This document shows positions 1 through 64,000 of a DNA stretch of 64,000 nucleotides, in pieces. Numbering within the stretch: the stretch's first letter is position 1; the number at the start of each line of letters is the position of its first letter. A model generated the notes under the pieces. It worked only from the letters and a program-made list of their open reading frames with translations. It was not told where the DNA came from and made no database searches. The stretch is taken from the NCBI GenBank assembly GCA_030066685.1, contig JASJBF010000032.1, forward strand, positions 62,001 through 126,000, in the 5' to 3' direction. This DNA is from Kiloniellales bacterium (lineage in GTDB: Bacteria > Pseudomonadota > Alphaproteobacteria > Kiloniellales > JAKSBE01). Made by a program: the position numbers and the translations under genes.

Positions 1-47
1 ATCTCCAGCTCGGAGAGCGGAATCCGCAGAAATCCGCGGAATCGTGG

Positions 48-62
48 TTAAGAAATCTTTAG
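48..62. promoter_or_regulatory. CtrA-like box (one mismatch)
   Basis: The sequence is TTAA-GAAATCT-TTAG, one base away from the CtrA consensus TTAA-N7-TTAA. It lies about 95 bp upstream of the usg start. A single degenerate match is weak evidence; it is listed because a perfect box occurs elsewhere in the window. Confidence 0.25.
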
Positions 63-156
63 CGCCGGTAACCCTTCGGCAGTGGTTTCGCGGGATCATA
101 TCTACCGAGCGGCATAACCACTGACTGCCCTCTCCACGGTATGAAGGAGACGCGAG

Positions 157-453
157 ATGCAGGAACTGGAAATCCCCGCCGACGAGCTGCCGACGGTCGA
201 TCCCTCTCTCTCCGACTACCGCTTGACCACGGCCGAGATCTTCTACCACCTGCCGGACTACCCGGACATGGTCCAGACCTACGTCTGGCAGGAACTCGAC
301 CGCCTGCCCGATTTCCCCAAGCTGCACGACTTCCTAGGCCTCTGGGAACGCGAGATCGACGGCAAGCTGCACTCGATCCGGGTCGCCTACGTCGACATCA
401 TCCGGGCCGGCGAATGGCTCGACACCAATACCGGCAACGACATCCCGGTCTAG
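157..453 (+). CDS. usg: Usg family protein
   Basis: A 98-residue soluble protein of the Usg family, named from its position near the trp operon in some alphaproteobacteria; no molecular function is established. The diagnostic core is visible: YRLTTAEIFYHLPDYP at about residues 21-36, WQELDRLPDFPKL at about 44-56, then FLGLWEREIDGKLHSIRVA. The length is normal for the family. An AAGGAG ribosome site lies 8 bases before the ATG. It converges on the dihydroorotase gene with about 24 bp between the stops. The family is largely restricted to Alphaproteobacteria, so it is also a lineage marker. Assignment is by motif recall; function remains unknown. Confidence 0.85.
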   Translation: MQELEIPADELPTVDPSLSDYRLTTAEIFYHLPDYPDMVQTYVWQELDRLPDFPKLHDFLGLWEREIDGKLHSIRVAYVDIIRAGEWLDTNTGNDIPV

Positions 454-477
454 CCGAAGCCGCCTTCAAACCGGCTC

Positions 478-1824
478 TCAGCCGGCCTCTCCCACCATCG
501 TCTCGAGGAAGCGGACCGGCCGCCCAGCGGGCGGGCCGAGCAGGCTGTCCTCGCGCATCACGACCTGGCCGCGGATCACGGTGGCGATCGGCCAGCCGGA
601 GACCTCGACGCCCGCGAAGGGCGACCAGCCGCACTTCGAGGCCAGCCAGTCCTCGGAGATCTCGCGCCGGGCCTCGAGGTCGACCAGGGTCAGGTCGGCG
701 TCGTAGCCGACCGCGATCCGACCCTTGCCGGCGATGTTGTAGATCCGCGCCGCACCGGCGCTGGTCAGGTCGACCAGCCGCTCCAGCGTCAGGCGGCCCT
801 GGCTCAGGTGGTCCAGCAGCAGTGGCAGCAGGGTCTGCACCCCGGGCATGCCCGAGGGCGTCGCCGGATAGCCGCCGGCCTTCTCCTCGCGGCTGTGCGG
901 CGCGTGGTCCGAGCCGACCACGTCGACGATCCCCTGGGCGACGGCCCGCCACAGGCCCTCCCGGTGCTCGGCGCCTCGGATCGGCGGGTTCATCTGGGCG
1001 AAGGACCCGAGCCGCTGGTAGCAGTCGGGCGCGGCCAGGGTCAGGTGCTGCGGCGTGACCTCCACCGTCGCGATGTCCTTGTGCTGCGACAGGAGTTCCA
1101 TCTCCTGGGCGGTGGTGACGTGCAGGACATGAACCCGCCGGCCGGCCCGGCGGGCCAGGCCGAGCAGGCGCGTCGTCGCCCGGATCGCGGTCTCCTCGTC
1201 GCGCCAGACCGGGTGCTGGTCGACCTCGGCGCCGCCCCGCACCAGGGCCAGGCGCTCGCGCAGCCGGGCCTCGTCCTCGGCGTGGACGGCGACCCGGCGC
1301 CGGCCCTTCCTGAGGACCTGCAGCAGGGTCTCGTCATCCTCGACCAACAGGCTGCCGGTCGAGGAGCCCATGAAGATCTTGACCCCGCAGCAGCCCGGCA
1401 GGCGCTCCAGATCGGCCAGCTCGTCCTGGTTCTCCTCGGCCGCGCCGACGAAGAAGGCGTGATCGGTCCAGGCCCGGCCCTGGGCGCGGGACAGCTTGTC
1501 GGCGATGGCCGCGGCGGTGGTGGTCGAGGGCTTGGTGTTGGGCATCTCGAAGACCGCGGTGACGCCGCCCAGGGCCGCGGCCCGGGTGCCGGATTCCAGG
1601 TCCTCCTTGTGCTCCAGGCCCGGCTCGCGGAAGTGCACCTGGGTGTCGATGACGCCCGGGAGGACAGTGAGGCCGCGGGCGTCGAGAACTTCCTCTGCCG
1701 CCGAGGGATCGAGGCTGCCCAGCGCAACAATCCGTCCATCGGCGAGCCCGACGTCGGTCTGCTGCACGCCGCTCGGGGTGGCCACGGTGCCGTCCTTGAT
1801 CAGCAGGTCGAAACGTGCGGGCAC
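478..1824 (-). CDS. pyrC: Dihydroorotase (class I amidohydrolase)
   Basis: A 448-residue metal-dependent amidohydrolase that most likely interconverts carbamoyl-aspartate and dihydroorotate in pyrimidine synthesis. The N-terminal metal motif DTQVHFREPG (HxH-type, with a variant first residue block) is followed by EMPNTKP. A lysine in GVKIFMGSS would be the carbamylated metal bridge. Downstream are HAEDE, HVLHVTT and the catalytic-Asp block GSDHAPH. The GTG start is chosen because AAGGAGGAAG lies about 7 bases upstream. No pyrB lies next to it, and alphaproteobacteria often carry two such paralogues, so a role in another cyclic-amide hydrolysis (allantoinase or hydantoinase type) is possible but less likely given the dihydroorotase-type REPG motif. 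Confidence 0.85.
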   Translation of the reverse strand: MPARFDLLIKDGTVATPSGVQQTDVGLADGRIVALGSLDPSAAEEVLDARGLTVLPGVIDTQVHFREPGLEHKEDLESGTRAAALGGVTAVFEMPNTKPSTTTAAAIADKLSRAQGRAWTDHAFFVGAAEENQDELADLERLPGCCGVKIFMGSSTGSLLVEDDETLLQVLRKGRRRVAVHAEDEARLRERLALVRGGAEVDQHPVWRDEETAIRATTRLLGLARRAGRRVHVLHVTTAQEMELLSQHKDIATVEVTPQHLTLAAPDCYQRLGSFAQMNPPIRGAEHREGLWRAVAQGIVDVVGSDHAPHSREEKAGGYPATPSGMPGVQTLLPLLLDHLSQGRLTLERLVDLTSAGAARIYNIAGKGRIAVGYDADLTLVDLEARREISEDWLASKCGWSPFAGVEVSGWPIATVIRGQVVMREDSLLGPPAGRPVRFLETMVGEAG

Positions 1825-1984
1825 TTGCCGCTTCCTCCTTGAGATGCGGGTTGAAACCGGTGGTTCCGGGCCTGCGACCGCCCTAAGGGGGCGGCTCGAG
1901 CCGGGCGTCGTGTTACCGGGATATTAAGACCGGCGCGACAGAGTCATTCAAGCATTTGGGCAAGAGTAGGGGTCGATCGCAGCC

Positions 1985-2503
1985 ATGCCCTGGATCAAGG
2001 TTGCCGTCTTCGCCGTGGCCCTCAGCGGACTGGTCGTCTGGGGCAGCCGGGCCTTTCTGACGGTCCAAGGCTATGCCCCGCAGCAAGAGACGGCTGCCTA
2101 CAACAGCGAGGCCGGTGCCGACACCGGGTCACGAATCTGGAAAGCCTTCAAGAACGGCGGCCACACCGCCTGCTTCTGGACCGACGGCACTGGTCTTCAG
2201 CTGGCTCTGGCATACATCAAGTACCGGGTCGGAGTGACCGAGGATCAAGCCCGGGAGTGGACGGCGCTTCGCTCTGGTCTCACCGAGGCCGGACCGACTA
2301 TGGCCGAAGCTTGCGGCTCCCTGATCGACCGGGGCGTCGGCTTTCGGATCCGAAGCTGGGATGACCTGGGCGAGCACGCCGGCCCAGTCCGGGAGCAGGT
2401 CGCCGCCCTGCGCCCGGACTTCGAGGCCTTCTACGGCGCGCTGAACGATGAGCAGCGGGACCGTCTGCGCGCCCTGGTCCAGCCCTACGCCAAAGGCCGG
2501 TAA
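1985..2503 (+). CDS. Membrane-anchored hypothetical protein, LTxxQ-like
   Basis: A 172-residue protein with one N-terminal hydrophobic segment (about residues 5-24), either an uncleaved anchor or a signal peptide, followed by a mostly helical periplasmic part. Near the C-terminus, FYGALNDEQRDRLRAL resembles the LTxxQ repeat of Spy/CpxP-like periplasmic proteins, and the region before it carries a cysteine pair (TACFW, AEACGS). I would place it loosely with LTxxQ-motif periplasmic proteins. This rests on one motif and is tentative. It is divergent from the dihydroorotase gene across a 160-bp gap, so it probably has its own promoter. Confidence 0.65.
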   Translation: MPWIKVAVFAVALSGLVVWGSRAFLTVQGYAPQQETAAYNSEAGADTGSRIWKAFKNGGHTACFWTDGTGLQLALAYIKYRVGVTEDQAREWTALRSGLTEAGPTMAEACGSLIDRGVGFRIRSWDDLGEHAGPVREQVAALRPDFEAFYGALNDEQRDRLRALVQPYAKGR

Positions 2504-2563
2504 AGCCCTTGCCAAAACCCGGCCTTTGCCCCACATCGAAGGACCGATGTCGGGAGTCGGTCG

Positions 2564-3460
2564 ATGCCTCAGCCCCAAGCCCTGATCCTGGATGACCGCG
2601 GCGTCCTCGCCGTCGAAGGTCCCGACGCCCGCAGCTTCCTGCAAGGCCTGATTTCCAACGACGTCGAGCGCGTCGATGAGCAGCGGGCGATCTGGGCCGC
2701 GCTGCTCACCCCGCAAGGCAAGTTCCTGCACGAGTTCACGATCTTCCAGGCCGAGCCGGAGACCCTGCTGCTCGACTGTGAGGCGGCGCGTCTGGCCGAC
2801 CTCATGAAGCGGCTCTCGCTCTACAAGCTGCGCTCCAAGGTCGCTCTCCGGGATGCCTCCGGGTCCCATTTCATGGCGGCCTTCTTCGGCGCGGGCGCCC
2901 TGGACTCCCTGGGCCTGCCCGCAGAACCCGGACGGGCCGTTCCCATGAACGGCAGCCGGGTCGCGGTCGACCCGCGGCTCGCCGAGCTCGGTGCCCGGGC
3001 TGTGATGCTCAAAGCCGACGGCAACGCGTCCCTCGACCTGCCCGGCTTCGATCCGGCCGCAAGGGCGGACTACGACCGCCTGCGCATCGCCCTCGGGGTG
3101 CCCGACGGCAGCCGCGACCTGCAGGTCGAGAAGGCGATCCTGCTGGAGAACGGCTTCGACGAGCTCAACGGCATCGACTGGGAAAAGGGCTGCTACATGG
3201 GCCAGGAGCTGACCGCGCGCACCCGCTACCGCGGCCTGGTCAAGAAGCGCCTGCTGCCGGTGGGTTTCGAGGGGCCGACGCCCGCCTCCGGGAGCCAGGT
3301 CACCTGCGACGGCAAGGACGCCGGCACGGTCTTCTCCAGTGTCGGAGACCAGGGCCTCGCCCTGCTCCGCCTCGAGCGCCTGGACGGCACCCTCTTGGCC
3401 GGCGGAACCGTGGTAACGCCGCGGCTGCCCGACTGGATTTCGCTTCCCGAGCAGGGCTAG
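2564..3460 (+). CDS. ygfZ: Folate-binding YgfZ/GcvT-like protein
   Basis: A 298-residue tetrahydrofolate-binding protein of the YgfZ family, which supports maturation or repair of a subset of Fe-S enzymes. The family signature KGCYMGQE is present around residue 208, followed by LTARTRYRG and KKRLLPV. The N-terminal fold (VEGPDARSFLQGLISNDV) is the typical GcvT-like start. The length matches the bacterial family. A GGGAG lies shortly before the ATG. It is probably transcribed alone or with the upstream membrane protein, about 60 bp away. Confidence 0.92.
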   Translation: MPQPQALILDDRGVLAVEGPDARSFLQGLISNDVERVDEQRAIWAALLTPQGKFLHEFTIFQAEPETLLLDCEAARLADLMKRLSLYKLRSKVALRDASGSHFMAAFFGAGALDSLGLPAEPGRAVPMNGSRVAVDPRLAELGARAVMLKADGNASLDLPGFDPAARADYDRLRIALGVPDGSRDLQVEKAILLENGFDELNGIDWEKGCYMGQELTARTRYRGLVKKRLLPVGFEGPTPASGSQVTCDGKDAGTVFSSVGDQGLALLRLERLDGTLLAGGTVVTPRLPDWISLPEQG

Positions 3461-3542
3461 CGGGAAATCGGGGTCCAAAACCGCGACCTGTGACAAAAGC
3501 CACGCCGAGGACCACAGGCCGGGCTTAAGAGTTGGTCCCGGC

Positions 3543-4034
3543 ATGAACACTTCAGCTTTCAACACCACCGCGAGAAGCGCGGACCTGGGACTGCGCTATT
3601 GGGAAGATCGCCGGCGCGACCGCGGCCTGCCGTCGCGCGCCGACATCGATCCCTTGGACATCCCGGACCTGCTGCCGCAGGTCTTTCTGGTCGACGTGGC
3701 CCGGGCGCCGCTCGACTTCCGCTATCGCCTGGTCGGCACCCAGATCGTGCGCCACTCGGCCGCGGACTACACCGGCAAGAGCCTCAACGAGCTGCCGGAG
3801 CAATGCCCGCCGAGCCGGATCTGGTCGCTGTTCCAGAGGGTCGTCGAGGAGCGCCGTCCCTTCTCGGCCGAGATTCCCTACGTCCACATCCCGGGGAAGT
3901 CCGTTGAGATGCAGGCGATGCCGCTTTCCGACGACGGCACGACCGTCAACATGATCTTCGGCATGGTTCACTTCGATCCGAGCCTCGCCTTGCCCAGGAC
4001 CATGCTGCCGAACCACAACCATGTGGCCTTCTAA
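3543..4034 (+). CDS. PAS_5-type PAS-domain protein
   Basis: A 163-residue stand-alone PAS protein with no output domain. The characteristic block runs from LRYWEDRRRDRGLPSRAD (about residues 17-34) through DIPDLLPQVFLVDV to DFRYRLVGTQIV, then the PPSRIW segment. This pattern identifies the PAS_5 family (PF07310-type), common in Rhodospirillales and of unknown ligand. A paralogue with the same order of motifs occurs at 19018-19518. No transmembrane segment is visible, so it should be cytoplasmic. It converges with the SDR gene. Confidence 0.8.
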   Translation: MNTSAFNTTARSADLGLRYWEDRRRDRGLPSRADIDPLDIPDLLPQVFLVDVARAPLDFRYRLVGTQIVRHSAADYTGKSLNELPEQCPPSRIWSLFQRVVEERRPFSAEIPYVHIPGKSVEMQAMPLSDDGTTVNMIFGMVHFDPSLALPRTMLPNHNHVAF

Positions 4035-4058
4035 GCGCGCCGGCGACAGCCGTTCCCG

Positions 4059-4841
4059 CTATCGGGCCAGGGTGTCGGTGTAGGCGTCGACCGAGATCGC
4101 CTGGCCCGAGATCCTGGCGCCGGCCGCGGAGCAGAGGAAGAGCGTCATGCTCGCGATGTCCTCGGGCTCGACGAAGGTCCTCAGTGCGGAGAACCGGGTA
4201 TAGCTCGCTCGGACCTCGGCCTCGTCGCGCCCGCTGGCCGCCGCCTCGGCGGCGATCACCCGGTCGATCCGGGGCCCGGCGACCGCCCCCGGGCAGATGG
4301 CGTTGACCCGGATGCCGTGCGGCCCCAGCTCGTGCGCCAGGGACTTGGTCAGGCCGATCACCCCCCACTTCGAGGCCGCATAGGGCGTGCGCCGGGGAAA
4401 GCCGAAGCGGCCGGCCGCCGAGGAGAGGTTGACGATGGCGCCGCCCGGCCCTGCGGCCTTGAGAAGCGGCACGCCGCGCTGCAGGCAGAGGAACATCCCC
4501 TCCAGGTTGACCGCCAGGGTCCGGCGCCAATCCTCGAGCGAGATGTCCTCGAGGGGTGCGGTCGGGCCGGCGATCCCGGCGTTGTTGACCAGGACGTCCA
4601 GGCCGCCCAGCGCAGTCACTGCGGCCTGGAACAAATGCGCGACCTGCTCGGGCTCGGCCACGTCGGCGACGACGCCCTGAAGGTCATCGTTGGTTTCAAG
4701 GACTTTCTTGAGGGCGGCCGAATCGACATCACAGACGAAGACCCGCGCCCCTGCCCCGAGGAAGCCCTCGGCGATCTCGCGCCCGATCCCGCTCCCTGCC
4801 GCGGTCACGACGACGCGCTTGTCCTTCAGGTCCTCCAACAT
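4059..4841 (-). CDS. SDR-family oxidoreductase
   Basis: A 260-residue classical short-chain dehydrogenase/reductase. The cofactor motif TAAGSGIG lies near residues 13-20, NNAGI follows at about 90, NLSSAAG carries the catalytic serine, and YAASK carries the Tyr/Lys pair. The acidic residue in FVCDVD suggests NAD+ rather than NADP+. The substrate cannot be told. The reading frame stays open further upstream into the cupin region, but the ATG at 4841 is chosen because AAAGGGGAG lies just before it and the SDR fold begins there. A cupin gene lies upstream on the same strand, about 130 bp away, and may be cotranscribed. Confidence 0.88.
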   Translation of the reverse strand: MLEDLKDKRVVVTAAGSGIGREIAEGFLGAGARVFVCDVDSAALKKVLETNDDLQGVVADVAEPEQVAHLFQAAVTALGGLDVLVNNAGIAGPTAPLEDISLEDWRRTLAVNLEGMFLCLQRGVPLLKAAGPGGAIVNLSSAAGRFGFPRRTPYAASKWGVIGLTKSLAHELGPHGIRVNAICPGAVAGPRIDRVIAAEAAASGRDEAEVRASYTRFSALRTFVEPEDIASMTLFLCSAAGARISGQAISVDAYTDTLAR

Positions 4842-4975
4842 CGCTTCGCTCTCCCCTTTGAGCTTAGGCTCATCAAAATCCGGCTCAAGTCTGCCCAGTT
4901 TGTGGCCCCTTGGCTGTCGCTCCGAGTGTTCGGCCGACGAGTGCGTCCGGCCGGAACAAGGCCATCGGCTCCGCC

Positions 4976-5452
4976 TCAGTAGGGTTGGCCGTTCTTGTGG
5001 AGGAATCGCGCGCTGGGTCCGCTGATCTCCACCTTCATGTCGATGTCCGGGTACTCCGCATAGTCCTGCGCCGACCGGGTGCCAACCTCCAGGACCCGCG
5101 CCGGTCGCTGCGAGCGGTTCACCAGGTGATGGCCGTCGCGGCGGCCGGCAGGAAATCCCGCCGCCATGCCGGGCGTAAGGCGCTGCTCGCCGGCATCCGT
5201 GATCAAGATCACCTCGCCGTCCAGCACGTAGACGAACTCGTCCTCGTTCTCGTGCCAGTGGCGCTGCGACGACCAGGCACCGGGGGGCAGGGTCAGCAGG
5301 TTGGCGCCGAACTGGGTCAGGCCCAGCGCATCTCCGAGCGCCCGCCGTTCGCGGGTCGCGCAGGGTTCGTCGAAGGGTGTGGGATAGCTTGAGCCGGTTT
5401 GCGTCTCTACAGCCTCTGGATCGAGCGCCGGTGGTTTCGGCCCATTGGTCAT
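4976..5452 (-). CDS. Cupin-domain protein
   Basis: A 158-residue single-domain cupin. The first cupin motif is seen as RHWHENEDEFVYVLDGE, with two histidines and a glutamate for metal binding. The second motif, with PAGRRDGHHLVN, has one histidine in the expected place. Proteins of this pattern are found as small metal-binding enzymes or sensors, and no substrate can be assigned. The ATG at 5452 is used because the open frame upstream of it encodes a sequence unlike the family. It is followed by the SDR gene on the same strand. Confidence 0.75.
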   Translation of the reverse strand: MTNGPKPPALDPEAVETQTGSSYPTPFDEPCATRERRALGDALGLTQFGANLLTLPPGAWSSQRHWHENEDEFVYVLDGEVILITDAGEQRLTPGMAAGFPAGRRDGHHLVNRSQRPARVLEVGTRSAQDYAEYPDIDMKVEISGPSARFLHKNGQPY

Positions 5453-5587
5453 GGTGCAACTCCGGAGTCCTGGCCAGAAGAAAAAGGAGAAAGTGCGGAT
5501 AAGGTGACCCGAACATGTCCGCCGATGCAACATAGCCTTGCGAGTGCCTGCCGGTATCGGACAGCGGCCCTGGGTCCGACTCCGGGT

Positions 5588-6505
5588 TCAGATCTTTTCT
5601 TCGATCTCGGCCAAGCGGCGGAAGGGCGACGCACCTCCGGCCAGACTGAGGGAGCCGGCCTTGGCCAGCCCCTCGCGGCCGTAGCGTTCGCGCAGCGCGT
5701 CCCCGAGCCAGGCTTCGGCCTGGGTTTGGCGCTGGGTTCCCAGGCGGTCGGCCTCGGCCAGCCATTCCCTGTGCGCGGCGACCGCCTGAAGCAAGCGAGC
5801 AATGTCGGTCGCCTCCGCCGCCGCCACCGCTTCGCAGCGGACCGGCCAGCCGTCCTGCTCCGAGGCGGCCAGGCCCAGGGCACCCTTGAGATCCGCCAGC
5901 GCCCGCCTGGCCGGGGCGCCCAGATCGGCCTTGGTCACGACTGCGATCTGAGGGATCTCGACGATCCCGGCCTTCATGAACTGCAGGCTATCGCCCGAGC
6001 CGGGCTGGACGCAGAAAACCACCGTGTCGGCGACTCCGGCGACGTCGGTCTCCGACTGGCCGACACCGACGGTCTCGACGATCACCAGATCGAAGAGCGC
6101 GCGCAGCAGGATCACCGCCGGGTAGGTCAGCTCGGCCAGGCCGCCGAGGCGGGCCCGCGCCGCCATGGAGCGCACGAAGACGCCGGGATCGGCGGCATCC
6201 GCCGCGAATCGGGTGCGGTCGCCGAGCAGGGCGCCCCCCGAACGTTTGGAGGAGGGGTCGACCGCGACCACGGCCACGCTGCGGCCCTCGGACCGCAAGG
6301 CCCGGATCACGGCGCCGATCAGGGTCGACTTGCCGACTCCCGGCGGCCCGGTGATGCCGAGCACCTGGCCGCCGGGCGCCGCGTAGGCGGCATCGAGCAG
6401 CGCCAGACTCGCCGCCGAGTCCGGGGCGCGCTCCAGCGCCGCCAGGGCGCGCGCAACGGCGGCCTTGCCGCCGGCCTTGAGGGTTTCGAGATTCGCCTCG
6501 GTCAC
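5588..6505 (-). CDS. meaB: MeaB/ArgK-family GTPase
   Basis: A G3E-type P-loop GTPase that loads and protects the B12-dependent methylmalonyl-CoA mutase (or a related mutase). Walker A is GPPGVGKST, followed by VAVDPSSKRSGGALLGDRTR, the ETVGVGQSE switch block and the NKxD-like VVTKADL. These are hallmark residues of MeaB/ArgK. The mutase itself is not in the window. The start is uncertain: a TTG at 6586 would add 27 unconserved residues and sits within the divergent methyltransferase promoter zone, so I prefer the GTG at 6505. Neither has a clear ribosome site. Confidence 0.85.
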   Translation of the reverse strand: MTEANLETLKAGGKAAVARALAALERAPDSAASLALLDAAYAAPGGQVLGITGPPGVGKSTLIGAVIRALRSEGRSVAVVAVDPSSKRSGGALLGDRTRFAADAADPGVFVRSMAARARLGGLAELTYPAVILLRALFDLVIVETVGVGQSETDVAGVADTVVFCVQPGSGDSLQFMKAGIVEIPQIAVVTKADLGAPARRALADLKGALGLAASEQDGWPVRCEAVAAAEATDIARLLQAVAAHREWLAEADRLGTQRQTQAEAWLGDALRERYGREGLAKAGSLSLAGGASPFRRLAEIEEKI

Positions 6506-6597
6506 GAGGGGCAGTTGGCCGGCTTCACCGGAGTCGGTCAAGGCCGCGCGCTCTACGGCTTGCCCGCAGGCGCCCGAAGGTGCCAAGCTGCGCCGCG

Positions 6598-7437
6598 ATG
6601 GAGGACACCCTCGGCACCGTCTCGTCCCACTACGCCCGCCACGGCGCGCTCACGGCGCGCCTCCTCGACGCCCTGGCGGCAGCGGGCAAGGACACCGCCG
6701 CGCTCGGTGTCGAAGACCTCTCGCCGCTCGACCAGTTCCACCTGCGGGGACACCAGGCGACCCGAGAGCTGGCCGACGAGGCGGGCCTCGCGCCCGGCCA
6801 GCGCCTGCTCGACATCGGCAGCGGCATCGGCGGGCCGGCGAGGATGCTGGCCGAGGAACACGGCGTCGCGGTCACCGCGGTCGACCTGACAGAGGCCTAT
6901 TGCCGCACCGCGGCGGAGCTCTCGGCCCTGCTGCCCCAGGCGCCGGCGCCGGCCTTCGTCTGCGCCGACGCGACCCGGCTGCCCTTTCCCGCCGACGGCT
7001 TCGACGTGGTCTGGACCCAGCATGCCGGGATGAACATTCCGGACAAGCCGGCGCTCTACCGGGAATGCCTGCGGGTCTGCCGGCCCGGCGGACGCTTCCT
7101 GATCTACGACGTGGTCGAGGGGCCGGTGGGCGATCCCTACTTTCCGGTGCCCTGGGCCTCGACCTCGGGCGGCAGCTTCCTGGTCCCTGCGACGGCGCTG
7201 CGCCAACTGGTGCTGGCGGCGGGGTTTCGCGAGCTCGCTTTCCGCGACCTGAGCGGGGAGGCGCTCGCCTGGAACCGGAAGCGCCAGGCGCGGATGGCCG
7301 CGGACGAGGGGCCGCCGGTCCTCGGGACGCATCTCCTGCTGGGCCCGGAGTTCCCCCAGATGGTCGCCAACGTCGGCCGCGGGCTGGAGGAAGGCCGCCT
7401 GGGCCTCGCCATGGGGCTCTTCGAAAAGCCGGACTGA
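6598..7437 (+). CDS. Class I SAM-dependent methyltransferase
   Basis: A 279-residue Rossmann-fold methyltransferase. The SAM motif is LDIGSGIGGPARML at about residues 69-82. The acidic post-II motif is AVDLTEAYC, and motif III is CRPGGRF. The layout with an N-terminal helical cap and DQFHLRGHQATRELA resembles small-molecule methyltransferases of the sarcosine/dimethylglycine or UbiE-like type. The substrate is not recognisable. It is divergent from meaB across a short gap. Confidence 0.8.
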   Translation: MEDTLGTVSSHYARHGALTARLLDALAAAGKDTAALGVEDLSPLDQFHLRGHQATRELADEAGLAPGQRLLDIGSGIGGPARMLAEEHGVAVTAVDLTEAYCRTAAELSALLPQAPAPAFVCADATRLPFPADGFDVVWTQHAGMNIPDKPALYRECLRVCRPGGRFLIYDVVEGPVGDPYFPVPWASTSGGSFLVPATALRQLVLAAGFRELAFRDLSGEALAWNRKRQARMAADEGPPVLGTHLLLGPEFPQMVANVGRGLEEGRLGLAMGLFEKPD

Positions 7438-7486
7438 TCCGGGCACCGTGGTAGGCTGTCATGCCCTTGGTACCGGGGAGGCGCCG

Positions 7487-7843
7487 ATGTGGAAATGGCT
7501 GGTCGCCCAGGGCCCGACCTTCAACGCCGCCTTGATCACCGCCCTGACCATGATCCCGACGTTGCTCGCCTTCTCAATCCTGGGTTGGCTGGGCGTGGGC
7601 CTGCTGGGCGTCATGGGCCTGCTGGTCGCGGTGAAGGCCGACCTGAACGAGGACGCCGTCGCCGGCGACATGACACGCATGAACACGGTCTATCGCGAAC
7701 AGCTGGCCGAGCGGGCCCGGCGCGATCCGCAGCAGGTCGCCGCCGAAGCGCAGGCCCGCGCAAGGGTCCTACAGGTGGTCCGGCTGATCTTCGGCGCCCT
7801 CGCCGTGACCGGCTTCGGGGTCTACCTGCTTTCGATCCTGTGA
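7487..7843 (+). CDS. Small integral membrane protein
   Basis: A 118-residue protein with three predicted membrane spans: two closely spaced in the first 45 residues (ALITALTMIPTLLAF and GWLGVGLLGVMGLLV) and one at the C-terminus (IFGALAVTGFGVYLLSIL). A charged cytoplasmic loop of about 45 residues lies between them. A GGGGAGG ribosome site lies 6 bases before the chosen ATG, which removes a short non-conserved extension. I do not recognise the family. Confidence 0.65.
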   Translation: MWKWLVAQGPTFNAALITALTMIPTLLAFSILGWLGVGLLGVMGLLVAVKADLNEDAVAGDMTRMNTVYREQLAERARRDPQQVAAEAQARARVLQVVRLIFGALAVTGFGVYLLSIL

Positions 7844-8057
7844 CGCGCTGTCCAACAACGGCGGTTCCAGGGCCGCTGCGCTTCGCACGCAACGGTCACA
7901 GATAAGACCACGATTATCCTCGGGTCGTGAACGGGCTGCGGCGCTAGAGTGCCGCCGCCTGAACGCGCCCGGCCGACACTCTACGGCCGCCGTGGCGCGT
8001 CTCGGTTCCCGGCGTCACCATGGCAACCATCATCAAGAAGAGACGAGGGCTTACTCC

Positions 8058-8402
8058 ATGACCAAGGGTTTCCCATGCGCCACGGCAAGCCTTGCGCTTG
8101 CGCTCGCAGTCTTTGGAAGTGCCGCCGCCCAGGCCGAGGACGAGGCCAGCTACCAGGCGATCTGCGAGGAGAACGCCCCGATCGAGCAATGCACCTGCCT
8201 GCTGCGCGAGCTCAAGGGCAACCTTTCGCCACAGGACTACCAGGCCTTCCTGACGGTCTCCGTCGCCAGCGCCCGGGACCCTGCCAAGACCCTCGAAGTC
8301 ATGCGCGCGCAGGCCAACGGCGAAGAAGAGGTGGCCGCGATGAGCTCGCGAATCGCCGGCGCGGTCGCCCCTGCGACGAAAGCCTGCGGAATCATCAAGT
8401 AG
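8058..8402 (+). CDS. Secreted small cysteine-containing protein, copy 1
   Basis: A 114-residue protein with a clear Sec signal peptide (hydrophobic residues about 8-23, cleavage probably after AAAQA). The mature part has ICEENAPIEQCTCLLRELK, LSPQDYQAFL, an alanine-rich helix, and a final KACGIIK. The neighbouring gene at 8570 encodes a protein of the same plan (signal peptide, CALD...CDCYLVQLQ, LSAADYRTFL, late TACE). The two are tandem paralogues of an unrecognised family with four spaced cysteines, so disulfides or metal binding in the periplasm are plausible. Confidence 0.7.
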   Translation: MTKGFPCATASLALALAVFGSAAAQAEDEASYQAICEENAPIEQCTCLLRELKGNLSPQDYQAFLTVSVASARDPAKTLEVMRAQANGEEEVAAMSSRIAGAVAPATKACGIIK

Positions 8403-8569
8403 CGGTCATGTGCCCGCCCAAAATCCGCCGCAAAAAGGAAGCAATTCAAACAGCCGATTCACGCGCCCGCAGGGGACATCCGCCCCGGGGCTCCACGCCG
8501 ACGCCAACCCAGGCCTTCGGCCCCTGACCAGGGCCGAAAGGGCTTCGAGAGACAGGAGACGAGGACAGG

Positions 8570-8920
8570 ATGGTCTCTGGTTTGAGATGGACCCTTGCCA
8601 GCGTGATGGCCGCAAGCCTGCTGCCCGGCGCCGCCCTGGGCAACGCCCAGGACGAGGAGGATTTCCGGGCCCTCTGCGCCCTCGACACCGGCGCCGAGAA
8701 GTGCGACTGCTACCTGGTCCAGCTTCAGGAAACGCTTTCTGCGGCCGATTACCGCACCTTCCTCGGCGCCCTCCTGGCCAACGCCAAGAAGCTGAAGAGC
8801 GGGATCGAGCTCTCGCCCCATCTCATATCGATCGACGAGGAGGCCCAGGACCTGCGCAAGCGGATCACTCAGGCCAGCGATCACGGTCTGACCGCCTGCG
8901 AGATCGACTACCACGAATAG
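8570..8920 (+). CDS. Secreted small cysteine-containing protein, copy 2
   Basis: A 116-residue secreted protein, paralogous to its upstream neighbour. The signal peptide spans about residues 1-25. The mature part holds LCALDTGAEKCDCYLVQLQETLS, then DYRTFLGALLANAKK and a late cysteine in LTACEIDY. A ribosome site AGGAGA lies about 13 bases before the ATG. The cysteine spacing and the LSxxDY-x-x-FL segment match copy 1, but overall identity looks low, so the duplication is probably old. Function unknown. Confidence 0.7.
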   Translation: MVSGLRWTLASVMAASLLPGAALGNAQDEEDFRALCALDTGAEKCDCYLVQLQETLSAADYRTFLGALLANAKKLKSGIELSPHLISIDEEAQDLRKRITQASDHGLTACEIDYHE

Positions 8921-8981
8921 GCGTGAAGCCGGCCGAGCGCACCGTCAAGGAAAGCCTCGGCCGATCCGAAGGTCGACTGTC

Positions 8982-9004
8982 ATCACCGGGCTTGACCCGG
9001 TGAT
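8982..9004. repeat. Palindromic intergenic element
   Basis: A perfect inverted repeat with 9-bp arms: ATCACCGGG, a 5-base loop CTTGA, then CCCGGTGAT. There is no T-run on either side, so it is not a classical intrinsic terminator. Its outer sequence (TGTCATC) resembles that of the hairpin at 11835-11867, suggesting a dispersed REP-like family. It sits between convergent genes. Confidence 0.6.
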
Positions 9005-9077
9005 CCATGGACGCCCGGCTCAAACCCCGGCATGACCTTTGCGGCGCGACCTGCGCTCCGCACCGATCCCCCGCCCT

Positions 9078-11744
<2,667 letters not shown>

Positions 11745-11818
11745 CGCACTCCCCTGCCCGCTATCGCCCGCTTCGAGGGCCGTCGTTTCGTCCATTGCCC
11801 AACACTTCAATTCAGGAG

Positions 11819-11867
11819 CCAAACAAAAACACCGCTGTCATCCCCGGATCAGGTCCGGGGACGACAG
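11819..11867 (-). terminator. Intrinsic terminator after glyS
   Basis: On the minus strand a hairpin (arms built on CTGTC..CCCCGGA and TCCGGGG..GACAG, loop about 5 bases) is followed by GTGTTTTTGTTT. It lies just after the glyS stop and before ppdK, so it probably ends the glyQ-glyS transcript. The same stem resembles the palindrome at 8982-9004. Confidence 0.7.
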
Positions 11868-11896
11868 GAGGCGGTTAGCCGAAGGTGTCGCACGCC

Positions 11897-13972
11897 TCAC
11901 CCCTCGATCTTGGAGAAGTCGGCGACCCGTCCCAGGGTGCCGCCGATGGCCGAGAGCAGCCGCAGCCGGTTCTCGCGCAGCGCGGCGTCCTCGCTGTTGA
12001 CGGTCACGTGGTCGAAGAAGGCGTCGACCGGCCGGCGCAGCCCGGCCAGGGCGGCCATGGCGCCGGTGAAGTCCTCCTTGGAGAGCGCCGCGCCGGCCGT
12101 CTCCGAAGCCCGGTTCAGGGCCGCGAAGAGATGCTTCTCCTCGTCCTGTGCCAGGGCCGAGGCTTCGGCGCCGCCATTGTAGGTCGCCTTGTCCTTCTTC
12201 TGTTCGATGCGGACGATGTTCGCGGCGCGGCGGTAGGCGACCAGCAGGTTGGCACCGTCGTCGCTGCCGAGGAAGCCCTCCAGGGCCTCGACCCGGGCCA
12301 GCAGGCGTACCAGATCGTCCTCGCCGCCGAGCGCGAAGACCGCCGAGATCAGGTCGTGACGCACCCCGCGGTCGCGCAAGGCGACCTTCAGACGCTCGGC
12401 GAAGAAATCGACCAGAGGACCGGTCACCGCTTCGCTGCCCAAACTTCGGTAGAGCCTTGCGGAGGCCTCGAGGATCTCGAAGAGCGGCAGGCGAAGCCCG
12501 TTCTCGACGATCAGTCGGATCACGCCCAGCGCGGCACGGCGCAGGGCGTAGGGATCCTTGGAGCCGGTCGGCTTCTCGTCGACGGCGAAGAAGCCGACCA
12601 GGGAATCGATCTTGTCGGCCAGGGCGACGCAGACCGAGACCGGCGCCGAAGGGCAGGCGTCGTTCGGGCCCTGGGGCGCGTAGTGCGCGGCGATGGCCTC
12701 GGCGACTTCCTCATGCTCGCCGTCGTGGCGGGCGTAGTAGCGGCCCATGATGCCCTGCAGCTCGGGAAACTCGCCGACCATGCCGCTGGTCAGGTCGGCC
12801 TTGGCGAGTCGCGCCGCCGAGCGGACCCGGTCGAGGTCGGCGCCCGGCACGTGGCGGGCGATCTCGGCCGCCAGGGCCTGCATCCGGTCGACCTTCTCGT
12901 CCAGGGTGCCGAGCTTGGCGTGGAAGACGATCTGCTTCAGCGCCGGGGCGCGGCTGGCCAGGCTGGCCTTGCGGTCCTGGTCCCAGAAGAAGCGGGCGTC
13001 GGAGAGCCGGGCGCGCAGCACCCGCTCGTTGCCGGCAACGATCGTCTTGCCCCGGTCCGCCGTCGTCATGTTGGAGACGATGACGAAGCGGTCGGCCAGG
13101 CGGCCCGTCTCGTCCTGGGTCACGAAGTACTTCTGGTGGCTGCGCAGCGAGGTGGTCAGCACCTCCGGCGGCAGGTCCATGAACTCCTGATCGATGCGGC
13201 CGAGCAACGGCACCGGCCATTCGATCAGGCCGGCCACTTCCTCCAGCAGACCCGGATCCGATTTCACGGTGAGGCCCTGCTTGGCGGCGAGCTGGGCGGC
13301 CTTCTTCTCGATGATCGCCTTGCGTTCGGCCGGGTCGAGGATCACCTTGGCCGTCTTGAGCTTGGCCTTGTAGTCCTTGAAGTTCGCCACCGCGAAAGCC
13401 TTGGGCGCTAGGAAGCGGTGGCCGACTGTCCGGTTGCCGAACGCGAACTCGGCCGCGCCCAGCTCGACCGCGCCCGTCAGGCGCTTGCCGTTGAAGACGG
13501 CGAGGACCGCGTGCAGCGGCCGGACCCAGCGGAAGGCCCCGGCGTTCCAGCGCATCGACTTGGGCCAGGACAGCGCGCGGAGCGCGGCGCCGATCACCTC
13601 GGGCAGGACCTCGGCGGTCCGCCGACCCGGGACCTCGCGGACCAGGAAGTAGACCTTGCCCTTGTCGGTCTCGCGCAGCTCGGCCTGATCGATGGAGCTC
13701 AGGCCGTTGGCCTTGAGAAACCCCTGGATCGCCTGCTCCGGCGCACCCTCGCGGGGCCCGCGCTTTTCCTCGCGGGCATCGGGCTGGCGCTTCGGCAGGC
13801 CGTCGACCAACAGCGCCAGGCGCCGCGGCGTCGCGAAGGATTCGGCCTCGGAACATTTGAGACCCACCTCCTCGAGCCCTTCGCACACCAGGCGCCGCAG
13901 GTCCTCCGCCGCCCGCGTTTGCATGCGCGCCGGGATCTCCTCGGACAGGACCTCCAGCAGCAGCTCAGGCAT
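11897..13972 (-). CDS. glyS: Glycyl-tRNA synthetase beta subunit
   Basis: A 691-residue beta subunit of the alpha2beta2 bacterial glycyl-tRNA synthetase. It begins [18 protein letters not shown], the standard opening, continues with [17 protein letters not shown] and GRRTAEVLP, and carries the central HD-like region ([36 protein letters not shown]) and a C-terminal DALR-type anticodon domain with [10 protein letters not shown]. The length is normal. It follows glyQ on the same strand with a 114-bp gap containing a large inverted repeat. Confidence 0.96.
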
Positions 13973-13978
13973 CGCGGG

Positions 13979-14067
13979 CTCCAGCGAGAAAAACTCTGCC
14001 TTGAGGGGAAGCCGCGATGAGCCCCCTCCCCATCAAGGGGGGAGGGAATGGAGTTCTCGCTGCGGAG
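13979..14067. repeat. Structured spacer between glyQ and glyS
   Basis: An inner hairpin pairs CCCCCTCCCC (14022-14031) with GGGGGGAGGG (14037-14046) around ATCAA. An outer imperfect stem pairs CTCCAGCGAGAA and ACTC on the left with GAGTTCTCGCTGCGGAG on the right. It lies between two genes whose products are needed in equal amounts. It could be an RNA processing or attenuation element, or a dispersed repeat; sequence alone cannot decide. Confidence 0.5.
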
Positions 14068-14086
14068 ATGAGACCAAGCAGGGCCA

Positions 14087-15016
14087 TCACGCCGCCTCCC
14101 GGCTGGCCAGCCAGGCTTCGCAGCAGCCCTTGGCGAGGGTGCGGATGCGGCCGATGTAGGACTGGCGCTCGGTCACCGAGATCACCCCGCGGGCATCCAG
14201 CAGGTTAAAGAGGTGGCTGGCCTTCATGCAGTGGTCATAGGCCGGCAGCGGCAGGGGATGGTTGCGGTTCAGGAGCTTGCCGCACTCCGCCTCGGCATCG
14301 GCGAAGTGCCGCATCAGCACCTCGGTCGAGGCGGCCTCGAAGTTGTAGGTCGAGAACTCCCACTCGTTCTGCAGGAAGACGTCGCGGTACCGCTTGCCGC
14401 CTTGCTCCAGGGGCACGCCGTCCCAGTCCAGGTCGTAGACGTTCTCGACGCCCTGGACGTACATCGCCAGGCGCTCCAATCCGTAAGTCAGCTCGACCGA
14501 GACCGGATCGCAGTCGATGCCGCCGACCTGCTGGAAGTAGGTGTACTGGGTGACCTCCATGCCGTCGCACCAGACCTCCCAGCCCAAACCCCAGGCGCCG
14601 AGGGTCGGGGCCTCCCAATCGTCCTCGACGAAGCGGATGTCGTGGGCCAGGGGGTCGATGCCGAGGGCGCGCAGCGAGCCGAGGTAGAGTTCCTGGCTGT
14701 CGGCCGGCGCCGGCTTGAGGATCACCTGGTACTGGTAGTAGTGCTGCAGGCGATTCGGGTTCTCGCCGTAGCGGCCGTCGGTCGGCCGTCGCGAGGGCTG
14801 GACGTAGGCCGCGCGCCAAGTCTCGGGCCCCAGGGCACGCAAGGTTGTCGCCGGATGGAAGGTGCCAGCGCCGACCTCCATGTCGTAGGGCTGCAGAATC
14901 ACGCAGCCCTGGTCGGCCCAGTAGTCCTGCAAGGTCAGGATCAGGCGCTGGAAGCAGGTCCGTCTCGCCTCGGCCTGGGCCAGGGATGTGGCTTGGTCGT
15001 TCCGCGTCTTCGGCAT
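14087..15016 (-). CDS. glyQ: Glycyl-tRNA synthetase alpha subunit
   Basis: A 309-residue class II synthetase subunit carrying the glycine-activating core. Family blocks are [30 protein letters not shown] (start of the catalytic fold), [13 protein letters not shown] (motif 2 region), [17 protein letters not shown] and [13 protein letters not shown]. The length and order match bacterial GlyQ. The start at 15016 removes a short non-conserved extension; no strong ribosome site is visible. It is upstream of glyS and likely cotranscribed. Confidence 0.96.
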
Positions 15017-15111
15017 GGGGCTGTCGCGATTGCTGCAGCGCACAACGGCGCGTGAACCTTATCTTTCGCCCCGGGGCGAATCAAGCGCAGAGGCCGGAGC
15101 CGGGGGCACCG

Positions 15112-15348
15112 CTACAGTAGCCGGCCGCAGTTGCTGCAGCTGTTGTCCGGCTTGGGAACCTGATAGGTCTTGCAGGCCGGGCATTCGACCATCTCTTCGA
15201 CCCTGGGCGTGCCACCGGCCCGCCCCACCTTGGATTTGTCCTCGGCCTTGCGCATCCGGTCGAGGCGCGAGATCCACTTGAAGCCCCACCAGACGGCGCC
15301 GAGGATGGCAACGAGAACCAGCAGTTTCTGGATCGAGAACCCGAGCAT
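15112..15348 (-). CDS. Small membrane protein with zinc ribbon
   Basis: A 78-residue protein. One transmembrane helix spans about residues 7-25, then a basic linker, then a C-terminal zinc ribbon with CPAC and CSNC pairs about 15 residues apart. The four cysteines should bind one zinc. The layout (membrane anchor plus cytoplasmic ribbon) is seen in small uncharacterised alphaproteobacterial proteins. No partner is evident from the context. Confidence 0.75.
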   Translation of the reverse strand: MLGFSIQKLLVLVAILGAVWWGFKWISRLDRMRKAEDKSKVGRAGGTPRVEEMVECPACKTYQVPKPDNSCSNCGRLL

Positions 15349-15480
15349 GTCGGAGTCTTAGGGGCGCGTGGGGCCGGCGGTCAAGCCAAAGGCTGCCGCC
15401 CGGCCTGACAATAGATCCGCAACGTTGAATACCGATCGACCGGTTGAGCGCAAAAGCCGCACAGGTGATAATCGAACACA

Positions 15481-15903
15481 ATGAAATCCGGCAGAATCCT
15501 TACTGTGCACGACTTCTGGGATGCACCCTTAGCAGGGATCTTCGATTGTGATGGACATCCACATCTCTTCGAACGGCAATTCTCTGAGGAGTTGGATGAC
15601 TACTCGGATGAGTTTCTGATAATTGCCGTCGATCAAGAAGCCCTCGACCTCGCCTTGGAGGCAGAAGCCATCCACAGGCGTTGGCGCGACGCCTACTCTC
15701 GCGGCGAAGTGGCCTGGGATTATCGAGGCGATATGGCGTTGCCCGAGGATCGGGCGCGAAAAGCGGAGTTGACCGGTCTGCTCAAAGGTCGACTGGAAAT
15801 CGATCCCAAAAGAGCCAAGCGTGTAATCGGCAGGGTCGAAGTCGTTGGAATGCCTAATCCAAACAGCTGGCTGCACTGGTCAGTGGCCAGGCCTCAAGGC
15901 TGA
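15481..15903 (+). CDS. Hypothetical protein of atypical base composition
   Basis: A 140-residue protein with no membrane segment or recognised motif. Tryptophans and acidic residues are frequent in the first half (VHDFWDAP, ELDDYSDEF), and residues 70-125 look helical and basic. The gene is visibly richer in A and T than its neighbours and uses codons such as ATA, TTA and CGA that they avoid, which suggests acquisition from outside. No mobility gene lies nearby. The open frame, plausible start and normal protein composition support a real gene; function is unknown. Confidence 0.55.
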   Translation: MKSGRILTVHDFWDAPLAGIFDCDGHPHLFERQFSEELDDYSDEFLIIAVDQEALDLALEAEAIHRRWRDAYSRGEVAWDYRGDMALPEDRARKAELTGLLKGRLEIDPKRAKRVIGRVEVVGMPNPNSWLHWSVARPQG

Positions 15904-15935
15904 GACTTTCCAGCTTCCAGGTCTTCTAGCGGCTA

Positions 15936-16796
15936 TCAAAGCCCGTAGCGCGACCACCAGGCGCGTTCCTCGGCGGCGGCGAGCAGGCCGGCAGCCCAAG
16001 CGCCCTCGGCCAGGCTTGGCCCCTGGGTCAGACCGAGGCGGCGGCGCCACCAGGGCCGGGCGCCGTCGACCCGCTTGAGGTGGACCTTTTCGCCGTAGCG
16101 TTCGCGCATCACCGCGCGCAGATGACCGAGGCCGTCGATCAGGCCCAGCTCCAGCGCCTTCTTGCCGGTCCAGAATTCGCCGCTGAACAGCGCCCGATCG
16201 CTGCCCTTGAGCCGCTCGCCGCGGCGCGCCTTGACCGTCTCGATGAAGGTCGCGTGCATGTCCTTCTGGATCGCCTTGAGGCGGGTCACGTCCTTGGGAT
16301 CCTCGTCCAGGAAGGGGTCGAGCATGCCCTTGCGCTCGCCGGCGGTGTGGACCCGGCGCTCGATGCCGAAGCGTTTCAGAAGCTCGGGAAATCCGAAGCC
16401 GGCGGAGATCACCCCGATCGAGCCGAGGATCGAGCTGTCGTCGGCGAAGATCTCGTCGGCGGCACAGGCCAGCCAGTAGCCGCCCGAGGCCGCCGCGTCC
16501 TCGCAGAAGGCCACCACCGGGATCTTCTTCTCCTCGGCCAGGTCGCGGATCCGCCCGGCGATCAGGGCCGATTGCACCGGCGAGCCGCCAGGCGAGTTGA
16601 CCTGCAGGGCCACGGCCTTGAGGCGCGGCGCCTTGAAGGCCCGATCGATGGCCGGGGCCAGGTCGCTGAGGGTCAGGCCGCTGCGCAACGGCCCGAGCGA
16701 GCCGATCACCCCGGAGAGCCGGATGACGGTGACGACCGGCGGCGGCTCCGGCAGGCGCCCGAAGGAGCAGCGGTGGATCAGGCTGGCGATATCCAT
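15936..16796 (-). CDS. sppA: S49-family peptidase (SppA-like)
   Basis: A 286-residue serine peptidase of the S49 family, which degrades cleaved signal peptides or membrane-protein fragments. It has LRLKAVALQVNSPGGSP-like core strands, the nucleophile segment DAAASGGYWLACAADEI and SILGSIGVI; the lysine of the Ser-Lys dyad is probably in AGERKGMLDPF. This is the short single-domain type. There is only a weak N-terminal hydrophobic stretch, so it may be cytoplasmic or peripheral rather than membrane-anchored. It lies downstream of the methyltransferase/DUF2007 pair on the same strand, an arrangement I associate with alphaproteobacteria. Confidence 0.88.
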   Translation of the reverse strand: MDIASLIHRCSFGRLPEPPPVVTVIRLSGVIGSLGPLRSGLTLSDLAPAIDRAFKAPRLKAVALQVNSPGGSPVQSALIAGRIRDLAEEKKIPVVAFCEDAAASGGYWLACAADEIFADDSSILGSIGVISAGFGFPELLKRFGIERRVHTAGERKGMLDPFLDEDPKDVTRLKAIQKDMHATFIETVKARRGERLKGSDRALFSGEFWTGKKALELGLIDGLGHLRAVMRERYGEKVHLKRVDGARPWWRRRLGLTQGPSLAEGAWAAGLLAAAEERAWWSRYGL

Positions 16797-16846
16797 GAGC
16801 GCCTAGATAAGGACTGCCGGCCCGGCTGCCAAGCGCAGAGCAGCGC

Positions 16847-17605
16847 CTATAGCGGCAGCGGCGCGGCGTCGCGCAGCACCGCCTCGGCCGGCGCGGTGAA
16901 GCCGCCGTCGGGACGGTGCAGCACCAGGCCGGGATGCAGGCTCAGAGGCGCCCGGCTGCCCTTGCGCGCACGGACGACGATCCGCTTGGCCGGCTTGGCT
17001 TCGGCACCGCCCGGCCAGAGCGGTAAGATCACGGTTGCGCCGGCCCGGCCCGTCAGGGCCGCGAGGATCTCGTCCAGGCGCTCGGCCCGGTGGATCACGC
17101 TCAGGGTCCCGTCATCGCGCAGCCGGCGCAGTCCTAGGTCGAGCCAGTCCATCAGGCCGGCCGTCGCCTCGCCATGGCTACGGCGGCGGTCCGCGTCCTC
17201 GGGCAGGCGCGAGCGGGCCGGATCCAGATAGGGCGGGTTGATCAGGACGTGATCGAAGCGCGCGGCGCGCAGGGCCGGCGGCGGCGCCAGAACCTCGCCC
17301 TCGAGGATTTGGAAGCTGTCCCCGACGCCGTTGACCGCCGCGTTGTCCCGGGCCAGCGCGGCGGTTGCTGGATCGGACTCCAGGCCGCTGGCGGCGACGC
17401 CGGGCACCCGGGCCAGCAGGCAGAGCGCGGCGGCCCCGCTGCCGCAGCCGAGGTCGAGCACCGCCTGCCCGGCGCGGGCCGGCACGGCCGCCGCGAGGAA
17501 CACCGGATCGATCGCCACCCGGTAGCCGCCGGCGGCCTGCAGCAGGCGAACCCGACCGTCGAGCAGCCGATCCTCGGTCACGGCGGGTCGGGCCCCGAGG
17601 CTCAC
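16847..17605 (-). CDS. TrmN6-type adenine-N6 methyltransferase
   Basis: A 252-residue methyltransferase with SAM motif LDLGCGSGAAAL at about residues 45-56 and the N6-adenine motif NPPYLDP near residue 125. NPPY is typical of enzymes that methylate exocyclic amino groups; the overall pattern fits the tRNA1(Val) A37-N6 methyltransferase family. A related rRNA or protein substrate cannot be excluded. The GTG start overlaps the stop of the upstream DUF2007 gene by four bases (GTGA), so the two are translationally coupled. Confidence 0.78.
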   Translation of the reverse strand: MSLGARPAVTEDRLLDGRVRLLQAAGGYRVAIDPVFLAAAVPARAGQAVLDLGCGSGAAALCLLARVPGVAASGLESDPATAALARDNAAVNGVGDSFQILEGEVLAPPPALRAARFDHVLINPPYLDPARSRLPEDADRRRSHGEATAGLMDWLDLGLRRLRDDGTLSVIHRAERLDEILAALTGRAGATVILPLWPGGAEAKPAKRIVVRARKGSRAPLSLHPGLVLHRPDGGFTAPAEAVLRDAAPLPL

Positions 17606-17817
17606 GGCATCGGCTCCTCGCCGACCTCGGTCAGCAGGCGCCGGGCCTGGACGTAGTCATCGTCGCCGACGCAGAGCCGCCGCGGGATCGCCCCGGCCGA
17701 GCCCTCCAGGACGCTGGTGTGACCGTCCAGCACGAAGGTCGGGATCCCGGAATCGGACAGCAAGGCCCGGAGCCAGGAGATCTTGACCAGATCGTTGCTG
17801 CGCAGCAGCTCCTTCAT
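17602..17817 (-). CDS. DUF2007 domain protein
   Basis: A 71-residue protein made only of a DUF2007 domain (PF09413-type, small ferredoxin-like fold, sometimes called a putative signal-transducing protein). The pattern MKELLRSNDLVKISWLRALL, then GIPTFVLDGH and RRLCVGDDDYVQARRLL, is characteristic. It overlaps the downstream methyltransferase start by four bases. The frame stays open upstream but that part is not family-like, so the ATG at 17817 is used. Function unknown; the coupling suggests an accessory role for the methyltransferase. Confidence 0.8.
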   Translation of the reverse strand: MKELLRSNDLVKISWLRALLSDSGIPTFVLDGHTSVLEGSAGAIPRRLCVGDDDYVQARRLLTEVGEEPMP

Positions 17818-17984
17818 CTCAGGACACCTTTCCCAAACCGCATCGGCCTTCGCGCCCGGTGACGCGAAGTGAGCGGGCTTGACCGGCCCGGCGTTCCTCC
17901 TATCCTGCCAGAAAATATGGCCCATCCCCACGACGCAAGTAGTATGATGGGCATAGCGGGATAACCTTGAAACGAGGACCTGAC

Positions 17985-19007
17985 TTGGCATTCGCTGCCG
18001 GCGCGACGACAGAGAAGACAGCACGGGACCGCTCCGCCAACGACCGCTTGGCCGGCCTCGTCGGGGACGACCTGAAGGCCGTCAACGCCACGATCCTGGC
18101 ACGCATGGACTCGCCCGTGGCGCTGATCCCGCAGCTCGCCGGACACATCATCGCCGCCGGCGGCAAGCGCCTGCGACCGATGCTCACACTCGCCTCGGCC
18201 CGGCTCTGCGGCTATCAGGGGCAGCGCCACGTCCCGCTTGCCGCCTGCGTCGAGTTCATCCATACCGCTACGCTGCTTCACGACGACGTGGTCGACGACA
18301 GCGGCCTGCGCCGCGGCCTCGCGACCGCGAACGCGGTCTGGGGCAACAAGGCCAGCGTTCTGGTCGGCGATTTTCTGTTCAGCCGGGCCTTCCAGCTGAT
18401 GGTCGAGGACGGCTCGCTGAAGATCCTCAAGATTCTCTCCGACGCCTCGGCAATCATTGCCGAGGGCGAGGTCCAGCAGCTGATGACCGCCAACGACACC
18501 TCGACCGACGAGGTCACCTATCTGGACGTCATCCGCTCCAAGACCGCCGCCCTCTTCGCCGCCGCCTGCCAGGTGGGCGCGGTGGTGGCCGAGCGGCCGG
18601 AAAGCGAGGAAGAAGCGCTGCGCCGCTTCGGCCTCAATTTCGGCATGGCCTTCCAGCTGATCGACGACGTCCTGGACTACAACGCCGACCAGGGCGAGCT
18701 GGGCAAGGCGGTCGGCGATGACTTCCGCGACGGCAAGGTCACCTTGCCGGTGGTCCTGGCCTTCGCCCGCGGCGACGAAGCCGAGCGCGGTTTCTGGCGG
18801 CGCTGCATCGAGGAGCTGGATCAGCGCGACGCCGACCTCGAAGAGGCCCTCGCCCTGATGCAGCGGCACGGCGCCCTGGCCGACGCCATGGAGCGGGCCC
18901 GAAGCTACGGCCGGGCCGCGCTGGAGAACCTCGACACCTTCGCCGAGAGCGCGGTCAAGTCGGCGCTGGCCGAGACCCTGGAGCAGAGCCTCCGGCGGAT
19001 CAGCTGA
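17985..19007 (+). CDS. ispB: Polyprenyl diphosphate synthase
   Basis: A trans-prenyltransferase that builds the ubiquinone side chain (probably decaprenyl, given the lineage). Both aspartate-rich motifs are present: DDVVDD near residue 98 and DDVLD near 226. They are accompanied by GGKRLRPML, the GRRG-like LRRGLATANAVWG and GDDFRDGKVTLP. The first TTG (17967) has no ribosome site, whereas the in-frame TTG at 17985 has GAGGA six bases before it, so I use 17985. It is divergent from the DUF2007 gene. Confidence 0.93.
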   Translation: MAFAAGATTEKTARDRSANDRLAGLVGDDLKAVNATILARMDSPVALIPQLAGHIIAAGGKRLRPMLTLASARLCGYQGQRHVPLAACVEFIHTATLLHDDVVDDSGLRRGLATANAVWGNKASVLVGDFLFSRAFQLMVEDGSLKILKILSDASAIIAEGEVQQLMTANDTSTDEVTYLDVIRSKTAALFAAACQVGAVVAERPESEEEALRRFGLNFGMAFQLIDDVLDYNADQGELGKAVGDDFRDGKVTLPVVLAFARGDEAERGFWRRCIEELDQRDADLEEALALMQRHGALADAMERARSYGRAALENLDTFAESAVKSALAETLEQSLRRIS

Positions 19008-19017
19008 CCTGCTGCCG

Positions 19018-19518
19018 TCAGGGCAGGAAGTCGGCGGTCACGAAAAGCATGTTGACCGTCTCGCCGTCCGCGGAGAGCGGCAGGATCAGGTCCTCGGTCT
19101 TCTTGTATTCGTGGTGCTTGCCGACATAGGGCGTATCGCTGGACAGCGGCGTCCGGGTCTCGACCACGCGGGCGCAGGCGGACCAGATCCGGCTGGGCGG
19201 CCGCTGGTGGGGGATCTCGCTCATCCAGGTGCCCGTGAGGTCGCGGTTCAGGTGGCTCGCCATCTTGGTCCCGATCAGGCGATAGCGGAAATCGAGCGGA
19301 TCCCGGGCCACGTCGAGCAGGAACACGCAAGGCAGGATCGTGCGAATGTCCGAGGGATCCAGGTCGGCCCTGGCCGGCATGGCCCGCCCGGCACGGATCC
19401 TGTCCCAGTAGGCGAAGGCTGCCTGGTTCGTCGGGTGCCGAAGCCGCCCCGCCTCGAATACGGCGGTCGCTGCCGCGTCGCGCCCCTTGCGCTTTCCATC
19501 CCTTCGCGATGGTTCCAT
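19018..19518 (-). CDS. PAS_5-type PAS-domain protein, second copy
   Basis: A 166-residue paralogue of the protein at 3543-4034. The shared blocks are FAYWDRIRAGRAMPARADLDPSDI, LPCVFLLDVARDPLDFRYRLIGT and PPSRIW. The N-terminus is basic and about 25 residues longer than in the first copy. No output domain is present. The ATG at 19518 is preferred to a TTG two codons upstream. It converges with the polyprenyl synthase gene, with only about 10 bp between the stops. Confidence 0.8.
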   Translation of the reverse strand: MEPSRRDGKRKGRDAAATAVFEAGRLRHPTNQAAFAYWDRIRAGRAMPARADLDPSDIRTILPCVFLLDVARDPLDFRYRLIGTKMASHLNRDLTGTWMSEIPHQRPPSRIWSACARVVETRTPLSSDTPYVGKHHEYKKTEDLILPLSADGETVNMLFVTADFLP

Positions 19519-19706
19519 GCTCAAGCTCGTCTGGCGTGGAGTGAGTCGAGCCTAGAACTGCTCAGTGCTTCGGCAAATCCCGAAAATGGCGTATCGGAGC
19601 AGGAAAATCACATCGAAGCCTGGCGGGCTCCCTCGGTCCGCTAGGACCTGCAACGCCCACGCCCGGAACCGATCTCGACGGTCTCCGCGAGGTGCCTCGT
19701 GAAACC

Positions 19707-19783
19707 TGGTCGGGGAGAGAGGATTTGAACCTCCGGCCCCCACGTCCCGAACGTGGTGCTCTACCAGGCTGAGCTACTCCCCG
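19707..19783 (-). tRNA. tRNA-Pro(CGG)
   Basis: A 77-base cloverleaf on the minus strand. The acceptor stem CGGGGAG pairs with CTCCCCG, followed by discriminator A and an encoded CCA. The D arm contains AGCTCAGCCTGGTAGAGC. The anticodon stem CCACG/CGTGG encloses the loop TTCGGGA with anticodon CGG, and the T arm contains GGTTCAAATCC. All parts fold without mismatches in the stems I checked. Confidence 0.97.
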
Positions 19784-20091
19784 AAGCGCCGGGGTTATAG
19801 CCCGCTTCAGACTGCTTGGCAACGTTCACCTGGGCGCCCCGAGGCGGGCTCGGATTCCTTAAGCGGACTTAACACTTAGCAAGTCGTTAAGGATTTTCGC
19901 TCAGTCTTGATTCGGCCAGGAGCCGGGACTCCCGCGGGTCCTGGCCAGAGCGGCTCCCCGAGGCGGCGGGCCGACGGACGGGCGAAGCGTGGAGGACGGC
20001 GGCAGCCCATGGTCATCGCGGCTTCAAGACGCGAAGCTTGGTCACGCAAGCGATGGCTGCCAGCTCATCCGCTGCGGCCGGAGACCGGACG
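19784..20091. promoter_or_regulatory. Upstream region of the sensor kinase with CtrA-like boxes and GANTC sites
   Basis: This gap holds the upstream region of the kinase gene. TTAA occurs at 19859, 19869 and 19887. The first two are spaced by six bases (the CtrA consensus has seven), and TTAG-CAAGTCG-TTAA at 19876-19890 is one mismatch from consensus. Two GANTC sites, targets of CcrM/GcrA regulation, flank the cluster at 19853 and 19909. Inverted repeats built on CCTTAA/TTAAGG span it. This is suggestive of cell-cycle control, not proof. Confidence 0.45.
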
Positions 20092-22395
<2,304 letters not shown>

Positions 22396-22414
22396 AGCGC
22401 CGCGGCAGGCCGCG

Positions 22415-22861
22415 CTACTGAAACTTGCGCTCGAAGCAGCGGATCTTCCATTGGCCGACGTACTGGCCCTTGAACAGGCGGCAGGCCTGCACCGTCTCGC
22501 CGCTGGGATCGTAGAACCAGAGATTGCGGCCGGAGGTGGCCGAGAGCTGCGCCTGCGGCTGCGCCGGCGGGGTCCGAACCGCCGGCTTCTCCGGATCCGT
22601 GTTGCCGCGCAGGATCAGGACCGACTGAACGCCGGTCTCCGCTTCGGCGTCGAAGGTCACCGTTTCCCGGGCGCTGCCCCGGTGCACCTGAACCGGGGGC
22701 ACCTTGGGAGTCTCTTCGAGCTGCGCCGCGAAAGCTTCGGGGCCGCCCTGCTCGAGCGCGACGTGGTCCGCCGCCTCGGCGGGCACCGCCGCCAGGAGCA
22801 AACCCGCCAAGAGCGAAGCGCCCGAGGTATAGAACCTCACAGATCCTTGCTTCATTGTCAC
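22415..22861 (-). CDS. Secreted hypothetical protein
   Basis: A 148-residue protein with a Sec signal peptide (hydrophobic residues about 13-26, cleavage near AEAA-DH). The mature region has VTFDAEAETGVQSVLILRGN, a Pro/Gln linker and a C-terminal part with two cysteines (VQACRLFKGQ, KIRCFERKF) that may form a disulfide. The GTG at 22861 is used because GGAGG lies five bases before it; an ATG two codons later has poorer spacing. The family is not recognised. It converges with the sensor kinase gene, about 20 bp apart. Confidence 0.65.
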   Translation of the reverse strand: MTMKQGSVRFYTSGASLLAGLLLAAVPAEAADHVALEQGGPEAFAAQLEETPKVPPVQVHRGSARETVTFDAEAETGVQSVLILRGNTDPEKPAVRTPPAQPQAQLSATSGRNLWFYDPSGETVQACRLFKGQYVGQWKIRCFERKFQ

Positions 22862-23319
22862 TCATGCCTCCGAGCAAGATTGATTAACATTGTATTTATC
22901 ATTCTTAATGGTTTTAGCGCAAATTTATTTTGCATTGACTATGTTTATAGTTAACACGGAGGCTCGGGCCTCCGGATTGTGCCGCGACGCCGGCCCGCGG
23001 ATCCCGGCCTCCGAAGCGCAAGACGCCGGGCGGTCCCCGAAACCCGGCGCCAACTCATTGATCCTTGCGGAAGAAATGGGCCGCCCTGCAGACCGGCTCC
23101 CGAAAAAGTGACTGCGACGATGCAGCCGGAGCCGGAAAATCGGCCCTACACTTGCAGGTGCAGGCATTGTAATGTTTTGCTACGTCTTTACTCTGGCATT
23201 CCAGATTCAAAGAGGTTGGCGGGGGCAATGGGTGAGGAAGCGACGCATCGCCAGGACGGCGGTGCGCCCCAGCCGATATCCTCAAGGGAATCGACTGGCA
23301 AACTGGGAGGAAATTCGAG
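22862..23319. promoter_or_regulatory. AT-rich divergent regulatory region with operator-like palindrome
   Basis: A 458-bp gap between the secreted protein (minus) and the TRAP operon (plus). The part at 22870-22960 is strikingly AT-rich. It contains an imperfect palindrome, TTGACTAT (22935-22942), loop GTTT, ATAGTTAA (22947-22954), matching at 7 of 8 positions, which looks like an operator. The rest (22961-23319) holds no gene I can support. No regulator gene lies next to it. Confidence 0.45.
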
Positions 23320-24462
23320 ATGACCAAGAAATCCAAAGCCAAGACGGACGTCGCCAGCCGGCGGCGCTTCCTGACCGGCGCCGCGGCGGTGACCGCCGGC
23401 GCCGCCACGACCGTCGCCATGCCCGGCGTTTCGCGGGCCCAGACCGTGACCCTGAAGATGCAGGGCTCCTGGGGCGCCAAGAGCGTCTTCACGGACATGG
23501 CCCAGCAGTACGTCGAGCGCGTCGAGAAGATGGCGGGCGGCCGCCTGAAGATCGACTACCTGCCGGCCGGCGCGGTGGTGAAGGCCTTCCAGGTGCAGGA
23601 CGCCTGCAACAAGGGTGTCCTCGACGGCGCCCATTCGGTGACCGCCTACTGGTACGGCAAGAACAAGGCCGCCTCGCTCTTCGGCACCGGCCCGGTCTTC
23701 GGCTGCAACGCCGCGCAGATCCTGGCCTGGATCCACTTCGGCGGCGGCAAGGAGCTCTATCGCGAGCTCGTCCAGGACATCCTCAAGCTGAACCTCGTCG
23801 GCTTCTTCGCCATGCCGATGCCGACCCAGCCGCTCGGCTGGTTCAAGAAGAAGGTCAGCTCTGCGGACGACCTCAAGGGCTTGAAGTACCGTACTGTCGG
23901 CCTGGCCACGGACATCATGCAGGGCATGGGCCTGAAGGTGACCCAGCTGCCGGGCGGCGAGATCATGCCGGCCCTGGAGAAAGGCGTGATCGAGGCCTTC
24001 GAGTTCAACAACCCGACGGCCGACAGCCAGTTCGGCGCCCAGGACGTGTCGAAGCACTACCACATGGGCAGCTACCATCAGGCCGCCGAGTTCTTCGAGA
24101 TCATGTACAACAAGGACCGCTTCGAGGGCCTGCCGGCCGAGCATCAGTCGATCCTGGAGTACGCGGCCGAGGCGGCGAACACGGCCAACTACGGCTTTGC
24201 CATGGACACCTATTCCAAGGACCTGCAGAAGCTGATCAACGAGAGCGGCGTCAACGTCTACCGGACCGACGCCTCGATCATGAAGGCGCAGCTGGAGTCC
24301 TGGGACAAGACCCTGACGCGGCTGAACAAGGATCCCTTCTTCAAGAAGGTGGTCGACAGCCAGAAGGCCTGGTCGGAGCGGGTCGCCTTCTACGACCTGG
24401 TCAACTCGGCCGACTACAAGCTGGCCTACGAGCACTACTTCCCGGGCAAGCTGCCCTCCTAA
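23320..24462 (+). CDS. dctP: TRAP transporter substrate-binding protein (TakP/DctP type)
   Basis: A 380-residue periplasmic solute receptor. The twin-arginine signal SRRRFLTGAAA starts near residue 13, so it is exported folded through Tat. The mature protein has the DctP-family core: FKKKVSSADDLKGLKYRTVG with the substrate-carboxylate arginine, and EIMPALEKGVIEAFEFNNP. The pattern is closest to the TakP/keto-acid and mannitol/chloroaromatic branch, so a 2-oxo acid or related carboxylate is the likely ligand. A strong GGGAGG ribosome site precedes it. It is the first gene of the dctPQM operon; the hairpin at 24504 follows it. Confidence 0.93.
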   Translation: MTKKSKAKTDVASRRRFLTGAAAVTAGAATTVAMPGVSRAQTVTLKMQGSWGAKSVFTDMAQQYVERVEKMAGGRLKIDYLPAGAVVKAFQVQDACNKGVLDGAHSVTAYWYGKNKAASLFGTGPVFGCNAAQILAWIHFGGGKELYRELVQDILKLNLVGFFAMPMPTQPLGWFKKKVSSADDLKGLKYRTVGLATDIMQGMGLKVTQLPGGEIMPALEKGVIEAFEFNNPTADSQFGAQDVSKHYHMGSYHQAAEFFEIMYNKDRFEGLPAEHQSILEYAAEAANTANYGFAMDTYSKDLQKLINESGVNVYRTDASIMKAQLESWDKTLTRLNKDPFFKKVVDSQKAWSERVAFYDLVNSADYKLAYEHYFPGKLPS

Positions 24463-24503
24463 GGCGGGCAGATCGCAGGTCCGAGGTTTTCATCACTGAG
24501 GAC

Positions 24504-24529
24504 GGGGCGGCGCAACGCGGCGCCGCCCC
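24504..24529. terminator. Hairpin between dctP and dctQ
   Basis: A perfect 10-bp stem: GGGGCGGCGC (24504-24513), loop AACGCG, GCGCCGCCCC (24520-24529). No T-run follows, so complete termination is unlikely. In TRAP operons such stems commonly protect the binding-protein message or lower transcription of the permease genes; that role here is inferred. Confidence 0.6.
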
Positions 24530-24570
24530 ACCTGCTTTCCATCCACGCTTGACCTAATCCGGGGCGGCCG

Positions 24571-25188
24571 ATGACTCGCTTTATCTTCCTGGTTGACATG
24601 TTGACGGCCTGGGTCGGCAAGGCCTTCTCGTGGTGCATCCTTCTGCTGACCTTCGGCGTCGGCTACGAGGTCTTCGTCCGCTATGCCCTGCGCAATCCGA
24701 CGGCCTGGGCCTTCGACATCAGCTACATGATGTACGGCACGCTGTTCATGATGGCCGGCGCCTACACGCTATCGCGCGACGGCCACGTCCGCGGCGACGT
24801 GATCTACCGGCTGTGGAAGCCGCGGACCCAGGCGATCGTCGAGTTCACGCTTTATTTCCTGTTCTTCTTTCCGGGCGTCCTGGCCCTGATCATCGCCGGT
24901 GCCGACTACGCCAACGATTCCTGGTTCTACAAGGAAGTCAGCGTGATGAGCCCGGCCAACGTGCCGATCTTCCAGTTCAAGACCATCATTCCGGTCGCGG
25001 GCGGCCTGCTGTTCCTGCAAGGCCTGGCCCAGGTCTGCCGCTGCATCATCTGCATGCGCACAGGGGCCTGGCCGGCCCACCTGGAGGACGTCGAGGAGAT
25101 GGAGACCGTCCTTCTGCACCAGCACGAGGAAGAGGTCCGCCACAGCAGCGAGCAGACCGAGCAGCCCAAGCCCGGAGGCGGCCAATGA
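24571..25188 (+). CDS. dctQ: TRAP transporter small permease (DctQ)
   Basis: A 205-residue, four-helix membrane subunit of the TRAP transporter. Spans are visible at the N-terminus (WCILLLTFGVGYEVFVRY), in the middle (YMMYGTLFMMAGAY; FTLYFLFFFPGVLALII) and near residue 150. The EVFVRY and SYMMYGTLFMM segments are typical of DctQ. The C-terminus carries a long, charged, non-conserved tail. Its TGA overlaps the ATG of dctM by three bases (ATGA), so the two are translationally coupled. Confidence 0.93.
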   Translation: MTRFIFLVDMLTAWVGKAFSWCILLLTFGVGYEVFVRYALRNPTAWAFDISYMMYGTLFMMAGAYTLSRDGHVRGDVIYRLWKPRTQAIVEFTLYFLFFFPGVLALIIAGADYANDSWFYKEVSVMSPANVPIFQFKTIIPVAGGLLFLQGLAQVCRCIICMRTGAWPAHLEDVEEMETVLLHQHEEEVRHSSEQTEQPKPGGGQ

Positions 25189-27017
25189 CCAACCCCGAAG
25201 TCGCCGTCCTGATGCTCGGGATCTTCATTCTGTCGATCCTCCTGGGCTTCCCGATCTGGATCACCCTCATGGCGATGGGGATCTTCTTCGGCTACTACGC
25301 CTACTACGACGCCGAGCGCATGCAGTCGGTCTTCGACAATCAGATCTTCGATCTGCTGGTCAACCAGACCTACTCGGTGATGGCCAACGACGTCCTGGTC
25401 GCCGTGCCCCTGTTCCTCTTCATGGGATACATCGTCGAGCGGGCGAACATCGTCGACCGCCTGTTTCACACGCTTCAGATCGCCGCCCGGCGGCTGCCGG
25501 GTTCGATGGCGATCGCCGCGCTGGCGACCTGCGCGCTCTTCGCCACGGCGACCGGGATCATCGGCGCCGTGGTCACCCTGATGGGCATGCTGGCCTTCCC
25601 GGCCATGCTCAAGGCCCGCTACAACACCTCCTTCGCGGCTGGCGTGATCTGTGCTGGCGGCTGCCTGGGCATCCTCATCCCGCCGTCGATCATGCTGATC
25701 GTCTATGCCGCGGCCTCCAACGTCTCGGTGGTCAGGCTCTACGCCGGCGCGATTCTGCCGGGCTTTCTGCTGGCCGGGCTCTACATGCTCTATGTGATCG
25801 GCCTTTCGCTGCTCAAGCCCGAGCTGGCGCCGAAGCCGCGAGAGGAGGACATCGGCGAGGTCACGACCCGGCAGGTCGTCATCGACATGATGACCTCCTT
25901 CTTCCCCTTGGCCTTCCTGATTCTCTCGGTGCTGGGGGCGATCCTCTTCGGCCTGGCCACGCCGTCGGAGGCCGCCTCCATGGGCGCGATCGGCGGCCTG
26001 GTCCTGGCCATCGCCTACCGCATCGGTGCCATCCGCGAGGGCAGCCATACGCCGGAGTGGATGCGCGACGGCGCACCGGCCGTGAACCCCTGGCTCTACG
26101 CCCTGGGCGTCGGCGCCGTGACCTCCGGCTTCCTCTACCTGGCCTACTTCGCGCTGCGCCTCCTGGCCAGCGCGCTCTTCGACCTGCCGATGCCGGAAGA
26201 GCGATCCCTGCCCTTCGGCTTCGGCGCGGCCATCCTGCCGAGCCTCGCGATCGCCCTGCTGGTCCGCTTCGGCGGCCGCGACCTACCGGTCCTGGGCTGG
26301 ATCCAGCCGCGCAACCCGGCCCTGGTTCCGATGTTCGACTACGCCGGCCGGGGCGCCCTGATCGGCCTGGTCGGCGCGATCCTCTACGTCGCCCTGATCC
26401 GCTACGACAATCAGGAGTTCTTCCTCTTTCACGAGCTCAACTGGTGGGCCTTCGACGTCGGATTCTACCTCGGCGCCTTCGGCTGGCTGGCCTGGCAAGT
26501 GATCGACAAGCGGGGACTCCAGGAATCCGTCTACCTGTCGGTCCGCACCTCGGCCATGGTGTGCTGGCTCTTCGTCGGATCCTGGACTTTCTCCTCGGTC
26601 TTCTCCTACCTGGGCGGGCACGACCTGATCGAGCACTGGGTCCTGGGCATGGACCTGACGCCGGTGATGTTCCTGATCATGGCGCAGTTCATCATCTTCC
26701 TGCTGGGCTGGCCGCTGGAATGGTCGGAGATCATCATCATCTTCGTGCCGATCTTCCTGCCCATGCTGCCCTACTTCGGCATCGACCCCTTGTTCTTCGG
26801 GATCTTGGTGGCCTTGAACCTGCAGACCTCCTTCCTGACCCCGCCCATGGCCATGGCGGCCTACTACCTGAAGGGCGTGGCGCCGCCGCACATCCAGCTG
26901 ATCGAGATCTTCAAGGGCGTGCTGCCCTTCCTGTCGATGGTGTTCCTGGCCATGTTCATCCTCTACGTGTTCCCCGAGATCGCGCTGTGGCTGCCCGAGG
27001 CAGCCTACGGCAAGTAG
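25185..27017 (+). CDS. dctM: TRAP transporter large permease (DctM), long form
   Basis: A 610-residue large TRAP permease, well above the roughly 430 residues of the typical DctM. The first half is canonical (VNQTYSVMANDVLVAVPLFLFMG, CAGGCLGILIPPSIML, TPSEAASMGAIGG), as is the end (LNLQTSFLTPPMAMAAYYLKG). The extra length is a hydrophobic insertion at about residues 285-460 with several additional helices. Long permeases of this kind occur in the mannitol/chloroaromatic branch. It couples Na+ entry to solute uptake together with dctP and dctQ. Confidence 0.93.
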   Translation: MTNPEVAVLMLGIFILSILLGFPIWITLMAMGIFFGYYAYYDAERMQSVFDNQIFDLLVNQTYSVMANDVLVAVPLFLFMGYIVERANIVDRLFHTLQIAARRLPGSMAIAALATCALFATATGIIGAVVTLMGMLAFPAMLKARYNTSFAAGVICAGGCLGILIPPSIMLIVYAAASNVSVVRLYAGAILPGFLLAGLYMLYVIGLSLLKPELAPKPREEDIGEVTTRQVVIDMMTSFFPLAFLILSVLGAILFGLATPSEAASMGAIGGLVLAIAYRIGAIREGSHTPEWMRDGAPAVNPWLYALGVGAVTSGFLYLAYFALRLLASALFDLPMPEERSLPFGFGAAILPSLAIALLVRFGGRDLPVLGWIQPRNPALVPMFDYAGRGALIGLVGAILYVALIRYDNQEFFLFHELNWWAFDVGFYLGAFGWLAWQVIDKRGLQESVYLSVRTSAMVCWLFVGSWTFSSVFSYLGGHDLIEHWVLGMDLTPVMFLIMAQFIIFLLGWPLEWSEIIIIFVPIFLPMLPYFGIDPLFFGILVALNLQTSFLTPPMAMAAYYLKGVAPPHIQLIEIFKGVLPFLSMVFLAMFILYVFPEIALWLPEAAYGK

Positions 27018-27035
27018 CCGCCGGAGGCCGCAACC

Positions 27036-27218
27036 ATGCTGGACAAGATCGTCGCCGGCCTGTCCGTCCTCGCTTTCGCCGTGTTCCTGGGCATCGTGAT
27101 CTCCTTCGTCACGGAACCGGACCTCTGGGTGGTGATCTTCGTCGTCGTCTACATCGCGATCTACTTCATCTGGCGCGAGCTGCGGGCGGGCGGCAGCCAT
27201 CTCGAGGACGAGAAATAG
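27036..27218 (+). CDS. Small two-span membrane protein of the TRAP operon
   Basis: A 60-residue protein made almost entirely of two transmembrane segments (about residues 6-25 and 29-47) with a short charged C-terminal tail. GGAGG lies 7 bases before the ATG. It follows dctM by 18 bp and precedes the amidase, so it is in the operon. No family is recognised; it may assist the permease. Confidence 0.7.
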   Translation: MLDKIVAGLSVLAFAVFLGIVISFVTEPDLWVVIFVVVYIAIYFIWRELRAGGSHLEDEK

Positions 27219-27250
27219 CGGCGCTACCTGGGCCGCAAGGGAGGCGTCCC

Positions 27251-28588
27251 ATGGACCTGATCGGCGAAAGCGCTCTGGACCTCCGCGCGAAGCTGGCGGC
27301 CGGCGAGATCACCGCGGAAGCGCTGGTCCAGGCCTGCCTGGACCGGATCGCCGAGGTCGACGACGCGATCGGCGCCTGGGCCCATCTCGAGCCGGCGCAC
27401 GCCCTGGCCCAGGCCCGGACCCTGGACCGGCTGCGCGGCACCGGGCTGCCCCTCGGGCCGCTGCACGGCCTGCCGGTCGCAGTCAAGGACATCGTCGACA
27501 CCGCGGACCTGCCGACCGAGAACGGCTCCGGCCTGCTGCGCGGCCGCCAGCCGGAGGCCGACGCGACCCTGGTGAGCCTGCTCCGCCAGGCCGGGGCGGT
27601 GATCCTCGGCAAAAGCGTGACCACCGAGTTCGCGATGTACGCGCCGGGCAAGACCGCCAACCCGCACAATCCGAAGCATACGCCCGGCGGCTCGTCGAGC
27701 GGCTCCGCGGCCGCCGTCGCCGCCGGCATGGCGCCCCTGGCCATCGCCAGCCAGACCAACGGCTCGGTGATCCGCCCGGCGTCCTTCTGCGGCGTCGTCG
27801 GCTTCAAGCCGAGCCACGGGCGGATCTCCCGGTACGGCGTGCTGTCGCTTTCAAGGCCCCTCGACACCATGGGGGTGATGGCCAGGACGGTCGAGGACGC
27901 GGCGCTCCTGGCCGAGACGCTGATGAGCTACGACGCCAGGGACCGGGACATGCGTCCCTCGCCGGCACCGCGGCTGCTGGAGGTCGCGCGGCAAGAACCA
28001 CCGCTGCCGCCGCGCTTCGCTTTCGTGAAGACGCCGGTCTGGGACCAGGCGGAGGACGACATGGCGGCGGCCCTTTCGGAGCTGGCCGAACACCTGGGCG
28101 CGGACTGCGACAGCGTCGACCTGCCCGAGCTCTACGACCGCGCCCTGCCCAATCACCGGCTCATCATGTGCGCCGACCTGGCGAAGAACCTCCAGCCCCA
28201 CTACGAACGCGGCAAGGAGGGGATCAGCCCGCAGCTCGCGGCCCTGATTGAGGAAGGGCAGTCGGTCACCGCGGTCGACTACAACCGGGCCCTGGAGTGG
28301 CGGGAGGTCCTCTACGACGGCCTGGCGGAGATCTTCGAGGACTTCGACGCCATTCTGACGGCGCCGGCCCCGGGCGAGGCGCCGGCCGGTCTGGAGGCGA
28401 CCGGCAATCCGGCCTTCTGCACGATGTGGACCTTCCTCGGCGCGCCGGCGGTCAGCCTGCCGGTCTTTACCGGGAGCTCCGGCCTGCCCATGGGCGCGCA
28501 ACTGGTCGGCCCGCGCAGCGAAGATGCACGGCTACTGCGCAGCGCGGCGGCGCTGCTCGCCCGGCTGCGTGACGGCGACGGCGCATAG
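27251..28588 (+). CDS. Amidase (amidase-signature family)
   Basis: A 445-residue hydrolase of the amidase-signature family (Ser-cisSer-Lys triad). The lysine is in GLPVAVKDIVDT, and the glycine/serine-rich signature with both serines is [18 protein letters not shown]. In place of the usual GTDTGGSIR block there is ASQTNGSVIRPASFCG, which still keeps the nucleophile serine (NGSV). GGGAGG precedes the ATG. Its position inside the TRAP operon suggests that the imported solute is, or becomes, an amide or carbamoyl compound that this enzyme hydrolyses. The exact substrate cannot be predicted. Confidence 0.9.
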   Translation: MDLIGESALDLRAKLAAGEITAEALVQACLDRIAEVDDAIGAWAHLEPAHALAQARTLDRLRGTGLPLGPLHGLPVAVKDIVDTADLPTENGSGLLRGRQPEADATLVSLLRQAGAVILGKSVTTEFAMYAPGKTANPHNPKHTPGGSSSGSAAAVAAGMAPLAIASQTNGSVIRPASFCGVVGFKPSHGRISRYGVLSLSRPLDTMGVMARTVEDAALLAETLMSYDARDRDMRPSPAPRLLEVARQEPPLPPRFAFVKTPVWDQAEDDMAAALSELAEHLGADCDSVDLPELYDRALPNHRLIMCADLAKNLQPHYERGKEGISPQLAALIEEGQSVTAVDYNRALEWREVLYDGLAEIFEDFDAILTAPAPGEAPAGLEATGNPAFCTMWTFLGAPAVSLPVFTGSSGLPMGAQLVGPRSEDARLLRSAAALLARLRDGDGA

Positions 28589-28605
28589 GCCAAGCTGCGC
28601 CGCGC

Positions 28606-28878
28606 ATGTCGCTTTGGACCATAGCCGTACTCGCGGCCTTCGCCGTCATCGGCGTGCTCCTGCGTCTGCGCTTCGGCAACCTCTACCGCAGGGCTGTTGC
28701 GGCCCTGGAGGCGCGCAGCGGGATCGACTCCAAGACCGCGCTGATGCTGGTCGGCGGCGCCACGGTCGCGGTCTGGCTGATCATCGCCTTCACTGCCGAC
28801 GAAGCCGCCCGCGGCGGCCTCGAAGAGATCTTCGAGTGGTTCCGGGTGCCGAGCGACGAGCCGGCGGCCGCGCCCTGA
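28606..28878 (+). CDS. Small membrane protein
   Basis: A 90-residue protein with an N-terminal span (about residues 3-21) and a second span near the middle (LMLVGGATVAVWLIIAF). The loop between them is short and basic, and the tail is acidic with a Pro/Ala end. It lies 17 bp after the amidase stop and shares its direction, so it is probably in the same operon. No family recognised and no clear ribosome site. Confidence 0.6.
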   Translation: MSLWTIAVLAAFAVIGVLLRLRFGNLYRRAVAALEARSGIDSKTALMLVGGATVAVWLIIAFTADEAARGGLEEIFEWFRVPSDEPAAAP

Positions 28879-28966
28879 GCGAACCCGCCGGGCCGGGCGG
28901 ACGCCTTGTGCCGCGGAATCCCCTGGTTTAGCGTCAGGCGACCACGCAGCGGCAGAGAAGCTCCCC

Positions 28967-30040
28967 ATGACCTCGGCGAAGACGAAAGCGCTCTTGCGGG
29001 CGAGACGGCTGGCTGGCGCGGGCCTGCTCCTCGGGCTCGTCGCGCTGACCGGCGGCGCAGCCGCACAGGAGGCGCCCCTCGAGCTCAAGCTGGGCAGCGC
29101 CTTCCCGAGCAAGCTGCCCCAGCTCGGCACCTTGGGCGTCAGCCTGACCGAGAAGGTCGGCCGCATCTCCGGCGGCAGCCTGACGCTCAAGTTCCACGAG
29201 CCGAACGAGCTCATGCCGCCCCAGGACATGTTCGGCGCCATCGCCGCCGGCGCGCTGGACGCCGCCTGGTCGACTCCCGGCTACTGGTTCGAGCGGGAAC
29301 CGGCGCTGATCCTGTTCTCCGGAATCCCCTTCGGCCCGACCCCCGGCGAGTACGCCGCCTGGATCTACTACGGCGGCGGCGAGGCCCTGATGCAGGAGAT
29401 CTATGCCAAGCGGAACATCCACGCGATGATCTGCGGCATCACCGTCCCGGAAGCGGCGGGTTGGTTTCGTAAGGAGATCAAGTCGGTCGCCGACCTCAAG
29501 GGCCTGAAGATCCGGATCCGCGGCCTCGGCGCCCGGGTCCTGGAACGCCTGGGAGCGGTCCCGCAGGTGGTCGATCCGGCCGAGATCTACGAGGCGCTAC
29601 GGCGCGGCAGGATCGACGCGACCGAATACTCCATGCCGATGATCGACCGTGACCTCGGCTTCCATCGGGTCGCACGCTATTACTACTTCCCGGGATGGCA
29701 CCAGCCCTCGACGCTTTTCGAACTGATGCTCTCCAGGAAGGTCTGGGAGGGCCTCAGCGAAAGCCGCAGGGCGCAACTCGCGCTGGCCTGCGGCGACAAC
29801 TTCCGCGAAGGCCTCGCCCAAGGCGAAGCCGGCCAGTTTGCCGCGATCACCGACCTCGAGGCCAAGGGCGTCGCGATCCGCAACCTGCCGCCCGAGGTGC
29901 TGAGCGCGCTGCGGTCGGCCTGGGATGCGGTCGCCGAGGAGATCGCGTCCGGAGACGAGACCTTCCGCAACGTCTACACCTCGCTCCAGGCCTTCCGCCG
30001 CGATTACCGGCTGTGGAAGGAGCTGGGCTACCTGCCCTGA
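28967..30040 (+). CDS. dctP: Second TRAP substrate-binding protein
   Basis: A 357-residue DctP-family receptor with a Sec-type signal peptide (LAGAGLLLGLVALTGGAAAQ). The core shows KLGSAFPSKLPQLGTLG at the start and FRKEIKSVADLKGLKIRIRG, with the arginine expected to bind the ligand carboxylate. It lacks the Tat motif of the first receptor. No permease genes are adjacent, so it probably shares the dctQM permease about 2 kb upstream and widens the substrate range of that locus. It is followed by a terminator that mainly serves the opposite strand. Confidence 0.88.
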   Translation: MTSAKTKALLRARRLAGAGLLLGLVALTGGAAAQEAPLELKLGSAFPSKLPQLGTLGVSLTEKVGRISGGSLTLKFHEPNELMPPQDMFGAIAAGALDAAWSTPGYWFEREPALILFSGIPFGPTPGEYAAWIYYGGGEALMQEIYAKRNIHAMICGITVPEAAGWFRKEIKSVADLKGLKIRIRGLGARVLERLGAVPQVVDPAEIYEALRRGRIDATEYSMPMIDRDLGFHRVARYYYFPGWHQPSTLFELMLSRKVWEGLSESRRAQLALACGDNFREGLAQGEAGQFAAITDLEAKGVAIRNLPPEVLSALRSAWDAVAEEIASGDETFRNVYTSLQAFRRDYRLWKELGYLP

Positions 30041-30049
30041 AACCGCCGT

Positions 30050-30093
30050 GCAAAAACGAAGGGCGGCGCCGCCCGAAGGCCGCGCCGCCGTCC
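30050..30093 (-). terminator. Intrinsic terminator after DUF2336 gene
   Basis: On the minus strand a GC-rich stem (GGCGGCGCGGCC, loop TTCG, GGCGGCGCCGCC, with two internal mismatches) is followed by CTTCGTTTTTGC. It lies just past the stop of the DUF2336 gene. The T-run is five bases and separated from the stem by a few bases, so strength is moderate. Confidence 0.55.
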
Positions 30094-30116
30094 GCGGGGT
30101 CGCCATTCCGCCGCCG

Positions 30117-31220
30117 TCAGGCGGCAAGCTGGTTCAACTTCTCCATCAGATAGTCGAGGTCGTCCGCCGCCAGGTCGTCGTACTGAGTCAGGATGCGCGA
30201 CAGCATGCGCGAGATGAAGCGCTCGCGGTCGTTGTCCTTGAGGTCGTAGTCGGTCTCCTGGATCACATCGACCGCGACCCGGATCGCCGGGAAGAGCTTC
30301 TCCGGCAGCCCGGTCTTGAGGTAGAGCGATTGCAGACCGAGCGAACCCTCGTCGTGGATCAGCAGCCTGGCGTTTTTCACGGGAATCTGCGCGAGGCGCG
30401 CCATCGCCGCCTCGAAGAAGGCGAGATCGCCCATGCAGAGCGCCCGCAGGACCAGCGAGGACGAGAGCCGGCCCTTCTTGTGAAGCTGGGCGACCAGGGT
30501 CTCGATATCGGTGACCGTCCGGCCGCTGGCCACCAGGTCGACGGTGGCCCGCTCTCGGGTCTGCAGGATCAGGTTGCAGATCTTGTCCGGGCTCAGGTTG
30601 CCTTCCTGGAGCAAAAAGGTCTCCAGCCGCTCCGAGATCGCGTTCACCACGCGCTCCGCCACATCGACCGGCATGTTGTTACGCCTGGAAAGTGAATCGG
30701 AGACGGCCTCGCTCTCGCCGTACTGGACCATGACCCGGTCGAAGGAGTTCTCGGTCAGTTCGGCGCCTTCGTTGGCGACCAGGCGCGCCACCGCCTTCTC
30801 GTTGCCGGTGTCGATCAGGCTGTCGGCGACCTGGGTGGATATCGTCCGGCGTTGCGCGATGGCAGTCTGCTTTTCGGAGTCCTGGCTCTGGATGATGTCG
30901 ATCAGGTCTTCGTCGGTCAGCACCTCCGAGGACTTGAGGATCGGCAGCGCTACGGAGGTCACGTCCTGCGCCAACTTCAGGGCGATGTCGTGGGACAGGC
31001 CCGCGGCCGCCTGCAGGTTCTTCGACAAAGACTCGCGGACTCGGACCGAGACGTCCTGAGCCATCAGCCGGAAGATCGCTTCGGCCTGCTCTCGTTCCGC
31101 GTCCGTCAGCTCGCCGTCGGCGAACTCGGCGGCGACCTTGCCGGCCGTTTCGGCCCGGGTTTCATCCGAGCTGTCCGCCACGAGGCGGGCGACATCTTCC
31201 TTGGTGAGTTTATGTGCCAT
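30117..31220 (-). CDS. DUF2336 domain protein
   Basis: A 367-residue soluble protein consisting of a DUF2336 region of repeated helices (HEAT-like in appearance). Characteristic segments are SVRVRESLSKNL, SSEVLTDEDLIDIIQS, LVANEGAELTENSFDRV and a C-terminal block LSSSLVLRALCMGDLAFFEAAM. The family is common in Rhodospirillales and uncharacterised; it often lies near signalling genes. The second family member at 50459 shares the ILxxSxxLTDxDLIxI block. An exact CtrA box lies about 100 bp upstream of this start, suggesting cell-cycle control. No ribosome site is obvious. Confidence 0.85.
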   Translation of the reverse strand: MAHKLTKEDVARLVADSSDETRAETAGKVAAEFADGELTDAEREQAEAIFRLMAQDVSVRVRESLSKNLQAAAGLSHDIALKLAQDVTSVALPILKSSEVLTDEDLIDIIQSQDSEKQTAIAQRRTISTQVADSLIDTGNEKAVARLVANEGAELTENSFDRVMVQYGESEAVSDSLSRRNNMPVDVAERVVNAISERLETFLLQEGNLSPDKICNLILQTRERATVDLVASGRTVTDIETLVAQLHKKGRLSSSLVLRALCMGDLAFFEAAMARLAQIPVKNARLLIHDEGSLGLQSLYLKTGLPEKLFPAIRVAVDVIQETDYDLKDNDRERFISRMLSRILTQYDDLAADDLDYLMEKLNQLAA

Positions 31221-31476
31221 CTGGTGGTCCGGCGTCTGCCTGAGTTCTTGGGTGGAAGCCGGCCCCGGCTTCGAGCGGGCCCGCCTCCACGAACGCCGGT
31301 GATTCTGCTACGCCTTCCTTAACCTCGGTTTAACGCTCGTGAGGTTTTTCACCTTTTGGCGTAGGTGGGACCTAGATATTTAGGGTTACTTTCGGAACGA
31401 TCCGCTTTGGCCCCGTCCCGGCATCACGAGCAAGTGTCTGTTCCCTACGCCCTCAGGTCGCTAGGATCATGCCGCT
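31221..31476. promoter_or_regulatory. Divergent promoter region of DUF2336 and rhodanese genes
   Basis: Gene-free region of 256 bp between two divergent genes. It contains a perfect CtrA box at 31319-31333 and a GATTC (GANTC) site at 31301-31305. The remainder is AT-richer than the neighbourhood, as expected for promoters. No individual -35/-10 pair is convincing. Confidence 0.5.
31319..31333. promoter_or_regulatory. CtrA binding box, perfect consensus
   Basis: TTAA-CCTCGGT-TTAA matches the CtrA full-site consensus exactly (two TTAA half-sites spaced by seven bases). It is located 99 bp upstream of the DUF2336 start and 144 bp upstream of the rhodanese gene on the other strand. In a GC-rich genome a chance match is uncommon. 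It is the only exact match I found in the window. Confidence 0.6.
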
Positions 31477-31986
31477 ATGATGGCCGGACCGATCGAGACC
31501 GAATCGCCGCGTGAGCCCGCCGGGCCGGACCGGGCCTCGCGGCGCCGGCTGCTGGGCCTGATCGGCTCGGTCGGGCTGCTGGCCGTCCTCGGCCCGCGCG
31601 GCGGCTTGGCCGCTGAGGATACGATCAGCGTCCAGGACGCCCTGAAGGGGGCGCGGAGCGGTCGTCTCACCCTGGTCGACGTGCGCTCGCCCGAGGAATG
31701 GCGCAAGACCGGCCTGCCGGAGGGCGCCGAGGCGGTCACGATCCACGGACCCGAGGGACTTCCCGGCTTCGTCGCGGCGATCCGGGAGCGGCTCGGCGCA
31801 CAGCAGGATCAGCCGATTGCGCTGATCTGCGCCACCGGTGTCCGCTCGACCGCGGCCAGCCGGGCCCTGCGCGCGGCAGGCTACACTCGGGTGCTGAACG
31901 TCCGCGAAGGGCTTTTCGGCAATCAGGCCGACGGTCCGGGCTGGCTGCGCAAGGGCCTGCCGACAGAGCCCTGCCAGTCCTGCTGA
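31477..31986 (+). CDS. Secreted rhodanese-like protein
   Basis: A 169-residue protein. The N-terminus carries a twin-arginine-like stretch (SRRRLLGLIGSVGLLAVL) and a cleavable hydrophobic segment. The rest is a rhodanese domain: LVDVRSPEEWRKTG, then the active-site loop ICATGVRSTAASRAL with the catalytic cysteine, and NVREGLFGN. The Arg/Ser after the loop Cys fit a sulfurtransferase. It may act on sulfur in the periplasm. The final cysteines (EPCQSC) are unusual. It is divergent from the DUF2336 gene. Confidence 0.85.
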   Translation: MMAGPIETESPREPAGPDRASRRRLLGLIGSVGLLAVLGPRGGLAAEDTISVQDALKGARSGRLTLVDVRSPEEWRKTGLPEGAEAVTIHGPEGLPGFVAAIRERLGAQQDQPIALICATGVRSTAASRALRAAGYTRVLNVREGLFGNQADGPGWLRKGLPTEPCQSC

Positions 31987-31995
31987 CGCGGCCGA

Positions 31996-32748
31996 TCAGC
32001 CACCCAGGAACGCCCGCAGCGTCTCGAGCTGCCGATCGACCGAAATGTCGACATAGGAGGTGACTTCGAGGTCCCGGTCCTCGTAGGTGTCGCCGTCCGG
32101 CCGGTCGCTTTGCCAGGCCGCGATGCAGCGGTCCCGGGCCGTCACCAGTTCGCGAATCTGCGGCCTGAAGAGGGCGATCATTGCGGTGATCCAGCGGTTG
32201 GTCGGCCATGACGGCTGAGCATGATCGATCTTGAAGTGATCGAGCAGGCTGCAGACGTGCTCGGCTTGGTACCAGACTTCGCCGGTCACCCAGCGGTTCA
32301 CAGTGAACAAGCGAAACGGCTCGCCGTCGCCGTCCATGGAGATGGCGATCAGGTGGCTGAGCGCGTCGTTGGGATCCTCCGGCATGGGCGCGCCCGGGAT
32401 CGGCGCCGGCTTGATGCCGGCCGGCATGCCCTTGGCCCGCAGGAAGGTGTGGAAGTGGCCGTGCTCGCCTTCGAAGCGCCGATCGAGCGGGTGGGCGTGA
32501 TAATAGTACTGCGCGTGGCTCTCATGGTCGTAGACGTCGCCCGAGGGGTAGTGGTCCCACTCGTAGAAGGTTCCCTGATTACGCAGGATCTCCGCGACGA
32601 CGTTGTCGCCGGTACGGCCGAGAATGCGCCGGATCTCGACGATCTCGCTGCCGGCTTCGCCCATCCTTTCCACTTCGTCGCGCGGCAGGGCGGCGAGATC
32701 GATCGCCCCGGGGGCAAGAGACAGCGTCGCTTCGGGTTCTGGGCGCAT
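31996..32748 (-). CDS. Conserved protein of unknown function, His-rich
   Basis: A 250-residue soluble protein. Its centre is rich in histidine, tyrosine and acids (EWDHYPSGDVYDHESHAQYYYHAHP at about residues 64-88, then EGEHGHFHTFLRAKG), with later HLIAISMDGDG, HVCSLLDHFKIDH and a helical end. The order and spacing of His and Asp residues suggest a metal site. I believe it belongs to a family listed as DUF6969, but that is recall from limited evidence. It converges with the rhodanese gene, about 10 bp apart. Confidence 0.55.
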   Translation of the reverse strand: MRPEPEATLSLAPGAIDLAALPRDEVERMGEAGSEIVEIRRILGRTGDNVVAEILRNQGTFYEWDHYPSGDVYDHESHAQYYYHAHPLDRRFEGEHGHFHTFLRAKGMPAGIKPAPIPGAPMPEDPNDALSHLIAISMDGDGEPFRLFTVNRWVTGEVWYQAEHVCSLLDHFKIDHAQPSWPTNRWITAMIALFRPQIRELVTARDRCIAAWQSDRPDGDTYEDRDLEVTSYVDISVDRQLETLRAFLGG

Positions 32749-32807
32749 GATCGGAGTTTTAGCCGCTTTTCTCGACGATGGAAGTCCCGCGATTCCCAGG
32801 ACGACCC

Positions 32808-33671
32808 TTAGTCGGTGACCAAGCGAAATCCGATGAGGATGTGCTTGAGGGTCGCGGGCCTCGCGTGGCGGGCGGCGGGCCGGCAGATGCCGCAGCCGCT
32901 GTCGTCCCAGGACCCGCCCTTGACGATGTAGCGCAGGTCACCGGCGGCGCTGGAGGTCCATTCGAAGACCTGGCCCGCGCCGTCGAGCAGACCGAAGGGA
33001 CTGCCGCCTTCGGGAAAGCTGCCCACCGGCAAGGTGTCGAAGGGGCCTGCGTCGTGGCTGTTCAGGCGCTCGGGTTTCCACTCGTCGCCCCAGGGAAAGC
33101 GCAGGCCATCGGCGCCTCGGGCCGCTTTCTCCCACTCTCTCTCGCTCGGCAGGCGCCAGTTCTCGCCCGTCTGGGCGGAAAGCCAAGCGGCGTAGGCCTT
33201 GGCGTCGGCATGGCTGACCAGGACCACGGGATGAGGCTCGCGGCCCTCGGGTGGCTTGCCGTCGACCCAGGCATGGCGCCGGGTGCGCTCGTAGGGATGG
33301 ACCAGGCGCAGGCTGCGCCAGTCGGCGGCACTGACATCGGGTGCCGGATGCCCGGTCGCCTCGACGAAGGCCGCGTACTGGGCGTTGGTGATCGGGGTCT
33401 TGGTGATTCGGAAGCTGCGGGTCGCCTTTCTCTGGCGGCGCGGCTCGTTCTCGTACCACAGCCATTCCCGGGTCCGGGAATGGCCGTAGGCGGCCTCGTC
33501 CAGGCGATAGGCAAACTCCCGCTCGGCCCGGTCCGAGCCGATGATCACCGGGCCCGCCGGGACCAGGATCGTATCGGGGACCTCGATGTCTGCGGCGATC
33601 GCGACCCGGCCGGCCGCGAAAGCGAGCAGCAGGATCGGGGCGTGTCGGAGCTGGAAGCAACGGCACGGCAT
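32808..33671 (-). CDS. Secreted formylglycine-generating-enzyme-like protein
   Basis: A 287-residue SUMF1/FGE-sulfatase-domain protein with a signal peptide (residues about 9-26). The fold is marked by VPAGPVIIGSDRAE, KTPITNAQYAAFVEATG, VLVSHADAKAYAAWLS, RLPSEREWEKAARG, FPWGDEW and a C-terminal GGSW...GFRLV. In true FGE enzymes two cysteines five positions apart act in catalysis; here there is a CGIC pair instead, only three apart. So it may be a PvdO/EgtB-type relative or a non-catalytic homologue. No sulfatase is nearby. Confidence 0.75.
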   Translation of the reverse strand: MPCRCFQLRHAPILLLAFAAGRVAIAADIEVPDTILVPAGPVIIGSDRAEREFAYRLDEAAYGHSRTREWLWYENEPRRQRKATRSFRITKTPITNAQYAAFVEATGHPAPDVSAADWRSLRLVHPYERTRRHAWVDGKPPEGREPHPVVLVSHADAKAYAAWLSAQTGENWRLPSEREWEKAARGADGLRFPWGDEWKPERLNSHDAGPFDTLPVGSFPEGGSPFGLLDGAGQVFEWTSSAAGDLRYIVKGGSWDDSGCGICRPAARHARPATLKHILIGFRLVTD

Positions 33672-33705
33672 GGTTCCGACGCCCCTCGTCGTCTGGTCGC
33701 TCTGG

Positions 33706-34134
33706 CTACTCGCGCACGATCATGACCGAGCAGGAGGCATGACGCGCGACCCGCGCCGCATTCGGCCCCAGCAGGTAGTCCTGAAGCTCCGGGCGGTGCG
33801 AGGCCATGATGATCACGTCGCAGCCCAACTCCTTGCCGGCGCGCAGGATTTCCTCGTAGATCGTGCCGTGGCCGACGATGTGCTGAACCTTGAGCTCCTT
33901 GGGGATCTCGGCCTTGACGAAGTCGTGCAGCTTCTTGCTCGCCTCGTCGAGCGCGTGCTTCTCATAGCCCTCTGGGAAGAAGGAGCCGACGATGCTCAGG
34001 CCGTAGTCCGGCACCACGGTCATGACGTGGAGCTGCGCCTTAGAGGTCTTAGCCAGGTGGACCGCGGCTTCGACGGCCTTGCGCTGGGTCTCGGCGTTGC
34101 CGAGGTCGACCGGCAGAAGTATCTCCTTGAACAT
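33706..34134 (-). CDS. Universal stress protein (UspA family)
   Basis: A 142-residue single Usp domain with the strand-loop KEILLPVDLGNAETQRKAVEAA at the start and the nucleotide loop ASHRPELQDYLLGPNAARVARHASCSV at the end. The LLGPNAARV segment replaces the classic GxxGxxxxGS form but is common in alphaproteobacterial Usp proteins. It lies 16 bp downstream of the TAXI permease gene and shares its strand. UspA-type proteins regulate TRAP transporters in other bacteria (TeaD of Halomonas), so a link to this locus is plausible. Confidence 0.85.
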   Translation of the reverse strand: MFKEILLPVDLGNAETQRKAVEAAVHLAKTSKAQLHVMTVVPDYGLSIVGSFFPEGYEKHALDEASKKLHDFVKAEIPKELKVQHIVGHGTIYEEILRAGKELGCDVIIMASHRPELQDYLLGPNAARVARHASCSVMIVRE

Positions 34135-34150
34135 CAGGTCTCGCCCTTTG

Positions 34151-36772
34151 CTATTCCGCAGGTGCCGGAGCCGCCGCCAAGTCCGCCGGACGCCGCCGGC
34201 GCTGCATCAACACGATCAGCCCGAGAAGCAACAAGGCCGGGATGTAAAAGATCTCCTTCGGCAGGCGCTCCGCCGGGACCTCAACGCTCGTGATCTCCCA
34301 GTCGAAGTCGAGGCCCGCTTCCTCGGCCGGGCTGCCGAAGCCGATGTTGTCGATCAGCACCTTGCCGTCTTCCTCGCGGATCTCGATCCCGGCCTGCTCC
34401 GCCAGCCGCAGCGCGCCGTCGCCGGCGGGGCCGAGCGGCAGCTGCACCGTGGTCGTGACCACGTCGCCGTCGATGTTCTCGCCGGTGGCGACCAGGCGCA
34501 CCTGGCCGTCGACCGGTGCCTGACCGGCCATGGCGACAATCTCCGAAGGCGCCACCTGACGGAAGGGGCTTTGCACCATGTCGAGCCAGAAGCCCGGGCG
34601 GAACAGCGAGAAAGCGATGAGCAGCAGGAGCACCGACTCCCAGATCCGGCTGCGGGCGAAGAAGAAACCCTGGGTCGAGGCCGCGAAGATCAGCATAGCC
34701 GCCGTCGCGATCACGAAGATGAAGATCCCCTGGAACCAGGTGACGTCGATCAGCAGCAGGTCGGTGTTGAAGATGAACAGGAAGGGCAGCGCCACGGTCC
34801 TGAGCGAGTAGAAGAAGGCGGTGAAGCCGGTCTTGATCGGGTCGCCGCCCGAGACCGCGGCGGCGGCGAAGGACGCCAGGCCCACCGGTGGAGTGACGTC
34901 GGCCATGATCCCGAAGTAGAAGACGAAGAGATGCACCGCGATCAGGGGCACGATGAGCCCGTTGGCGGCCCCCAACTCGACCACCACCGGCGCCATCAGC
35001 GAGGACACCACGATGTAGTTGGCCGTGGTCGGCAGGCCCATGCCCAGGATCAGGCTGATCAGCGCGGTGAACATCAGGCCAAGGATCAGGCTGCCGCCCG
35101 ACATCCACTCGACCAGCTCGGCCATCTTCTGGCCGACGCCGGTCAGGGTCACCGTGCCGACGATCACGCCCGCCGTGGCGGTCGCCACCGCGATGCCGAT
35201 CATGTTGCGCGCGCCGGTGATCAGGCCGTCGATCAGTTCCTGCCAGCCCAGGCGTAGGTCTGCCGCCATCTCGGCGCCCCGGCCCCGGAAGAAGCCCTTG
35301 AGCGGCCGCTGGGTGACCAGGATCAGGATCAGCAGCGCACAGGCCCAGAACGCGGAGAGACCCGGGGACTTTTGCTCGACCATCAGGAACCAGACCAGGA
35401 CCACGATCGGCAGGAGGTAGTGCAGACCGGTCTTCACCACCTGCCCGGCGATCGGCAGCTTGACGATCTCCGCGTTGGGGTCCTCCATCTCCAGATCCGG
35501 CGAGCGTGCTGCGAAGCCGACCAGGATGACGTAGACCAGGAGCAGCACCAGGGCGGCGATCGGGCCGGTCAGGCCGGGAATCACGGCCTTCAGCCCGAGC
35601 AGGCCGTAATAGATCAGGAAGGAAAGGATGACGATCGAGCACACGATGATCCCGGTGCGGATCAGGGTCTGCTTGAGCGGCGAGATGACGGGCTTGGGCA
35701 GGCCCTGCATGTTGGCCTTCATCGCCTCCAGGTGGACGATGTAGAGCAGCGCGATGTAGGAGATCGCGGCCGGCAGAAAGGCGTGCTTGATCACGTCGAC
35801 GTAGGCGATGCCGACGTACTCGACCATCAGGAAGGCGGCAGCGCCCATGACCGGCGGCATGATCTGGCCGTTCACCGAGGAGGCGACCTCGACCGAGCCC
35901 GCCTTCTCCGGCGAGAAGCCGACCCGCTTCATCAGCGGCATGGTGAAGACGCCGGTGGTCACCACGTTGGCGATGGAAGAGCCCGAGATGAGGCCGGTCA
36001 TCGCCGAGGCCAGGACCGCGGCCTTCGCCGGCCCGCCGCGCATGTGCCCGAGCAGGCCGAACGCCAGCTGGATGAAGTAGTTGCCGGCGCCGCCCTTCTC
36101 CAGGAGCGCCCCGAAGAGCACGAAGAGGAAGACGAAGCTGGTCGAGACCCCGAGCGCAATGCCGAAGACGCCTTCCGTGGTCAGCCACATCTGGTCCATC
36201 GCCCGGTTGAAGGTCGCGCCTTTCCACTGGATGACCTCGGGGATGAAGCCATAGGAGCCAAAGAAGACGTAGGCGAGGAAGAAGATGGCCACGATCATGA
36301 GCGGCGGCCCCAGGGAGCGACGGGTCGCCTCCAGCAGCAGGACCAGTCCAAGGCCCGCGGTCACGAGGTCGAAGGTGGTCGGCTGCCCCGGACGTTCCGC
36401 CAGCTGATTGTAGAAAAGGAACAGGTAGGCCGCGCAGAAGGCGCCGAGCAGGGCCGTGACCCAGTCCTGAACCGGGATCCGGTCGCGCGGCGAGCCCTTC
36501 AGGGCAGGAAAGGCCATGTAGGCGAGAAAGATCGCGAAGGCCAGATGAATCGAGCGCGTGTGCGTCGAGTTCAGGACCGGGATGATGTCCCCGACGAGAA
36601 AGGGCAAGGGCGAGGCGATCCAGAGCTGAAACAGCGACCAGACCAGGGCGACGCCGGCAAGGGCCTTACCGATCGGCCCCGCGACGTTGCGCGCGCCGGT
36701 ATCGGACGAGGCGACGAGATCCTCGAGCTCCTCACCGGAGAGAGCCTGACCGCTCTTCTGTTCCTCGCTCAT
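34151..36772 (-). CDS. TRAP-TAXI fused permease with C-terminal DUF3394
   Basis: An 873-residue fused TRAP permease. The first part corresponds to the small subunit (about four helices), the second to the large subunit, about 12 helices, with NFxGLISGSSIANVVTTGVF-like elements at about residues 270-290, VEVASSVNGQIMPPVMGAA at about 295-315 and FGIMADVTPPVGLASFAAAA near 620. After the last transporter helix there is a soluble DUF3394 region containing IDNIGFGSPAEEAGLDFDWEI, then one more helix and an Ala/Pro tail. It transports an organic solute together with the two adjacent TAXI receptors and sodium. Confidence 0.93.
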   Translation of the reverse strand: MSEEQKSGQALSGEELEDLVASSDTGARNVAGPIGKALAGVALVWSLFQLWIASPLPFLVGDIIPVLNSTHTRSIHLAFAIFLAYMAFPALKGSPRDRIPVQDWVTALLGAFCAAYLFLFYNQLAERPGQPTTFDLVTAGLGLVLLLEATRRSLGPPLMIVAIFFLAYVFFGSYGFIPEVIQWKGATFNRAMDQMWLTTEGVFGIALGVSTSFVFLFVLFGALLEKGGAGNYFIQLAFGLLGHMRGGPAKAAVLASAMTGLISGSSIANVVTTGVFTMPLMKRVGFSPEKAGSVEVASSVNGQIMPPVMGAAAFLMVEYVGIAYVDVIKHAFLPAAISYIALLYIVHLEAMKANMQGLPKPVISPLKQTLIRTGIIVCSIVILSFLIYYGLLGLKAVIPGLTGPIAALVLLLVYVILVGFAARSPDLEMEDPNAEIVKLPIAGQVVKTGLHYLLPIVVLVWFLMVEQKSPGLSAFWACALLILILVTQRPLKGFFRGRGAEMAADLRLGWQELIDGLITGARNMIGIAVATATAGVIVGTVTLTGVGQKMAELVEWMSGGSLILGLMFTALISLILGMGLPTTANYIVVSSLMAPVVVELGAANGLIVPLIAVHLFVFYFGIMADVTPPVGLASFAAAAVSGGDPIKTGFTAFFYSLRTVALPFLFIFNTDLLLIDVTWFQGIFIFVIATAAMLIFAASTQGFFFARSRIWESVLLLLIAFSLFRPGFWLDMVQSPFRQVAPSEIVAMAGQAPVDGQVRLVATGENIDGDVVTTTVQLPLGPAGDGALRLAEQAGIEIREEDGKVLIDNIGFGSPAEEAGLDFDWEITSVEVPAERLPKEIFYIPALLLLGLIVLMQRRRRPADLAAAPAPAE

Positions 36773-36859
36773 CCCTTTCCCCCGCTGTCGTTGATGGATC
36801 TTTTTGTGCGTGTCGTCGATCCCGCCCCCCGGGATCGGGAACCGTCCGGGCCGTCAGGC

Positions 36860-37888
36860 TCAACCCCCTTCGACCGGCAGGCCGGCCTCGCGGAAATAGC
36901 GCAGCGCACCGGGGTGAAGCGGCGCCGAGAGCCCGTCCGTGACCATGCGCTTGGCGTCGAGGCCGCCGAAAGCCGGATGCATCTTGCGGAAACGGCGCAG
37001 GTCGCCGAGCACGCTGCGCGTGATCGCATAGGCCAGCGCCTCGTCGAGCGACGCGGTGGTCACCACGGTTGCCTTGACGCCGAAGGTCTTCACGGGCTCG
37101 GGATTGCCGGCGTAGATCCCGCCCGGAATCTCGGTCGCGGCGTAGAAGGGGTTTTCGGCGATCAGCTTGTCGATGGCCGCGCCGCTGACCTCGACCATCA
37201 CGGCATCGCAGAGGCCTGCCGCCTGGCCGACCGAGGCGTTGGGATGGCCGACGGTGTAGATCATGGCCTGGACCCGGTCGTGACACAGTGCCAGCGATTG
37301 CTGGGCGGCCGGCAGCTCATCGGCCAGGGAAAAGGCGCTCCGGTCCCAGCCCAGGGCCGCCATCACGATCTCCATGGTCGCCCGCTGGCCCGAGCCCGGG
37401 TTGCCGATGTTGACCCGCTTGCCGGCGAGGTCCTGCAGCTTGGCGATCCCGGCGTCGCGCCGCGCGACCACCGTGAAGGGCTCGCCGTGCACCGAGAACA
37501 AGGAGCGCAGCCCTTCGTCCGGGCCGGCCTCGGCGAAGGGGCCGCTGCCCCTGACCGCGTGGTAGTGCCAGTCTGACTGTGCGACGCCCAGCTGCAAGGC
37601 GCCGCCGCGCAGGTTCTCGAGATTGAAGATCGAGCCGGCGGTCGAAAGGGCGTTGCAGTCCGTGCTCTTGAGCGATTCGTCCCGTGCGGCCAGATAGCAG
37701 AGCGCCCGGCCGACCTGATAGTAGACACCGGCCTCGCTGCCGGTGCCGATGGTCAAGGAGCCCTGTGCCGATGCGGGCGAAGGGCCGAAGCCTGGGCATA
37801 GTGACAAGAAGAGGGATGCTACAATGACCGCCCGGCGAACGGGCCAGCCTAGACGTGACGTCGAAGGGACATTGCGGTTCAGCAGCAT
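36860..37888 (-). CDS. TAXI-family TRAP substrate-binding protein, copy 1
   Basis: A 342-residue receptor of the TAXI family. The signal peptide has its hydrophobic core at about residues 20-36. The mature part begins SLTIGTGSEAGVYYQVG, continues with [46 protein letters not shown] and [15 protein letters not shown]. The family binds dicarboxylates or amino acids in several bacteria. A second, clearly related copy lies upstream at 37941, and the permease gene follows downstream. Two cysteines (CYLA, STDC) early in the protein are conserved in the second copy. Confidence 0.9.
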   Translation of the reverse strand: MLLNRNVPSTSRLGWPVRRAVIVASLFLSLCPGFGPSPASAQGSLTIGTGSEAGVYYQVGRALCYLAARDESLKSTDCNALSTAGSIFNLENLRGGALQLGVAQSDWHYHAVRGSGPFAEAGPDEGLRSLFSVHGEPFTVVARRDAGIAKLQDLAGKRVNIGNPGSGQRATMEIVMAALGWDRSAFSLADELPAAQQSLALCHDRVQAMIYTVGHPNASVGQAAGLCDAVMVEVSGAAIDKLIAENPFYAATEIPGGIYAGNPEPVKTFGVKATVVTTASLDEALAYAITRSVLGDLRRFRKMHPAFGGLDAKRMVTDGLSAPLHPGALRYFREAGLPVEGG

Positions 37889-37940
37889 CTAGCAGAACAC
37901 CGCCGGGCGGGCGCAAGGCGTCCCGCCCGGCGGCCCCAGG

Positions 37941-38921
37941 TTACATCCAGCCCTTCTCCTTGTAGTACTTCGCGGCACCGTCGTGGAGCGGCGCCGAAAG
38001 GCCGTCCTTGATCATCTCCGTTTCCTTCAGGTTGGCGAAGGCGGGATGAAGCCTCTTAAACTGGTCGAAGTCGTCGAAGACCGCCTTGACCACGTTGTAG
38101 ATCGTGTCCTCGGCAACCGCGGTCGACGAGACGAAGGTCGCGCCCACGCCGAAGGTTTCGACGTCTCGCTCGGTTCCCGTGTACATGCCGGCCGGGATCA
38201 CCGCCTTGCGGTAGAAGGCGTTGTCGGAGACCAACTTGTCAATCGCCGGACCCGTCACCGAAACCAGGACGGAGTTGCAGGACGTCGTCGCCTCCTTGAT
38301 CGCGCCGTTGGGATGACCGACCGTGTAGATCATCGCGTCGATCTTGTTGTCACACAGCGCCTGGGACTGCTCCGAAGCCTTGAGCTCGGAGGCCAGCGAG
38401 AAGTCGCCCGACGTCCAGCCTACGGCCTGAAGCACCACGTCCATGGTCGCCCGCTGACCGGAACCGGGGTTGCCGATGTTGACGCGCTTGCCCTTGAGGT
38501 CGGCGAAATCCGTGATGCCGGAGTCGGCCCGCGCCACGACGGTGAAGGGCTCGGGGTGCACGGAGAAGACGGCGCGCAGTTCCTTGTTGGGACCCTGGTC
38601 CTTGAACTTGGAGGTGCCGTTGTAGGCGTGATACTGCCAGTCGGACTGCGCAACGCCCATGTCGAGCTCTTTGCCGCGAATGGCGTTGAGGTTGTAGACG
38701 GAGCCGCCCGTCGACTCGACGGAGCAGCGAATGCCATGGTTCTTGCGGCCCTTGTTGACCAGACGGCAGATCGCGCCACCGGTCGGGTAGTAGACGCCGG
38801 TCACGCCACCAGTCCCGATGGTGATGAAGGTCTGCTCGGCCTTCGCCTCTATCGCGCCGCCGGTCAGAGTTGCGCCGCCGATCAAGGCGGCCGCGAATGC
38901 CGTAGCAAACAGCTTGTTCAT
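37941..38921 (-). CDS. TAXI-family TRAP substrate-binding protein, copy 2
   Basis: A 326-residue TAXI receptor and the first gene of the TAXI group on this strand. The signal peptide is [25 protein letters not shown]. The mature sequence shares blocks with copy 1: [80 protein letters not shown]. The two are an evident tandem duplication. GGAGGT lies shortly before the ATG at 38921. It probably determines which solutes the fused permease accepts. Confidence 0.92.
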
Positions 38922-39231
38922 GTGGTTACCTCCGACTATTGCCAGTCTGCCCTTGTGCGAGAGCAATTTACCGTTTCCGGAACGCATGGCGGAATGCCGC
39001 CCAGGAGCTTCGCAAGGCGCCCGTGCGGTAATCCGCGTTGCTGATGAAAGCTAGCCTGTCCGGGCTTCGGCAATCCGGGGCAGCGATGCCACCCGATCGC
39101 AACCGGACTGTTGCTCAGAAAGACGTCTCCCTGCTGCCAAGAACCGAGCGCTTGCCGCGCCTCTGTCACAGGGGCATTGAACAACTATTCCGCCCAAATT
39201 GCCACCCCCGGAAAAACCCATTGGATCGGGT
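38922..39231. other. Gene-free region upstream of the TAXI receptors
   Basis: A 310-bp gap between the BKACE stop and the TAXI receptor start, both genes on the minus strand. Apart from the ribosome site GGAGGT next to the receptor start, I see no motif, repeat or small gene. It must contain the TAXI promoter. Confidence 0.5.
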
Positions 39232-40071
39232 TCAGGCCTGGCGGCCCTCCATCAGAGCCCGGGCCGCGGCGGCGGCCGCCAGGGGCCGGCCGATCGCCGC
39301 AATGCCGCGGGCCGCCGCCGCGACCAGGCCGGCGTTGTCCGCCGCCTGAATCCCGGCGGGCAGGAAGAGGTTGTTCTCGAAGCCGACCCGAGCATGCCCG
39401 CCCAGGGCCGCCGCCGCCACCGCGCAGGCCGTCTCGCGCGCCCCGAAGGCGCAGACCATCCAGAGATGGCCGGCCGTGTTGGCCGCGACGAAGGGCAGCA
39501 GGTCCCGCGGCTGCGAGGTTTGGCCCGGTGTATAGCGGCCGAGGACGAAGAGCAGGAAATGCGGTCCGCCGGGGATCACCCCGCGCCGGACCAGATCGTC
39601 AAAGCGCGCGATCTCGTCCTCGGAGTAGAGGATGTACTGCGCGAGGACGCCGCGCGCCTCGAGCCAGGCGAAGAACTCGCCGGCCGCCGCTTCCGCAGCC
39701 GGGTCCGGACAGAGTTCGCGCAGCGCCAGGCTGGCCGCCTCGGGCTCGGTCTCGCGGACCACGGCCATCTGCTGCGCCGGGCTGTAGCGGCCTACGGCCT
39801 CGGTGGTGATCTGGACGACGATGTCCGCGCCGGCCTCCCGGCGGATCGCCGCCGTGGCATCGCGATAGGCCTCCGCATCCAGCAGGTGCGCGCCCTCCCG
39901 GTCCCGCACGTGCAGGTGGATCATCGCCGCGCCGGCCTCGGCACAGGCTGCCGCGGTGCGGGCGATCTCGGCCGCGGTCATCGGCACCGCCGGATGATCT
40001 TCGCGGGTCTTGCGGGCGCCGTTCGGCGCGACCGTCAGGATCAGCGGCTGCCCGAGGTCGTCGCCGCTCAC
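39232..40071 (-). CDS. Beta-keto acid cleavage enzyme (BKACE/DUF849 family)
   Basis: A 279-residue TIM-barrel enzyme of the BKACE family, which cleaves a beta-keto acid with acetyl-CoA to give acetoacetate and a CoA ester. Family blocks are PLILTVAPNGARKTREDHPAVPMTAAEIART, the metal-binding HLHVRDREGAH, VVQITTEAVGRYSP and the C-terminal GGHARVGFENNLFLPAG with the metal glutamate. The GTG start at 40071 shares GTGA with the stop of the upstream aminotransferase, so the two are coupled; GGAGG precedes it. The substrate is not known, but the partner suggests it is the keto acid made by that transaminase. Confidence 0.88.
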   Translation of the reverse strand: MSGDDLGQPLILTVAPNGARKTREDHPAVPMTAAEIARTAAACAEAGAAMIHLHVRDREGAHLLDAEAYRDATAAIRREAGADIVVQITTEAVGRYSPAQQMAVVRETEPEAASLALRELCPDPAAEAAAGEFFAWLEARGVLAQYILYSEDEIARFDDLVRRGVIPGGPHFLLFVLGRYTPGQTSQPRDLLPFVAANTAGHLWMVCAFGARETACAVAAAALGGHARVGFENNLFLPAGIQAADNAGLVAAAARGIAAIGRPLAAAAAARALMEGRQA

Positions 40072-41411
40072 GCCCCGGCCTCCGCAAGGTCCTCGAAGGC
40101 GTTGGCCACGGCGGCCTCCAGCTTGTCGACCAGCTCCTCGACCTGGGCGTCGTCGAGGATAAAGGGCGGCGCCAGGAGGATATGGTCGCCGCGGGTGCCG
40201 TCGGCGGTGCCGCCGCCGGGATAGCAGATCAGGCCCTCCGCCATCGCCGCCTTCTTGATCCTGGCGTGCAGCTTGAGCGCCGGATCGAAGGGCGTCTTGT
40301 CGCCGCGGTCGCGCACCAGCTCGATCCCGATGAACAAGCCCCGGCCGCGGATGTCGCCGACCTGGGGATGGTTGCCGAAGCGCGCGGTCAGGAGGTCGCG
40401 CAGGACAGCGCCCTTGGCCACCACGTTGTCGAGCAGGCCCTCGCTCTCGATCGTCCGCTGGACCGCCAGGGCGGCGGCGCTGGCCGTGGCATGGCCGATG
40501 TAGGTGAAGCCGTGCTGGAAGAAGCCGCTGCCGGCCTCCAGGGCGTCGTAGATCTTCCGAGCGACGAAGCAGGCGCCGATCGGCTGGTATCCGGCACCCA
40601 GGCCCTTGGCGCAGGTCACAAGGTCCGGGCTGACGCCCTCCTGCTCGCAGGCGAAGAGGGTTCCGGTGCGGCCCATGCCGCACATCACCTCATCGAGGAT
40701 CAGCAGCACGCCGTAGCGGTCGCAGATCTCGCGGATCCGCGCGAAGTAGCCGGGCACCGGCGGCACCGCGCCGGCGGTCGCCCCGACCACGGTCTCGGCC
40801 AGAAAGCCGATTACCGTCTCCGGGCCCAGCTCCAGGATCGCCCGCTCCAGATCGTCGGCGGCCCGCCGGCCGTAGGCCTCCTCGCTCTCGCCGGGTTCCT
40901 GGTGGCGATAGGCGTAGCAAGGCTCGATGTGGGCGACGTCGATCAGCAGCGGCTCGTAGGGCTTGCGGCGCCCGGCGTTGCCGCCGGCGGCCAGCGCGCC
41001 CAGGGTGTTGCCGTGGTAGCTCTGGCGCCGGGCGATGAAGCGGCTGCGCGTCGGCTCGCCGATCTCGAGGAAGTACTGCCGGGCCAGCTTCATCGCGGTT
41101 TCGTTGGCCTCCGACCCGCCGGAGACGAAGTACATCTTGCCGATGCCCTCGGGCGCGCGGGTCACCAGGTGTTCGGCCAGGGCCTCGGCCGGCTCGTTGG
41201 TGAAGAACCCGGTGTGCGCGAAGGGCAGGCGCCGGACCTGCTCGACCACGGCCTCGACCACCGCCGGATGGGAGTGTCCGAGGCAGGACACCGCCGCCCC
41301 ACCCGAGGCGTCGAGGTAGCGCCTGCCGGCGCTGTCGACCAGGTAGGGGCCTTCGCCGGCGACGGCTGAGGGCGGGGTTTGCTGCGTGTGGCGATGCAGG
41401 ATGTAGGACAT
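40068..41411 (-). CDS. Class III PLP-dependent aminotransferase
   Basis: A 447-residue aminotransferase of the omega-amino-acid/beta-alanine class. It contains [37 protein letters not shown], the long [14 protein letters not shown] loop, [14 protein letters not shown] and the PLP lysine in [15 protein letters not shown]. Class III enzymes with this pattern transaminate omega- or beta-amino acids with pyruvate or a 2-oxo acid. Its stop overlaps the BKACE start by four bases (GTGA). Substrate specificity cannot be read from sequence alone. Confidence 0.93.
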
Positions 41412-41627
41412 GTTCGCTTCCCGAGGCGCGGAGCGCTGCTCGACTCCGCCTGCCGGTCTGAGGTCTTCCCGGGTCCATCGGGCCCGGACCGCGGCAAGCC
41501 TACGTCGCCGGGGAAGCCTACGGCAAGGGCACCGCGAGCGCTTTGCCGATTGTGTCGGCGGGCCGCCCTGATTAGCCTAGCGCGCCGCGGGCCGGGCCAC
41601 GGCCGTCAGCCAGGGGGAAATCGGGCC

Positions 41628-42143
41628 ATGAACCTGAAGGACCACATCGCCGAGGTGCCGGACTTCCCGGAGCCCGGGATCCTGTTCTACGACATCTCGC
41701 CGCTGCTGGCCCATCCCGAGGCCTGGCAGGAGACCGTCCGGCAGCTCTCGGAAGCGGTGGCCGCCCAGAAGCCCGATGTCCTGGCCGGCATCGAATCGCG
41801 CGGATTCCTGGTCGCAGCGCCGCTCGCCCTGCAGCTCAACCTCGGCTTCGTGATGATCCGGAAGAAGAACAAGCTGCCCGGGGCAACCATTCCCTACACC
41901 TACGACCTGGAATACGGCAGCGACAGCATCGAGATTCAGGCCAACGCGGTGCAGCCCGGCCAGAAGGTCGCCGTACTCGACGACCTGCTCGCCACCGGCG
42001 GCACCATGAACGCCAGCGTCCAGCTCCTGCGCAGCGTCGGTGCCGAGGTCACCGGCGGCGCCGGCATCATCGAGCTCACCTTCCTCAAGGGCCGAGAGCG
42101 GCTGGATATCCCTTTCACCTCGATCCTGACCTACGACGAATAG
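41628..42143 (+). CDS. apt: Adenine phosphoribosyltransferase
   Basis: A 171-residue purine-salvage enzyme (adenine + PRPP to AMP). The PRPP-binding motif [16 protein letters not shown] is at about residues 114-129, preceded by [14 protein letters not shown] and [12 protein letters not shown], both typical of Apt. The length is normal. AGGGGGAAA lies before the ATG. The last 13 bases overlap the end of the convergent amidase gene on the other strand. Confidence 0.96.
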
Positions 42144-43336
42144 ATCGTCGGCGATTCCGGCGTCTCCAGGGTTTCCGCGAGGGCCAGGAGCTTCTCGTCG
42201 GTCCCCGGTCCGCCGATCAGGGACAGGCCGAGGGGGCAGCCGTCGAGGCTGGCCAACGGCAGGGAGATCTGCGGCAGGCGCGCCAGGCCGGCGATACAGG
42301 TCAGGCGGTGCACCCGGTAGCGGTGGTCGAGCAGCGCCTCCTCGGTGGCGTCGATGCGCGGCGCGATGCCCGGCGCCGTCGGCAGGCAGAGCAGCGCATC
42401 GTCGCCGAGCCGCTCGGCCAGATCTCCCGCGACGGCTTCGCGGGCATCCCGGGCCGCGGCGATCTCGGCCTCGGGTATGCCCCGGGCCCATTCGAAGCGC
42501 TGGGCCAGCTCCGGGCCGAGGCTTGGCCGGCGCGCCGCGATCCAGCCCCGGTGGCTGGCCCAGGCCTCGCCGCCCAGAATCGCCCGGAAATGCTCCACCC
42601 AGTCGGCCAGGCCCTCGCCCTCCGGCGCCAGGGTCACGTCCTCGGCGGCCCCGAAAACGGCCTCCAGCCGGCGCAGCAGCGGTTCCAGGACCTCGGCGGC
42701 CGCCGGCTCCGCGAGGGCGAAGGCGTCCTCGGCACGCAGCAGGCGGCGGAAGCCGCCGCCGGGACCGGGCCGGTCGAAAAGCGCGGCGAAGGCCCGGGAC
42801 AGCGCCCCGGCCTCGCGCGCGAAGCAGCCGACGGTGTCCAGGCTCGGCGCCAGCGGCATGACTCCGGCCAGGGAGATCCGGCCGTGGGTCGGGCGCAGGC
42901 CGAAGAGCCCGCAGTAGCTGGCCGGAATCCGGACCGAACCGCCGGTGTCGGAGCCGAGCGCCAGGTCGACCAGGCCGCCGGCCACGGCCGAGGCCGAGCC
43001 GCTCGAGGACCCGCCGGGAATCCGCCCCGGCGCGTTGGCGTTGGTCGGCGTCCCGTAGTGGGGGTTCTGGCCGTTGAGGCTGAAGGCCAGCTCGTCGGTG
43101 ATGGTCTTGCCGGCCAGGTCGGCCCCGGCCACCAGCAGGCGCTCGACGGCGACGGCGTGGCCGGCGGCGGGGTCATGGCCGCTCGCCCAATCGGGGTTGC
43201 CGCAGCCGGTCACCGTGCCGGCGACGTCGAAGATGTCCTTGGCCGCGAAGCTCAGGCCCTTGAGCGGGCCGGACCCGGCGCCGGCAATCTCGACCTCGGT
43301 CCCGGGCACGAAGGCCCCCAGCGTGTCCCTCTTCAC
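42131..43336 (-). CDS. AMI1-like amidase
   Basis: A 401-residue amidase-signature enzyme. It is recognisable by [24 protein letters not shown], the signature [17 protein letters not shown] and [24 protein letters not shown], all close to the pattern of plant AMI1 and bacterial indole-3-acetamide-type hydrolases. The lysine is in AAKDIFD. The GTG at 43336 is preferred because GGGGAGAG precedes it; the upstream frame is not family-like. It is divergent from the next amidase across about 100 bp. The substrate is likely a small amide, but indole-3-acetamide activity is only suggested by similarity. Confidence 0.85.
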
Positions 43337-43437
43337 CGCAGCTCTCCCCTCTTTCCCCTCACGCCGGCCGGGCTCGACAGCGGGCCGGCGGGGCACGACA
43401 ATGGCACTTGGTCCGAACCTCAACAAGTCCCGCCGCC

Positions 43438-44835
43438 ATGACCCAAGACCCAGCCTTGCTGAGCGCCTGCGAGCTTCGAGACCTCTACCGTGACGGGGCG
43501 CTCTCGCCCGTGGAGGCCACCGAGGCGGCCCTGGCGCGCATCGAGACGCTCGACCCGCAGCTCAACGCCTACCTCCTGGTCGATGCCGAAGGCGCCCTGA
43601 CGGCGGCCAGGGAGTCCGAGGATCGCTGGCAGAAGGGCGAGCCCCGCGGTCTGCTCGACGGCGTGCCGACCTCGGTCAAGGACATCCTGCTGACCGAGGG
43701 CTGGCCGACCCTTCGCGGCTCGCGCACGGTGGATCCGGACCAGGACTGGAGCGAGGACGCGCCCGGCGTCGCGCGGGTGCGCGAGCACGGCGCCGTCCTG
43801 CTCGGCAAGACCACGACGCCGGAGTTCGGCTGGAAGGGGGTGACCGACAGCCCGCTGACCGGGATCACGCGCAACCCCTGGAACCTCGGGAAGACGCCGG
43901 GGGGCTCCTCGGGCGGCGCCGCAGCGGCGGTGGCCGCGGGCATGGGCGCCCTGGCCTTCGGCACCGACGGCGGCGGCTCGATCCGGATTCCCGCCGGCTT
44001 TACCGGCATCTTCGGCCACAAGCCCAGCTTCGGTCGCGTCCCCGCCTACCCGCTGAGCCCCTTCGGCACCGTCGCCCACGTCGGGCCCATGACCCGCTCG
44101 GTCGCCGACGCGGCCCTGATGCTGACCGTGATCGCCGAGCCGGATCCGCGCGACCCCTACGCCCTGCCGCCCGACGGGCACGACTACCTGACGGACCTGG
44201 ACCGGGGCGTCCGGGGCCTGCGCATCGCCTTCAGCCCGAGCCTGGGCGGCAAGCCGGTCGATCCGGAGGTCGCGGCCCTGGTCGAGCGGGCCGCCCTGCG
44301 CTTCAGCGAGCTGGGCGCCACGGTCGAGATCGCCGAGCCCGAGATGCCCGACTGCGGGGAGATCTTCCGGACCCTCTGGTTCGCCGGCGCCGGCTACATC
44401 CTGGCTTCGCTGACCGAGGCGCAGCGGGCACTCGTGGACCCCGGGCTGCTGGAGATCGCCAGGATCGGCACCGAGATCACGCTGCACCGGCATATCGAAG
44501 CGGTGCGCGCACGCGAGGCCTTCTCCCAGACCATGAAGGCCTTTCACTGGCAGGGCTGGGATCTTCTGCTGACGCCGAGCCTGCCGATCCCGGCCTTCGA
44601 CGTGGGCCTGGAGATGCCGCCGGACCAGGGCGAGCAGCGCTGGGTCGACTGGACCCCCTTCACCTATCCCTTCAACCTGACCGGACAGCCGGCGGCCAGC
44701 ATTCCCTGCGGCCTGACCGCGGCCGGCCTCCCGGTCGGGCTCCAGATCGTCGGCCCGCACTTCGCCGACGCCCGGGTCCTGCAGGCCGCGGCGGCCTTCG
44801 AGGCCGTGGCGCCCTTCCCCCTGCCCGAGCTCTGA
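43438..44835 (+). CDS. Amidase (amidase-signature family)
   Basis: A 465-residue amidase-signature hydrolase. The lysine is in GVPTSVKDILLTEG, and the signature is KTPGGSSGGAAAAVAAGMGALAFGTDGGGSIRIPAGFTGIFGHKPS, with the nucleophile serine in DGGGSIR. The end has the usual FNLTGQPAASIPCG block. It differs clearly from the AMI1-like neighbour on the other strand. It precedes ggt by about 20 bp in the same direction, so these two probably form an operon for amide or gamma-glutamyl-amide breakdown. Confidence 0.9.
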   Translation: MTQDPALLSACELRDLYRDGALSPVEATEAALARIETLDPQLNAYLLVDAEGALTAARESEDRWQKGEPRGLLDGVPTSVKDILLTEGWPTLRGSRTVDPDQDWSEDAPGVARVREHGAVLLGKTTTPEFGWKGVTDSPLTGITRNPWNLGKTPGGSSGGAAAAVAAGMGALAFGTDGGGSIRIPAGFTGIFGHKPSFGRVPAYPLSPFGTVAHVGPMTRSVADAALMLTVIAEPDPRDPYALPPDGHDYLTDLDRGVRGLRIAFSPSLGGKPVDPEVAALVERAALRFSELGATVEIAEPEMPDCGEIFRTLWFAGAGYILASLTEAQRALVDPGLLEIARIGTEITLHRHIEAVRAREAFSQTMKAFHWQGWDLLLTPSLPIPAFDVGLEMPPDQGEQRWVDWTPFTYPFNLTGQPAASIPCGLTAAGLPVGLQIVGPHFADARVLQAAAAFEAVAPFPLPEL

Positions 44836-44854
44836 GCGAGGGCGGCGCGGGGCC

Positions 44855-46426
44855 ATGGCCGGCAGGGGGGCGGGCAAGGGGGCGGTGGCGGCGGGGCATC
44901 CCGCCACGGCGGCGGCGGCCCGGGAGATCATCGAGGACGGCGGCAGCGCCGTCGACGGCGCCCTGGGCGCCATGTGCGCGGCCTGCGTCGCCGAGCCGGT
45001 CCTGGCCTCCCTGGGCGGCGGCGGCTTCTTCCTCGCTGCCGGACCCGAGACGCCGGCGGTGCTCTACGACTTCTTCGTCGAGACGCCCTTGAGACGCCGG
45101 CCGGTCGAGGAGATCGAGTTCTTCCCGATCGAGGCCGACTTCGGCCCGGCGACCCAGGAGTTCCACATCGGCCTGGGCGCCATGGCGACGCCCGGCTTCC
45201 CGCGCGGCCTCTTCGAGGTCCATCGGCAGCTCGGGCGGCTGCCCATGGCCCGGATCCTGAAGCCGGCCATCGCCCTGGCCCGCAACGGCATAGCCCTGCG
45301 CGCCAGCGAAGCCTTCATCTTCCAGGTCGTGGCGCCGGTCTTCACCGCCAGCGAGGCGGCCCGCGAGGTCTATGGCTCCGGCGAGGGCCTGCTGAAGGAA
45401 GGCGAGATCCTGCGCCAGCCGGAGCTGGCCGAGACCTTGGAAGCCCTGGCCGAAGAGGGCGACCGCCTGTTCTACGAAGGCGAGATCGCGGCCGCGCTGA
45501 CCCGCTTCTGCCGCGAGACCGGCGGGCAGATCACCGAAGCGGACCTGGGACGCTACGCCGCCGTCCGGCGCCGCCCCCTGGAGCGCCGCTATCGCGGCGC
45601 CCGCGTCCTGACTAACCCGCCGCCCTCGACCGGCGGCATCCTGATCGCCTTCGCCCTGGACCTGCTGTCCGGCCGGGCATGGGCGCCCGAGGACTTCGAT
45701 TCCCCCGAAAGGCTGGCGGCTTTGGCCCGGGTCATGGCCCTGACCGACCGGGCGCGGCTGGAATCCCGGCTCCACGAGGCAATGGGCCAAGCCGAGGAGG
45801 ACGCCGCGCTGCGGCGGCTCTTCGATCCGGACCTCGTGGCGCGCTACCGGGCTCGGGTCGAAGGACGTCCCGCGGCCCGGCGCGGCACGACGCACATCAG
45901 CGTCGTCGACGGGGCCGGCAATCTGGCGGCCGTCACCCTGTCCAACGGCGAGGGTTGCGGCCGCCTGCTGCCCAGGACCGGTATCATGCTCAACAACATG
46001 CTGGGCGAGCAGGACCTGAACCCGCGCGGCTTCCACGCCTGGCCGGAGGGGGTGCGCCTGGCTTCCATGATGGCGCCGAGCCTGGCCTTTCTCGAGCACG
46101 GCCGGATCGCCGCCCTGGGCTCGGGCGGCTCCAACCGAATCCGCACCGCGGTCCTTCAGGTGCTGCTGAACCTGATCGACTTCGAGCAGCCGGCCGAGCA
46201 GGCGGTGGCCGCCCCGCGGCTCCACGTCGAGCGCGACCAGGCGGAACTCGAGACCGGCTTCCCGGAGGCAGCCGTCGAGGCGGCGCGCGGCGAGGTCACC
46301 AGGCTGGCGACTTGGCCGCCCAGGAACCTCTTCTTCGGGGGCGTCCACGTCGCCACCCGGGACCGTAGCGGCCGCTTCCAGGCCTCGGGCGACCCTCGGC
46401 GCAGCGGCGTCGGCGTCACCTTCTAG
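44855..46426 (+). CDS. ggt: Gamma-glutamyltransferase family protein
   Basis: A 523-residue member of the Ntn-hydrolase gamma-glutamyltransferase family. The self-processing site is RRGTTHISVVDGAGN, with the catalytic threonine near residue 345. Other blocks are LASLGGGGFFLAA, TNPPPSTGG and SNGEGCG. Unlike secreted Ggt, it has no signal peptide, so it should stay in the cytoplasm; the N-terminus (AAGHPATAAAAREIIEDGGSAVDGALGAM) is the ordinary family start. It follows an amidase gene. A cytoplasmic relative could hydrolyse imported gamma-glutamyl compounds or cephalosporin-like amides. Confidence 0.88.
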   Translation: MAGRGAGKGAVAAGHPATAAAAREIIEDGGSAVDGALGAMCAACVAEPVLASLGGGGFFLAAGPETPAVLYDFFVETPLRRRPVEEIEFFPIEADFGPATQEFHIGLGAMATPGFPRGLFEVHRQLGRLPMARILKPAIALARNGIALRASEAFIFQVVAPVFTASEAAREVYGSGEGLLKEGEILRQPELAETLEALAEEGDRLFYEGEIAAALTRFCRETGGQITEADLGRYAAVRRRPLERRYRGARVLTNPPPSTGGILIAFALDLLSGRAWAPEDFDSPERLAALARVMALTDRARLESRLHEAMGQAEEDAALRRLFDPDLVARYRARVEGRPAARRGTTHISVVDGAGNLAAVTLSNGEGCGRLLPRTGIMLNNMLGEQDLNPRGFHAWPEGVRLASMMAPSLAFLEHGRIAALGSGGSNRIRTAVLQVLLNLIDFEQPAEQAVAAPRLHVERDQAELETGFPEAAVEAARGEVTRLATWPPRNLFFGGVHVATRDRSGRFQASGDPRRSGVGVTF

Positions 46427-46474
46427 ATCAAACTGCGCTCAATTGGACTCGATTGAGCGCAGATAATTTGATCT
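46425..46474. repeat. Long hairpin following ggt
   Basis: A nested inverted repeat. An outer 8-bp stem AGATCAAA/TTTGATCT (46425-46432 and 46467-46474) encloses an 11-bp stem CTGCGCTCAAT/ATTGAGCGCAG (46433-46443 and 46452-46462) with an 8-base loop; a 4-base ATAA bulge separates the two on the right. It begins inside the ggt stop codon. It lies directly next to the second hairpin. Confidence 0.65.
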
Positions 46475-46487
46475 ATTCCATATAGAT

Positions 46488-46523
46488 AGAGCAGCCTGCG
46501 TTCGAATGAACGCAGGCTGCTCT
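46488..46523. terminator. Strong bidirectional hairpin terminator between ggt and gcrA
   Basis: A perfect 16-bp stem: AGAGCAGCCTGCGTTC, loop GAAT, GAACGCAGGCTGCTCT. It is located where two transcription units converge. The sides are not strongly T-rich, but the stem is the most stable in the area and is symmetric, fitting a shared terminator. Confidence 0.75.
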
Positions 46524-46636
46524 TGGCCGGGGGCGCCCACTTGGCAGGGTCAAGAGCCGCTGAACGGACAGAAAAAGGGGGCCGGCGTTGCCCGCCGGCC
46601 CCATCTCAAGCAACCCGTCGAGAGTTACGCGGGAAG

Positions 46637-47053
46637 TCAGGCGGCCTCGTCGCCGCTGCTGCGGCTGCGCGTGATGTAGGCGCGCGCACAATGTTCTTCG
46701 CAATAAGGCTTGTTCTCGATCGCGGGGCCGCCACAGAAGTGGAAGTCCGGCTCGCCCGGATCGCCGATCGGCCACATGCAGCTGCGGCCCTTGGCATAGC
46801 GGACGGCGCGCCGGGGCGCGGGCGCCGCCGGACGAGTGATCACGGTCTTGGTCACCGGCTGAACCGGCTTGGAAATGCGCCGCGGCATGGTGCTCTGTTT
46901 GATCGGCGATGGACGCGACGGCAGCTGCATTCGGTGCGCCTTGCCCACCACGGCGTTCTTCGATACCCCCAGCATCTTGCCGATGGCCGAAGCGCTGTGC
47001 CCCGCCTGCCAGAGGCGGATGAGCTCCGCGACGCGTTCCTCTGTCCAGGTCAT
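46637..47053 (-). CDS. gcrA: Cell-cycle regulator GcrA
   Basis: A 138-residue DNA-binding regulator that works with CcrM methylation (GANTC) and sigma-70 RNA polymerase in alphaproteobacterial cell-cycle control. The N-terminal helix-turn-helix MTWTEERVAELIRLWQAG is the family start, followed by LGVSKNAVVGKAHRMQLPSR. The C-terminal part holds the conserved CMWPIGDPGEPDFHFCGGPA and PYCEEHCARAY cysteine/histidine segments. GGGAGGGG lies about 11 bases before the ATG. It converges with ggt. Its presence supports reading the GANTC sites and CtrA boxes in this window as functional. Confidence 0.96.
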   Translation of the reverse strand: MTWTEERVAELIRLWQAGHSASAIGKMLGVSKNAVVGKAHRMQLPSRPSPIKQSTMPRRISKPVQPVTKTVITRPAAPAPRRAVRYAKGRSCMWPIGDPGEPDFHFCGGPAIENKPYCEEHCARAYITRSRSSGDEAA

Positions 47054-47274
47054 GATTTTCCAAGCCCCTCCCGTCAAAATACCAGATGTTGGGTAACCCG
47101 CTAGATCTTGCGGATCATCAATATGAAGGCACGATATACGGTAGGTTTTCCCTTGTCCACCCGGGAGTGCGCCAATTTGCCCACAGGGATGCGGCCGCAG
47201 AAACGGTGACGGCGGTCTCGGCATTCGCTGTACGGGGGCTTGGCAACGCGGGCGGCAGGTTGGAGTGTCTGGCT

Positions 47275-48021
47275 ATGTTCGTGCTGTTCACCGATTTCGG
47301 ACTGGAAGGGCCCTACATCGGCCAGGTGAAGGCCGCCCTCTGGCAAGGCGCGCCGGATCGTCCGGTGATCGACCTGCTCTCTGACGCGCCGCCCTTCGAC
47401 CCGCGCTCGGGCGCCTATCTGCTGGCGGCCTACGCGGCGGCGATGCCGCCCGGCTGCCTGATACTGGGCGTGGTCGACCCCGGTGTCGGCGGGCCGCGGC
47501 AGGCGCTCGCCGTCAAGGCAGGGGGCCGCTGGTTCCTGGGGCCCGACAACGGCCTGCTGGCGATCGCCGCGCGGCGCGCCGGCGACGCCCGGGTCTGGCA
47601 GATCGACTGGCGCGGGCCGGGGGTCTCGGCGTCCTTTCACGGCCGGGACGTCTTCGCGCCGCTTGCCGCGCGCCTGGCGCGGGGCGAGGCCCTCCCGGGC
47701 CGCGAGGTGCCCGCGGACACCATGGTCGGCGCGGACTGGCCGGCGGACCTTGACCGGATCGTCTACATCGACCGCTTCGGCAACGCCATGACCGGCCTAC
47801 GCGCGGCCGCCCTCGGCCCGGGCGCCGTGCTGGAAGCGGGCGGCCGCCGGCTGGCGCGCGCCGACAGCTTTTTTCAGGTGCCGGTCGGGGCGACCTTCTG
47901 GTATGAGAACGCCAACGGCCTAGCGGAGATCGCCGTCAACCAGGGACGCGCAGACCGGGTCCTGGGCCTGGGCATCGGCACACAGATCCGGACGGTCGCG
48001 GCTACAACAGGCGAGGATTGA
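47275..48021 (+). CDS. SAM hydroxide adenosyltransferase (DUF62)
   Basis: A 248-residue member of the SAM hydroxide adenosyltransferase (chlorinase/fluorinase-like, formerly DUF62) family, which converts S-adenosylmethionine plus water to adenosine and methionine. Family blocks are MFVLFTDFGLEGPYIGQVKA, GVVDPGVGGPRQALAV and GPDNGLLAIAARR. The FHGRDVFAPLAARLARG and IVYIDRFGNAMTGL segments are also typical. The halogenase-specific insertion of fluorinase is absent, so water is the likely nucleophile. The next gene starts one base after its stop. Confidence 0.9.
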   Translation: MFVLFTDFGLEGPYIGQVKAALWQGAPDRPVIDLLSDAPPFDPRSGAYLLAAYAAAMPPGCLILGVVDPGVGGPRQALAVKAGGRWFLGPDNGLLAIAARRAGDARVWQIDWRGPGVSASFHGRDVFAPLAARLARGEALPGREVPADTMVGADWPADLDRIVYIDRFGNAMTGLRAAALGPGAVLEAGGRRLARADSFFQVPVGATFWYENANGLAEIAVNQGRADRVLGLGIGTQIRTVAATTGED

Positions 48022-48588
48022 ATGGCGGAGGCAAGGCCGGCAGCGGCCGGACGCGGCCTGTGGCTGCCGATCGGCGCCATGGCCGCGGTCATCACGCTCT
48101 CGAACGTGGCGGTCAACTTCCAGATCAACGACTGGCTGACCTGGGGCGCCTTCACCTATCCGGTCGCCTTCCTGGTCACCGACCTGACCAACCGCGCCCT
48201 GGGCAGCGAGTCCGCCCGCCGGGTCGTCTACGCCGGCTTCGCGGTGGGCGTCCTCTGCTCCATCGTCGCCGGGCTGCTGGGGCTGTCGACGGTCCGCATC
48301 GCGCTCGCCTCGGGCGCCGCCTTCCTGATCGCGCAGCTGCTCGACATCCTGATCTTCGACCGGTTGCGGCGCGCCGCCTGGTGGAAGGCGCCCTTCGTCT
48401 CCTCCTCGCTCGCGTCCTTCGTCGACACCCTGATGTTCTTTGGCCTGGCCTTCGCCTTCACCCCCGTGCCCTGGCTCACCCTGGCGCTGGGCGACTACGG
48501 CGTGAAGCTGGCCATGGCGCTGGTCCTGCTTCTGCCCTTCCGGGCGCTGATGTCGGCGAGCGAGCCCACGGCGGCCAAGACGTCCTGA
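48022..48588 (+). CDS. yhhQ: Queuosine-precursor transporter (VUT/YhhQ family)
   Basis: A 188-residue membrane protein with about six spans. The family motif TYPVAFLVTDLTNRALG at about residues 47-63 is diagnostic, and SLASFVDTLMFFGLAF follows near residue 132. The family imports 7-cyano-7-deazaguanine or a related queuosine precursor for tRNA modification. It begins directly after the SAM hydroxide adenosyltransferase stop, so the two are cotranscribed and translationally coupled. The later modification step uses SAM, which is the only evident biochemical link between the two. Confidence 0.92.
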   Translation: MAEARPAAAGRGLWLPIGAMAAVITLSNVAVNFQINDWLTWGAFTYPVAFLVTDLTNRALGSESARRVVYAGFAVGVLCSIVAGLLGLSTVRIALASGAAFLIAQLLDILIFDRLRRAAWWKAPFVSSSLASFVDTLMFFGLAFAFTPVPWLTLALGDYGVKLAMALVLLLPFRALMSASEPTAAKTS

Positions 48589-48727
48589 GCCGGGCCACGA
48601 GAGCGGCGGTGGAGATGATCGCTCAGAAGCGGGGCGAAGCGGCCGCCGTTCATCGCTGATTAACCCTAACAAAATACTCTTGGAGGATTGGTCGGCTAAC
48701 CCCATCGCAAAGGAGCCTGCCAGGCCC

Positions 48728-50326
48728 ATGCGCATCGAGCTCTCCCCGCAACGCCTCCACGCCTTGGGACGCATCGCCGTCGTCGTCCTAACCGCGACGC
48801 TGGTCGCCGTGATCTTCGCCAACTTCCTGATGCCCACGTCCGGCGAGACAACCGGGACCGCGCTGCTCGACTCCTGGCCGCCGATCAGCGCCGCGACCGG
48901 CGCCGCCCTGGCCGCCAGCCTCGCCTGCCTTTGCGCCTTCATCCTCCTGGTCCGCCGCAATCGCGCCCTGGCGCGCCTGGCCCAGGCCAGCGAGGCTCTG
49001 GCCAACGGCGATTTCTCGATCGAGATCCCGGCCTGCGAGCGCAGCGACAACCTCGGCGTCGCCGCCCGCGCCATCGCCCTGATCCGCGCCCACGCCGAGG
49101 AATGGCGCAGCCGCAGCAAGCAGGACCGCGACCGTGCGGACAGCCTGGGCGCCCGCCTCGCCCGGCTCGAAGCGGCGCTGGACCAGAGCGACCAGGCCCT
49201 GGCGGTCATCGACCTCGACCTCAGGATCACCTTCTGCAACCGCCGCTTCCTGGAGAAGCTGGAGCTGCCCAACAGCTTCGCGGCCGGCCATGCGCGGCTC
49301 GAGAGCCTGCTCCTGCACGCGTCCGCCCGCGGGCTCGTGCCGGCCACCGAGGTCGAGAGCCAGATGGCCCGCTGGGCCGCCCTGGCGCGCCAGACCCAGC
49401 CGGGCCACAGCGTGCTGACCTGCGCCGACGGCACCCGCTTGGAGCTGCGCCTGAAGCCGAGTCCGAAGATCAGCCTGGTCCTGCTACATCGCGCGCCGGC
49501 GGCCAAGGCCGCCCGGCCCGCGGCAAGCGCCGTCGAGGCGACCCGGCCGCCCGCCGCGACGGTTGCGTCGGAGGCGACGGCGCCGGCCGCCGAAGCGGAG
49601 CCCCGCAAACCCGATCTGCCGGCGGCCACCTCGGCGCCGGACGAGGCGGTACGCGGCGGCCTGGCCGCAGAAACCCAGGCGCCAGACAGCTTGGCCAAGA
49701 AGCCCACGCCGGACCTCACCGAAGGCGCCGCCGCGCGCTCCGAAGCGACGCCGGCGCAAGAGACGGCCCAGCTTCCGCCGCCGCCTTCGGCGCTGGCGAG
49801 CACCGCGGCGCACCCCGCGGCGCGGCGCAACTTCCGCGTCCTCCTGGTCGAAGGCGACAAGTCGGCACAGCTGCAGGCGATCACGATCCTGGACAAGGCC
49901 GGCCACTGGGTCGACCTGACGACCAGCGGCCAGGAAGCCGTGAAGGCGATCGCCAGGCGCAGCTACGACGCCGTGCTGATCGAACTGGAGCTGAGCGACA
50001 TCTCCGGCTTCGACGTCGCGCGCCTCGCGCGGCGGCTGAACGGCCCCTCCGCGCAGGTGCCGATCATCGCCATGGTCGCGGACAGGATGCGTTTCGCGGA
50101 GTGCCTCGACGCCGGGATGGACGACATCCTGCTGAAGCCGCTCCGGGCGGAGGACGTGGCCCGCAAGCTCCAGAGCTGCATCGGTCCGGCGACCGGCCAG
50201 GCGCAGCTCTCCGGCTCTCCGGCCGCGGCCGCCGCGCCCGACTGCAGCCGGCGGGACGGTGCCCTCGGCGCCGCCGTCGCGGACCAGCCGGAAACCGCGA
50301 CCCTGCGCAGCGCGAGCGGCGGCTGA
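48728..50326 (+). CDS. Two-span HAMP-PAS protein with degenerate receiver domain
   Basis: A 532-residue membrane signalling protein. Two transmembrane helices (about residues 13-33 and 57-76) are followed by a HAMP-like linker, a PAS region with FCNRRFLEKLEL (about 150-255), a 110-residue Ala/Pro/Glu-rich linker and a C-terminal receiver fold (about 368-485). The receiver is degenerate: the phosphoacceptor aspartate is Glu419 (LIELELSDISG), the second acidic residue is Gly376 in LLVEGDK, and the switch threonine is Val450; only Lys470 is kept. It should therefore not be phosphorylated normally. No kinase domain is present. AAAGGAG lies upstream with slightly long spacing. Confidence 0.8.
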   Translation: MRIELSPQRLHALGRIAVVVLTATLVAVIFANFLMPTSGETTGTALLDSWPPISAATGAALAASLACLCAFILLVRRNRALARLAQASEALANGDFSIEIPACERSDNLGVAARAIALIRAHAEEWRSRSKQDRDRADSLGARLARLEAALDQSDQALAVIDLDLRITFCNRRFLEKLELPNSFAAGHARLESLLLHASARGLVPATEVESQMARWAALARQTQPGHSVLTCADGTRLELRLKPSPKISLVLLHRAPAAKAARPAASAVEATRPPAATVASEATAPAAEAEPRKPDLPAATSAPDEAVRGGLAAETQAPDSLAKKPTPDLTEGAAARSEATPAQETAQLPPPPSALASTAAHPAARRNFRVLLVEGDKSAQLQAITILDKAGHWVDLTTSGQEAVKAIARRSYDAVLIELELSDISGFDVARLARRLNGPSAQVPIIAMVADRMRFAECLDAGMDDILLKPLRAEDVARKLQSCIGPATGQAQLSGSPAAAAAPDCSRRDGALGAAVADQPETATLRSASGG

Positions 50327-50458
50327 TCGACGCCCGCCCGCAGCGATAGATCCTGAAATAGAGGCTGATATCCGACCGGGGTCACTTTTCCCCCTGCGAA
50401 TCGTCTCTATACTCCCCAAATCAGTGGCCTGATCCGGTGCTGGGATGGGGAGTGCCAG

Positions 50459-53122
50459 ATGTCCCGCCTTGGGTTCGGACCCAGGAATTTCCGCTTTGGT
50501 TTGGCGTGCCTCGGTGTCGCTGTCGGCCTCTCAGCGCCGCTCGGAGCGGATCCGAGGCCGGAGGACCATCCTGCCGATGAGGCGGCCAGCGCCTCCGCTC
50601 CCTCGCAGCGGGTCGGCGCTGTCGCCGCGCGATCGGCCGAGGCCGATCAGCTTGCCGAGAAAAACGGAGGTCTCAGCGAAGCCGATCTGCGCCGTTCGAT
50701 CCACGAGGTCGGCCGGCTCGGCAGATTCTTCGCGCGCCTGGCGTCCTTAGACCCCGAAGCCGCACGGCGCAGCTATTGGCGAGACCTGCAGCTGGCCTAC
50801 GCCGCCACCGCCGACCGCCTCGCAGGCCTCCTCGACAGCGGCGGCCTGACCATCGCCGATCTCCCGGCGGGACAGAAAAGCGCACGCGGCGGGACCGGCA
50901 TCGTGGTCGACGCCACCCTTGACGGCACCTGGGGCACCGAGTCGCCGAACGGCAGCCCTGCAGCCGGCCAGGACGACTGGAGCCATAACCACCGCCTGAC
51001 CGTGGCGGCTTTCGAAGCCTTTGCCGGCCTGGAGGGCTACGACCGCTGGTTCTGGTTCGACGCCCACCTCAAGCGGTCGCCGACCGCGGGCGTGATGGAG
51101 CCGGGCAGCGAAGCGGTCGCCGGTCCCCTGCTGACCCGCTATTGGTTCGCCAAGGACGAGCACCTCCGGGCCACGGTCGCCGCCCGGGCGGCGGAAGGAC
51201 CGGGGTCTCGCGCGCTCTGGACGGTCCGCCGCGATGAGCTCGCGATCCAAGCCGGCCGGGCCGTCGAGCGGACCAAGGCCGAGCTCGGCGCGGCCTGGCA
51301 TGCTGCACTGGCGGCCAATTGGCAGCAGCAACTTGCGACGTCCGAGGCCGTGGCCGAGAGCCTCGCCGGGGCCGAGGTCCTGGCCGACTTGATTCCGGAG
51401 GCCCGGACCCAGGTCGTGGAAGACAGCCGGGACCCGGCCGGGACCGAAGAGATCGCGGTCCTGCGCGGCCGCCTCGCCGACCTTGAGGGCCGGATCGGCA
51501 AGCTCGACGCCCAGCTGCGGCAAAGCCGGGACGAGGCGAGCCGGCTGGAGACGGAGCTGGCCGCAGCACGCGATCGGGCCGGAGCGCGCGAGAACAGGGA
51601 CGACCGCTTGACCCGCGCCTATGCAGAGCTGGAGGCGGCGCAGCGCGCCGACCAGAGACGGCTTGCCGAGCTGGAGACGGAGCGCGCCGCGGAGCGCCGC
51701 CGCATCGCGGAGCTGGAGCAGAGCTTGTCGGCGATGCTCGCTCAGCTCGATGACAGCCGCAGCGAGATCGATCGCTATCAGAGCCAGATCCAGGAGAACC
51801 AGCAAGAGCTGAGCCGCTACCGCGACGAGATGCGCGCGACCGGCGAGGAGCTGTCGCGCTATCGCGAGGAACTGGACGCCGCCCAGGACCTGCAACCGGA
51901 ATCGGCCGTATCGCTGGTCCAGTCCCTCGGCAGCCGTCAAACCGCCGTGATCGGCTTGGCCGTTGTCTTGTTGCTGCTCTCGATGATGACCATCGCCCTT
52001 CTGCTGCGCCGGACCACGGCGGACGGTGTGGCGGCCCGGGCGCCGCTGGCCCAGGGCCGCGACGGAGAGGGACCACGTGACGGCCGACGCGCGGCGCCGA
52101 GCCGCCGGACCAGCCCGGAGCGCTCGGAGAGCGAAGCCCTGGCCGCACAGAAGGACCCGCCGCGCGATCGCCTTCTGGCTTTGGCGGGAGACCGGATCGA
52201 AGTCGCACTTCCGATACTGGTCCACAGCGCGGCGCTGACCGACGCCGACCTGATCGCTATCGTTCATGGCGCCACGACTCAGCATCGCATGGCGATCGCC
52301 ATGCGCCGCGGGCTCGGCGAGCGGGTGGTCGATGCCTTGGTCGAGGCCGCTGAGGTCAAGGTCGCTGCCGCGGTCCTGCAGAACGCCGCGGCAGAGATCA
52401 CGTCCGAGACCTACGGCAAGCTGGCCAGGCAGGCCGAAATTCAGCCCGCCTTGAAGGCGGCCCTCCTCGAGCGCCCCGGCCTGCCCGCGGCAATCCGGGC
52501 ACGCCTCTCGGGGCCCGAAGAGCCGGCCGCGCCGAGCGAAGCGCCACGGCCGGACCTGGCGGCCAAGCTGCAGGCGGCGGCCGCCGAGCTCGATGCCGCG
52601 GCCGCCGAGCAGGAAGCCGCGGAACGGAACCGAAAGGCAGCCGCAGCGACCACCACGGCCCGGGCGCAAGCCGGCCCCGAAGCGGCCGAAATCGCGCAAC
52701 CTGAAGAGCCGCCAGGAGGTGCGGCGCGCGATACGGCCGCCAGCGGCGAGGTGCCGCCCCACGCCCTGATCGAAGCCCTGCGCCAAGGCAAGATGGAGCT
52801 TTTCGAAGCGCTGTTCGGCAAGATGACCGGCCTGCGGCCGCCGCGCCTGCAACAGGTGGTCTACGGCGGCGGCGGCGAAAACCTGGCGGTCGCCTGCCGC
52901 GCGCTCGGGCTCGGCAAACCGATCATGACCTCGATCTTCATCTGGAGCCGCAAGGGCCGAGAAGACCTGGGTGCGGTGAACCCGCGCGAGCTGTCAAACG
53001 CCATGACCGCCTTCGACGCGACCTCGCCCGAAACGGCGCGGGAAACGGTCGCGGCCTGGATCGCCGGCGACGCCATCCCCGGCGAGTGGGACCCCAGGCT
53101 GCACGGCCCGGCGGCGGAATAG
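50459..53122 (+). CDS. Membrane coiled-coil protein with C-terminal DUF2336
   Basis: An 887-residue protein of unusual architecture. A signal peptide (about residues 11-30) leads into a periplasmic domain of about 300 residues, then a long heptad-rich coiled coil at about 330-478 (many Leu/Glu/Arg repeats), one transmembrane helix (496-516), a basic linker and a cytoplasmic DUF2336 region (about 570-870). The DUF2336 part shares IVLxSxxLTDxDLIxI-type and LIEALRQGKMELFEALFGKM-type blocks with the protein at 30117, but an Ala/Glu-rich insertion splits it at about 685-760. GGGGAG precedes the ATG. It lies between a pseudo-receiver gene and hpnN. Function unknown; the layout suggests a sensor or scaffold linking periplasm to cytoplasm. 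Confidence 0.85.
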   Translation: MSRLGFGPRNFRFGLACLGVAVGLSAPLGADPRPEDHPADEAASASAPSQRVGAVAARSAEADQLAEKNGGLSEADLRRSIHEVGRLGRFFARLASLDPEAARRSYWRDLQLAYAATADRLAGLLDSGGLTIADLPAGQKSARGGTGIVVDATLDGTWGTESPNGSPAAGQDDWSHNHRLTVAAFEAFAGLEGYDRWFWFDAHLKRSPTAGVMEPGSEAVAGPLLTRYWFAKDEHLRATVAARAAEGPGSRALWTVRRDELAIQAGRAVERTKAELGAAWHAALAANWQQQLATSEAVAESLAGAEVLADLIPEARTQVVEDSRDPAGTEEIAVLRGRLADLEGRIGKLDAQLRQSRDEASRLETELAAARDRAGARENRDDRLTRAYAELEAAQRADQRRLAELETERAAERRRIAELEQSLSAMLAQLDDSRSEIDRYQSQIQENQQELSRYRDEMRATGEELSRYREELDAAQDLQPESAVSLVQSLGSRQTAVIGLAVVLLLLSMMTIALLLRRTTADGVAARAPLAQGRDGEGPRDGRRAAPSRRTSPERSESEALAAQKDPPRDRLLALAGDRIEVALPILVHSAALTDADLIAIVHGATTQHRMAIAMRRGLGERVVDALVEAAEVKVAAAVLQNAAAEITSETYGKLARQAEIQPALKAALLERPGLPAAIRARLSGPEEPAAPSEAPRPDLAAKLQAAAAELDAAAAEQEAAERNRKAAAATTTARAQAGPEAAEIAQPEEPPGGAARDTAASGEVPPHALIEALRQGKMELFEALFGKMTGLRPPRLQQVVYGGGGENLAVACRALGLGKPIMTSIFIWSRKGREDLGAVNPRELSNAMTAFDATSPETARETVAAWIAGDAIPGEWDPRLHGPAAE

Positions 53123-53332
53123 ACGCTCTTCCGGGCGCGACCGCTTGCCCGGCAGATTCGCGCTGTGGCAGCGGGCCGGCCCGAAGCAGGCTTGGCTTGT
53201 CAGTGCCAGCGCCATCCTTTAGACAGCGGCGCCAGGCCGTCGGGCCCGGGCCGGACCGGCGGGGCGCAGGCCGGGCCGCAGCGACTCGCGACGGCTTGTC
53301 ACCCGTGAAGGCACCCTCGGATCGGTGAGATC

Positions 53333-55993
53333 GTGATCGAAAAGCTGGCCCAAAGGACGACCGCGGCACTGTCGGGGTGGGTCGGCCTGGTCTGCCGGCG
53401 GGCCTGGCTCGTGGTCCTCCTGGCGGTCGTCGCGACCGGCTTCTCGGCGACCTATACGGCCCGGAACTTCGCCATCAACACCGACACGCGGGACATGATC
53501 TCCAGCGAGGTCGACTTCCGCCGGAACGACGATGCCTTCGCCGCCGCCTTCCCGCAGTACGAGGACCTGATCGTCGCCGTGATCGACGGCCCGAACGCCG
53601 AGGCTGCCGAGGCCGCGGCCGAGCGGCTGACCTTGGCGATGGCGGCGCGCCCCGATCTCTTCACCGAACTGCGCCATCCCGGCGGCGAGGCCTTCTTCCG
53701 CGACAACGCCTTCCTATTCCTGAGCCTTCCGGCGCTCGCCGACCTGGCCGATCGCCTGGCCGGGGCGGAGCCGCTGCTCGGCGCCCTGAGCCAGGACATG
53801 AACCTGCGCGGCCTGTTCACGGTGCTGTCCCAGGCGCTCGACGGCGCCGCGGTGCTCGACGACACGGCCCCCCTGCCCGAGGTGCTGATTGCGATCGCGG
53901 GACAGAGCGACGCCACGGCCGGGGGCAGACCGGGCGCGCTGTCCTGGCGCGGCCTTCTGGCCGCGGATCCCTCAATGGCCTCCACGCGCAGCTTCGTGAC
54001 CACCCGGCCGGTCCTGGACCACGGCTCGTTGAAGCCGGCCGAGAAGCCGATCGCCGAGCTGCGCCGGCTGGCCGAAACCCTCGGGATCGATCGGAGTCAG
54101 GGCCTGCGGCTGCGCCTGACCGGCCCCGCCGCGCTGGACCACGAGGAGTTCGAGAGCGTCGAGGTCGGCGGCGCCACCGCCGGCCTGATCTCGCTCTGCG
54201 CCGTTGCGATCCTCCTGATCCTGGGCCTGCGGTCGGTCTCGCTGGTCTTCGCGACCATCACGACCCTACTGATCGGGCTGACTTGGACCGCGGCCTTCGC
54301 CATGGCGGCCATCGGCCACCTCAACATCATTTCGGTGGCCTTCGCGGTGCTCTTCGTCGGCCTGGGAGTCGATTTCGGCATCCACTTCGCGTTGCGGGCG
54401 CGCGAAGCCCTGGGTGAGACCGGGGGTGAGACCGGGGGTGAGACCGGCGACAAGATCGCGGCCCTGGAGCGGGCCGGCGCCAGCGTCGGCGGTGCGCTTG
54501 CCCTATCGGCCCTCTGTGCCGCCGTCGGATTTTTCGCCTTCCTGCCGACGAACTACAAGGGCCTGGCGGAACTGGGCCTGATCTCGGGCACCGGCATGTT
54601 CATCGCGCTCTTCGTCAACCTCACCCTGCTGCCCGCCCTGATGAGGCTGCTGCCCCTGCCGAAGGCGGCGGCGCGCGAAGCAGAGCAAGTCGGCGGCCCG
54701 ATCGAGCGCATGGTCCTGCGCCACGGGCGCGCGATCATCGTCCTGGCGTCCCTGACCGCGCTGGTCGGGCTGGCCGCCGCGCCCTTCGCACGCTTCGACT
54801 TCAATCCCCTGAACCTCAAGGACCCCGCGACCGAGTCCGTCGCCACCCTGCTGGAGCTGACCCGCGATCCCGCGAGCTCGCCCTACGCCATCGACATCCT
54901 GGCGCCGGACCTCGCGGCCGCACGGGGCATCGCCGCACGGCTCGACGCCCTGCCCGAAGTCAGCCACAGCCTGACCCTGTCGAGCTTCGTGCCGGAGGAA
55001 CAGGAGGCCAAGCTGGAGCTGATCGACGAGATCGCCCTCTTCATGGGTCCGGCCCTCGCATCCGGGCCGGCGCGCGAGACGCTCGACCCCGAGGCACGGT
55101 CGGCGACCCTGGCGTCCTTCCGGACGGACCTCGGCGATCTCCAGGCGGCCGGCGTGACCGATCCGGCGCTGGCAGGAGCCCTGGAAGGCCTGGCGGCAGC
55201 GCTCGACCGCCTGGCTGCGGCCCCGGGTGACGGCGCGACGGCGCTGGCCCGCCTCGAGGACCGCCTGCTGCGCCATCTGCCCAGGTCGCTCGACGACCTG
55301 CGCCGAGCGCTCGGCGCCCAGGCGGTGACCCTCGACGACCTGCCTTCGGCGCTACGCCGCGACTGGTTGACGGCCGAGGGCCGAGCCCGGATCCAGGTGC
55401 AGCCTCAAGGCGGCCTGGCCGACAACGTCGAGCTACGCCGCTTCGCCGAGGCGGTCCTGGCGGTCGAGCCGGCCGCCTCGGGCACGCCGGTGGTGATCAC
55501 CGAGGCCGGCAAGGCCGTGGTCCAGGCTTTCTTCGAAGCGAGCGGCCTCGCCCTGGCCGGCATACTGCTCCTGCTCGCCTTTGCCCTCAGGCGGCTCGAG
55601 GACGCCGCCCTGGTTCTGGCGCCCCTGGCGCTGGCGGCGGCGATCACCACCGCGGCCTCGGTGGCCTTCGGCCTGGCCTTCAACTTCGCCAACGTGATCG
55701 TCTTGCCGCTGCTGCTCGGCCTCGGCGTCGCCAGCGGTATCCACCTGGTGATGCGCCGACGCTACGAGCGCGACCAAAGCAAACTGCTGCGCACCAGCAC
55801 CTCGCGGGCGGTGATGTTCAGCGCCTTGACCACCATCGCCTCCTTCGGAAGCCTCGCCGTCTCCGGCCATCCCGGCATGACCAGCATGGGCCAGCTCCTG
55901 ACCATCGCGATCTCCAGCACGCTGATCTGCACCCTGATCGTCCTGCCCAGCCTGATGGCACGCCGCGCCGCGCCCGACCAGGCAGGTGCTTGA
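53333..55993 (+). CDS. hpnN: HpnN-type RND/MMPL transporter (hopanoid)
   Basis: An 886-residue RND-superfamily protein with two halves, each with a large periplasmic domain and a cluster of helices. It opens with the cytoplasmic start and first span, then NFAINTDTRDMISSEVDFRR, typical of HpnN proteins that move hopanoids to the outer membrane. The central span set has FVGLGVDFGIHFALRARE. Between residues 361 and 373 lies a GETG repeat encoded by three 12-bp copies. The start is GTG. The next gene (methyltransferase) begins about 14 bases after the stop. No squalene-hopene cyclase is in the window. Confidence 0.9.
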   Translation: MIEKLAQRTTAALSGWVGLVCRRAWLVVLLAVVATGFSATYTARNFAINTDTRDMISSEVDFRRNDDAFAAAFPQYEDLIVAVIDGPNAEAAEAAAERLTLAMAARPDLFTELRHPGGEAFFRDNAFLFLSLPALADLADRLAGAEPLLGALSQDMNLRGLFTVLSQALDGAAVLDDTAPLPEVLIAIAGQSDATAGGRPGALSWRGLLAADPSMASTRSFVTTRPVLDHGSLKPAEKPIAELRRLAETLGIDRSQGLRLRLTGPAALDHEEFESVEVGGATAGLISLCAVAILLILGLRSVSLVFATITTLLIGLTWTAAFAMAAIGHLNIISVAFAVLFVGLGVDFGIHFALRAREALGETGGETGGETGDKIAALERAGASVGGALALSALCAAVGFFAFLPTNYKGLAELGLISGTGMFIALFVNLTLLPALMRLLPLPKAAAREAEQVGGPIERMVLRHGRAIIVLASLTALVGLAAAPFARFDFNPLNLKDPATESVATLLELTRDPASSPYAIDILAPDLAAARGIAARLDALPEVSHSLTLSSFVPEEQEAKLELIDEIALFMGPALASGPARETLDPEARSATLASFRTDLGDLQAAGVTDPALAGALEGLAAALDRLAAAPGDGATALARLEDRLLRHLPRSLDDLRRALGAQAVTLDDLPSALRRDWLTAEGRARIQVQPQGGLADNVELRRFAEAVLAVEPAASGTPVVITEAGKAVVQAFFEASGLALAGILLLLAFALRRLEDAALVLAPLALAAAITTAASVAFGLAFNFANVIVLPLLLGLGVASGIHLVMRRRYERDQSKLLRTSTSRAVMFSALTTIASFGSLAVSGHPGMTSMGQLLTIAISSTLICTLIVLPSLMARRAAPDQAGA
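54413..54448. repeat. Tandem 12-bp repeats inside hpnN
   Basis: Three consecutive copies of GGTGAGACCGGG (the last ends in C), encoding three GETG units in a predicted cytoplasmic loop. Since 12 is a multiple of 3, change in copy number would keep the frame. Such in-frame repeats are prone to slippage. Confidence 0.8.
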
Positions 55994-56006
55994 AGGGAGC
56001 GCGGTC

Positions 56007-56831
56007 GTGAGCAGCTTCGAGCGCTACGACCGGGCGGCCCCCCACTACGATCGGACCCGCGTGCCCATCGGCACCGAGATCATCCACGACGCCTTGAGGA
56101 CTGCCGCTCGGCCGGCATCGGAGATGACGCTTCTCGACGCCGGCTGCGGGACCGGAGCCTATGCCGCTGCGCTCGCCGGGGTGCCCGGCCGGGTGATTGG
56201 CCTCGACCGCAGCGCCGAGATGCTGAAGGTCGCTCGCGCCAAGCTCGAAGGCCGGCCCGGTCGGATCGACTTCCTGCGCGGCGATCTGCGGGATCTGCCC
56301 CTGGCCGAGGCTTCCTTGGACGCGGTGATGTTCAACCAGGTCCTGCACCACCTGGAGGACGGCGATGGCGCCTACGCGGGCCACGCGGCGGCCTTGGCCG
56401 AGGCCGCGCGGGTTCTCAGGCCGGGGGGCCGGCTGCTGCTCAACGCCTGCACCCACGAGCAGCTGCTCCGGGGCTTCTGGTTCTACGGATTGATCCCCCT
56501 GGCCCTGGAGCGGGCCCTCGCGCGCTGTGCCCCGGAAGGCCGGATCCGCGGCCTGCTGGCCGAGCTCGGATTCGAGGTCCTGGACCGGGCCGTGCCGGCA
56601 AGCGCGGTGCTCCAGGGCGAGGCCTACTTCGACGCCTGCGGTCCGCTGCGGCCGGAGTGGCGGCAGGGCGACTCCATCTGGGCGCTGGCCGGCCCGGAGG
56701 AGACGGAGGTGGCCGTTGAAGGCGTGAAGCGTCTGCAGCGGGACGGCGCACTTGAGGGCTTCATGCGGGATCGGGACCGCGAAAGGCCCGCCGTGGGTCA
56801 GGTCAGCTTCTTCATCGCGCGGCGGATCTGA
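56007..56831 (+). CDS. Class I SAM-dependent methyltransferase
   Basis: A 274-residue methyltransferase. The SAM motif is LLDAGCGTGAYAAAL at about residues 45-60, motif II is GLDRSAEMLKVAR, and LDAVMFNQVLHHLEDGD and LRPGGRLLLNACTHE follow. It resembles the UbiE/arsenite-type group without a specific match. The GTG start at 56007 has AAGGGAG before it. It follows hpnN with a short gap and is probably cotranscribed, so it may act on a lipid, but that is inference. Confidence 0.8.
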   Translation: MSSFERYDRAAPHYDRTRVPIGTEIIHDALRTAARPASEMTLLDAGCGTGAYAAALAGVPGRVIGLDRSAEMLKVARAKLEGRPGRIDFLRGDLRDLPLAEASLDAVMFNQVLHHLEDGDGAYAGHAAALAEAARVLRPGGRLLLNACTHEQLLRGFWFYGLIPLALERALARCAPEGRIRGLLAELGFEVLDRAVPASAVLQGEAYFDACGPLRPEWRQGDSIWALAGPEETEVAVEGVKRLQRDGALEGFMRDRDRERPAVGQVSFFIARRI

Positions 56832-56855
56832 AGGAGCGAAGGTCCGGCCCGCCGG

Positions 56856-58559
56856 TCAGAGCAGATGGGCGCCGTCCTGGCCTTCCGTCTCCACCGGCGG
56901 CCCTTCGGGGCGTCCCTGCTTCCAGGAGATCCGGATTCCGACGCCCTGGCCCGGCAATGGCACGCTGGCGCGGACAGCCGCGCCTTCGGCGGGCTCCCGC
57001 GCTGCTGCCGCCGGGGGCCGGGCGCGCAGCCGGATCTGGTTGAGCAGCTCGAAGTGATTCGGCAATTGGGCGACGAGGCCGGCCTTCTGCTGCTCGACCC
57101 AGTCCTCGAAGCGCCGCCATTCGGATTCCTCCAGCCCTTCGGCCTGGGCGAAGACCGTGTCGTCGTAGAAGTGCTTGCCGAAGAGCACGATGAGGTAGCT
57201 CCAGTAGCCGAAGAGGTAGGTGCGCTCGAAGTCGGACTCTTCCGGCAGGCGTTCCCGCCAGGCCGCCAGCCTGGTCTTCAGGCTGTCGGGTACCTCCAGC
57301 TCCTCCTGGACCGCCTGCCAATAAGCGCTGTCGCGGCGGTTCGAGGTCAGGTAGTGCAGGGCGATGAAGTCGCGCACCTCCTCATAGAGGCCCCGCGTCC
57401 TCTCGTTGTAGCGGGCCTGCAGCGCCGGATCGAAGTCGCGGTCCGGGAGGTTGGCGGCCAGCCAGCGCAGCGACGCTTCGATGATGAAGATGGCGGTGGA
57501 CTCGAGCGGCTCGATGAAGCCCCCGGAAAGGCCGACGGCGATGCAGTTTCCGACCCAGGTCCGCCGGGCCCGGCCGATGCGCATGGGGATGACCCGCGGC
57601 TCGGCGCCCGCGCCCTCGCTGCCCAGGTGCTGCAGGAACTCGTCGATCGCCTCCTGGTCGCTGCGGAAGCGGCTGGAGAAGACGTAGCCCGTCCCGATGC
57701 GCGAGTAGAGCGGCACCCGCCAGACCCAGCCGGCGCCCAGCGCCGTGGAACGGGTGCAGGGCTCGAGCCCGCTGACGTCGCGATGCGGGATCTGCACCGC
57801 CAGCGCCTTGTCGTTGAAGAGGTGGCGCGAGAAGGGCTCGAAGGGCTCCTCCAGGGCCTGCTGCAGGATCAGGCTGCGGAAGCCGGTGCAGTCGATCACC
57901 AGCTCGACCGGTCGCCGGCCCTGCGTGCGCAGGATCAGGGCGGAGATGTGGCCGCGGTCGTCGCGCTCCAGGTCGTCGACGTCGTCGAGCAGGTGCAGCA
58001 CGCCGCGCTCCACCGCCACCTCGCGCAGCAGGGCGGCGAAGAGGCCGGCGTCCAGGTGGTAGGCGTAGCCGACCGCATAGTCGTAGTCGTCCTGATCGAC
58101 CGTCTTGGGGCCGCGGCGTTCGTCGATCAGGCGGGTCGAGGGGGAGAGCGCGTCGCCGAGGTTGGCGAGCCGGCCACCGCGGCCGAAGCGGTGGTAGTGG
58201 TAGGCCGGGTTGACGCCCTGGATCGCGACCCCAAGGCCGTCGAAGGGGTGGTCGTAGCAAGCGGGCGAGCCGTCGGGTCGCTTGTCCCAGTTGACGAAGC
58301 GGACGCCGAGCTTGAAGGAGGCGTTGCAGCGCTCGATGAAGGTCGCCTCGGAGATGTCGAGCTGCCTCAGCAGCTCGCGCATGCCCGGCACGGTGGCCTC
58401 GCCGACCCCGACCGTCGGCACATTGGGCGATTCCACCAGGGTGACCCGGATCGGCGGCTTGCCGGGCCGCTTGTTGAGCCGCGTGATCAGGAAGACCGCC
58501 GCCATCCAGCCGGCCGTCCCGCCGCCGACGATGGTGATCTCGCGGATGGGCTCCGCCAT
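56856..58559 (-). CDS. Flavin-dependent tryptophan halogenase family protein
   Basis: A 567-residue protein of the flavin-dependent tryptophan-halogenase family. The FAD motif is VGGGTAGW at residues 11-18. The lysine expected to form chloramine is K83 in NASFKLGVRFVNW. The halogenase fingerprint WxWxIP appears as WVWRVP at 278-283, and the catalytic glutamate region is FIEPLEST at 349-355. All hallmark residues are kept, so an active halogenase is plausible. AGGAGG precedes the ATG at 58559; a longer open frame upstream runs into nhaD antisense and is not real. Substrate and halide are unknown, and no biosynthetic cluster surrounds it. Confidence 0.88.
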   Translation of the reverse strand: MAEPIREITIVGGGTAGWMAAVFLITRLNKRPGKPPIRVTLVESPNVPTVGVGEATVPGMRELLRQLDISEATFIERCNASFKLGVRFVNWDKRPDGSPACYDHPFDGLGVAIQGVNPAYHYHRFGRGGRLANLGDALSPSTRLIDERRGPKTVDQDDYDYAVGYAYHLDAGLFAALLREVAVERGVLHLLDDVDDLERDDRGHISALILRTQGRRPVELVIDCTGFRSLILQQALEEPFEPFSRHLFNDKALAVQIPHRDVSGLEPCTRSTALGAGWVWRVPLYSRIGTGYVFSSRFRSDQEAIDEFLQHLGSEGAGAEPRVIPMRIGRARRTWVGNCIAVGLSGGFIEPLESTAIFIIEASLRWLAANLPDRDFDPALQARYNERTRGLYEEVRDFIALHYLTSNRRDSAYWQAVQEELEVPDSLKTRLAAWRERLPEESDFERTYLFGYWSYLIVLFGKHFYDDTVFAQAEGLEESEWRRFEDWVEQQKAGLVAQLPNHFELLNQIRLRARPPAAAAREPAEGAAVRASVPLPGQGVGIRISWKQGRPEGPPVETEGQDGAHLL

Positions 58560-58597
58560 GCACGCCTCCTGGCTGTCGAATCGATCGGAAGTGAAGC

Positions 58598-58630
58598 GCG
58601 CCGGGCCCGAAGGGTCAACCGGCCCGGCGC
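58598..58630. terminator. GC-rich hairpin between nhaD and halogenase genes
   Basis: A perfect 10-bp stem GCGCCGGGCC (58598-58607) and GGCCCGGCGC (58621-58630) with a 13-base loop. No T-run follows on the minus strand, so it could be a transcription pause or processing site rather than an intrinsic terminator. Confidence 0.5.
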
Positions 58631-58684
58631 AGGCCGGGCGCGCCGACCGCGCCACCCGGCCGATGCGGCGCCTGCCCCTTGGTA

Positions 58685-60061
58685 TTAGCCGTTGACCAGG
58701 AAGTGGGCGGCGATGCTGGCGAAGTAGCCGAGGGCGATCACCGGGGTCCACTTGAGGTGGCCCATGAAGGTGTACTGGCCCTTGGAGGCGCCCATCAGCG
58801 CCACCCCGGCCGCGGAGCCGATCGACAGCAGGCTGCCGCCGGTCCCGCAGGTGAGCGTGATCAGCAGCCACTGGAAATGCGACATCTCCGGGCCCATGGA
58901 GAGGATGGCGAACATCACCGGGATGTTGTCGACGATCGCCGAGACCACGCCAAAGGTCGTGTTCGCGGCAGTCGCCCCCCAGTCGCCGTACATGACCTCC
59001 GAGGCCACCGTCAGCCAGCCGATGAAGGAGAGCGCGCCGACGCTGAAGATCACGCCGAAGAAGAACAGCAAGGTGTCCCACTCGGCCGCCGCGACGTGGC
59101 GGAAGATGTCGAACTCCTCCTCGTCCTGGCTGCGGGTCTTGCGGTGGAAGTAGGCGAAGAACATGAGCAGCGACAGGCCGGTCATCATGCCCATGAAGGC
59201 CGGCAGGTGGAGCACCTGCTCGAAGCTGATCGCCATCGCGATGGTGAGGACGAAAAGCAGAACGGCGAAAGGTGCGCCCCGCTTCATACGGACGGTCTCT
59301 TCGAGTGTCTCCGGCTGACCCGTCGGCAGGAAGAAGGTCATGATCACGGCGGGCACCAGGTAGTTGACCACCGATGGTATGAAGAGCGCGAAGAATTCGA
59401 AGAAGGTAACCCGTCCCGACACCCAGACCATCAGGGTCGTGATGTCGCCGAAGGGGCTGAAGGCGCCGCCGGCGTTGGCCGCGATGACGACGTTGATGAA
59501 GCCCAGTGCGACGAACTGCGGGTTGCCCGCGCCCACGGCCATGATCACCGTGCCCATGACCAGAGCGGTGGTCATGTTGTCGGCGATCGGCGAAAGAAAG
59601 AAGGCGATGAAGCCGGTGATCCAGAACAGCGCGCGGTAGCTGAAGCCTTGGCCGACCAGCCAGGCGCGCAGCGCCTCGAAGACGTTGCCGGCCTGGAGGG
59701 CGCTGATGTAGGTCATCGCCGCCAGCAGGAAGAGGAGCAGGCCGGCGTACTCCTCTAGGCCGTGGATGAGCGCGTTGTGGATCTCTTCCTGCGGAAAGCC
59801 GTAGCCGGGCGCCAGCCAGGCGACCAGGGCCCAGATGATGCCGGCGCCGAGGATCACCGGCTTGGACTTGCGCAGGTGCGTCTTCTCCTCGGTCATCACG
59901 AAGAGGTAGGAGAAGATGAAGATTCCAAGACACAGGTAGGCCGCCGGCACCTCGGTGGGGTCGGGAACGAGGAATTTCTCGCGCGGCGGGGCCGCCAAAG
60001 CCAGAGTTGGCGCTAAAGTTGCCAGCCCAGAGACGATCGCTATCGCCCACCGTGTTTTCAT
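58685..60061 (-). CDS. nhaD: NhaD-type Na+/H+ antiporter
   Basis: A 458-residue sodium-proton antiporter of the NhaD family (arsenite-permease-like fold). It has an N-terminal signal-like segment and about a dozen helices, with FLSPIADNMTTALVMGTVIMAVG (the conserved central part) and ANAGGAFSPFGDITTLMVW, both characteristic. The family supports growth in salt and at alkaline pH, which agrees with a marine or saline habitat. The ATG at 60061 has AGGGGG just before it. It lies between the halogenase and the RND operon, both on the same strand. Confidence 0.93.
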   Translation of the reverse strand: MKTRWAIAIVSGLATLAPTLALAAPPREKFLVPDPTEVPAAYLCLGIFIFSYLFVMTEEKTHLRKSKPVILGAGIIWALVAWLAPGYGFPQEEIHNALIHGLEEYAGLLLFLLAAMTYISALQAGNVFEALRAWLVGQGFSYRALFWITGFIAFFLSPIADNMTTALVMGTVIMAVGAGNPQFVALGFINVVIAANAGGAFSPFGDITTLMVWVSGRVTFFEFFALFIPSVVNYLVPAVIMTFFLPTGQPETLEETVRMKRGAPFAVLLFVLTIAMAISFEQVLHLPAFMGMMTGLSLLMFFAYFHRKTRSQDEEEFDIFRHVAAAEWDTLLFFFGVIFSVGALSFIGWLTVASEVMYGDWGATAANTTFGVVSAIVDNIPVMFAILSMGPEMSHFQWLLITLTCGTGGSLLSIGSAAGVALMGASKGQYTFMGHLKWTPVIALGYFASIAAHFLVNG

Positions 60062-60180
60062 CGTCGCCCCCTCAGTCTCTTTGCCCAACCTCGGTCCAGG
60101 CCGCCAGTACCCCTCGACCGCATAGCAGTAAGCCGTACGCAGCTTCGGAAGCTTCGCCGGCTTCGGGTGGAAGTCTCACG

Positions 60181-63100
60181 TCAAGCGGTCGCCGGTGCAG
60201 CCTCCGCTTTGACGGTCGCCGGCGTATCCGGATGGACGTTGAAGAAGACCGCATACAGGGTCGGCACCAGGAACAGCGTCAGCAAGGTCCCGACCGTCAG
60301 GCCGCCCATGATGGTGATCGCCATGGCGCTCCAGAAAACGTCGGTGGCGATGGTGGAGACGCCGCCCACCGTGGTGGCCGCCGCCAGGACCACGGGCCGG
60401 GCGCGCGCCATCGTCGCTTCGATGACGGCATCGTAGGGCTTCATGCCCTCCTCGAGGTTGAGATTGATCTCGTCCAGCAGGACAATGATGTTCTTGATCA
60501 TCATTCCCGAGAGGCTCATGGCGCCCAAGATGGCGACGAACCCGAAGGGCGCGTCGGCCACGAGCAGGGCCGGCGTGATCCCGATGAAGACGAAGGGCAC
60601 CGTCAGGACGATAATGATCACCGGCCGGTAAGCGTTGTAGAGCAGGATGAGGGTGAGCAGCACCACGGCGAAGGCCGGAATGACCCCGGGCTTGAGCGAC
60701 TCCGTCGCATCGAGGGTGCTTTCGTCCTCGCCGTCGAAGTAGATGTCGTAGCCCGGCGGCATCGGAACCGCCCGTATCTTCTCGAGCACGGCCTGCTTGA
60801 GCACGGGATAGGTGGTGCCCTTCGGCTCGGCCTGGAGCGTGATGGCTCGGCGGCGATCGAAACGCGTGTTGGCGGGCTCCTCCCAATCGAACCTGATCTC
60901 CCTGGTCACCCCGGAAAGCGGCACCGTGTTGGCCATCAACCTTCCGTGCACCTGCAGGTTGTTCATTTCAGTCGCCTGGCGCCGCTCGTCCTCCGTGTGC
61001 CTGAGGACGATCGGATAAATGTCGTCCTCCTCGCGGTAGAACCCGACCTGCTGGCCGTCGTAGGCGCGGCGCGTCGCACGGGCCAGGTCCTCGCGGGTGA
61101 TCGCCGCCCAGCGACCGCGCTCCTGGGAGTAGACGGGCACGACCCGCTTGACCTTGTTGCTCAGATTGGTCCGTACTTCCTTCGATATCGGGGAGTCACG
61201 GAGGATGTCCACCATCTGGTCCGTGATGTCGCGGAGCACGTCCAGGTCGGCCACCGCCGGGGCGGTCACATGCCACTCGAGCTTCCAGGTCTCGCTGGGC
61301 CCCACGCCGTACCAGCGGACCCGGGTCACCGCCTCCGGATAGTTCTCTTCCATCCAGGGCTCGAGCCTTTCCACAATGGGGAAGATCTCTTCGTAGCTGT
61401 GGGTGTTGACCACGATCTCTGCGTAATGCGGCGTGAAGGGCCTCTCCGGGTCCACCGGCAGGTAGAAACGCGGCGGTCCGCCACCGATGTAGGAGGAGAT
61501 ATTCTCCACCTCTTCGGCCTCCATGAGATAGGTCTCGGCACGCCGAATACCTTTCGACACATCCTCGATACGGGTGCCGTTGGGGTACCAGAAGTCGACC
61601 ATGAACTGAGGTCGCGATGCGTCCGGGAAGAACATCTGCTTGACCTGGCCGAAGCCGACAAAGGCGACGGCCAACGCCCCGCCAATGACGCCCAGCACGG
61701 GCCAGCGGAACCGCAGGCAGAATTGAAGCGACCCGCGGAAGCCGCGCTTCAGCCAACCTTCGCCGGCGTCTGCCTGCGCCGCCTTGGACGGCTTCAGCAT
61801 GTCGATGCACTGCAAGGGCGTCAGGGTCACCGCGATGAGCCAGCTGGCAAACAAGGAAAGCGCCACGACGATGAACAGGGCGACGCAGTATTCGCCCGCA
61901 TCGGTGTCCGAGGCATAGACGGGATAGAAGGTAGCGCTCGCGATCACGGTGGCGCCGAACAGCGCCGTCGCGGGCTTCACCGCGGCTTCGATCGAGGCTT
62001 TCACCCGATCCATGCCTTGGTCGATCTTCACCTGAGCGCTTTCCGCGACCACGATGGAGTTGTCCACCATCATCCCCATGGCGATGATCAGCGCGCCGAG
62101 GGACATGCGCTGCAGGTTCATGTCCAACATGCCCATGCCGATGAAGGTCAGGGCGATGGTCAGAACCATGCCGGTCCCGATGACGATACCCATGCGCAGT
62201 CCCATGGCGAGGGCCAGCACGCCCAGCACGATGACGACGGACTGGACCAGGTTCAGCATGAAAGCCTGGATGGCGTTGGTCACCAGGGTCGACTGCCAGG
62301 CCACCTTTCCGATTTCGATACCGACGGGATACAGCTCCTTCAGCTCCTGGATACGCTTCTCCAGGTTCTCGCCTACCTGCACGATGTTGGTGCCCTCGAC
62401 AGCCGCGATCTGTATGGCGATGGAGGGCTTGCCGTTGAACCGCATGAAGTCGTCCTGCGGCTCCTTGTAGCCGGGCCGGACGGTGGCGATGTCCTTGATG
62501 GCGATCAGCTCGTTGCGGAACCCGCCGCTGCTGGCCGGACCCGTCGGCGTCGGCCGCGCGGCGGTGGGCCCTGTCGGCTGCGCCGCATAGGGCCCGGTTA
62601 CAGGCGGACGCTGGCCTGCGATCTCGGGGCCGTAGGGCCGCAGGTAGAGCTCGCCGATCTCGCTTGGGTCGAGGAACTTGCCGGTCGGCGCGATGCGCAT
62701 GCGTTCCTGCCCGACCTCCAGGAACCCCGAATCGAGCACCTTGTTCTGGACCTGAAGCGTCTCGACGAAGTTCTCGGCGGTCAGCCCCAGCGCCGCCAGC
62801 TGTGTCTCGGCGACGTCGATGTAGATGACCTTCTCCTGGACGCCCCACAGCTCGGCGCGGGCGACGCCGTCCACGAGGCTGAACTCTTTCTTCAGGTCGT
62901 CGGCATAGTCCTCGAGCTGCTTGTAGGTGAACCCGTCCCCGGTCACGGCCAGGACGAAGCCGTAGACGAAGTTGAAGTCGTCGGAGATGTCGACCTTGCC
63001 CACGCCCGGCGGGAACTCGGGGAGCTTGTCCCGGATCTTCTTGCGAAGGTCGTCCCAGACCTGGGGCAGCTTGTCGCGCCAGTAGCGCTGGTGGGTGTCG

Positions 63101-63378
63101 ATCTTGATGACGGACAGCCCGGGATAGGAATGGGAGTTGGTGTGCCGGAGCTCGGGCACCTCCTGAATCGCCTTCTCGATTCGGTCGGTGACCTCCAGTT
63201 CCACCTCCTCCGGGTCCGCACCCGGATAGGGCGTGATGATGATCGCCTTCTTGACCGAGAATATGGGATCCTCGAGATGGCCCATGGTGAAGTAGCTGCC
63301 CACCCCGCCGACGATGATGAGCGCGGCGACGAAGTACGAGACTGCCGTGTTCTTGACCGCGTACTCGGTAAGGTTCAT
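60181..63378 (-). CDS. RND efflux transporter (HAE1/AcrB-like)
   Basis: A 1065-residue inner-membrane RND pump. The proton-relay aspartate lies in LIIAMGMMVDNSIVVAE (TM4 region), with LSGMMIKNIIVLLDEIN in the second half. The porter domains and 12 spans follow the usual order. A low-complexity Pro/Thr/Gly-rich insertion at about residues 247-286 is absent from the familiar AcrB pattern. The ATG at 63378 overlaps the stop of the upstream adaptor gene (ATGA), so the two are translated together. The substrate is not predictable. Confidence 0.92.
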   Translation of the reverse strand: MNLTEYAVKNTAVSYFVAALIIVGGVGSYFTMGHLEDPIFSVKKAIIITPYPGADPEEVELEVTDRIEKAIQEVPELRHTNSHSYPGLSVIKIDTHQRYWRDKLPQVWDDLRKKIRDKLPEFPPGVGKVDISDDFNFVYGFVLAVTGDGFTYKQLEDYADDLKKEFSLVDGVARAELWGVQEKVIYIDVAETQLAALGLTAENFVETLQVQNKVLDSGFLEVGQERMRIAPTGKFLDPSEIGELYLRPYGPEIAGQRPPVTGPYAAQPTGPTAARPTPTGPASSGGFRNELIAIKDIATVRPGYKEPQDDFMRFNGKPSIAIQIAAVEGTNIVQVGENLEKRIQELKELYPVGIEIGKVAWQSTLVTNAIQAFMLNLVQSVVIVLGVLALAMGLRMGIVIGTGMVLTIALTFIGMGMLDMNLQRMSLGALIIAMGMMVDNSIVVAESAQVKIDQGMDRVKASIEAAVKPATALFGATVIASATFYPVYASDTDAGEYCVALFIVVALSLFASWLIAVTLTPLQCIDMLKPSKAAQADAGEGWLKRGFRGSLQFCLRFRWPVLGVIGGALAVAFVGFGQVKQMFFPDASRPQFMVDFWYPNGTRIEDVSKGIRRAETYLMEAEEVENISSYIGGGPPRFYLPVDPERPFTPHYAEIVVNTHSYEEIFPIVERLEPWMEENYPEAVTRVRWYGVGPSETWKLEWHVTAPAVADLDVLRDITDQMVDILRDSPISKEVRTNLSNKVKRVVPVYSQERGRWAAITREDLARATRRAYDGQQVGFYREEDDIYPIVLRHTEDERRQATEMNNLQVHGRLMANTVPLSGVTREIRFDWEEPANTRFDRRRAITLQAEPKGTTYPVLKQAVLEKIRAVPMPPGYDIYFDGEDESTLDATESLKPGVIPAFAVVLLTLILLYNAYRPVIIIVLTVPFVFIGITPALLVADAPFGFVAILGAMSLSGMMIKNIIVLLDEINLNLEEGMKPYDAVIEATMARARPVVLAAATTVGGVSTIATDVFWSAMAITIMGGLTVGTLLTLFLVPTLYAVFFNVHPDTPATVKAEAAPATA

Positions 63379-64000
63379 GACCGCTTTTCTCCGTGGGTCG
63401 GCTGCAGATAGACCTCTTGCCCGTCGCGCAAGGTGTAGAGGCCGGCCGTGGCGACCCACTCCCCGGCCTCGAGACCCGACTTGATAAGCATTCCAGCCCC
63501 GGTAATCCTGCCCGTTTGGACTTCGCGCTTCTCGGCGATCGCCTTGACGCGCGTAATCGAGCGTCCCTCGGGCGGCTCGCTCTCGGGCTTCAGGACCCAG
63601 ACGTATGGCTGGCCTGACTGATCGGACGCCACCGCATGGGTGGGCACCTTGATGGCCTCGGTCGGATCGTCGGGCAGGCGCGCATAGCCGGTGGCGATGC
63701 CGGCCATACCGGGCAGAATCTCCTTACCGTCTGGCTGGTCCATGACCAGGGTGACAGGATAGGTCCGCGTGGCCTCGGTGGCTTCCCTGCCGATCTCCTG
63801 GATCGTCGCCTCGAGCTCGATGTCGGGGTAGGGATCGAAGACCACAGTGATCTTTTCGACGAAAGGCGCGAGGGTGATCAGCCCCTCGGGCACGTCGATC
63901 ACCATTTCGACCTGCGATTTGTCGACGAGCCGCACGATCGGCTGCTGTGCCTTTACATATTCGAAGGCCTCGACGTAGGTCGCCACGATGGTGCCGTCAA
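63375..64000 (-). CDS. RND periplasmic adaptor (membrane fusion protein), partial
   Basis: The C-terminal part of a HlyD/MFP-type adaptor; its start lies beyond the right edge of the window. The visible piece begins with LDGTIVATYVEAFEYVKAQQPIVRLVD, typical of the beta-barrel region after the lipoyl and hairpin parts, and continues with KEILPGMAGIATGYA and the C-terminal membrane-proximal domain. It joins the inner-membrane RND pump to an outer-membrane channel. Its TGA overlaps the ATG of the pump gene. Confidence 0.88.
   Translation of the reverse strand, partial: DGTIVATYVEAFEYVKAQQPIVRLVDKSQVEMVIDVPEGLITLAPFVEKITVVFDPYPDIELEATIQEIGREATEATRTYPVTLVMDQPDGKEILPGMAGIATGYARLPDDPTEAIKVPTHAVASDQSGQPYVWVLKPESEPPEGRSITRVKAIAEKREVQTGRITGAGMLIKSGLEAGEWVATAGLYTLRDGQEVYLQPTHGEKRS

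Follow-up and report, generated by a model that had tools for sequence, protein, structure and literature searches.

Two genes lie side by side on the + strand of the window (the whole 64,000-nucleotide stretch of Kiloniellales DNA analysed here). The first, at 48728–50326, encodes a membrane pseudo-receiver protein of 532 aa with the order TM-TM-HAMP-like-PAS_7-linker-receiver, and the second, at 50459–53122, encodes a coiled-coil DUF2336 membrane protein of 887 aa. The mechanical open reading frame of the receiver gene opens at a TTG at 48680; the ATG at 48728 is taken as the start because both sister species begin there (MRIELSPQRL) and the bases upstream are conserved. The pair is followed by hpnN (53333–55993, + strand). 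The hpnN product is recognized as HpnN by TIGR03480 (961.2 bits, cut-off 751.85), and with 783.8 of 1100 bits it stays short of the stricter model NF052374.

An earlier note on this DNA had interpreted the pair as a two-gene signalling module. A check of the open reading frames confirms that the two genes adjoin, run in the same direction and are separated by a 132-bp spacer (50327–50458). Membrane anchoring of both products, also claimed, agrees with hydropathy, which predicts TM stretches in each. From the hydropathy of both proteins, the receiver and DUF2336 domains are expected inside the cell and residues ~30–496 of the DUF2336 protein outside.

The 132-bp spacer contains invariant CTATACTC and GGGGAGTG blocks. 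Mean column identity is 85% in this spacer, as against 68% before the receiver gene and 70% before hpnN. The presence of a TATACT block in a conserved spacer suggests that the receiver and DUF2336 genes may not share one transcript. The TATACT block did not pass a scan for sigma-70-type promoters, which returned one site, on the opposite strand at 47131–47159, and no intrinsic terminator was reported in the spacer. A structural RNA in the spacers was considered and rejected, as no Rfam family reached threshold across 46400–54000. Upstream of the receiver gene, in 48589–48727, the sequence GATTAACCCTAA is identical in the three species, and it may resemble a CtrA half-site. A gene for the cell-cycle regulator GcrA (PF07750) is found close by at 46637–47224 on the − strand. 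On the other side, at approximately 56856–58563 (−), there is a reading frame with a GGGTAGWMAA motif, which presumably recalls the flavin-dependent tryptophan halogenases.

The pseudo-receiver protein

Hydropathy places two TM segments near the N-terminus of the first protein, at residues 16–34 (48773–48829; modelled helix 7–34) and 57–75 (48896–48952; modelled helix 55–92). These are followed by a HAMP-like region at residues 78–116 (48959–49075), which scores 19.1 bits with the Pfam HAMP model and is under the cut-off of 25, and by a PAS_7 domain at residues 151–254 (49178–49489; Pfam 57.6 bits, cut-off 27). The PAS and HAMP regions did not figure in the earlier account of the pair. An Ala/Pro-rich linker of variable length (49496–49819), with pLDDT mostly below 50, leads to the receiver domain at residues 366–487 (49823–50188).

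This domain is recognized as a receiver by Response_reg (PF00072; 55.4 bits, cut-off 30.2) and its model shows all of the (beta-alpha)5 fold, with a pLDDT of ~97. Its active-site positions are occupied by E375 and G376, E419, V450 and K470. Glycine 376, at the position of the second metal-binding Asp, and V450, at the Thr position, are invariant in 3/3 orthologues. In the alignment, all 23 comparison receivers have Asp, Asp and Thr/Ser where the window protein has G376, E419 and V450. The first acidic residue (E375) and the lysine (K470) are kept. The phospho-acceptor codon (49982–49984) is GAA (Glu) in the window and GAC (Asp) in both sister species, i.e. a one-base difference, and the Glu at 419 could have truly arisen in evolution or reflect a single wrong base in the assembly.

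One account (PMC12632262) defines pseudo-receivers as receivers in which at least one of five conserved residues is missing; by this definition the window domain is, judged by its residues, a pseudo-receiver, and the label given to it earlier holds. It should be pointed out that the label needs one correction. The phospho-acceptor Asp, absent from the window species, is present in two sister species, and the aligned residues thus indicate that the domain is not simply an aspartate-less receiver (ALR). Position D+4 holds Ser in place of Pro, and at K-3 there is Ile where an aromatic residue would be needed; with these residues, the Y-T coupling in receivers that is described in the same account (PMC12632262) would not be available to the window receiver.

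Comparison of orthologues gives pN/pS values of 0.04–0.14 for the receiver, 0.07–0.12 for HAMP and 0.10–0.24 for PAS, and of 0.69–0.98 for the Ala/Pro linker. The receiver, PAS and HAMP regions are, by this measure, under strong purifying selection, and the low ratio in the receiver domain points to its being kept by selection even though it is without normal chemistry. The contrast between domains and linker also rules out a chance open reading frame.

The closest receivers to the window receiver are the C-terminal receivers of hybrid kinases, and a search of the window protein at E ≤ 1 gave no match to HisKA or HATPase_c, the two domains that a hybrid histidine kinase would have. The idea that the protein is a fragment of the kinases that accompany DUF2336 genes (see below) was rejected, with no similarity found: there was no phmmer match at E ≤ 10 to 17 kinases near DUF2336 genes, and BLAST similarity to the kinase-like protein of genus g20 was at chance level only.

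The DUF2336 protein and the neighbourhood of its gene

The 887-aa protein begins with a hydrophobic stretch (residues 11–29 by hydropathy). An N-terminal domain at residues 68–302 (50660–51364), predicted to be periplasmic, is followed by a coiled coil at residues 326–478 (51434–51892), for which there are long modelled helices and coiled-coil family matches, and by one strong hydropathy-predicted TM segment at residues 497–515 (51947–52003). The C-terminal part matches DUF2336 (PF10098; 142.6 bits, cut-off 34.6), the match being split in two by an insert. The first half of the domain (profile positions 1–102; 52202–52507) has HEAT-like helices, and the second half (profile positions 96–261; 52550–53050) is kept by all coiled-coil members. 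No PDB sequence match was found for the N-terminal domain at E ≤ 1, nor a Foldseek match for the whole model at E ≤ 0.001. Residues 545–690 match helical-repeat proteins with Z of 7–9, a moderate HEAT match to a common arrangement, which is no proof. One relative (L079:84-3179; 1031 aa) has a coiled coil lengthened by heptad-rich repeats that are nearly identical and follow one another, so that coiled-coil length varies greatly between relatives.

This architecture, with a periplasmic domain, a long coiled coil of very variable length, a TM segment and a cytoplasmic adaptor, raises the question of whether the protein's main role is that of a scaffold at the pole or the envelope, with the pseudo-receiver as one of several clients. 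The first half of its DUF2336 region (residues 558–684) matches the SpbR model NF052659 with 75.9 bits, and PodJ, a scaffold protein of Caulobacter, attaches to the PAS sensor of PleC, whose kinase activity it represses (PMC8980812). Set against this, the SpbR score is far under the cut-off of 400, and the coiled coil is predicted to be periplasmic. A scaffold role as the main function appears unlikely; it is compatible with the combined model favoured below, from which it differs in what it takes the main function to be.

A profile of the TM-HAMP-PAS part of the receiver protein (residues 1–254) gives full-length matches in 3/61 genomes of the order, these three belonging to the window's genus, and the next-best match is partial (1.6e-11); no full-length relative of the receiver protein was found outside the genus among the 61 genomes. 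The N-terminal domain of the DUF2336 protein is found in 15/61 genomes and 4/28 genera (three genomes in g1, eight in g22, two in g14 and two in g20). Among 385 sampled genomes of the class, its profile finds only the window genome and one marginal partial match (3.7e-4).

The proposal of a conserved neighbourhood can be held against these genomes. It is borne out inside the genus (3/61 genomes of the order) and fails in all others: the other 12 genomes with a coiled-coil DUF2336 gene show no receiver in the stretches examined around it, and 10 of them (g22 and g14) show no two-component gene there. In g22 the coiled-coil gene comes after an ABC transporter operon (binding protein, permease, ATPase), as scanned in 2/8 loci, the other six having the same gene order and sizes. 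In g14 it comes after an epimerase gene and an opposite-strand gene, with functions read by eye. Inside the genus, one relative (G001) is collinear with the window at 42–53 kb, from the gene at 42131 to the DUF2336 gene, which in that assembly is split over two contigs. The block includes an amidase and a gamma-glutamyltranspeptidase (named by eye), a SAM hydrolase and a queuosine-precursor transporter. The other relative (G002) is collinear over the receiver, DUF2336 and hpnN genes. Since a whole block is collinear inside the genus, the adjacency of the receiver and DUF2336 genes there is weak evidence.

Perhaps history alone has made neighbours of the two genes. The target of the pseudo-receiver would in that case be encoded elsewhere in the genome, e.g. 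a hybrid or DivJ/PleC-type kinase, and the DUF2336 protein would keep an unrelated or kinase-directed role. The restriction of the pair to one genus, the collinearity in G001 and G002, which lets adjacency arise with no function behind it, the spacer with a conserved block of its own, and the 10/12 other coiled-coil genomes in which no two-component gene was found beside the coiled-coil gene are all consistent with this explanation. It is a real possibility, though it falls short of even odds, and the ancestry of the DUF2336 domain, taken up in the next section, speaks against it.

The earlier note had also suggested, from the position of hpnN, that the signal may concern the envelope or the hopanoid state. 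In each of the three members of the genus, hpnN comes next after the DUF2336 gene, and one can imagine the receiver protein, the DUF2336 protein and HpnN as one envelope or hopanoid unit. A hpnN is above cut-off in 30/61 genomes of the order; it adjoins the coiled-coil DUF2336 gene in 0/12 of the other genomes, nine of which have it on another contig or ~1.6 Mb away, while in three no hpnN reached the cut-off. With no link found outside the genus, the connection with hopanoids is not supported, and such a unit is very improbable.

Kinase-linked relatives of the DUF2336 domain

The DUF2336 domain had been described as being without known partner. This has to be corrected, as the subfamily to which the window domain belongs is linked to kinases by genome neighbourhood. 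When the best DUF2336 relative in each genome outside the genus was taken, with likeness to the window protein as the sole criterion (L041-L067), 23/27 had a same-strand HisKA kinase downstream within 600 bp, and 2/4 of the misses had less than 820 bp of downstream sequence.

Two surveys give a comparable picture, with distances measured between stop-to-stop open reading frames. In the order, 67 DUF2336 frames at 64 loci, hand-picked for spread over genera, had 17 HisKA kinases within 0.6 kb (79.7 kb of flank) and 2 at 0.6–7 kb (683 kb of flank); L157 (a 200-base placeholder), L183 and L193 were left out. In the class, 66 frames at 60 loci had 11 within 0.6 kb (79.2 kb of flank) and 2 at 0.6–7 kb (528 kb of flank). 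About every second listed row was taken here by hand with genomes of the order excluded, so that these counts apply to high-scoring rows only, and they include two kinases counted twice (L260, L282), each between two DUF2336 genes. At these two loci the flanking DUF2336 genes are on the same strand as the kinase gene. Most of the survey kinases lie directly downstream of DUF2336 on the same strand, overlapping it or a few bases apart.

The arrangement of a DUF2336 gene followed by a PAS-HisKA-HATPase kinase gene recurs through the loci collected (L041-L067, L113-L172, L224-L283), in many families of the class, and one example is found in the window's own genome (L116; DUF2336 gene at 200588–201490 of contig C10). 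All of four kinases from DUF2336 loci that were compared with Pfam have HisKA and HATPase_c, the latter at 3e-24 or better. For three DUF2336-linked kinases compared with NCBIfam, the best models include PdhS or DivJ, with scores under the cut-off.

Phylogeny places the window gene in this subfamily. In a tree of 130 DUF2336 domains, the window domain falls in a set of 42 rows with a support of 98, which holds 20 of the 23 kinase-followed rows and 14 rows without a two-component neighbour. A tree of the C-halves (140 rows) joins all 13 coiled-coil proteins placed in it, from four genera, in one clade (99/90); the clade is present in 99% of bootstrap trees and lies inside a set (97/83) with 15 kinase-followed rows. 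Both trees are of modest resolution, and that of the C-halves has few columns and an unsettled bootstrap. Thus the window gene groups with the kinase-linked subfamily, but it is hpnN, not a kinase gene, that lies directly downstream of it.

In 2/2 genomes of genus g20 the coiled-coil gene is 84 and ~130 bp downstream of a HisKA gene, in which the HELRTP motif is present. No HATPase_c match was found at E ≤ 1 in these kinase-like genes (L191:2548-3930, L192:475-1905). The best matches of the g20 protein among all open reading frames compared are DUF2336-linked kinases; two of the top 45 matches (L100, L107) are from loci not chosen for DUF2336. At the L191 locus, the next gene upstream of the kinase-like gene has a cyclic-nucleotide-binding/POPDC-like domain.

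The simplest history that these sequences suggest is that, within this order, a DUF2336 gene from a kinase operon turned a single time into a gene for a membrane coiled-coil protein, the kinase having become degenerate in g20 and being absent elsewhere. With a kinase-linked subfamily and a degenerate kinase in g20, a two-component partner for the coiled-coil DUF2336 protein is reasonable. The same facts, i.e. a subfamily kinase-linked class-wide and a degenerate kinase upstream in g20, argue against neighbourhood by history only, in that a two-component neighbour does not look random here.

Other DUF2336 genes have other surroundings. The window itself has a second, stand-alone one 20 kb off, at 30117–31220 (− strand; 243 bits), from a branch without kinase neighbours. 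In one family of the order (f7), a CpdR-like single-domain receiver gene and a DUF2336 gene from a different branch are arranged head-to-head in 7/7 genomes with a receiver match. The match was at E ≤ 1e-30 in 7 of 9 genomes (L122, L125, L172, L178, L179, L180, L181), with CpdR as the best NCBIfam match, under its cut-off. L178-L181 were added once the cpdR neighbour was known, so that 4/7 of the close receiver matches are there by selection; the kinase counts are unaffected.

Possible mechanism and known systems

Gene neighbourhood and phylogeny support the proposal that DUF2336 may serve as a kinase accessory domain. In the combined model preferred here, to which a probability of roughly 0.4 is assigned, DUF2336 would be an accessory domain of two-component systems, and its membrane version would work with degenerate two-component parts. 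Ordinary members of the subfamily would come first in operons of two genes, the second encoding a PAS-HisKA-HATPase histidine kinase that most resembles PdhS/DivJ, and the window protein would be a membrane-anchored coiled-coil offshoot. Its cytoplasmic DUF2336 domain would most likely bind two-component proteins, through kinase or receiver surfaces. The adjacent HAMP-PAS protein appears to bear, on a long flexible tether, a receiver-shaped domain unable to use the normal phosphorylation chemistry, which is probably a phosphorylation-independent binding module. Input at the PAS domain or the membrane part might change the reach or exposure of the pseudo-receiver, which may then dock on the DUF2336 domain or compete for the kinase that DUF2336 serves; this is the direction of signalling that we infer. 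Through its large periplasmic and coiled-coil part, the DUF2336 protein may link the module to the envelope.

A direct partnership of the pseudo-receiver and the DUF2336 protein is plausible, and the two might interact physically. As a whole, the two-gene signalling module of the earlier note is partly supported.

In a broader sense, DUF2336 may be an unrecognized two-component adaptor that is spread through the class Alphaproteobacteria and shares operons with PdhS/DivJ-like kinases. A single rebuilding in this order would have turned it into a transmembrane coiled-coil scaffold with degenerate two-component parts as its partners: an ATPase-less kinase in one genus, a membrane pseudo-receiver in a second. 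Such modules would connect the envelope with the kinase network and do so without phosphotransfer. This is put forward tentatively, with the odds leaning against it. The domain is found in 198/385 sampled genomes of the class, and no described function for DUF2336/PF10098 was found in the literature searched, which was mostly without subscription journals, so the operon may have been published. The class-wide operon with PdhS/DivJ-like kinases offers DUF2336 a concrete and testable partner. The window pair and the ATPase-less kinase of g20 are a naturally occurring example of two-component parts that selection has retained although their chemistry was lost. The pseudo-receiver adds a member to the known pseudo-receivers, and the membrane coiled-coil DUF2336 protein is a variation on a kinase-linked family.

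Among known systems, PdhS/DivJ-type kinases (NF041593, NF050805) are among the best NCBIfam matches of the DUF2336-adjacent kinases. All scores are far under the equivalog cut-offs, and the adjacent kinases are therefore similar to PdhS/DivJ and are not these proteins. Unlike the kinase-linked loci, the window has no kinase of this type beside its DUF2336 gene. The SpbR family (NF052659) has the first DUF2336 half in common with the window protein, which adds a periplasmic domain, a coiled coil and a TM segment. SpbR of Caulobacter is a DUF2336 protein and enters here as an analogy for a polar or envelope scaffold, not as evidence. The comparison of PodJ with the window DUF2336 protein in topology is presumptive. 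Both are coiled-coil proteins, and PodJ of Caulobacter regulates a PAS-containing kinase of this class through its PAS domain (PMC8980812); their domains differ.

The pseudo-receivers covered in PMC12632262 have a non-acidic residue at the second metal-binding position in ~80% of cases, as does the window protein, and the bacterial ones, like it, have no aromatic residue at K-3. Unlike pseudo-receivers generally in that account, the window protein has a TM-HAMP-like-PAS-pseudo-receiver arrangement without a kinase core. Work on Rhodobacter sphaeroides describes a further protein, Osp, that is also alphaproteobacterial, receiver-shaped and missing active-site residues (PMC9430884). Osp is soluble, consists of a single domain and has neither of the two acidic residues nor the Lys. 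The window protein sits in the membrane and has HAMP-like and PAS regions as well; here the first acidic residue and the Lys are still present, and it is the second acidic residue and the Thr that are missing. Osp keeps the phospho-site Asp, as do the two sister species of the window. Osp binds the CckA transmitter and inhibits its autophosphorylation, i.e. it inhibits an alphaproteobacterial kinase directly, without being phosphorylated (PMC9430884).

Follow-up and report, generated by a model that had tools for sequence, protein, structure and literature searches.

What does a DUF2336 region do when it is carried by a membrane protein? The question is raised by a gene at positions 50459..53122 of the window, the whole stretch of 64,000 nucleotides of a Kiloniellales genome that was analysed here; the gene and all of its parts lie on the plus strand. 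A preliminary description of the sequence had proposed that a coiled coil in the 887-residue product could relay a signal from the periplasm to DUF2336 inside the cell, which would make the protein a possible sensor or scaffold. We give about an even chance to the reading that it is an envelope-spanning tether, that is, a scaffold, and set out below the layout of the protein, its relatives and its gene neighbourhoods before weighing this reading against its alternatives.

Layout and conservation of the membrane protein

The gene opens with an ATG and the residues MSRLGFGP, identical in two congeneric genomes, and its pN/pS against the congeneric orthologue L070 is 0.43 overall (0.29 in the coiled coil, 0.33 in the DUF2336 N-module and 0.37 in the C-module). 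The conserved start and the overall ratio indicate a real gene under purifying selection. A promoter and terminator scan gave no signal above chance.

The order of parts that had been read from the sequence, namely an open reading frame with a signal peptide, a coiled coil, a single helix and a cytoplasmic DUF2336 region, is borne out. The signal peptide (residues 1–30; 50459..50548) is 87% identical in L070 and contains a hydrophobic stretch at about residues 10–28 followed by a cleavage site that, judged by eye, is plausible; a similar hydrophobic stretch stands at the start of the fully read orthologues. The coiled coil (residues ∼326–480; 51434..51898), whose length varies among orthologues, is recognized by a heptad score between N-domain and membrane above that of shuffled sequences (z 3.4) and by matches of SMC/Rad50 models to residues 325–482; heptad scores are weak in the orthologues L077, L080 and L059 (z 1.1–2.1). 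Matches to Pfam ThiN and to eukaryotic coiled-coil families in or beside this segment were weak and below cut-off, and were attributed to composition. The transmembrane helix (residues 496–516; 51944..52006) is the sole internal stretch with a Kyte–Doolittle mean above 2, peaking at 497–515, and has a net charge of −2 before it and +2 after it, placing the positive side inside. Signal peptide and flanking charges together predict an N-out/C-in topology. A poorly conserved cytoplasmic linker (residues 517–560; 52007..52138; 48% identity and pN/pS 0.68 against L070) leads to the DUF2336 region, and a short tail after the C-module closes the protein.

Some 300 residues had been assigned to a periplasmic domain. 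Such a region is present, but the conserved domain is narrower, covering residues ∼60–299 (50636..51355) as delimited by the alignment of orthologues and by AlphaFold2. There are 21 invariant columns in the alignment of 13 orthologues, and the model built from 12 aligned sequences (mean pLDDT 81, pTM 0.79) consists of long helices and, close to the invariant DLP and D..L.G.W residues, a small element of three strands. Comparison of the N-domain with Pfam and NCBIfam gave no family match, nor did a PDB sequence search with the N-domain profile; there was no LysM, SPOR or OmpA match in it and no recognizable ligand-binding motif, LysM being absent from Pfam and NCBIfam scans of the whole protein and of 13 N-domains. 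Foldseek and VIA-align comparisons with the PDB yielded no convincing relative of the N-domain (best E 0.56, best Z 5.5); the fold matches were scattered, unrelated helical proteins and demonstrate neither a new nor a known fold.

The architecture had been thought to be undescribed. Pfam and NCBIfam scans indeed returned no curated family with this arrangement, but it is not unique to the window, since a profile of the N-domain matches 15 of the 59 Kiloniellales genomes; among 385 alphaproteobacterial genomes it matches the window's own genome only. Orthologues that combine signal peptide, N-domain, coiled coil, transmembrane helix, linker and C-module are found in four family-level groups of the order. 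As judged by sequence comparison, the membrane DUF2336 proteins are a lineage-restricted orthologous family. In most members, DUF2336 is represented by its final ∼100 residues alone, the C-module, and the N-module is limited to the window's genus. The 12 fully read orthologues are 753–1025 aa long, with 197–491 residues between N-domain and transmembrane helix and 72–275 aa between that helix and the C-module, and 10 of them have a low-complexity segment of 72–173 residues in the latter interval. In the other family-level groups, the transmembrane helix is followed by this low-complexity leash and then directly by the C-module. In one orthologue (L075:6860-9937), the periplasmic stalk has grown to ∼490 residues through imperfect repeats (VAALQAQVSELDAAQ).

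The DUF2336 region and its soluble relatives

The Pfam model of DUF2336 (PF10098) matches the C-terminal part in two stretches, with E=2.1e-41 and 142.6 bits against a gathering score of 34.6. In a search of the protein's own whole genome, residues 582–683 correspond to model positions 1–102 and residues ∼698–864 to positions 96–261, and both halves are above cut-off. The N-module (residues 561–684; 52139..52510) is modelled as an alpha-solenoid like those of HEAT, ARM and LRV repeats. Solenoid matches fill the list from a fold search with the cytoplasmic part, and among them the match of the N-module to 1lrv (Z 7.4, rmsd 3.3, 116 residues) is tied with many others. The C-module (residues 767–868; 52757..53062), a small all-helical domain in the model, is 85% identical within the genus (L070) and 38–44% identical to that of Pelagibius-type orthologues, and is the part kept in all complete orthologues. 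A PDB sequence search with the cytoplasmic part gave no match; the model of this part has a pLDDT of 78 and a pTM of 0.42, with low confidence in parts of the segment between the two modules.

That segment (residues 685–766; 52511..52756), 35% Ala and 15% Glu, had been described as an insertion that splits DUF2336. It does separate the two modules, but alignment with soluble paralogues, in which residues from ∼705 take the place of the helices LWVAAALRSHLLE..., shows that for the most part it replaces the middle helices of DUF2336 in degenerate form and adds ∼15 residues. The region falls short of a full-length DUF2336, in which the solenoid part, the middle helices and the C-module would all be intact, because the middle helices have degenerated; also missing are the ∼65 residues with which DUF2336 proteins usually begin.

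In a sample of 144 alphaproteobacterial genomes, 77 contained DUF2336, often several times per genome, and the window's genome encodes eight such proteins (nine matches). The view that a membrane-bound DUF2336 is unusual is upheld: no candidate membrane helix is present in any of 18 other DUF2336 open reading frames, a selection that spans the class and favours long frames. In the collection of papers searched, none came up under the name ‘DUF2336’. The one member known to us to have been studied is SpbR, in work on Caulobacter (Wang and Bowman, 2019, as cited in PMC12700997).

The second DUF2336 gene of the window (30117..31220, minus strand) encodes a soluble protein of a distant subfamily, as had been noted for its solubility. 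The accompanying statement that DUF2336 proteins are without known role does not apply to it: it scores 467.8 bits against the SpbR equivalog NF052659 (∼358 positions), above the cut-off of 400 bits, and so is an SpbR orthologue and not an ‘unknown’ DUF2336. The membrane protein belongs to the same Pfam family, and its residues 558–684 align to positions 62–188 of the SpbR model (E=3e-21), with a score of 75.9 bits that is below the cut-off; SpbR is soluble and ∼360 aa long, whereas the membrane protein adds a periplasmic domain, a coiled coil and a transmembrane helix. A tree of C-modules, which separates SpbR-type proteins from the rest and leaves the branching order inside the rest unresolved, places the 30117 protein outside a well-supported group of membrane, kinase-linked soluble and ParA-linked proteins.

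Taken as a whole, the cytoplasmic part is closest to the soluble, kinase-linked DUF2336 of Kiloniellales (for example G000:C10, L122:4050-5174), which is 35% identical over residues 551–868 and the C-module of which lies within the same large clade. It differs from the membrane protein in being soluble, in retaining both the ∼65 N-terminal residues and an undegenerated middle, and in having a PAS-histidine kinase gene after its own.

Gene neighbourhoods

The gene that precedes the window gene by 132 bp (48728..50326, plus strand) encodes a protein with PAS_7 and receiver domains and a weak HAMP match, and the two genes are neighbours in each of the genus's three genomes. Downstream lies hpnN (53333..55993, plus strand), which encodes a hopanoid RND transporter (TIGR03480, E=4e-289; synteny), and the three genes keep this order across the genus. 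Directly upstream of the membrane orthologue in L082 and L083 is a gene whose product has a HisKA match and is homologous to the kinases encoded beside soluble DUF2336 genes, with E values mostly between 1e-29 and 1e-38. In Pelagibius-type genomes, mtgA directly follows the membrane gene and matches the peptidoglycan transglycosylase family; on the other side of the membrane gene lies a transporter operon identified by eye as thiBPQ-like. The neighbours differ by lineage: two lineages have two-component genes, one has thiBPQ/mtgA, and L079 has neither.

The association with kinases is most regular around the nearest soluble paralogue. Its 30 loci carry soluble-looking DUF2336 proteins, and at 29 of them, which are related by descent and do not amount to 29 independent events, a gene for a PAS-HisKA-HATPase kinase follows directly on the same strand; as a control, the 305 genes of 38 other loci contained a single kinase-like match. 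The pair is found throughout the order (L122:2509-5174, L123, L124 and loci L025-L051), and we know of no description of it. A signalling gene also adjoins another DUF2336 gene of the window's genome (L003:1396-3686), which comes directly after a gene for a GAF-GGDEF protein (diguanylate cyclase).

A profile built from membrane proteins only also detected stand-alone C-module proteins. In all six genomes that have one, three of the window's own genus and three of another family, the gene adjoins one for a ParA-like protein, which in turn is oriented divergently to a mipZ homologue. These proteins stand after the ParA-like gene (L085:2455-5169, which is C53 of the window's genome, and L065, L066, L069, L103 and L104), and those of L065, L066 and L069 start with a short basic motif (A-SLT/S-LL) resembling the one in the ParA-adjacent protein of the canonical mipZ locus L102. 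The second-copy mipZ loci of other genera (L086-L100, L105) have no significant C-module, and the ParA/MipZ link is therefore limited to six genomes of two families.

A proposed tether and its alternatives

From these data we infer how the window protein may work. As an envelope-spanning tether, it would be held at the pole or septum by its N-domain, which would bind a fixed periplasmic target such as peptidoglycan, an outer-membrane protein or a division or pole protein. The coiled-coil stalk, of adjustable length, would hold the N-domain off the membrane and cluster the protein, and the flexible, Ala/Glu/Pro-rich leash would present the C-module as a dock for cytoplasmic partners; in the window's genus, the HEAT/LRV-like N-module would join the C-module in the docking site. 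The best-supported candidate partners are two-component proteins (PAS-histidine kinases and PAS-receiver proteins), possibly with ParA/MipZ-type positioning ATPases, and the docked partners would gather at the pole or division site. Because the kinase and ParA links are mostly those of soluble relatives, they are carried to the membrane form by homology. The lineage-dependent neighbourhoods, the N-domain's want of a recognized ligand-binding motif and the weak heptads of three orthologues all count against a tether.

The main competitor is a transmembrane sensor, in which a ligand-induced change in the N-domain would be relayed through coiled coil and membrane helix to DUF2336, which would act on the adjacent PAS-receiver protein or in trans on a PAS-kinase. 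The predicted topology with a coiled coil adjoining the membrane helix, the PAS-receiver neighbour conserved in the genus, the PAS-kinase-type neighbour in L082 and L083 and the pairing of soluble relatives with PAS-kinases are all consistent with this. Nevertheless, the spacer between N-domain and membrane varies 2.5-fold and a low-complexity leash intervenes between membrane and C-module, so that no path of fixed length is conserved from periplasm to cytoplasm; a Pfam scan of the protein itself also found neither HAMP or another signal-converting domain nor an output domain for signalling such as HisKA. Spacers that vary on both sides of the membrane fit a tether better than a rigid transmitter. 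We therefore prefer the tether to a conformational sensor, which we regard as possible and rather unlikely, and of the earlier proposal the scaffold half is plausible, while the passage of a signal along the coiled coil is not supported. Signalling by clustering may be compatible with variable spacers.

The invariant columns of the N-domain, mtgA after the Pelagibius-type genes and hpnN after the window gene might instead point to a structural or cell-wall protein of the envelope, with N-domain and stalk working in the periplasm, for example in peptidoglycan synthesis or lipid transport, and DUF2336 merely anchoring or localizing it. We consider this distinctly unlikely: no other folded part is as well conserved within the genus as the C-module, which shares a clade with the kinase-linked and the ParA-linked proteins, while the N-domain has neither an enzyme family nor a clear fold match. 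Least probable of all, in our judgement, is a lineage-specific fusion in which DUF2336 parts were recombined onto a coiled-coil membrane protein and are now drifting with no specialized role. The confinement of the N-module to one genus, the degenerate middle of DUF2336 and the restricted distribution would be expected from such an event, but pN/pS is well below 1 in every domain and the architecture has been retained across four family-level groups.

Proteins that work in the way proposed for this tether are known among polar scaffolds. HubP/FimV, polar landmarks of gammaproteobacteria, are bitopic; their periplasmic part binds peptidoglycan, and their cytoplasmic part is unstructured and of variable size (PMC12918733). 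The window protein resembles them in having a signal peptide, a periplasmic domain, one transmembrane helix, a low-complexity cytoplasmic region of variable size and a C-terminal helical domain, features that in the window protein are predicted from sequence only. HubP/FimV also localize to the pole and bind clients such as ParA-type ATPases; for the window protein, the ParA and MipZ genes beside C-module homologues are no more than an indirect hint in that direction. The analogy is one of layout, however, as LysM is absent, the coiled coil is periplasmic, no FimV/TPR model matches and the C-terminus is a DUF2336 C-module. PodJ, the pole scaffold of Caulobacter, takes the histidine kinase PleC to the pole (PMC9684454) and is likewise bitopic, with coiled coil, disordered region and periplasmic part. 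Its polarity is opposite, with N-terminus and coiled coils in the cytoplasm and a C-terminal periplasmic part that has a peptidoglycan-binding domain (PMC9684454), and it lacks DUF2336, whereas the signal peptide and coiled coil of the window protein are N-terminal of the membrane helix. The window protein belongs to neither group.

A membrane-anchored DUF2336 whose relatives have recurrent PAS-kinase and ParA/MipZ neighbours offers concrete candidate binding partners. A broader conjecture is that DUF2336 C-modules are a docking domain common to soluble kinase partners, ParA/MipZ adaptors and the membrane protein, so that a landmark at the pole or septum, anchored in the cell wall by a new periplasmic domain, would be coupled both to a PAS-kinase pathway and to ParA-type positioning in one alphaproteobacterial system. 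It rests on gene neighbourhood, and we consider it a long shot that is worth an experiment; if the docking idea is true, the Alphaproteobacteria, in which cell polarity and two-component signalling are closely connected, would gain a landmark or scaffold of new make-up.

Canonical mipZ loci were also examined for a C-module; none was present, and a SPOR-domain protein is found there instead. The protein in question, beside the ParA-like gene and canonical mipZ (L101:5139-6734, L102:2271-4349), has an N-terminal cytoplasmic motif, one transmembrane helix (by eye) and a C-terminal SPOR domain (tested in L101), and is possibly a membrane or septum adaptor for the ParA-like ATPase. A conserved protein of ∼170–190 aa (L101:3711-4223, a copy without Pfam match, and L102:5446-6012) adjoins mipZ at both loci.
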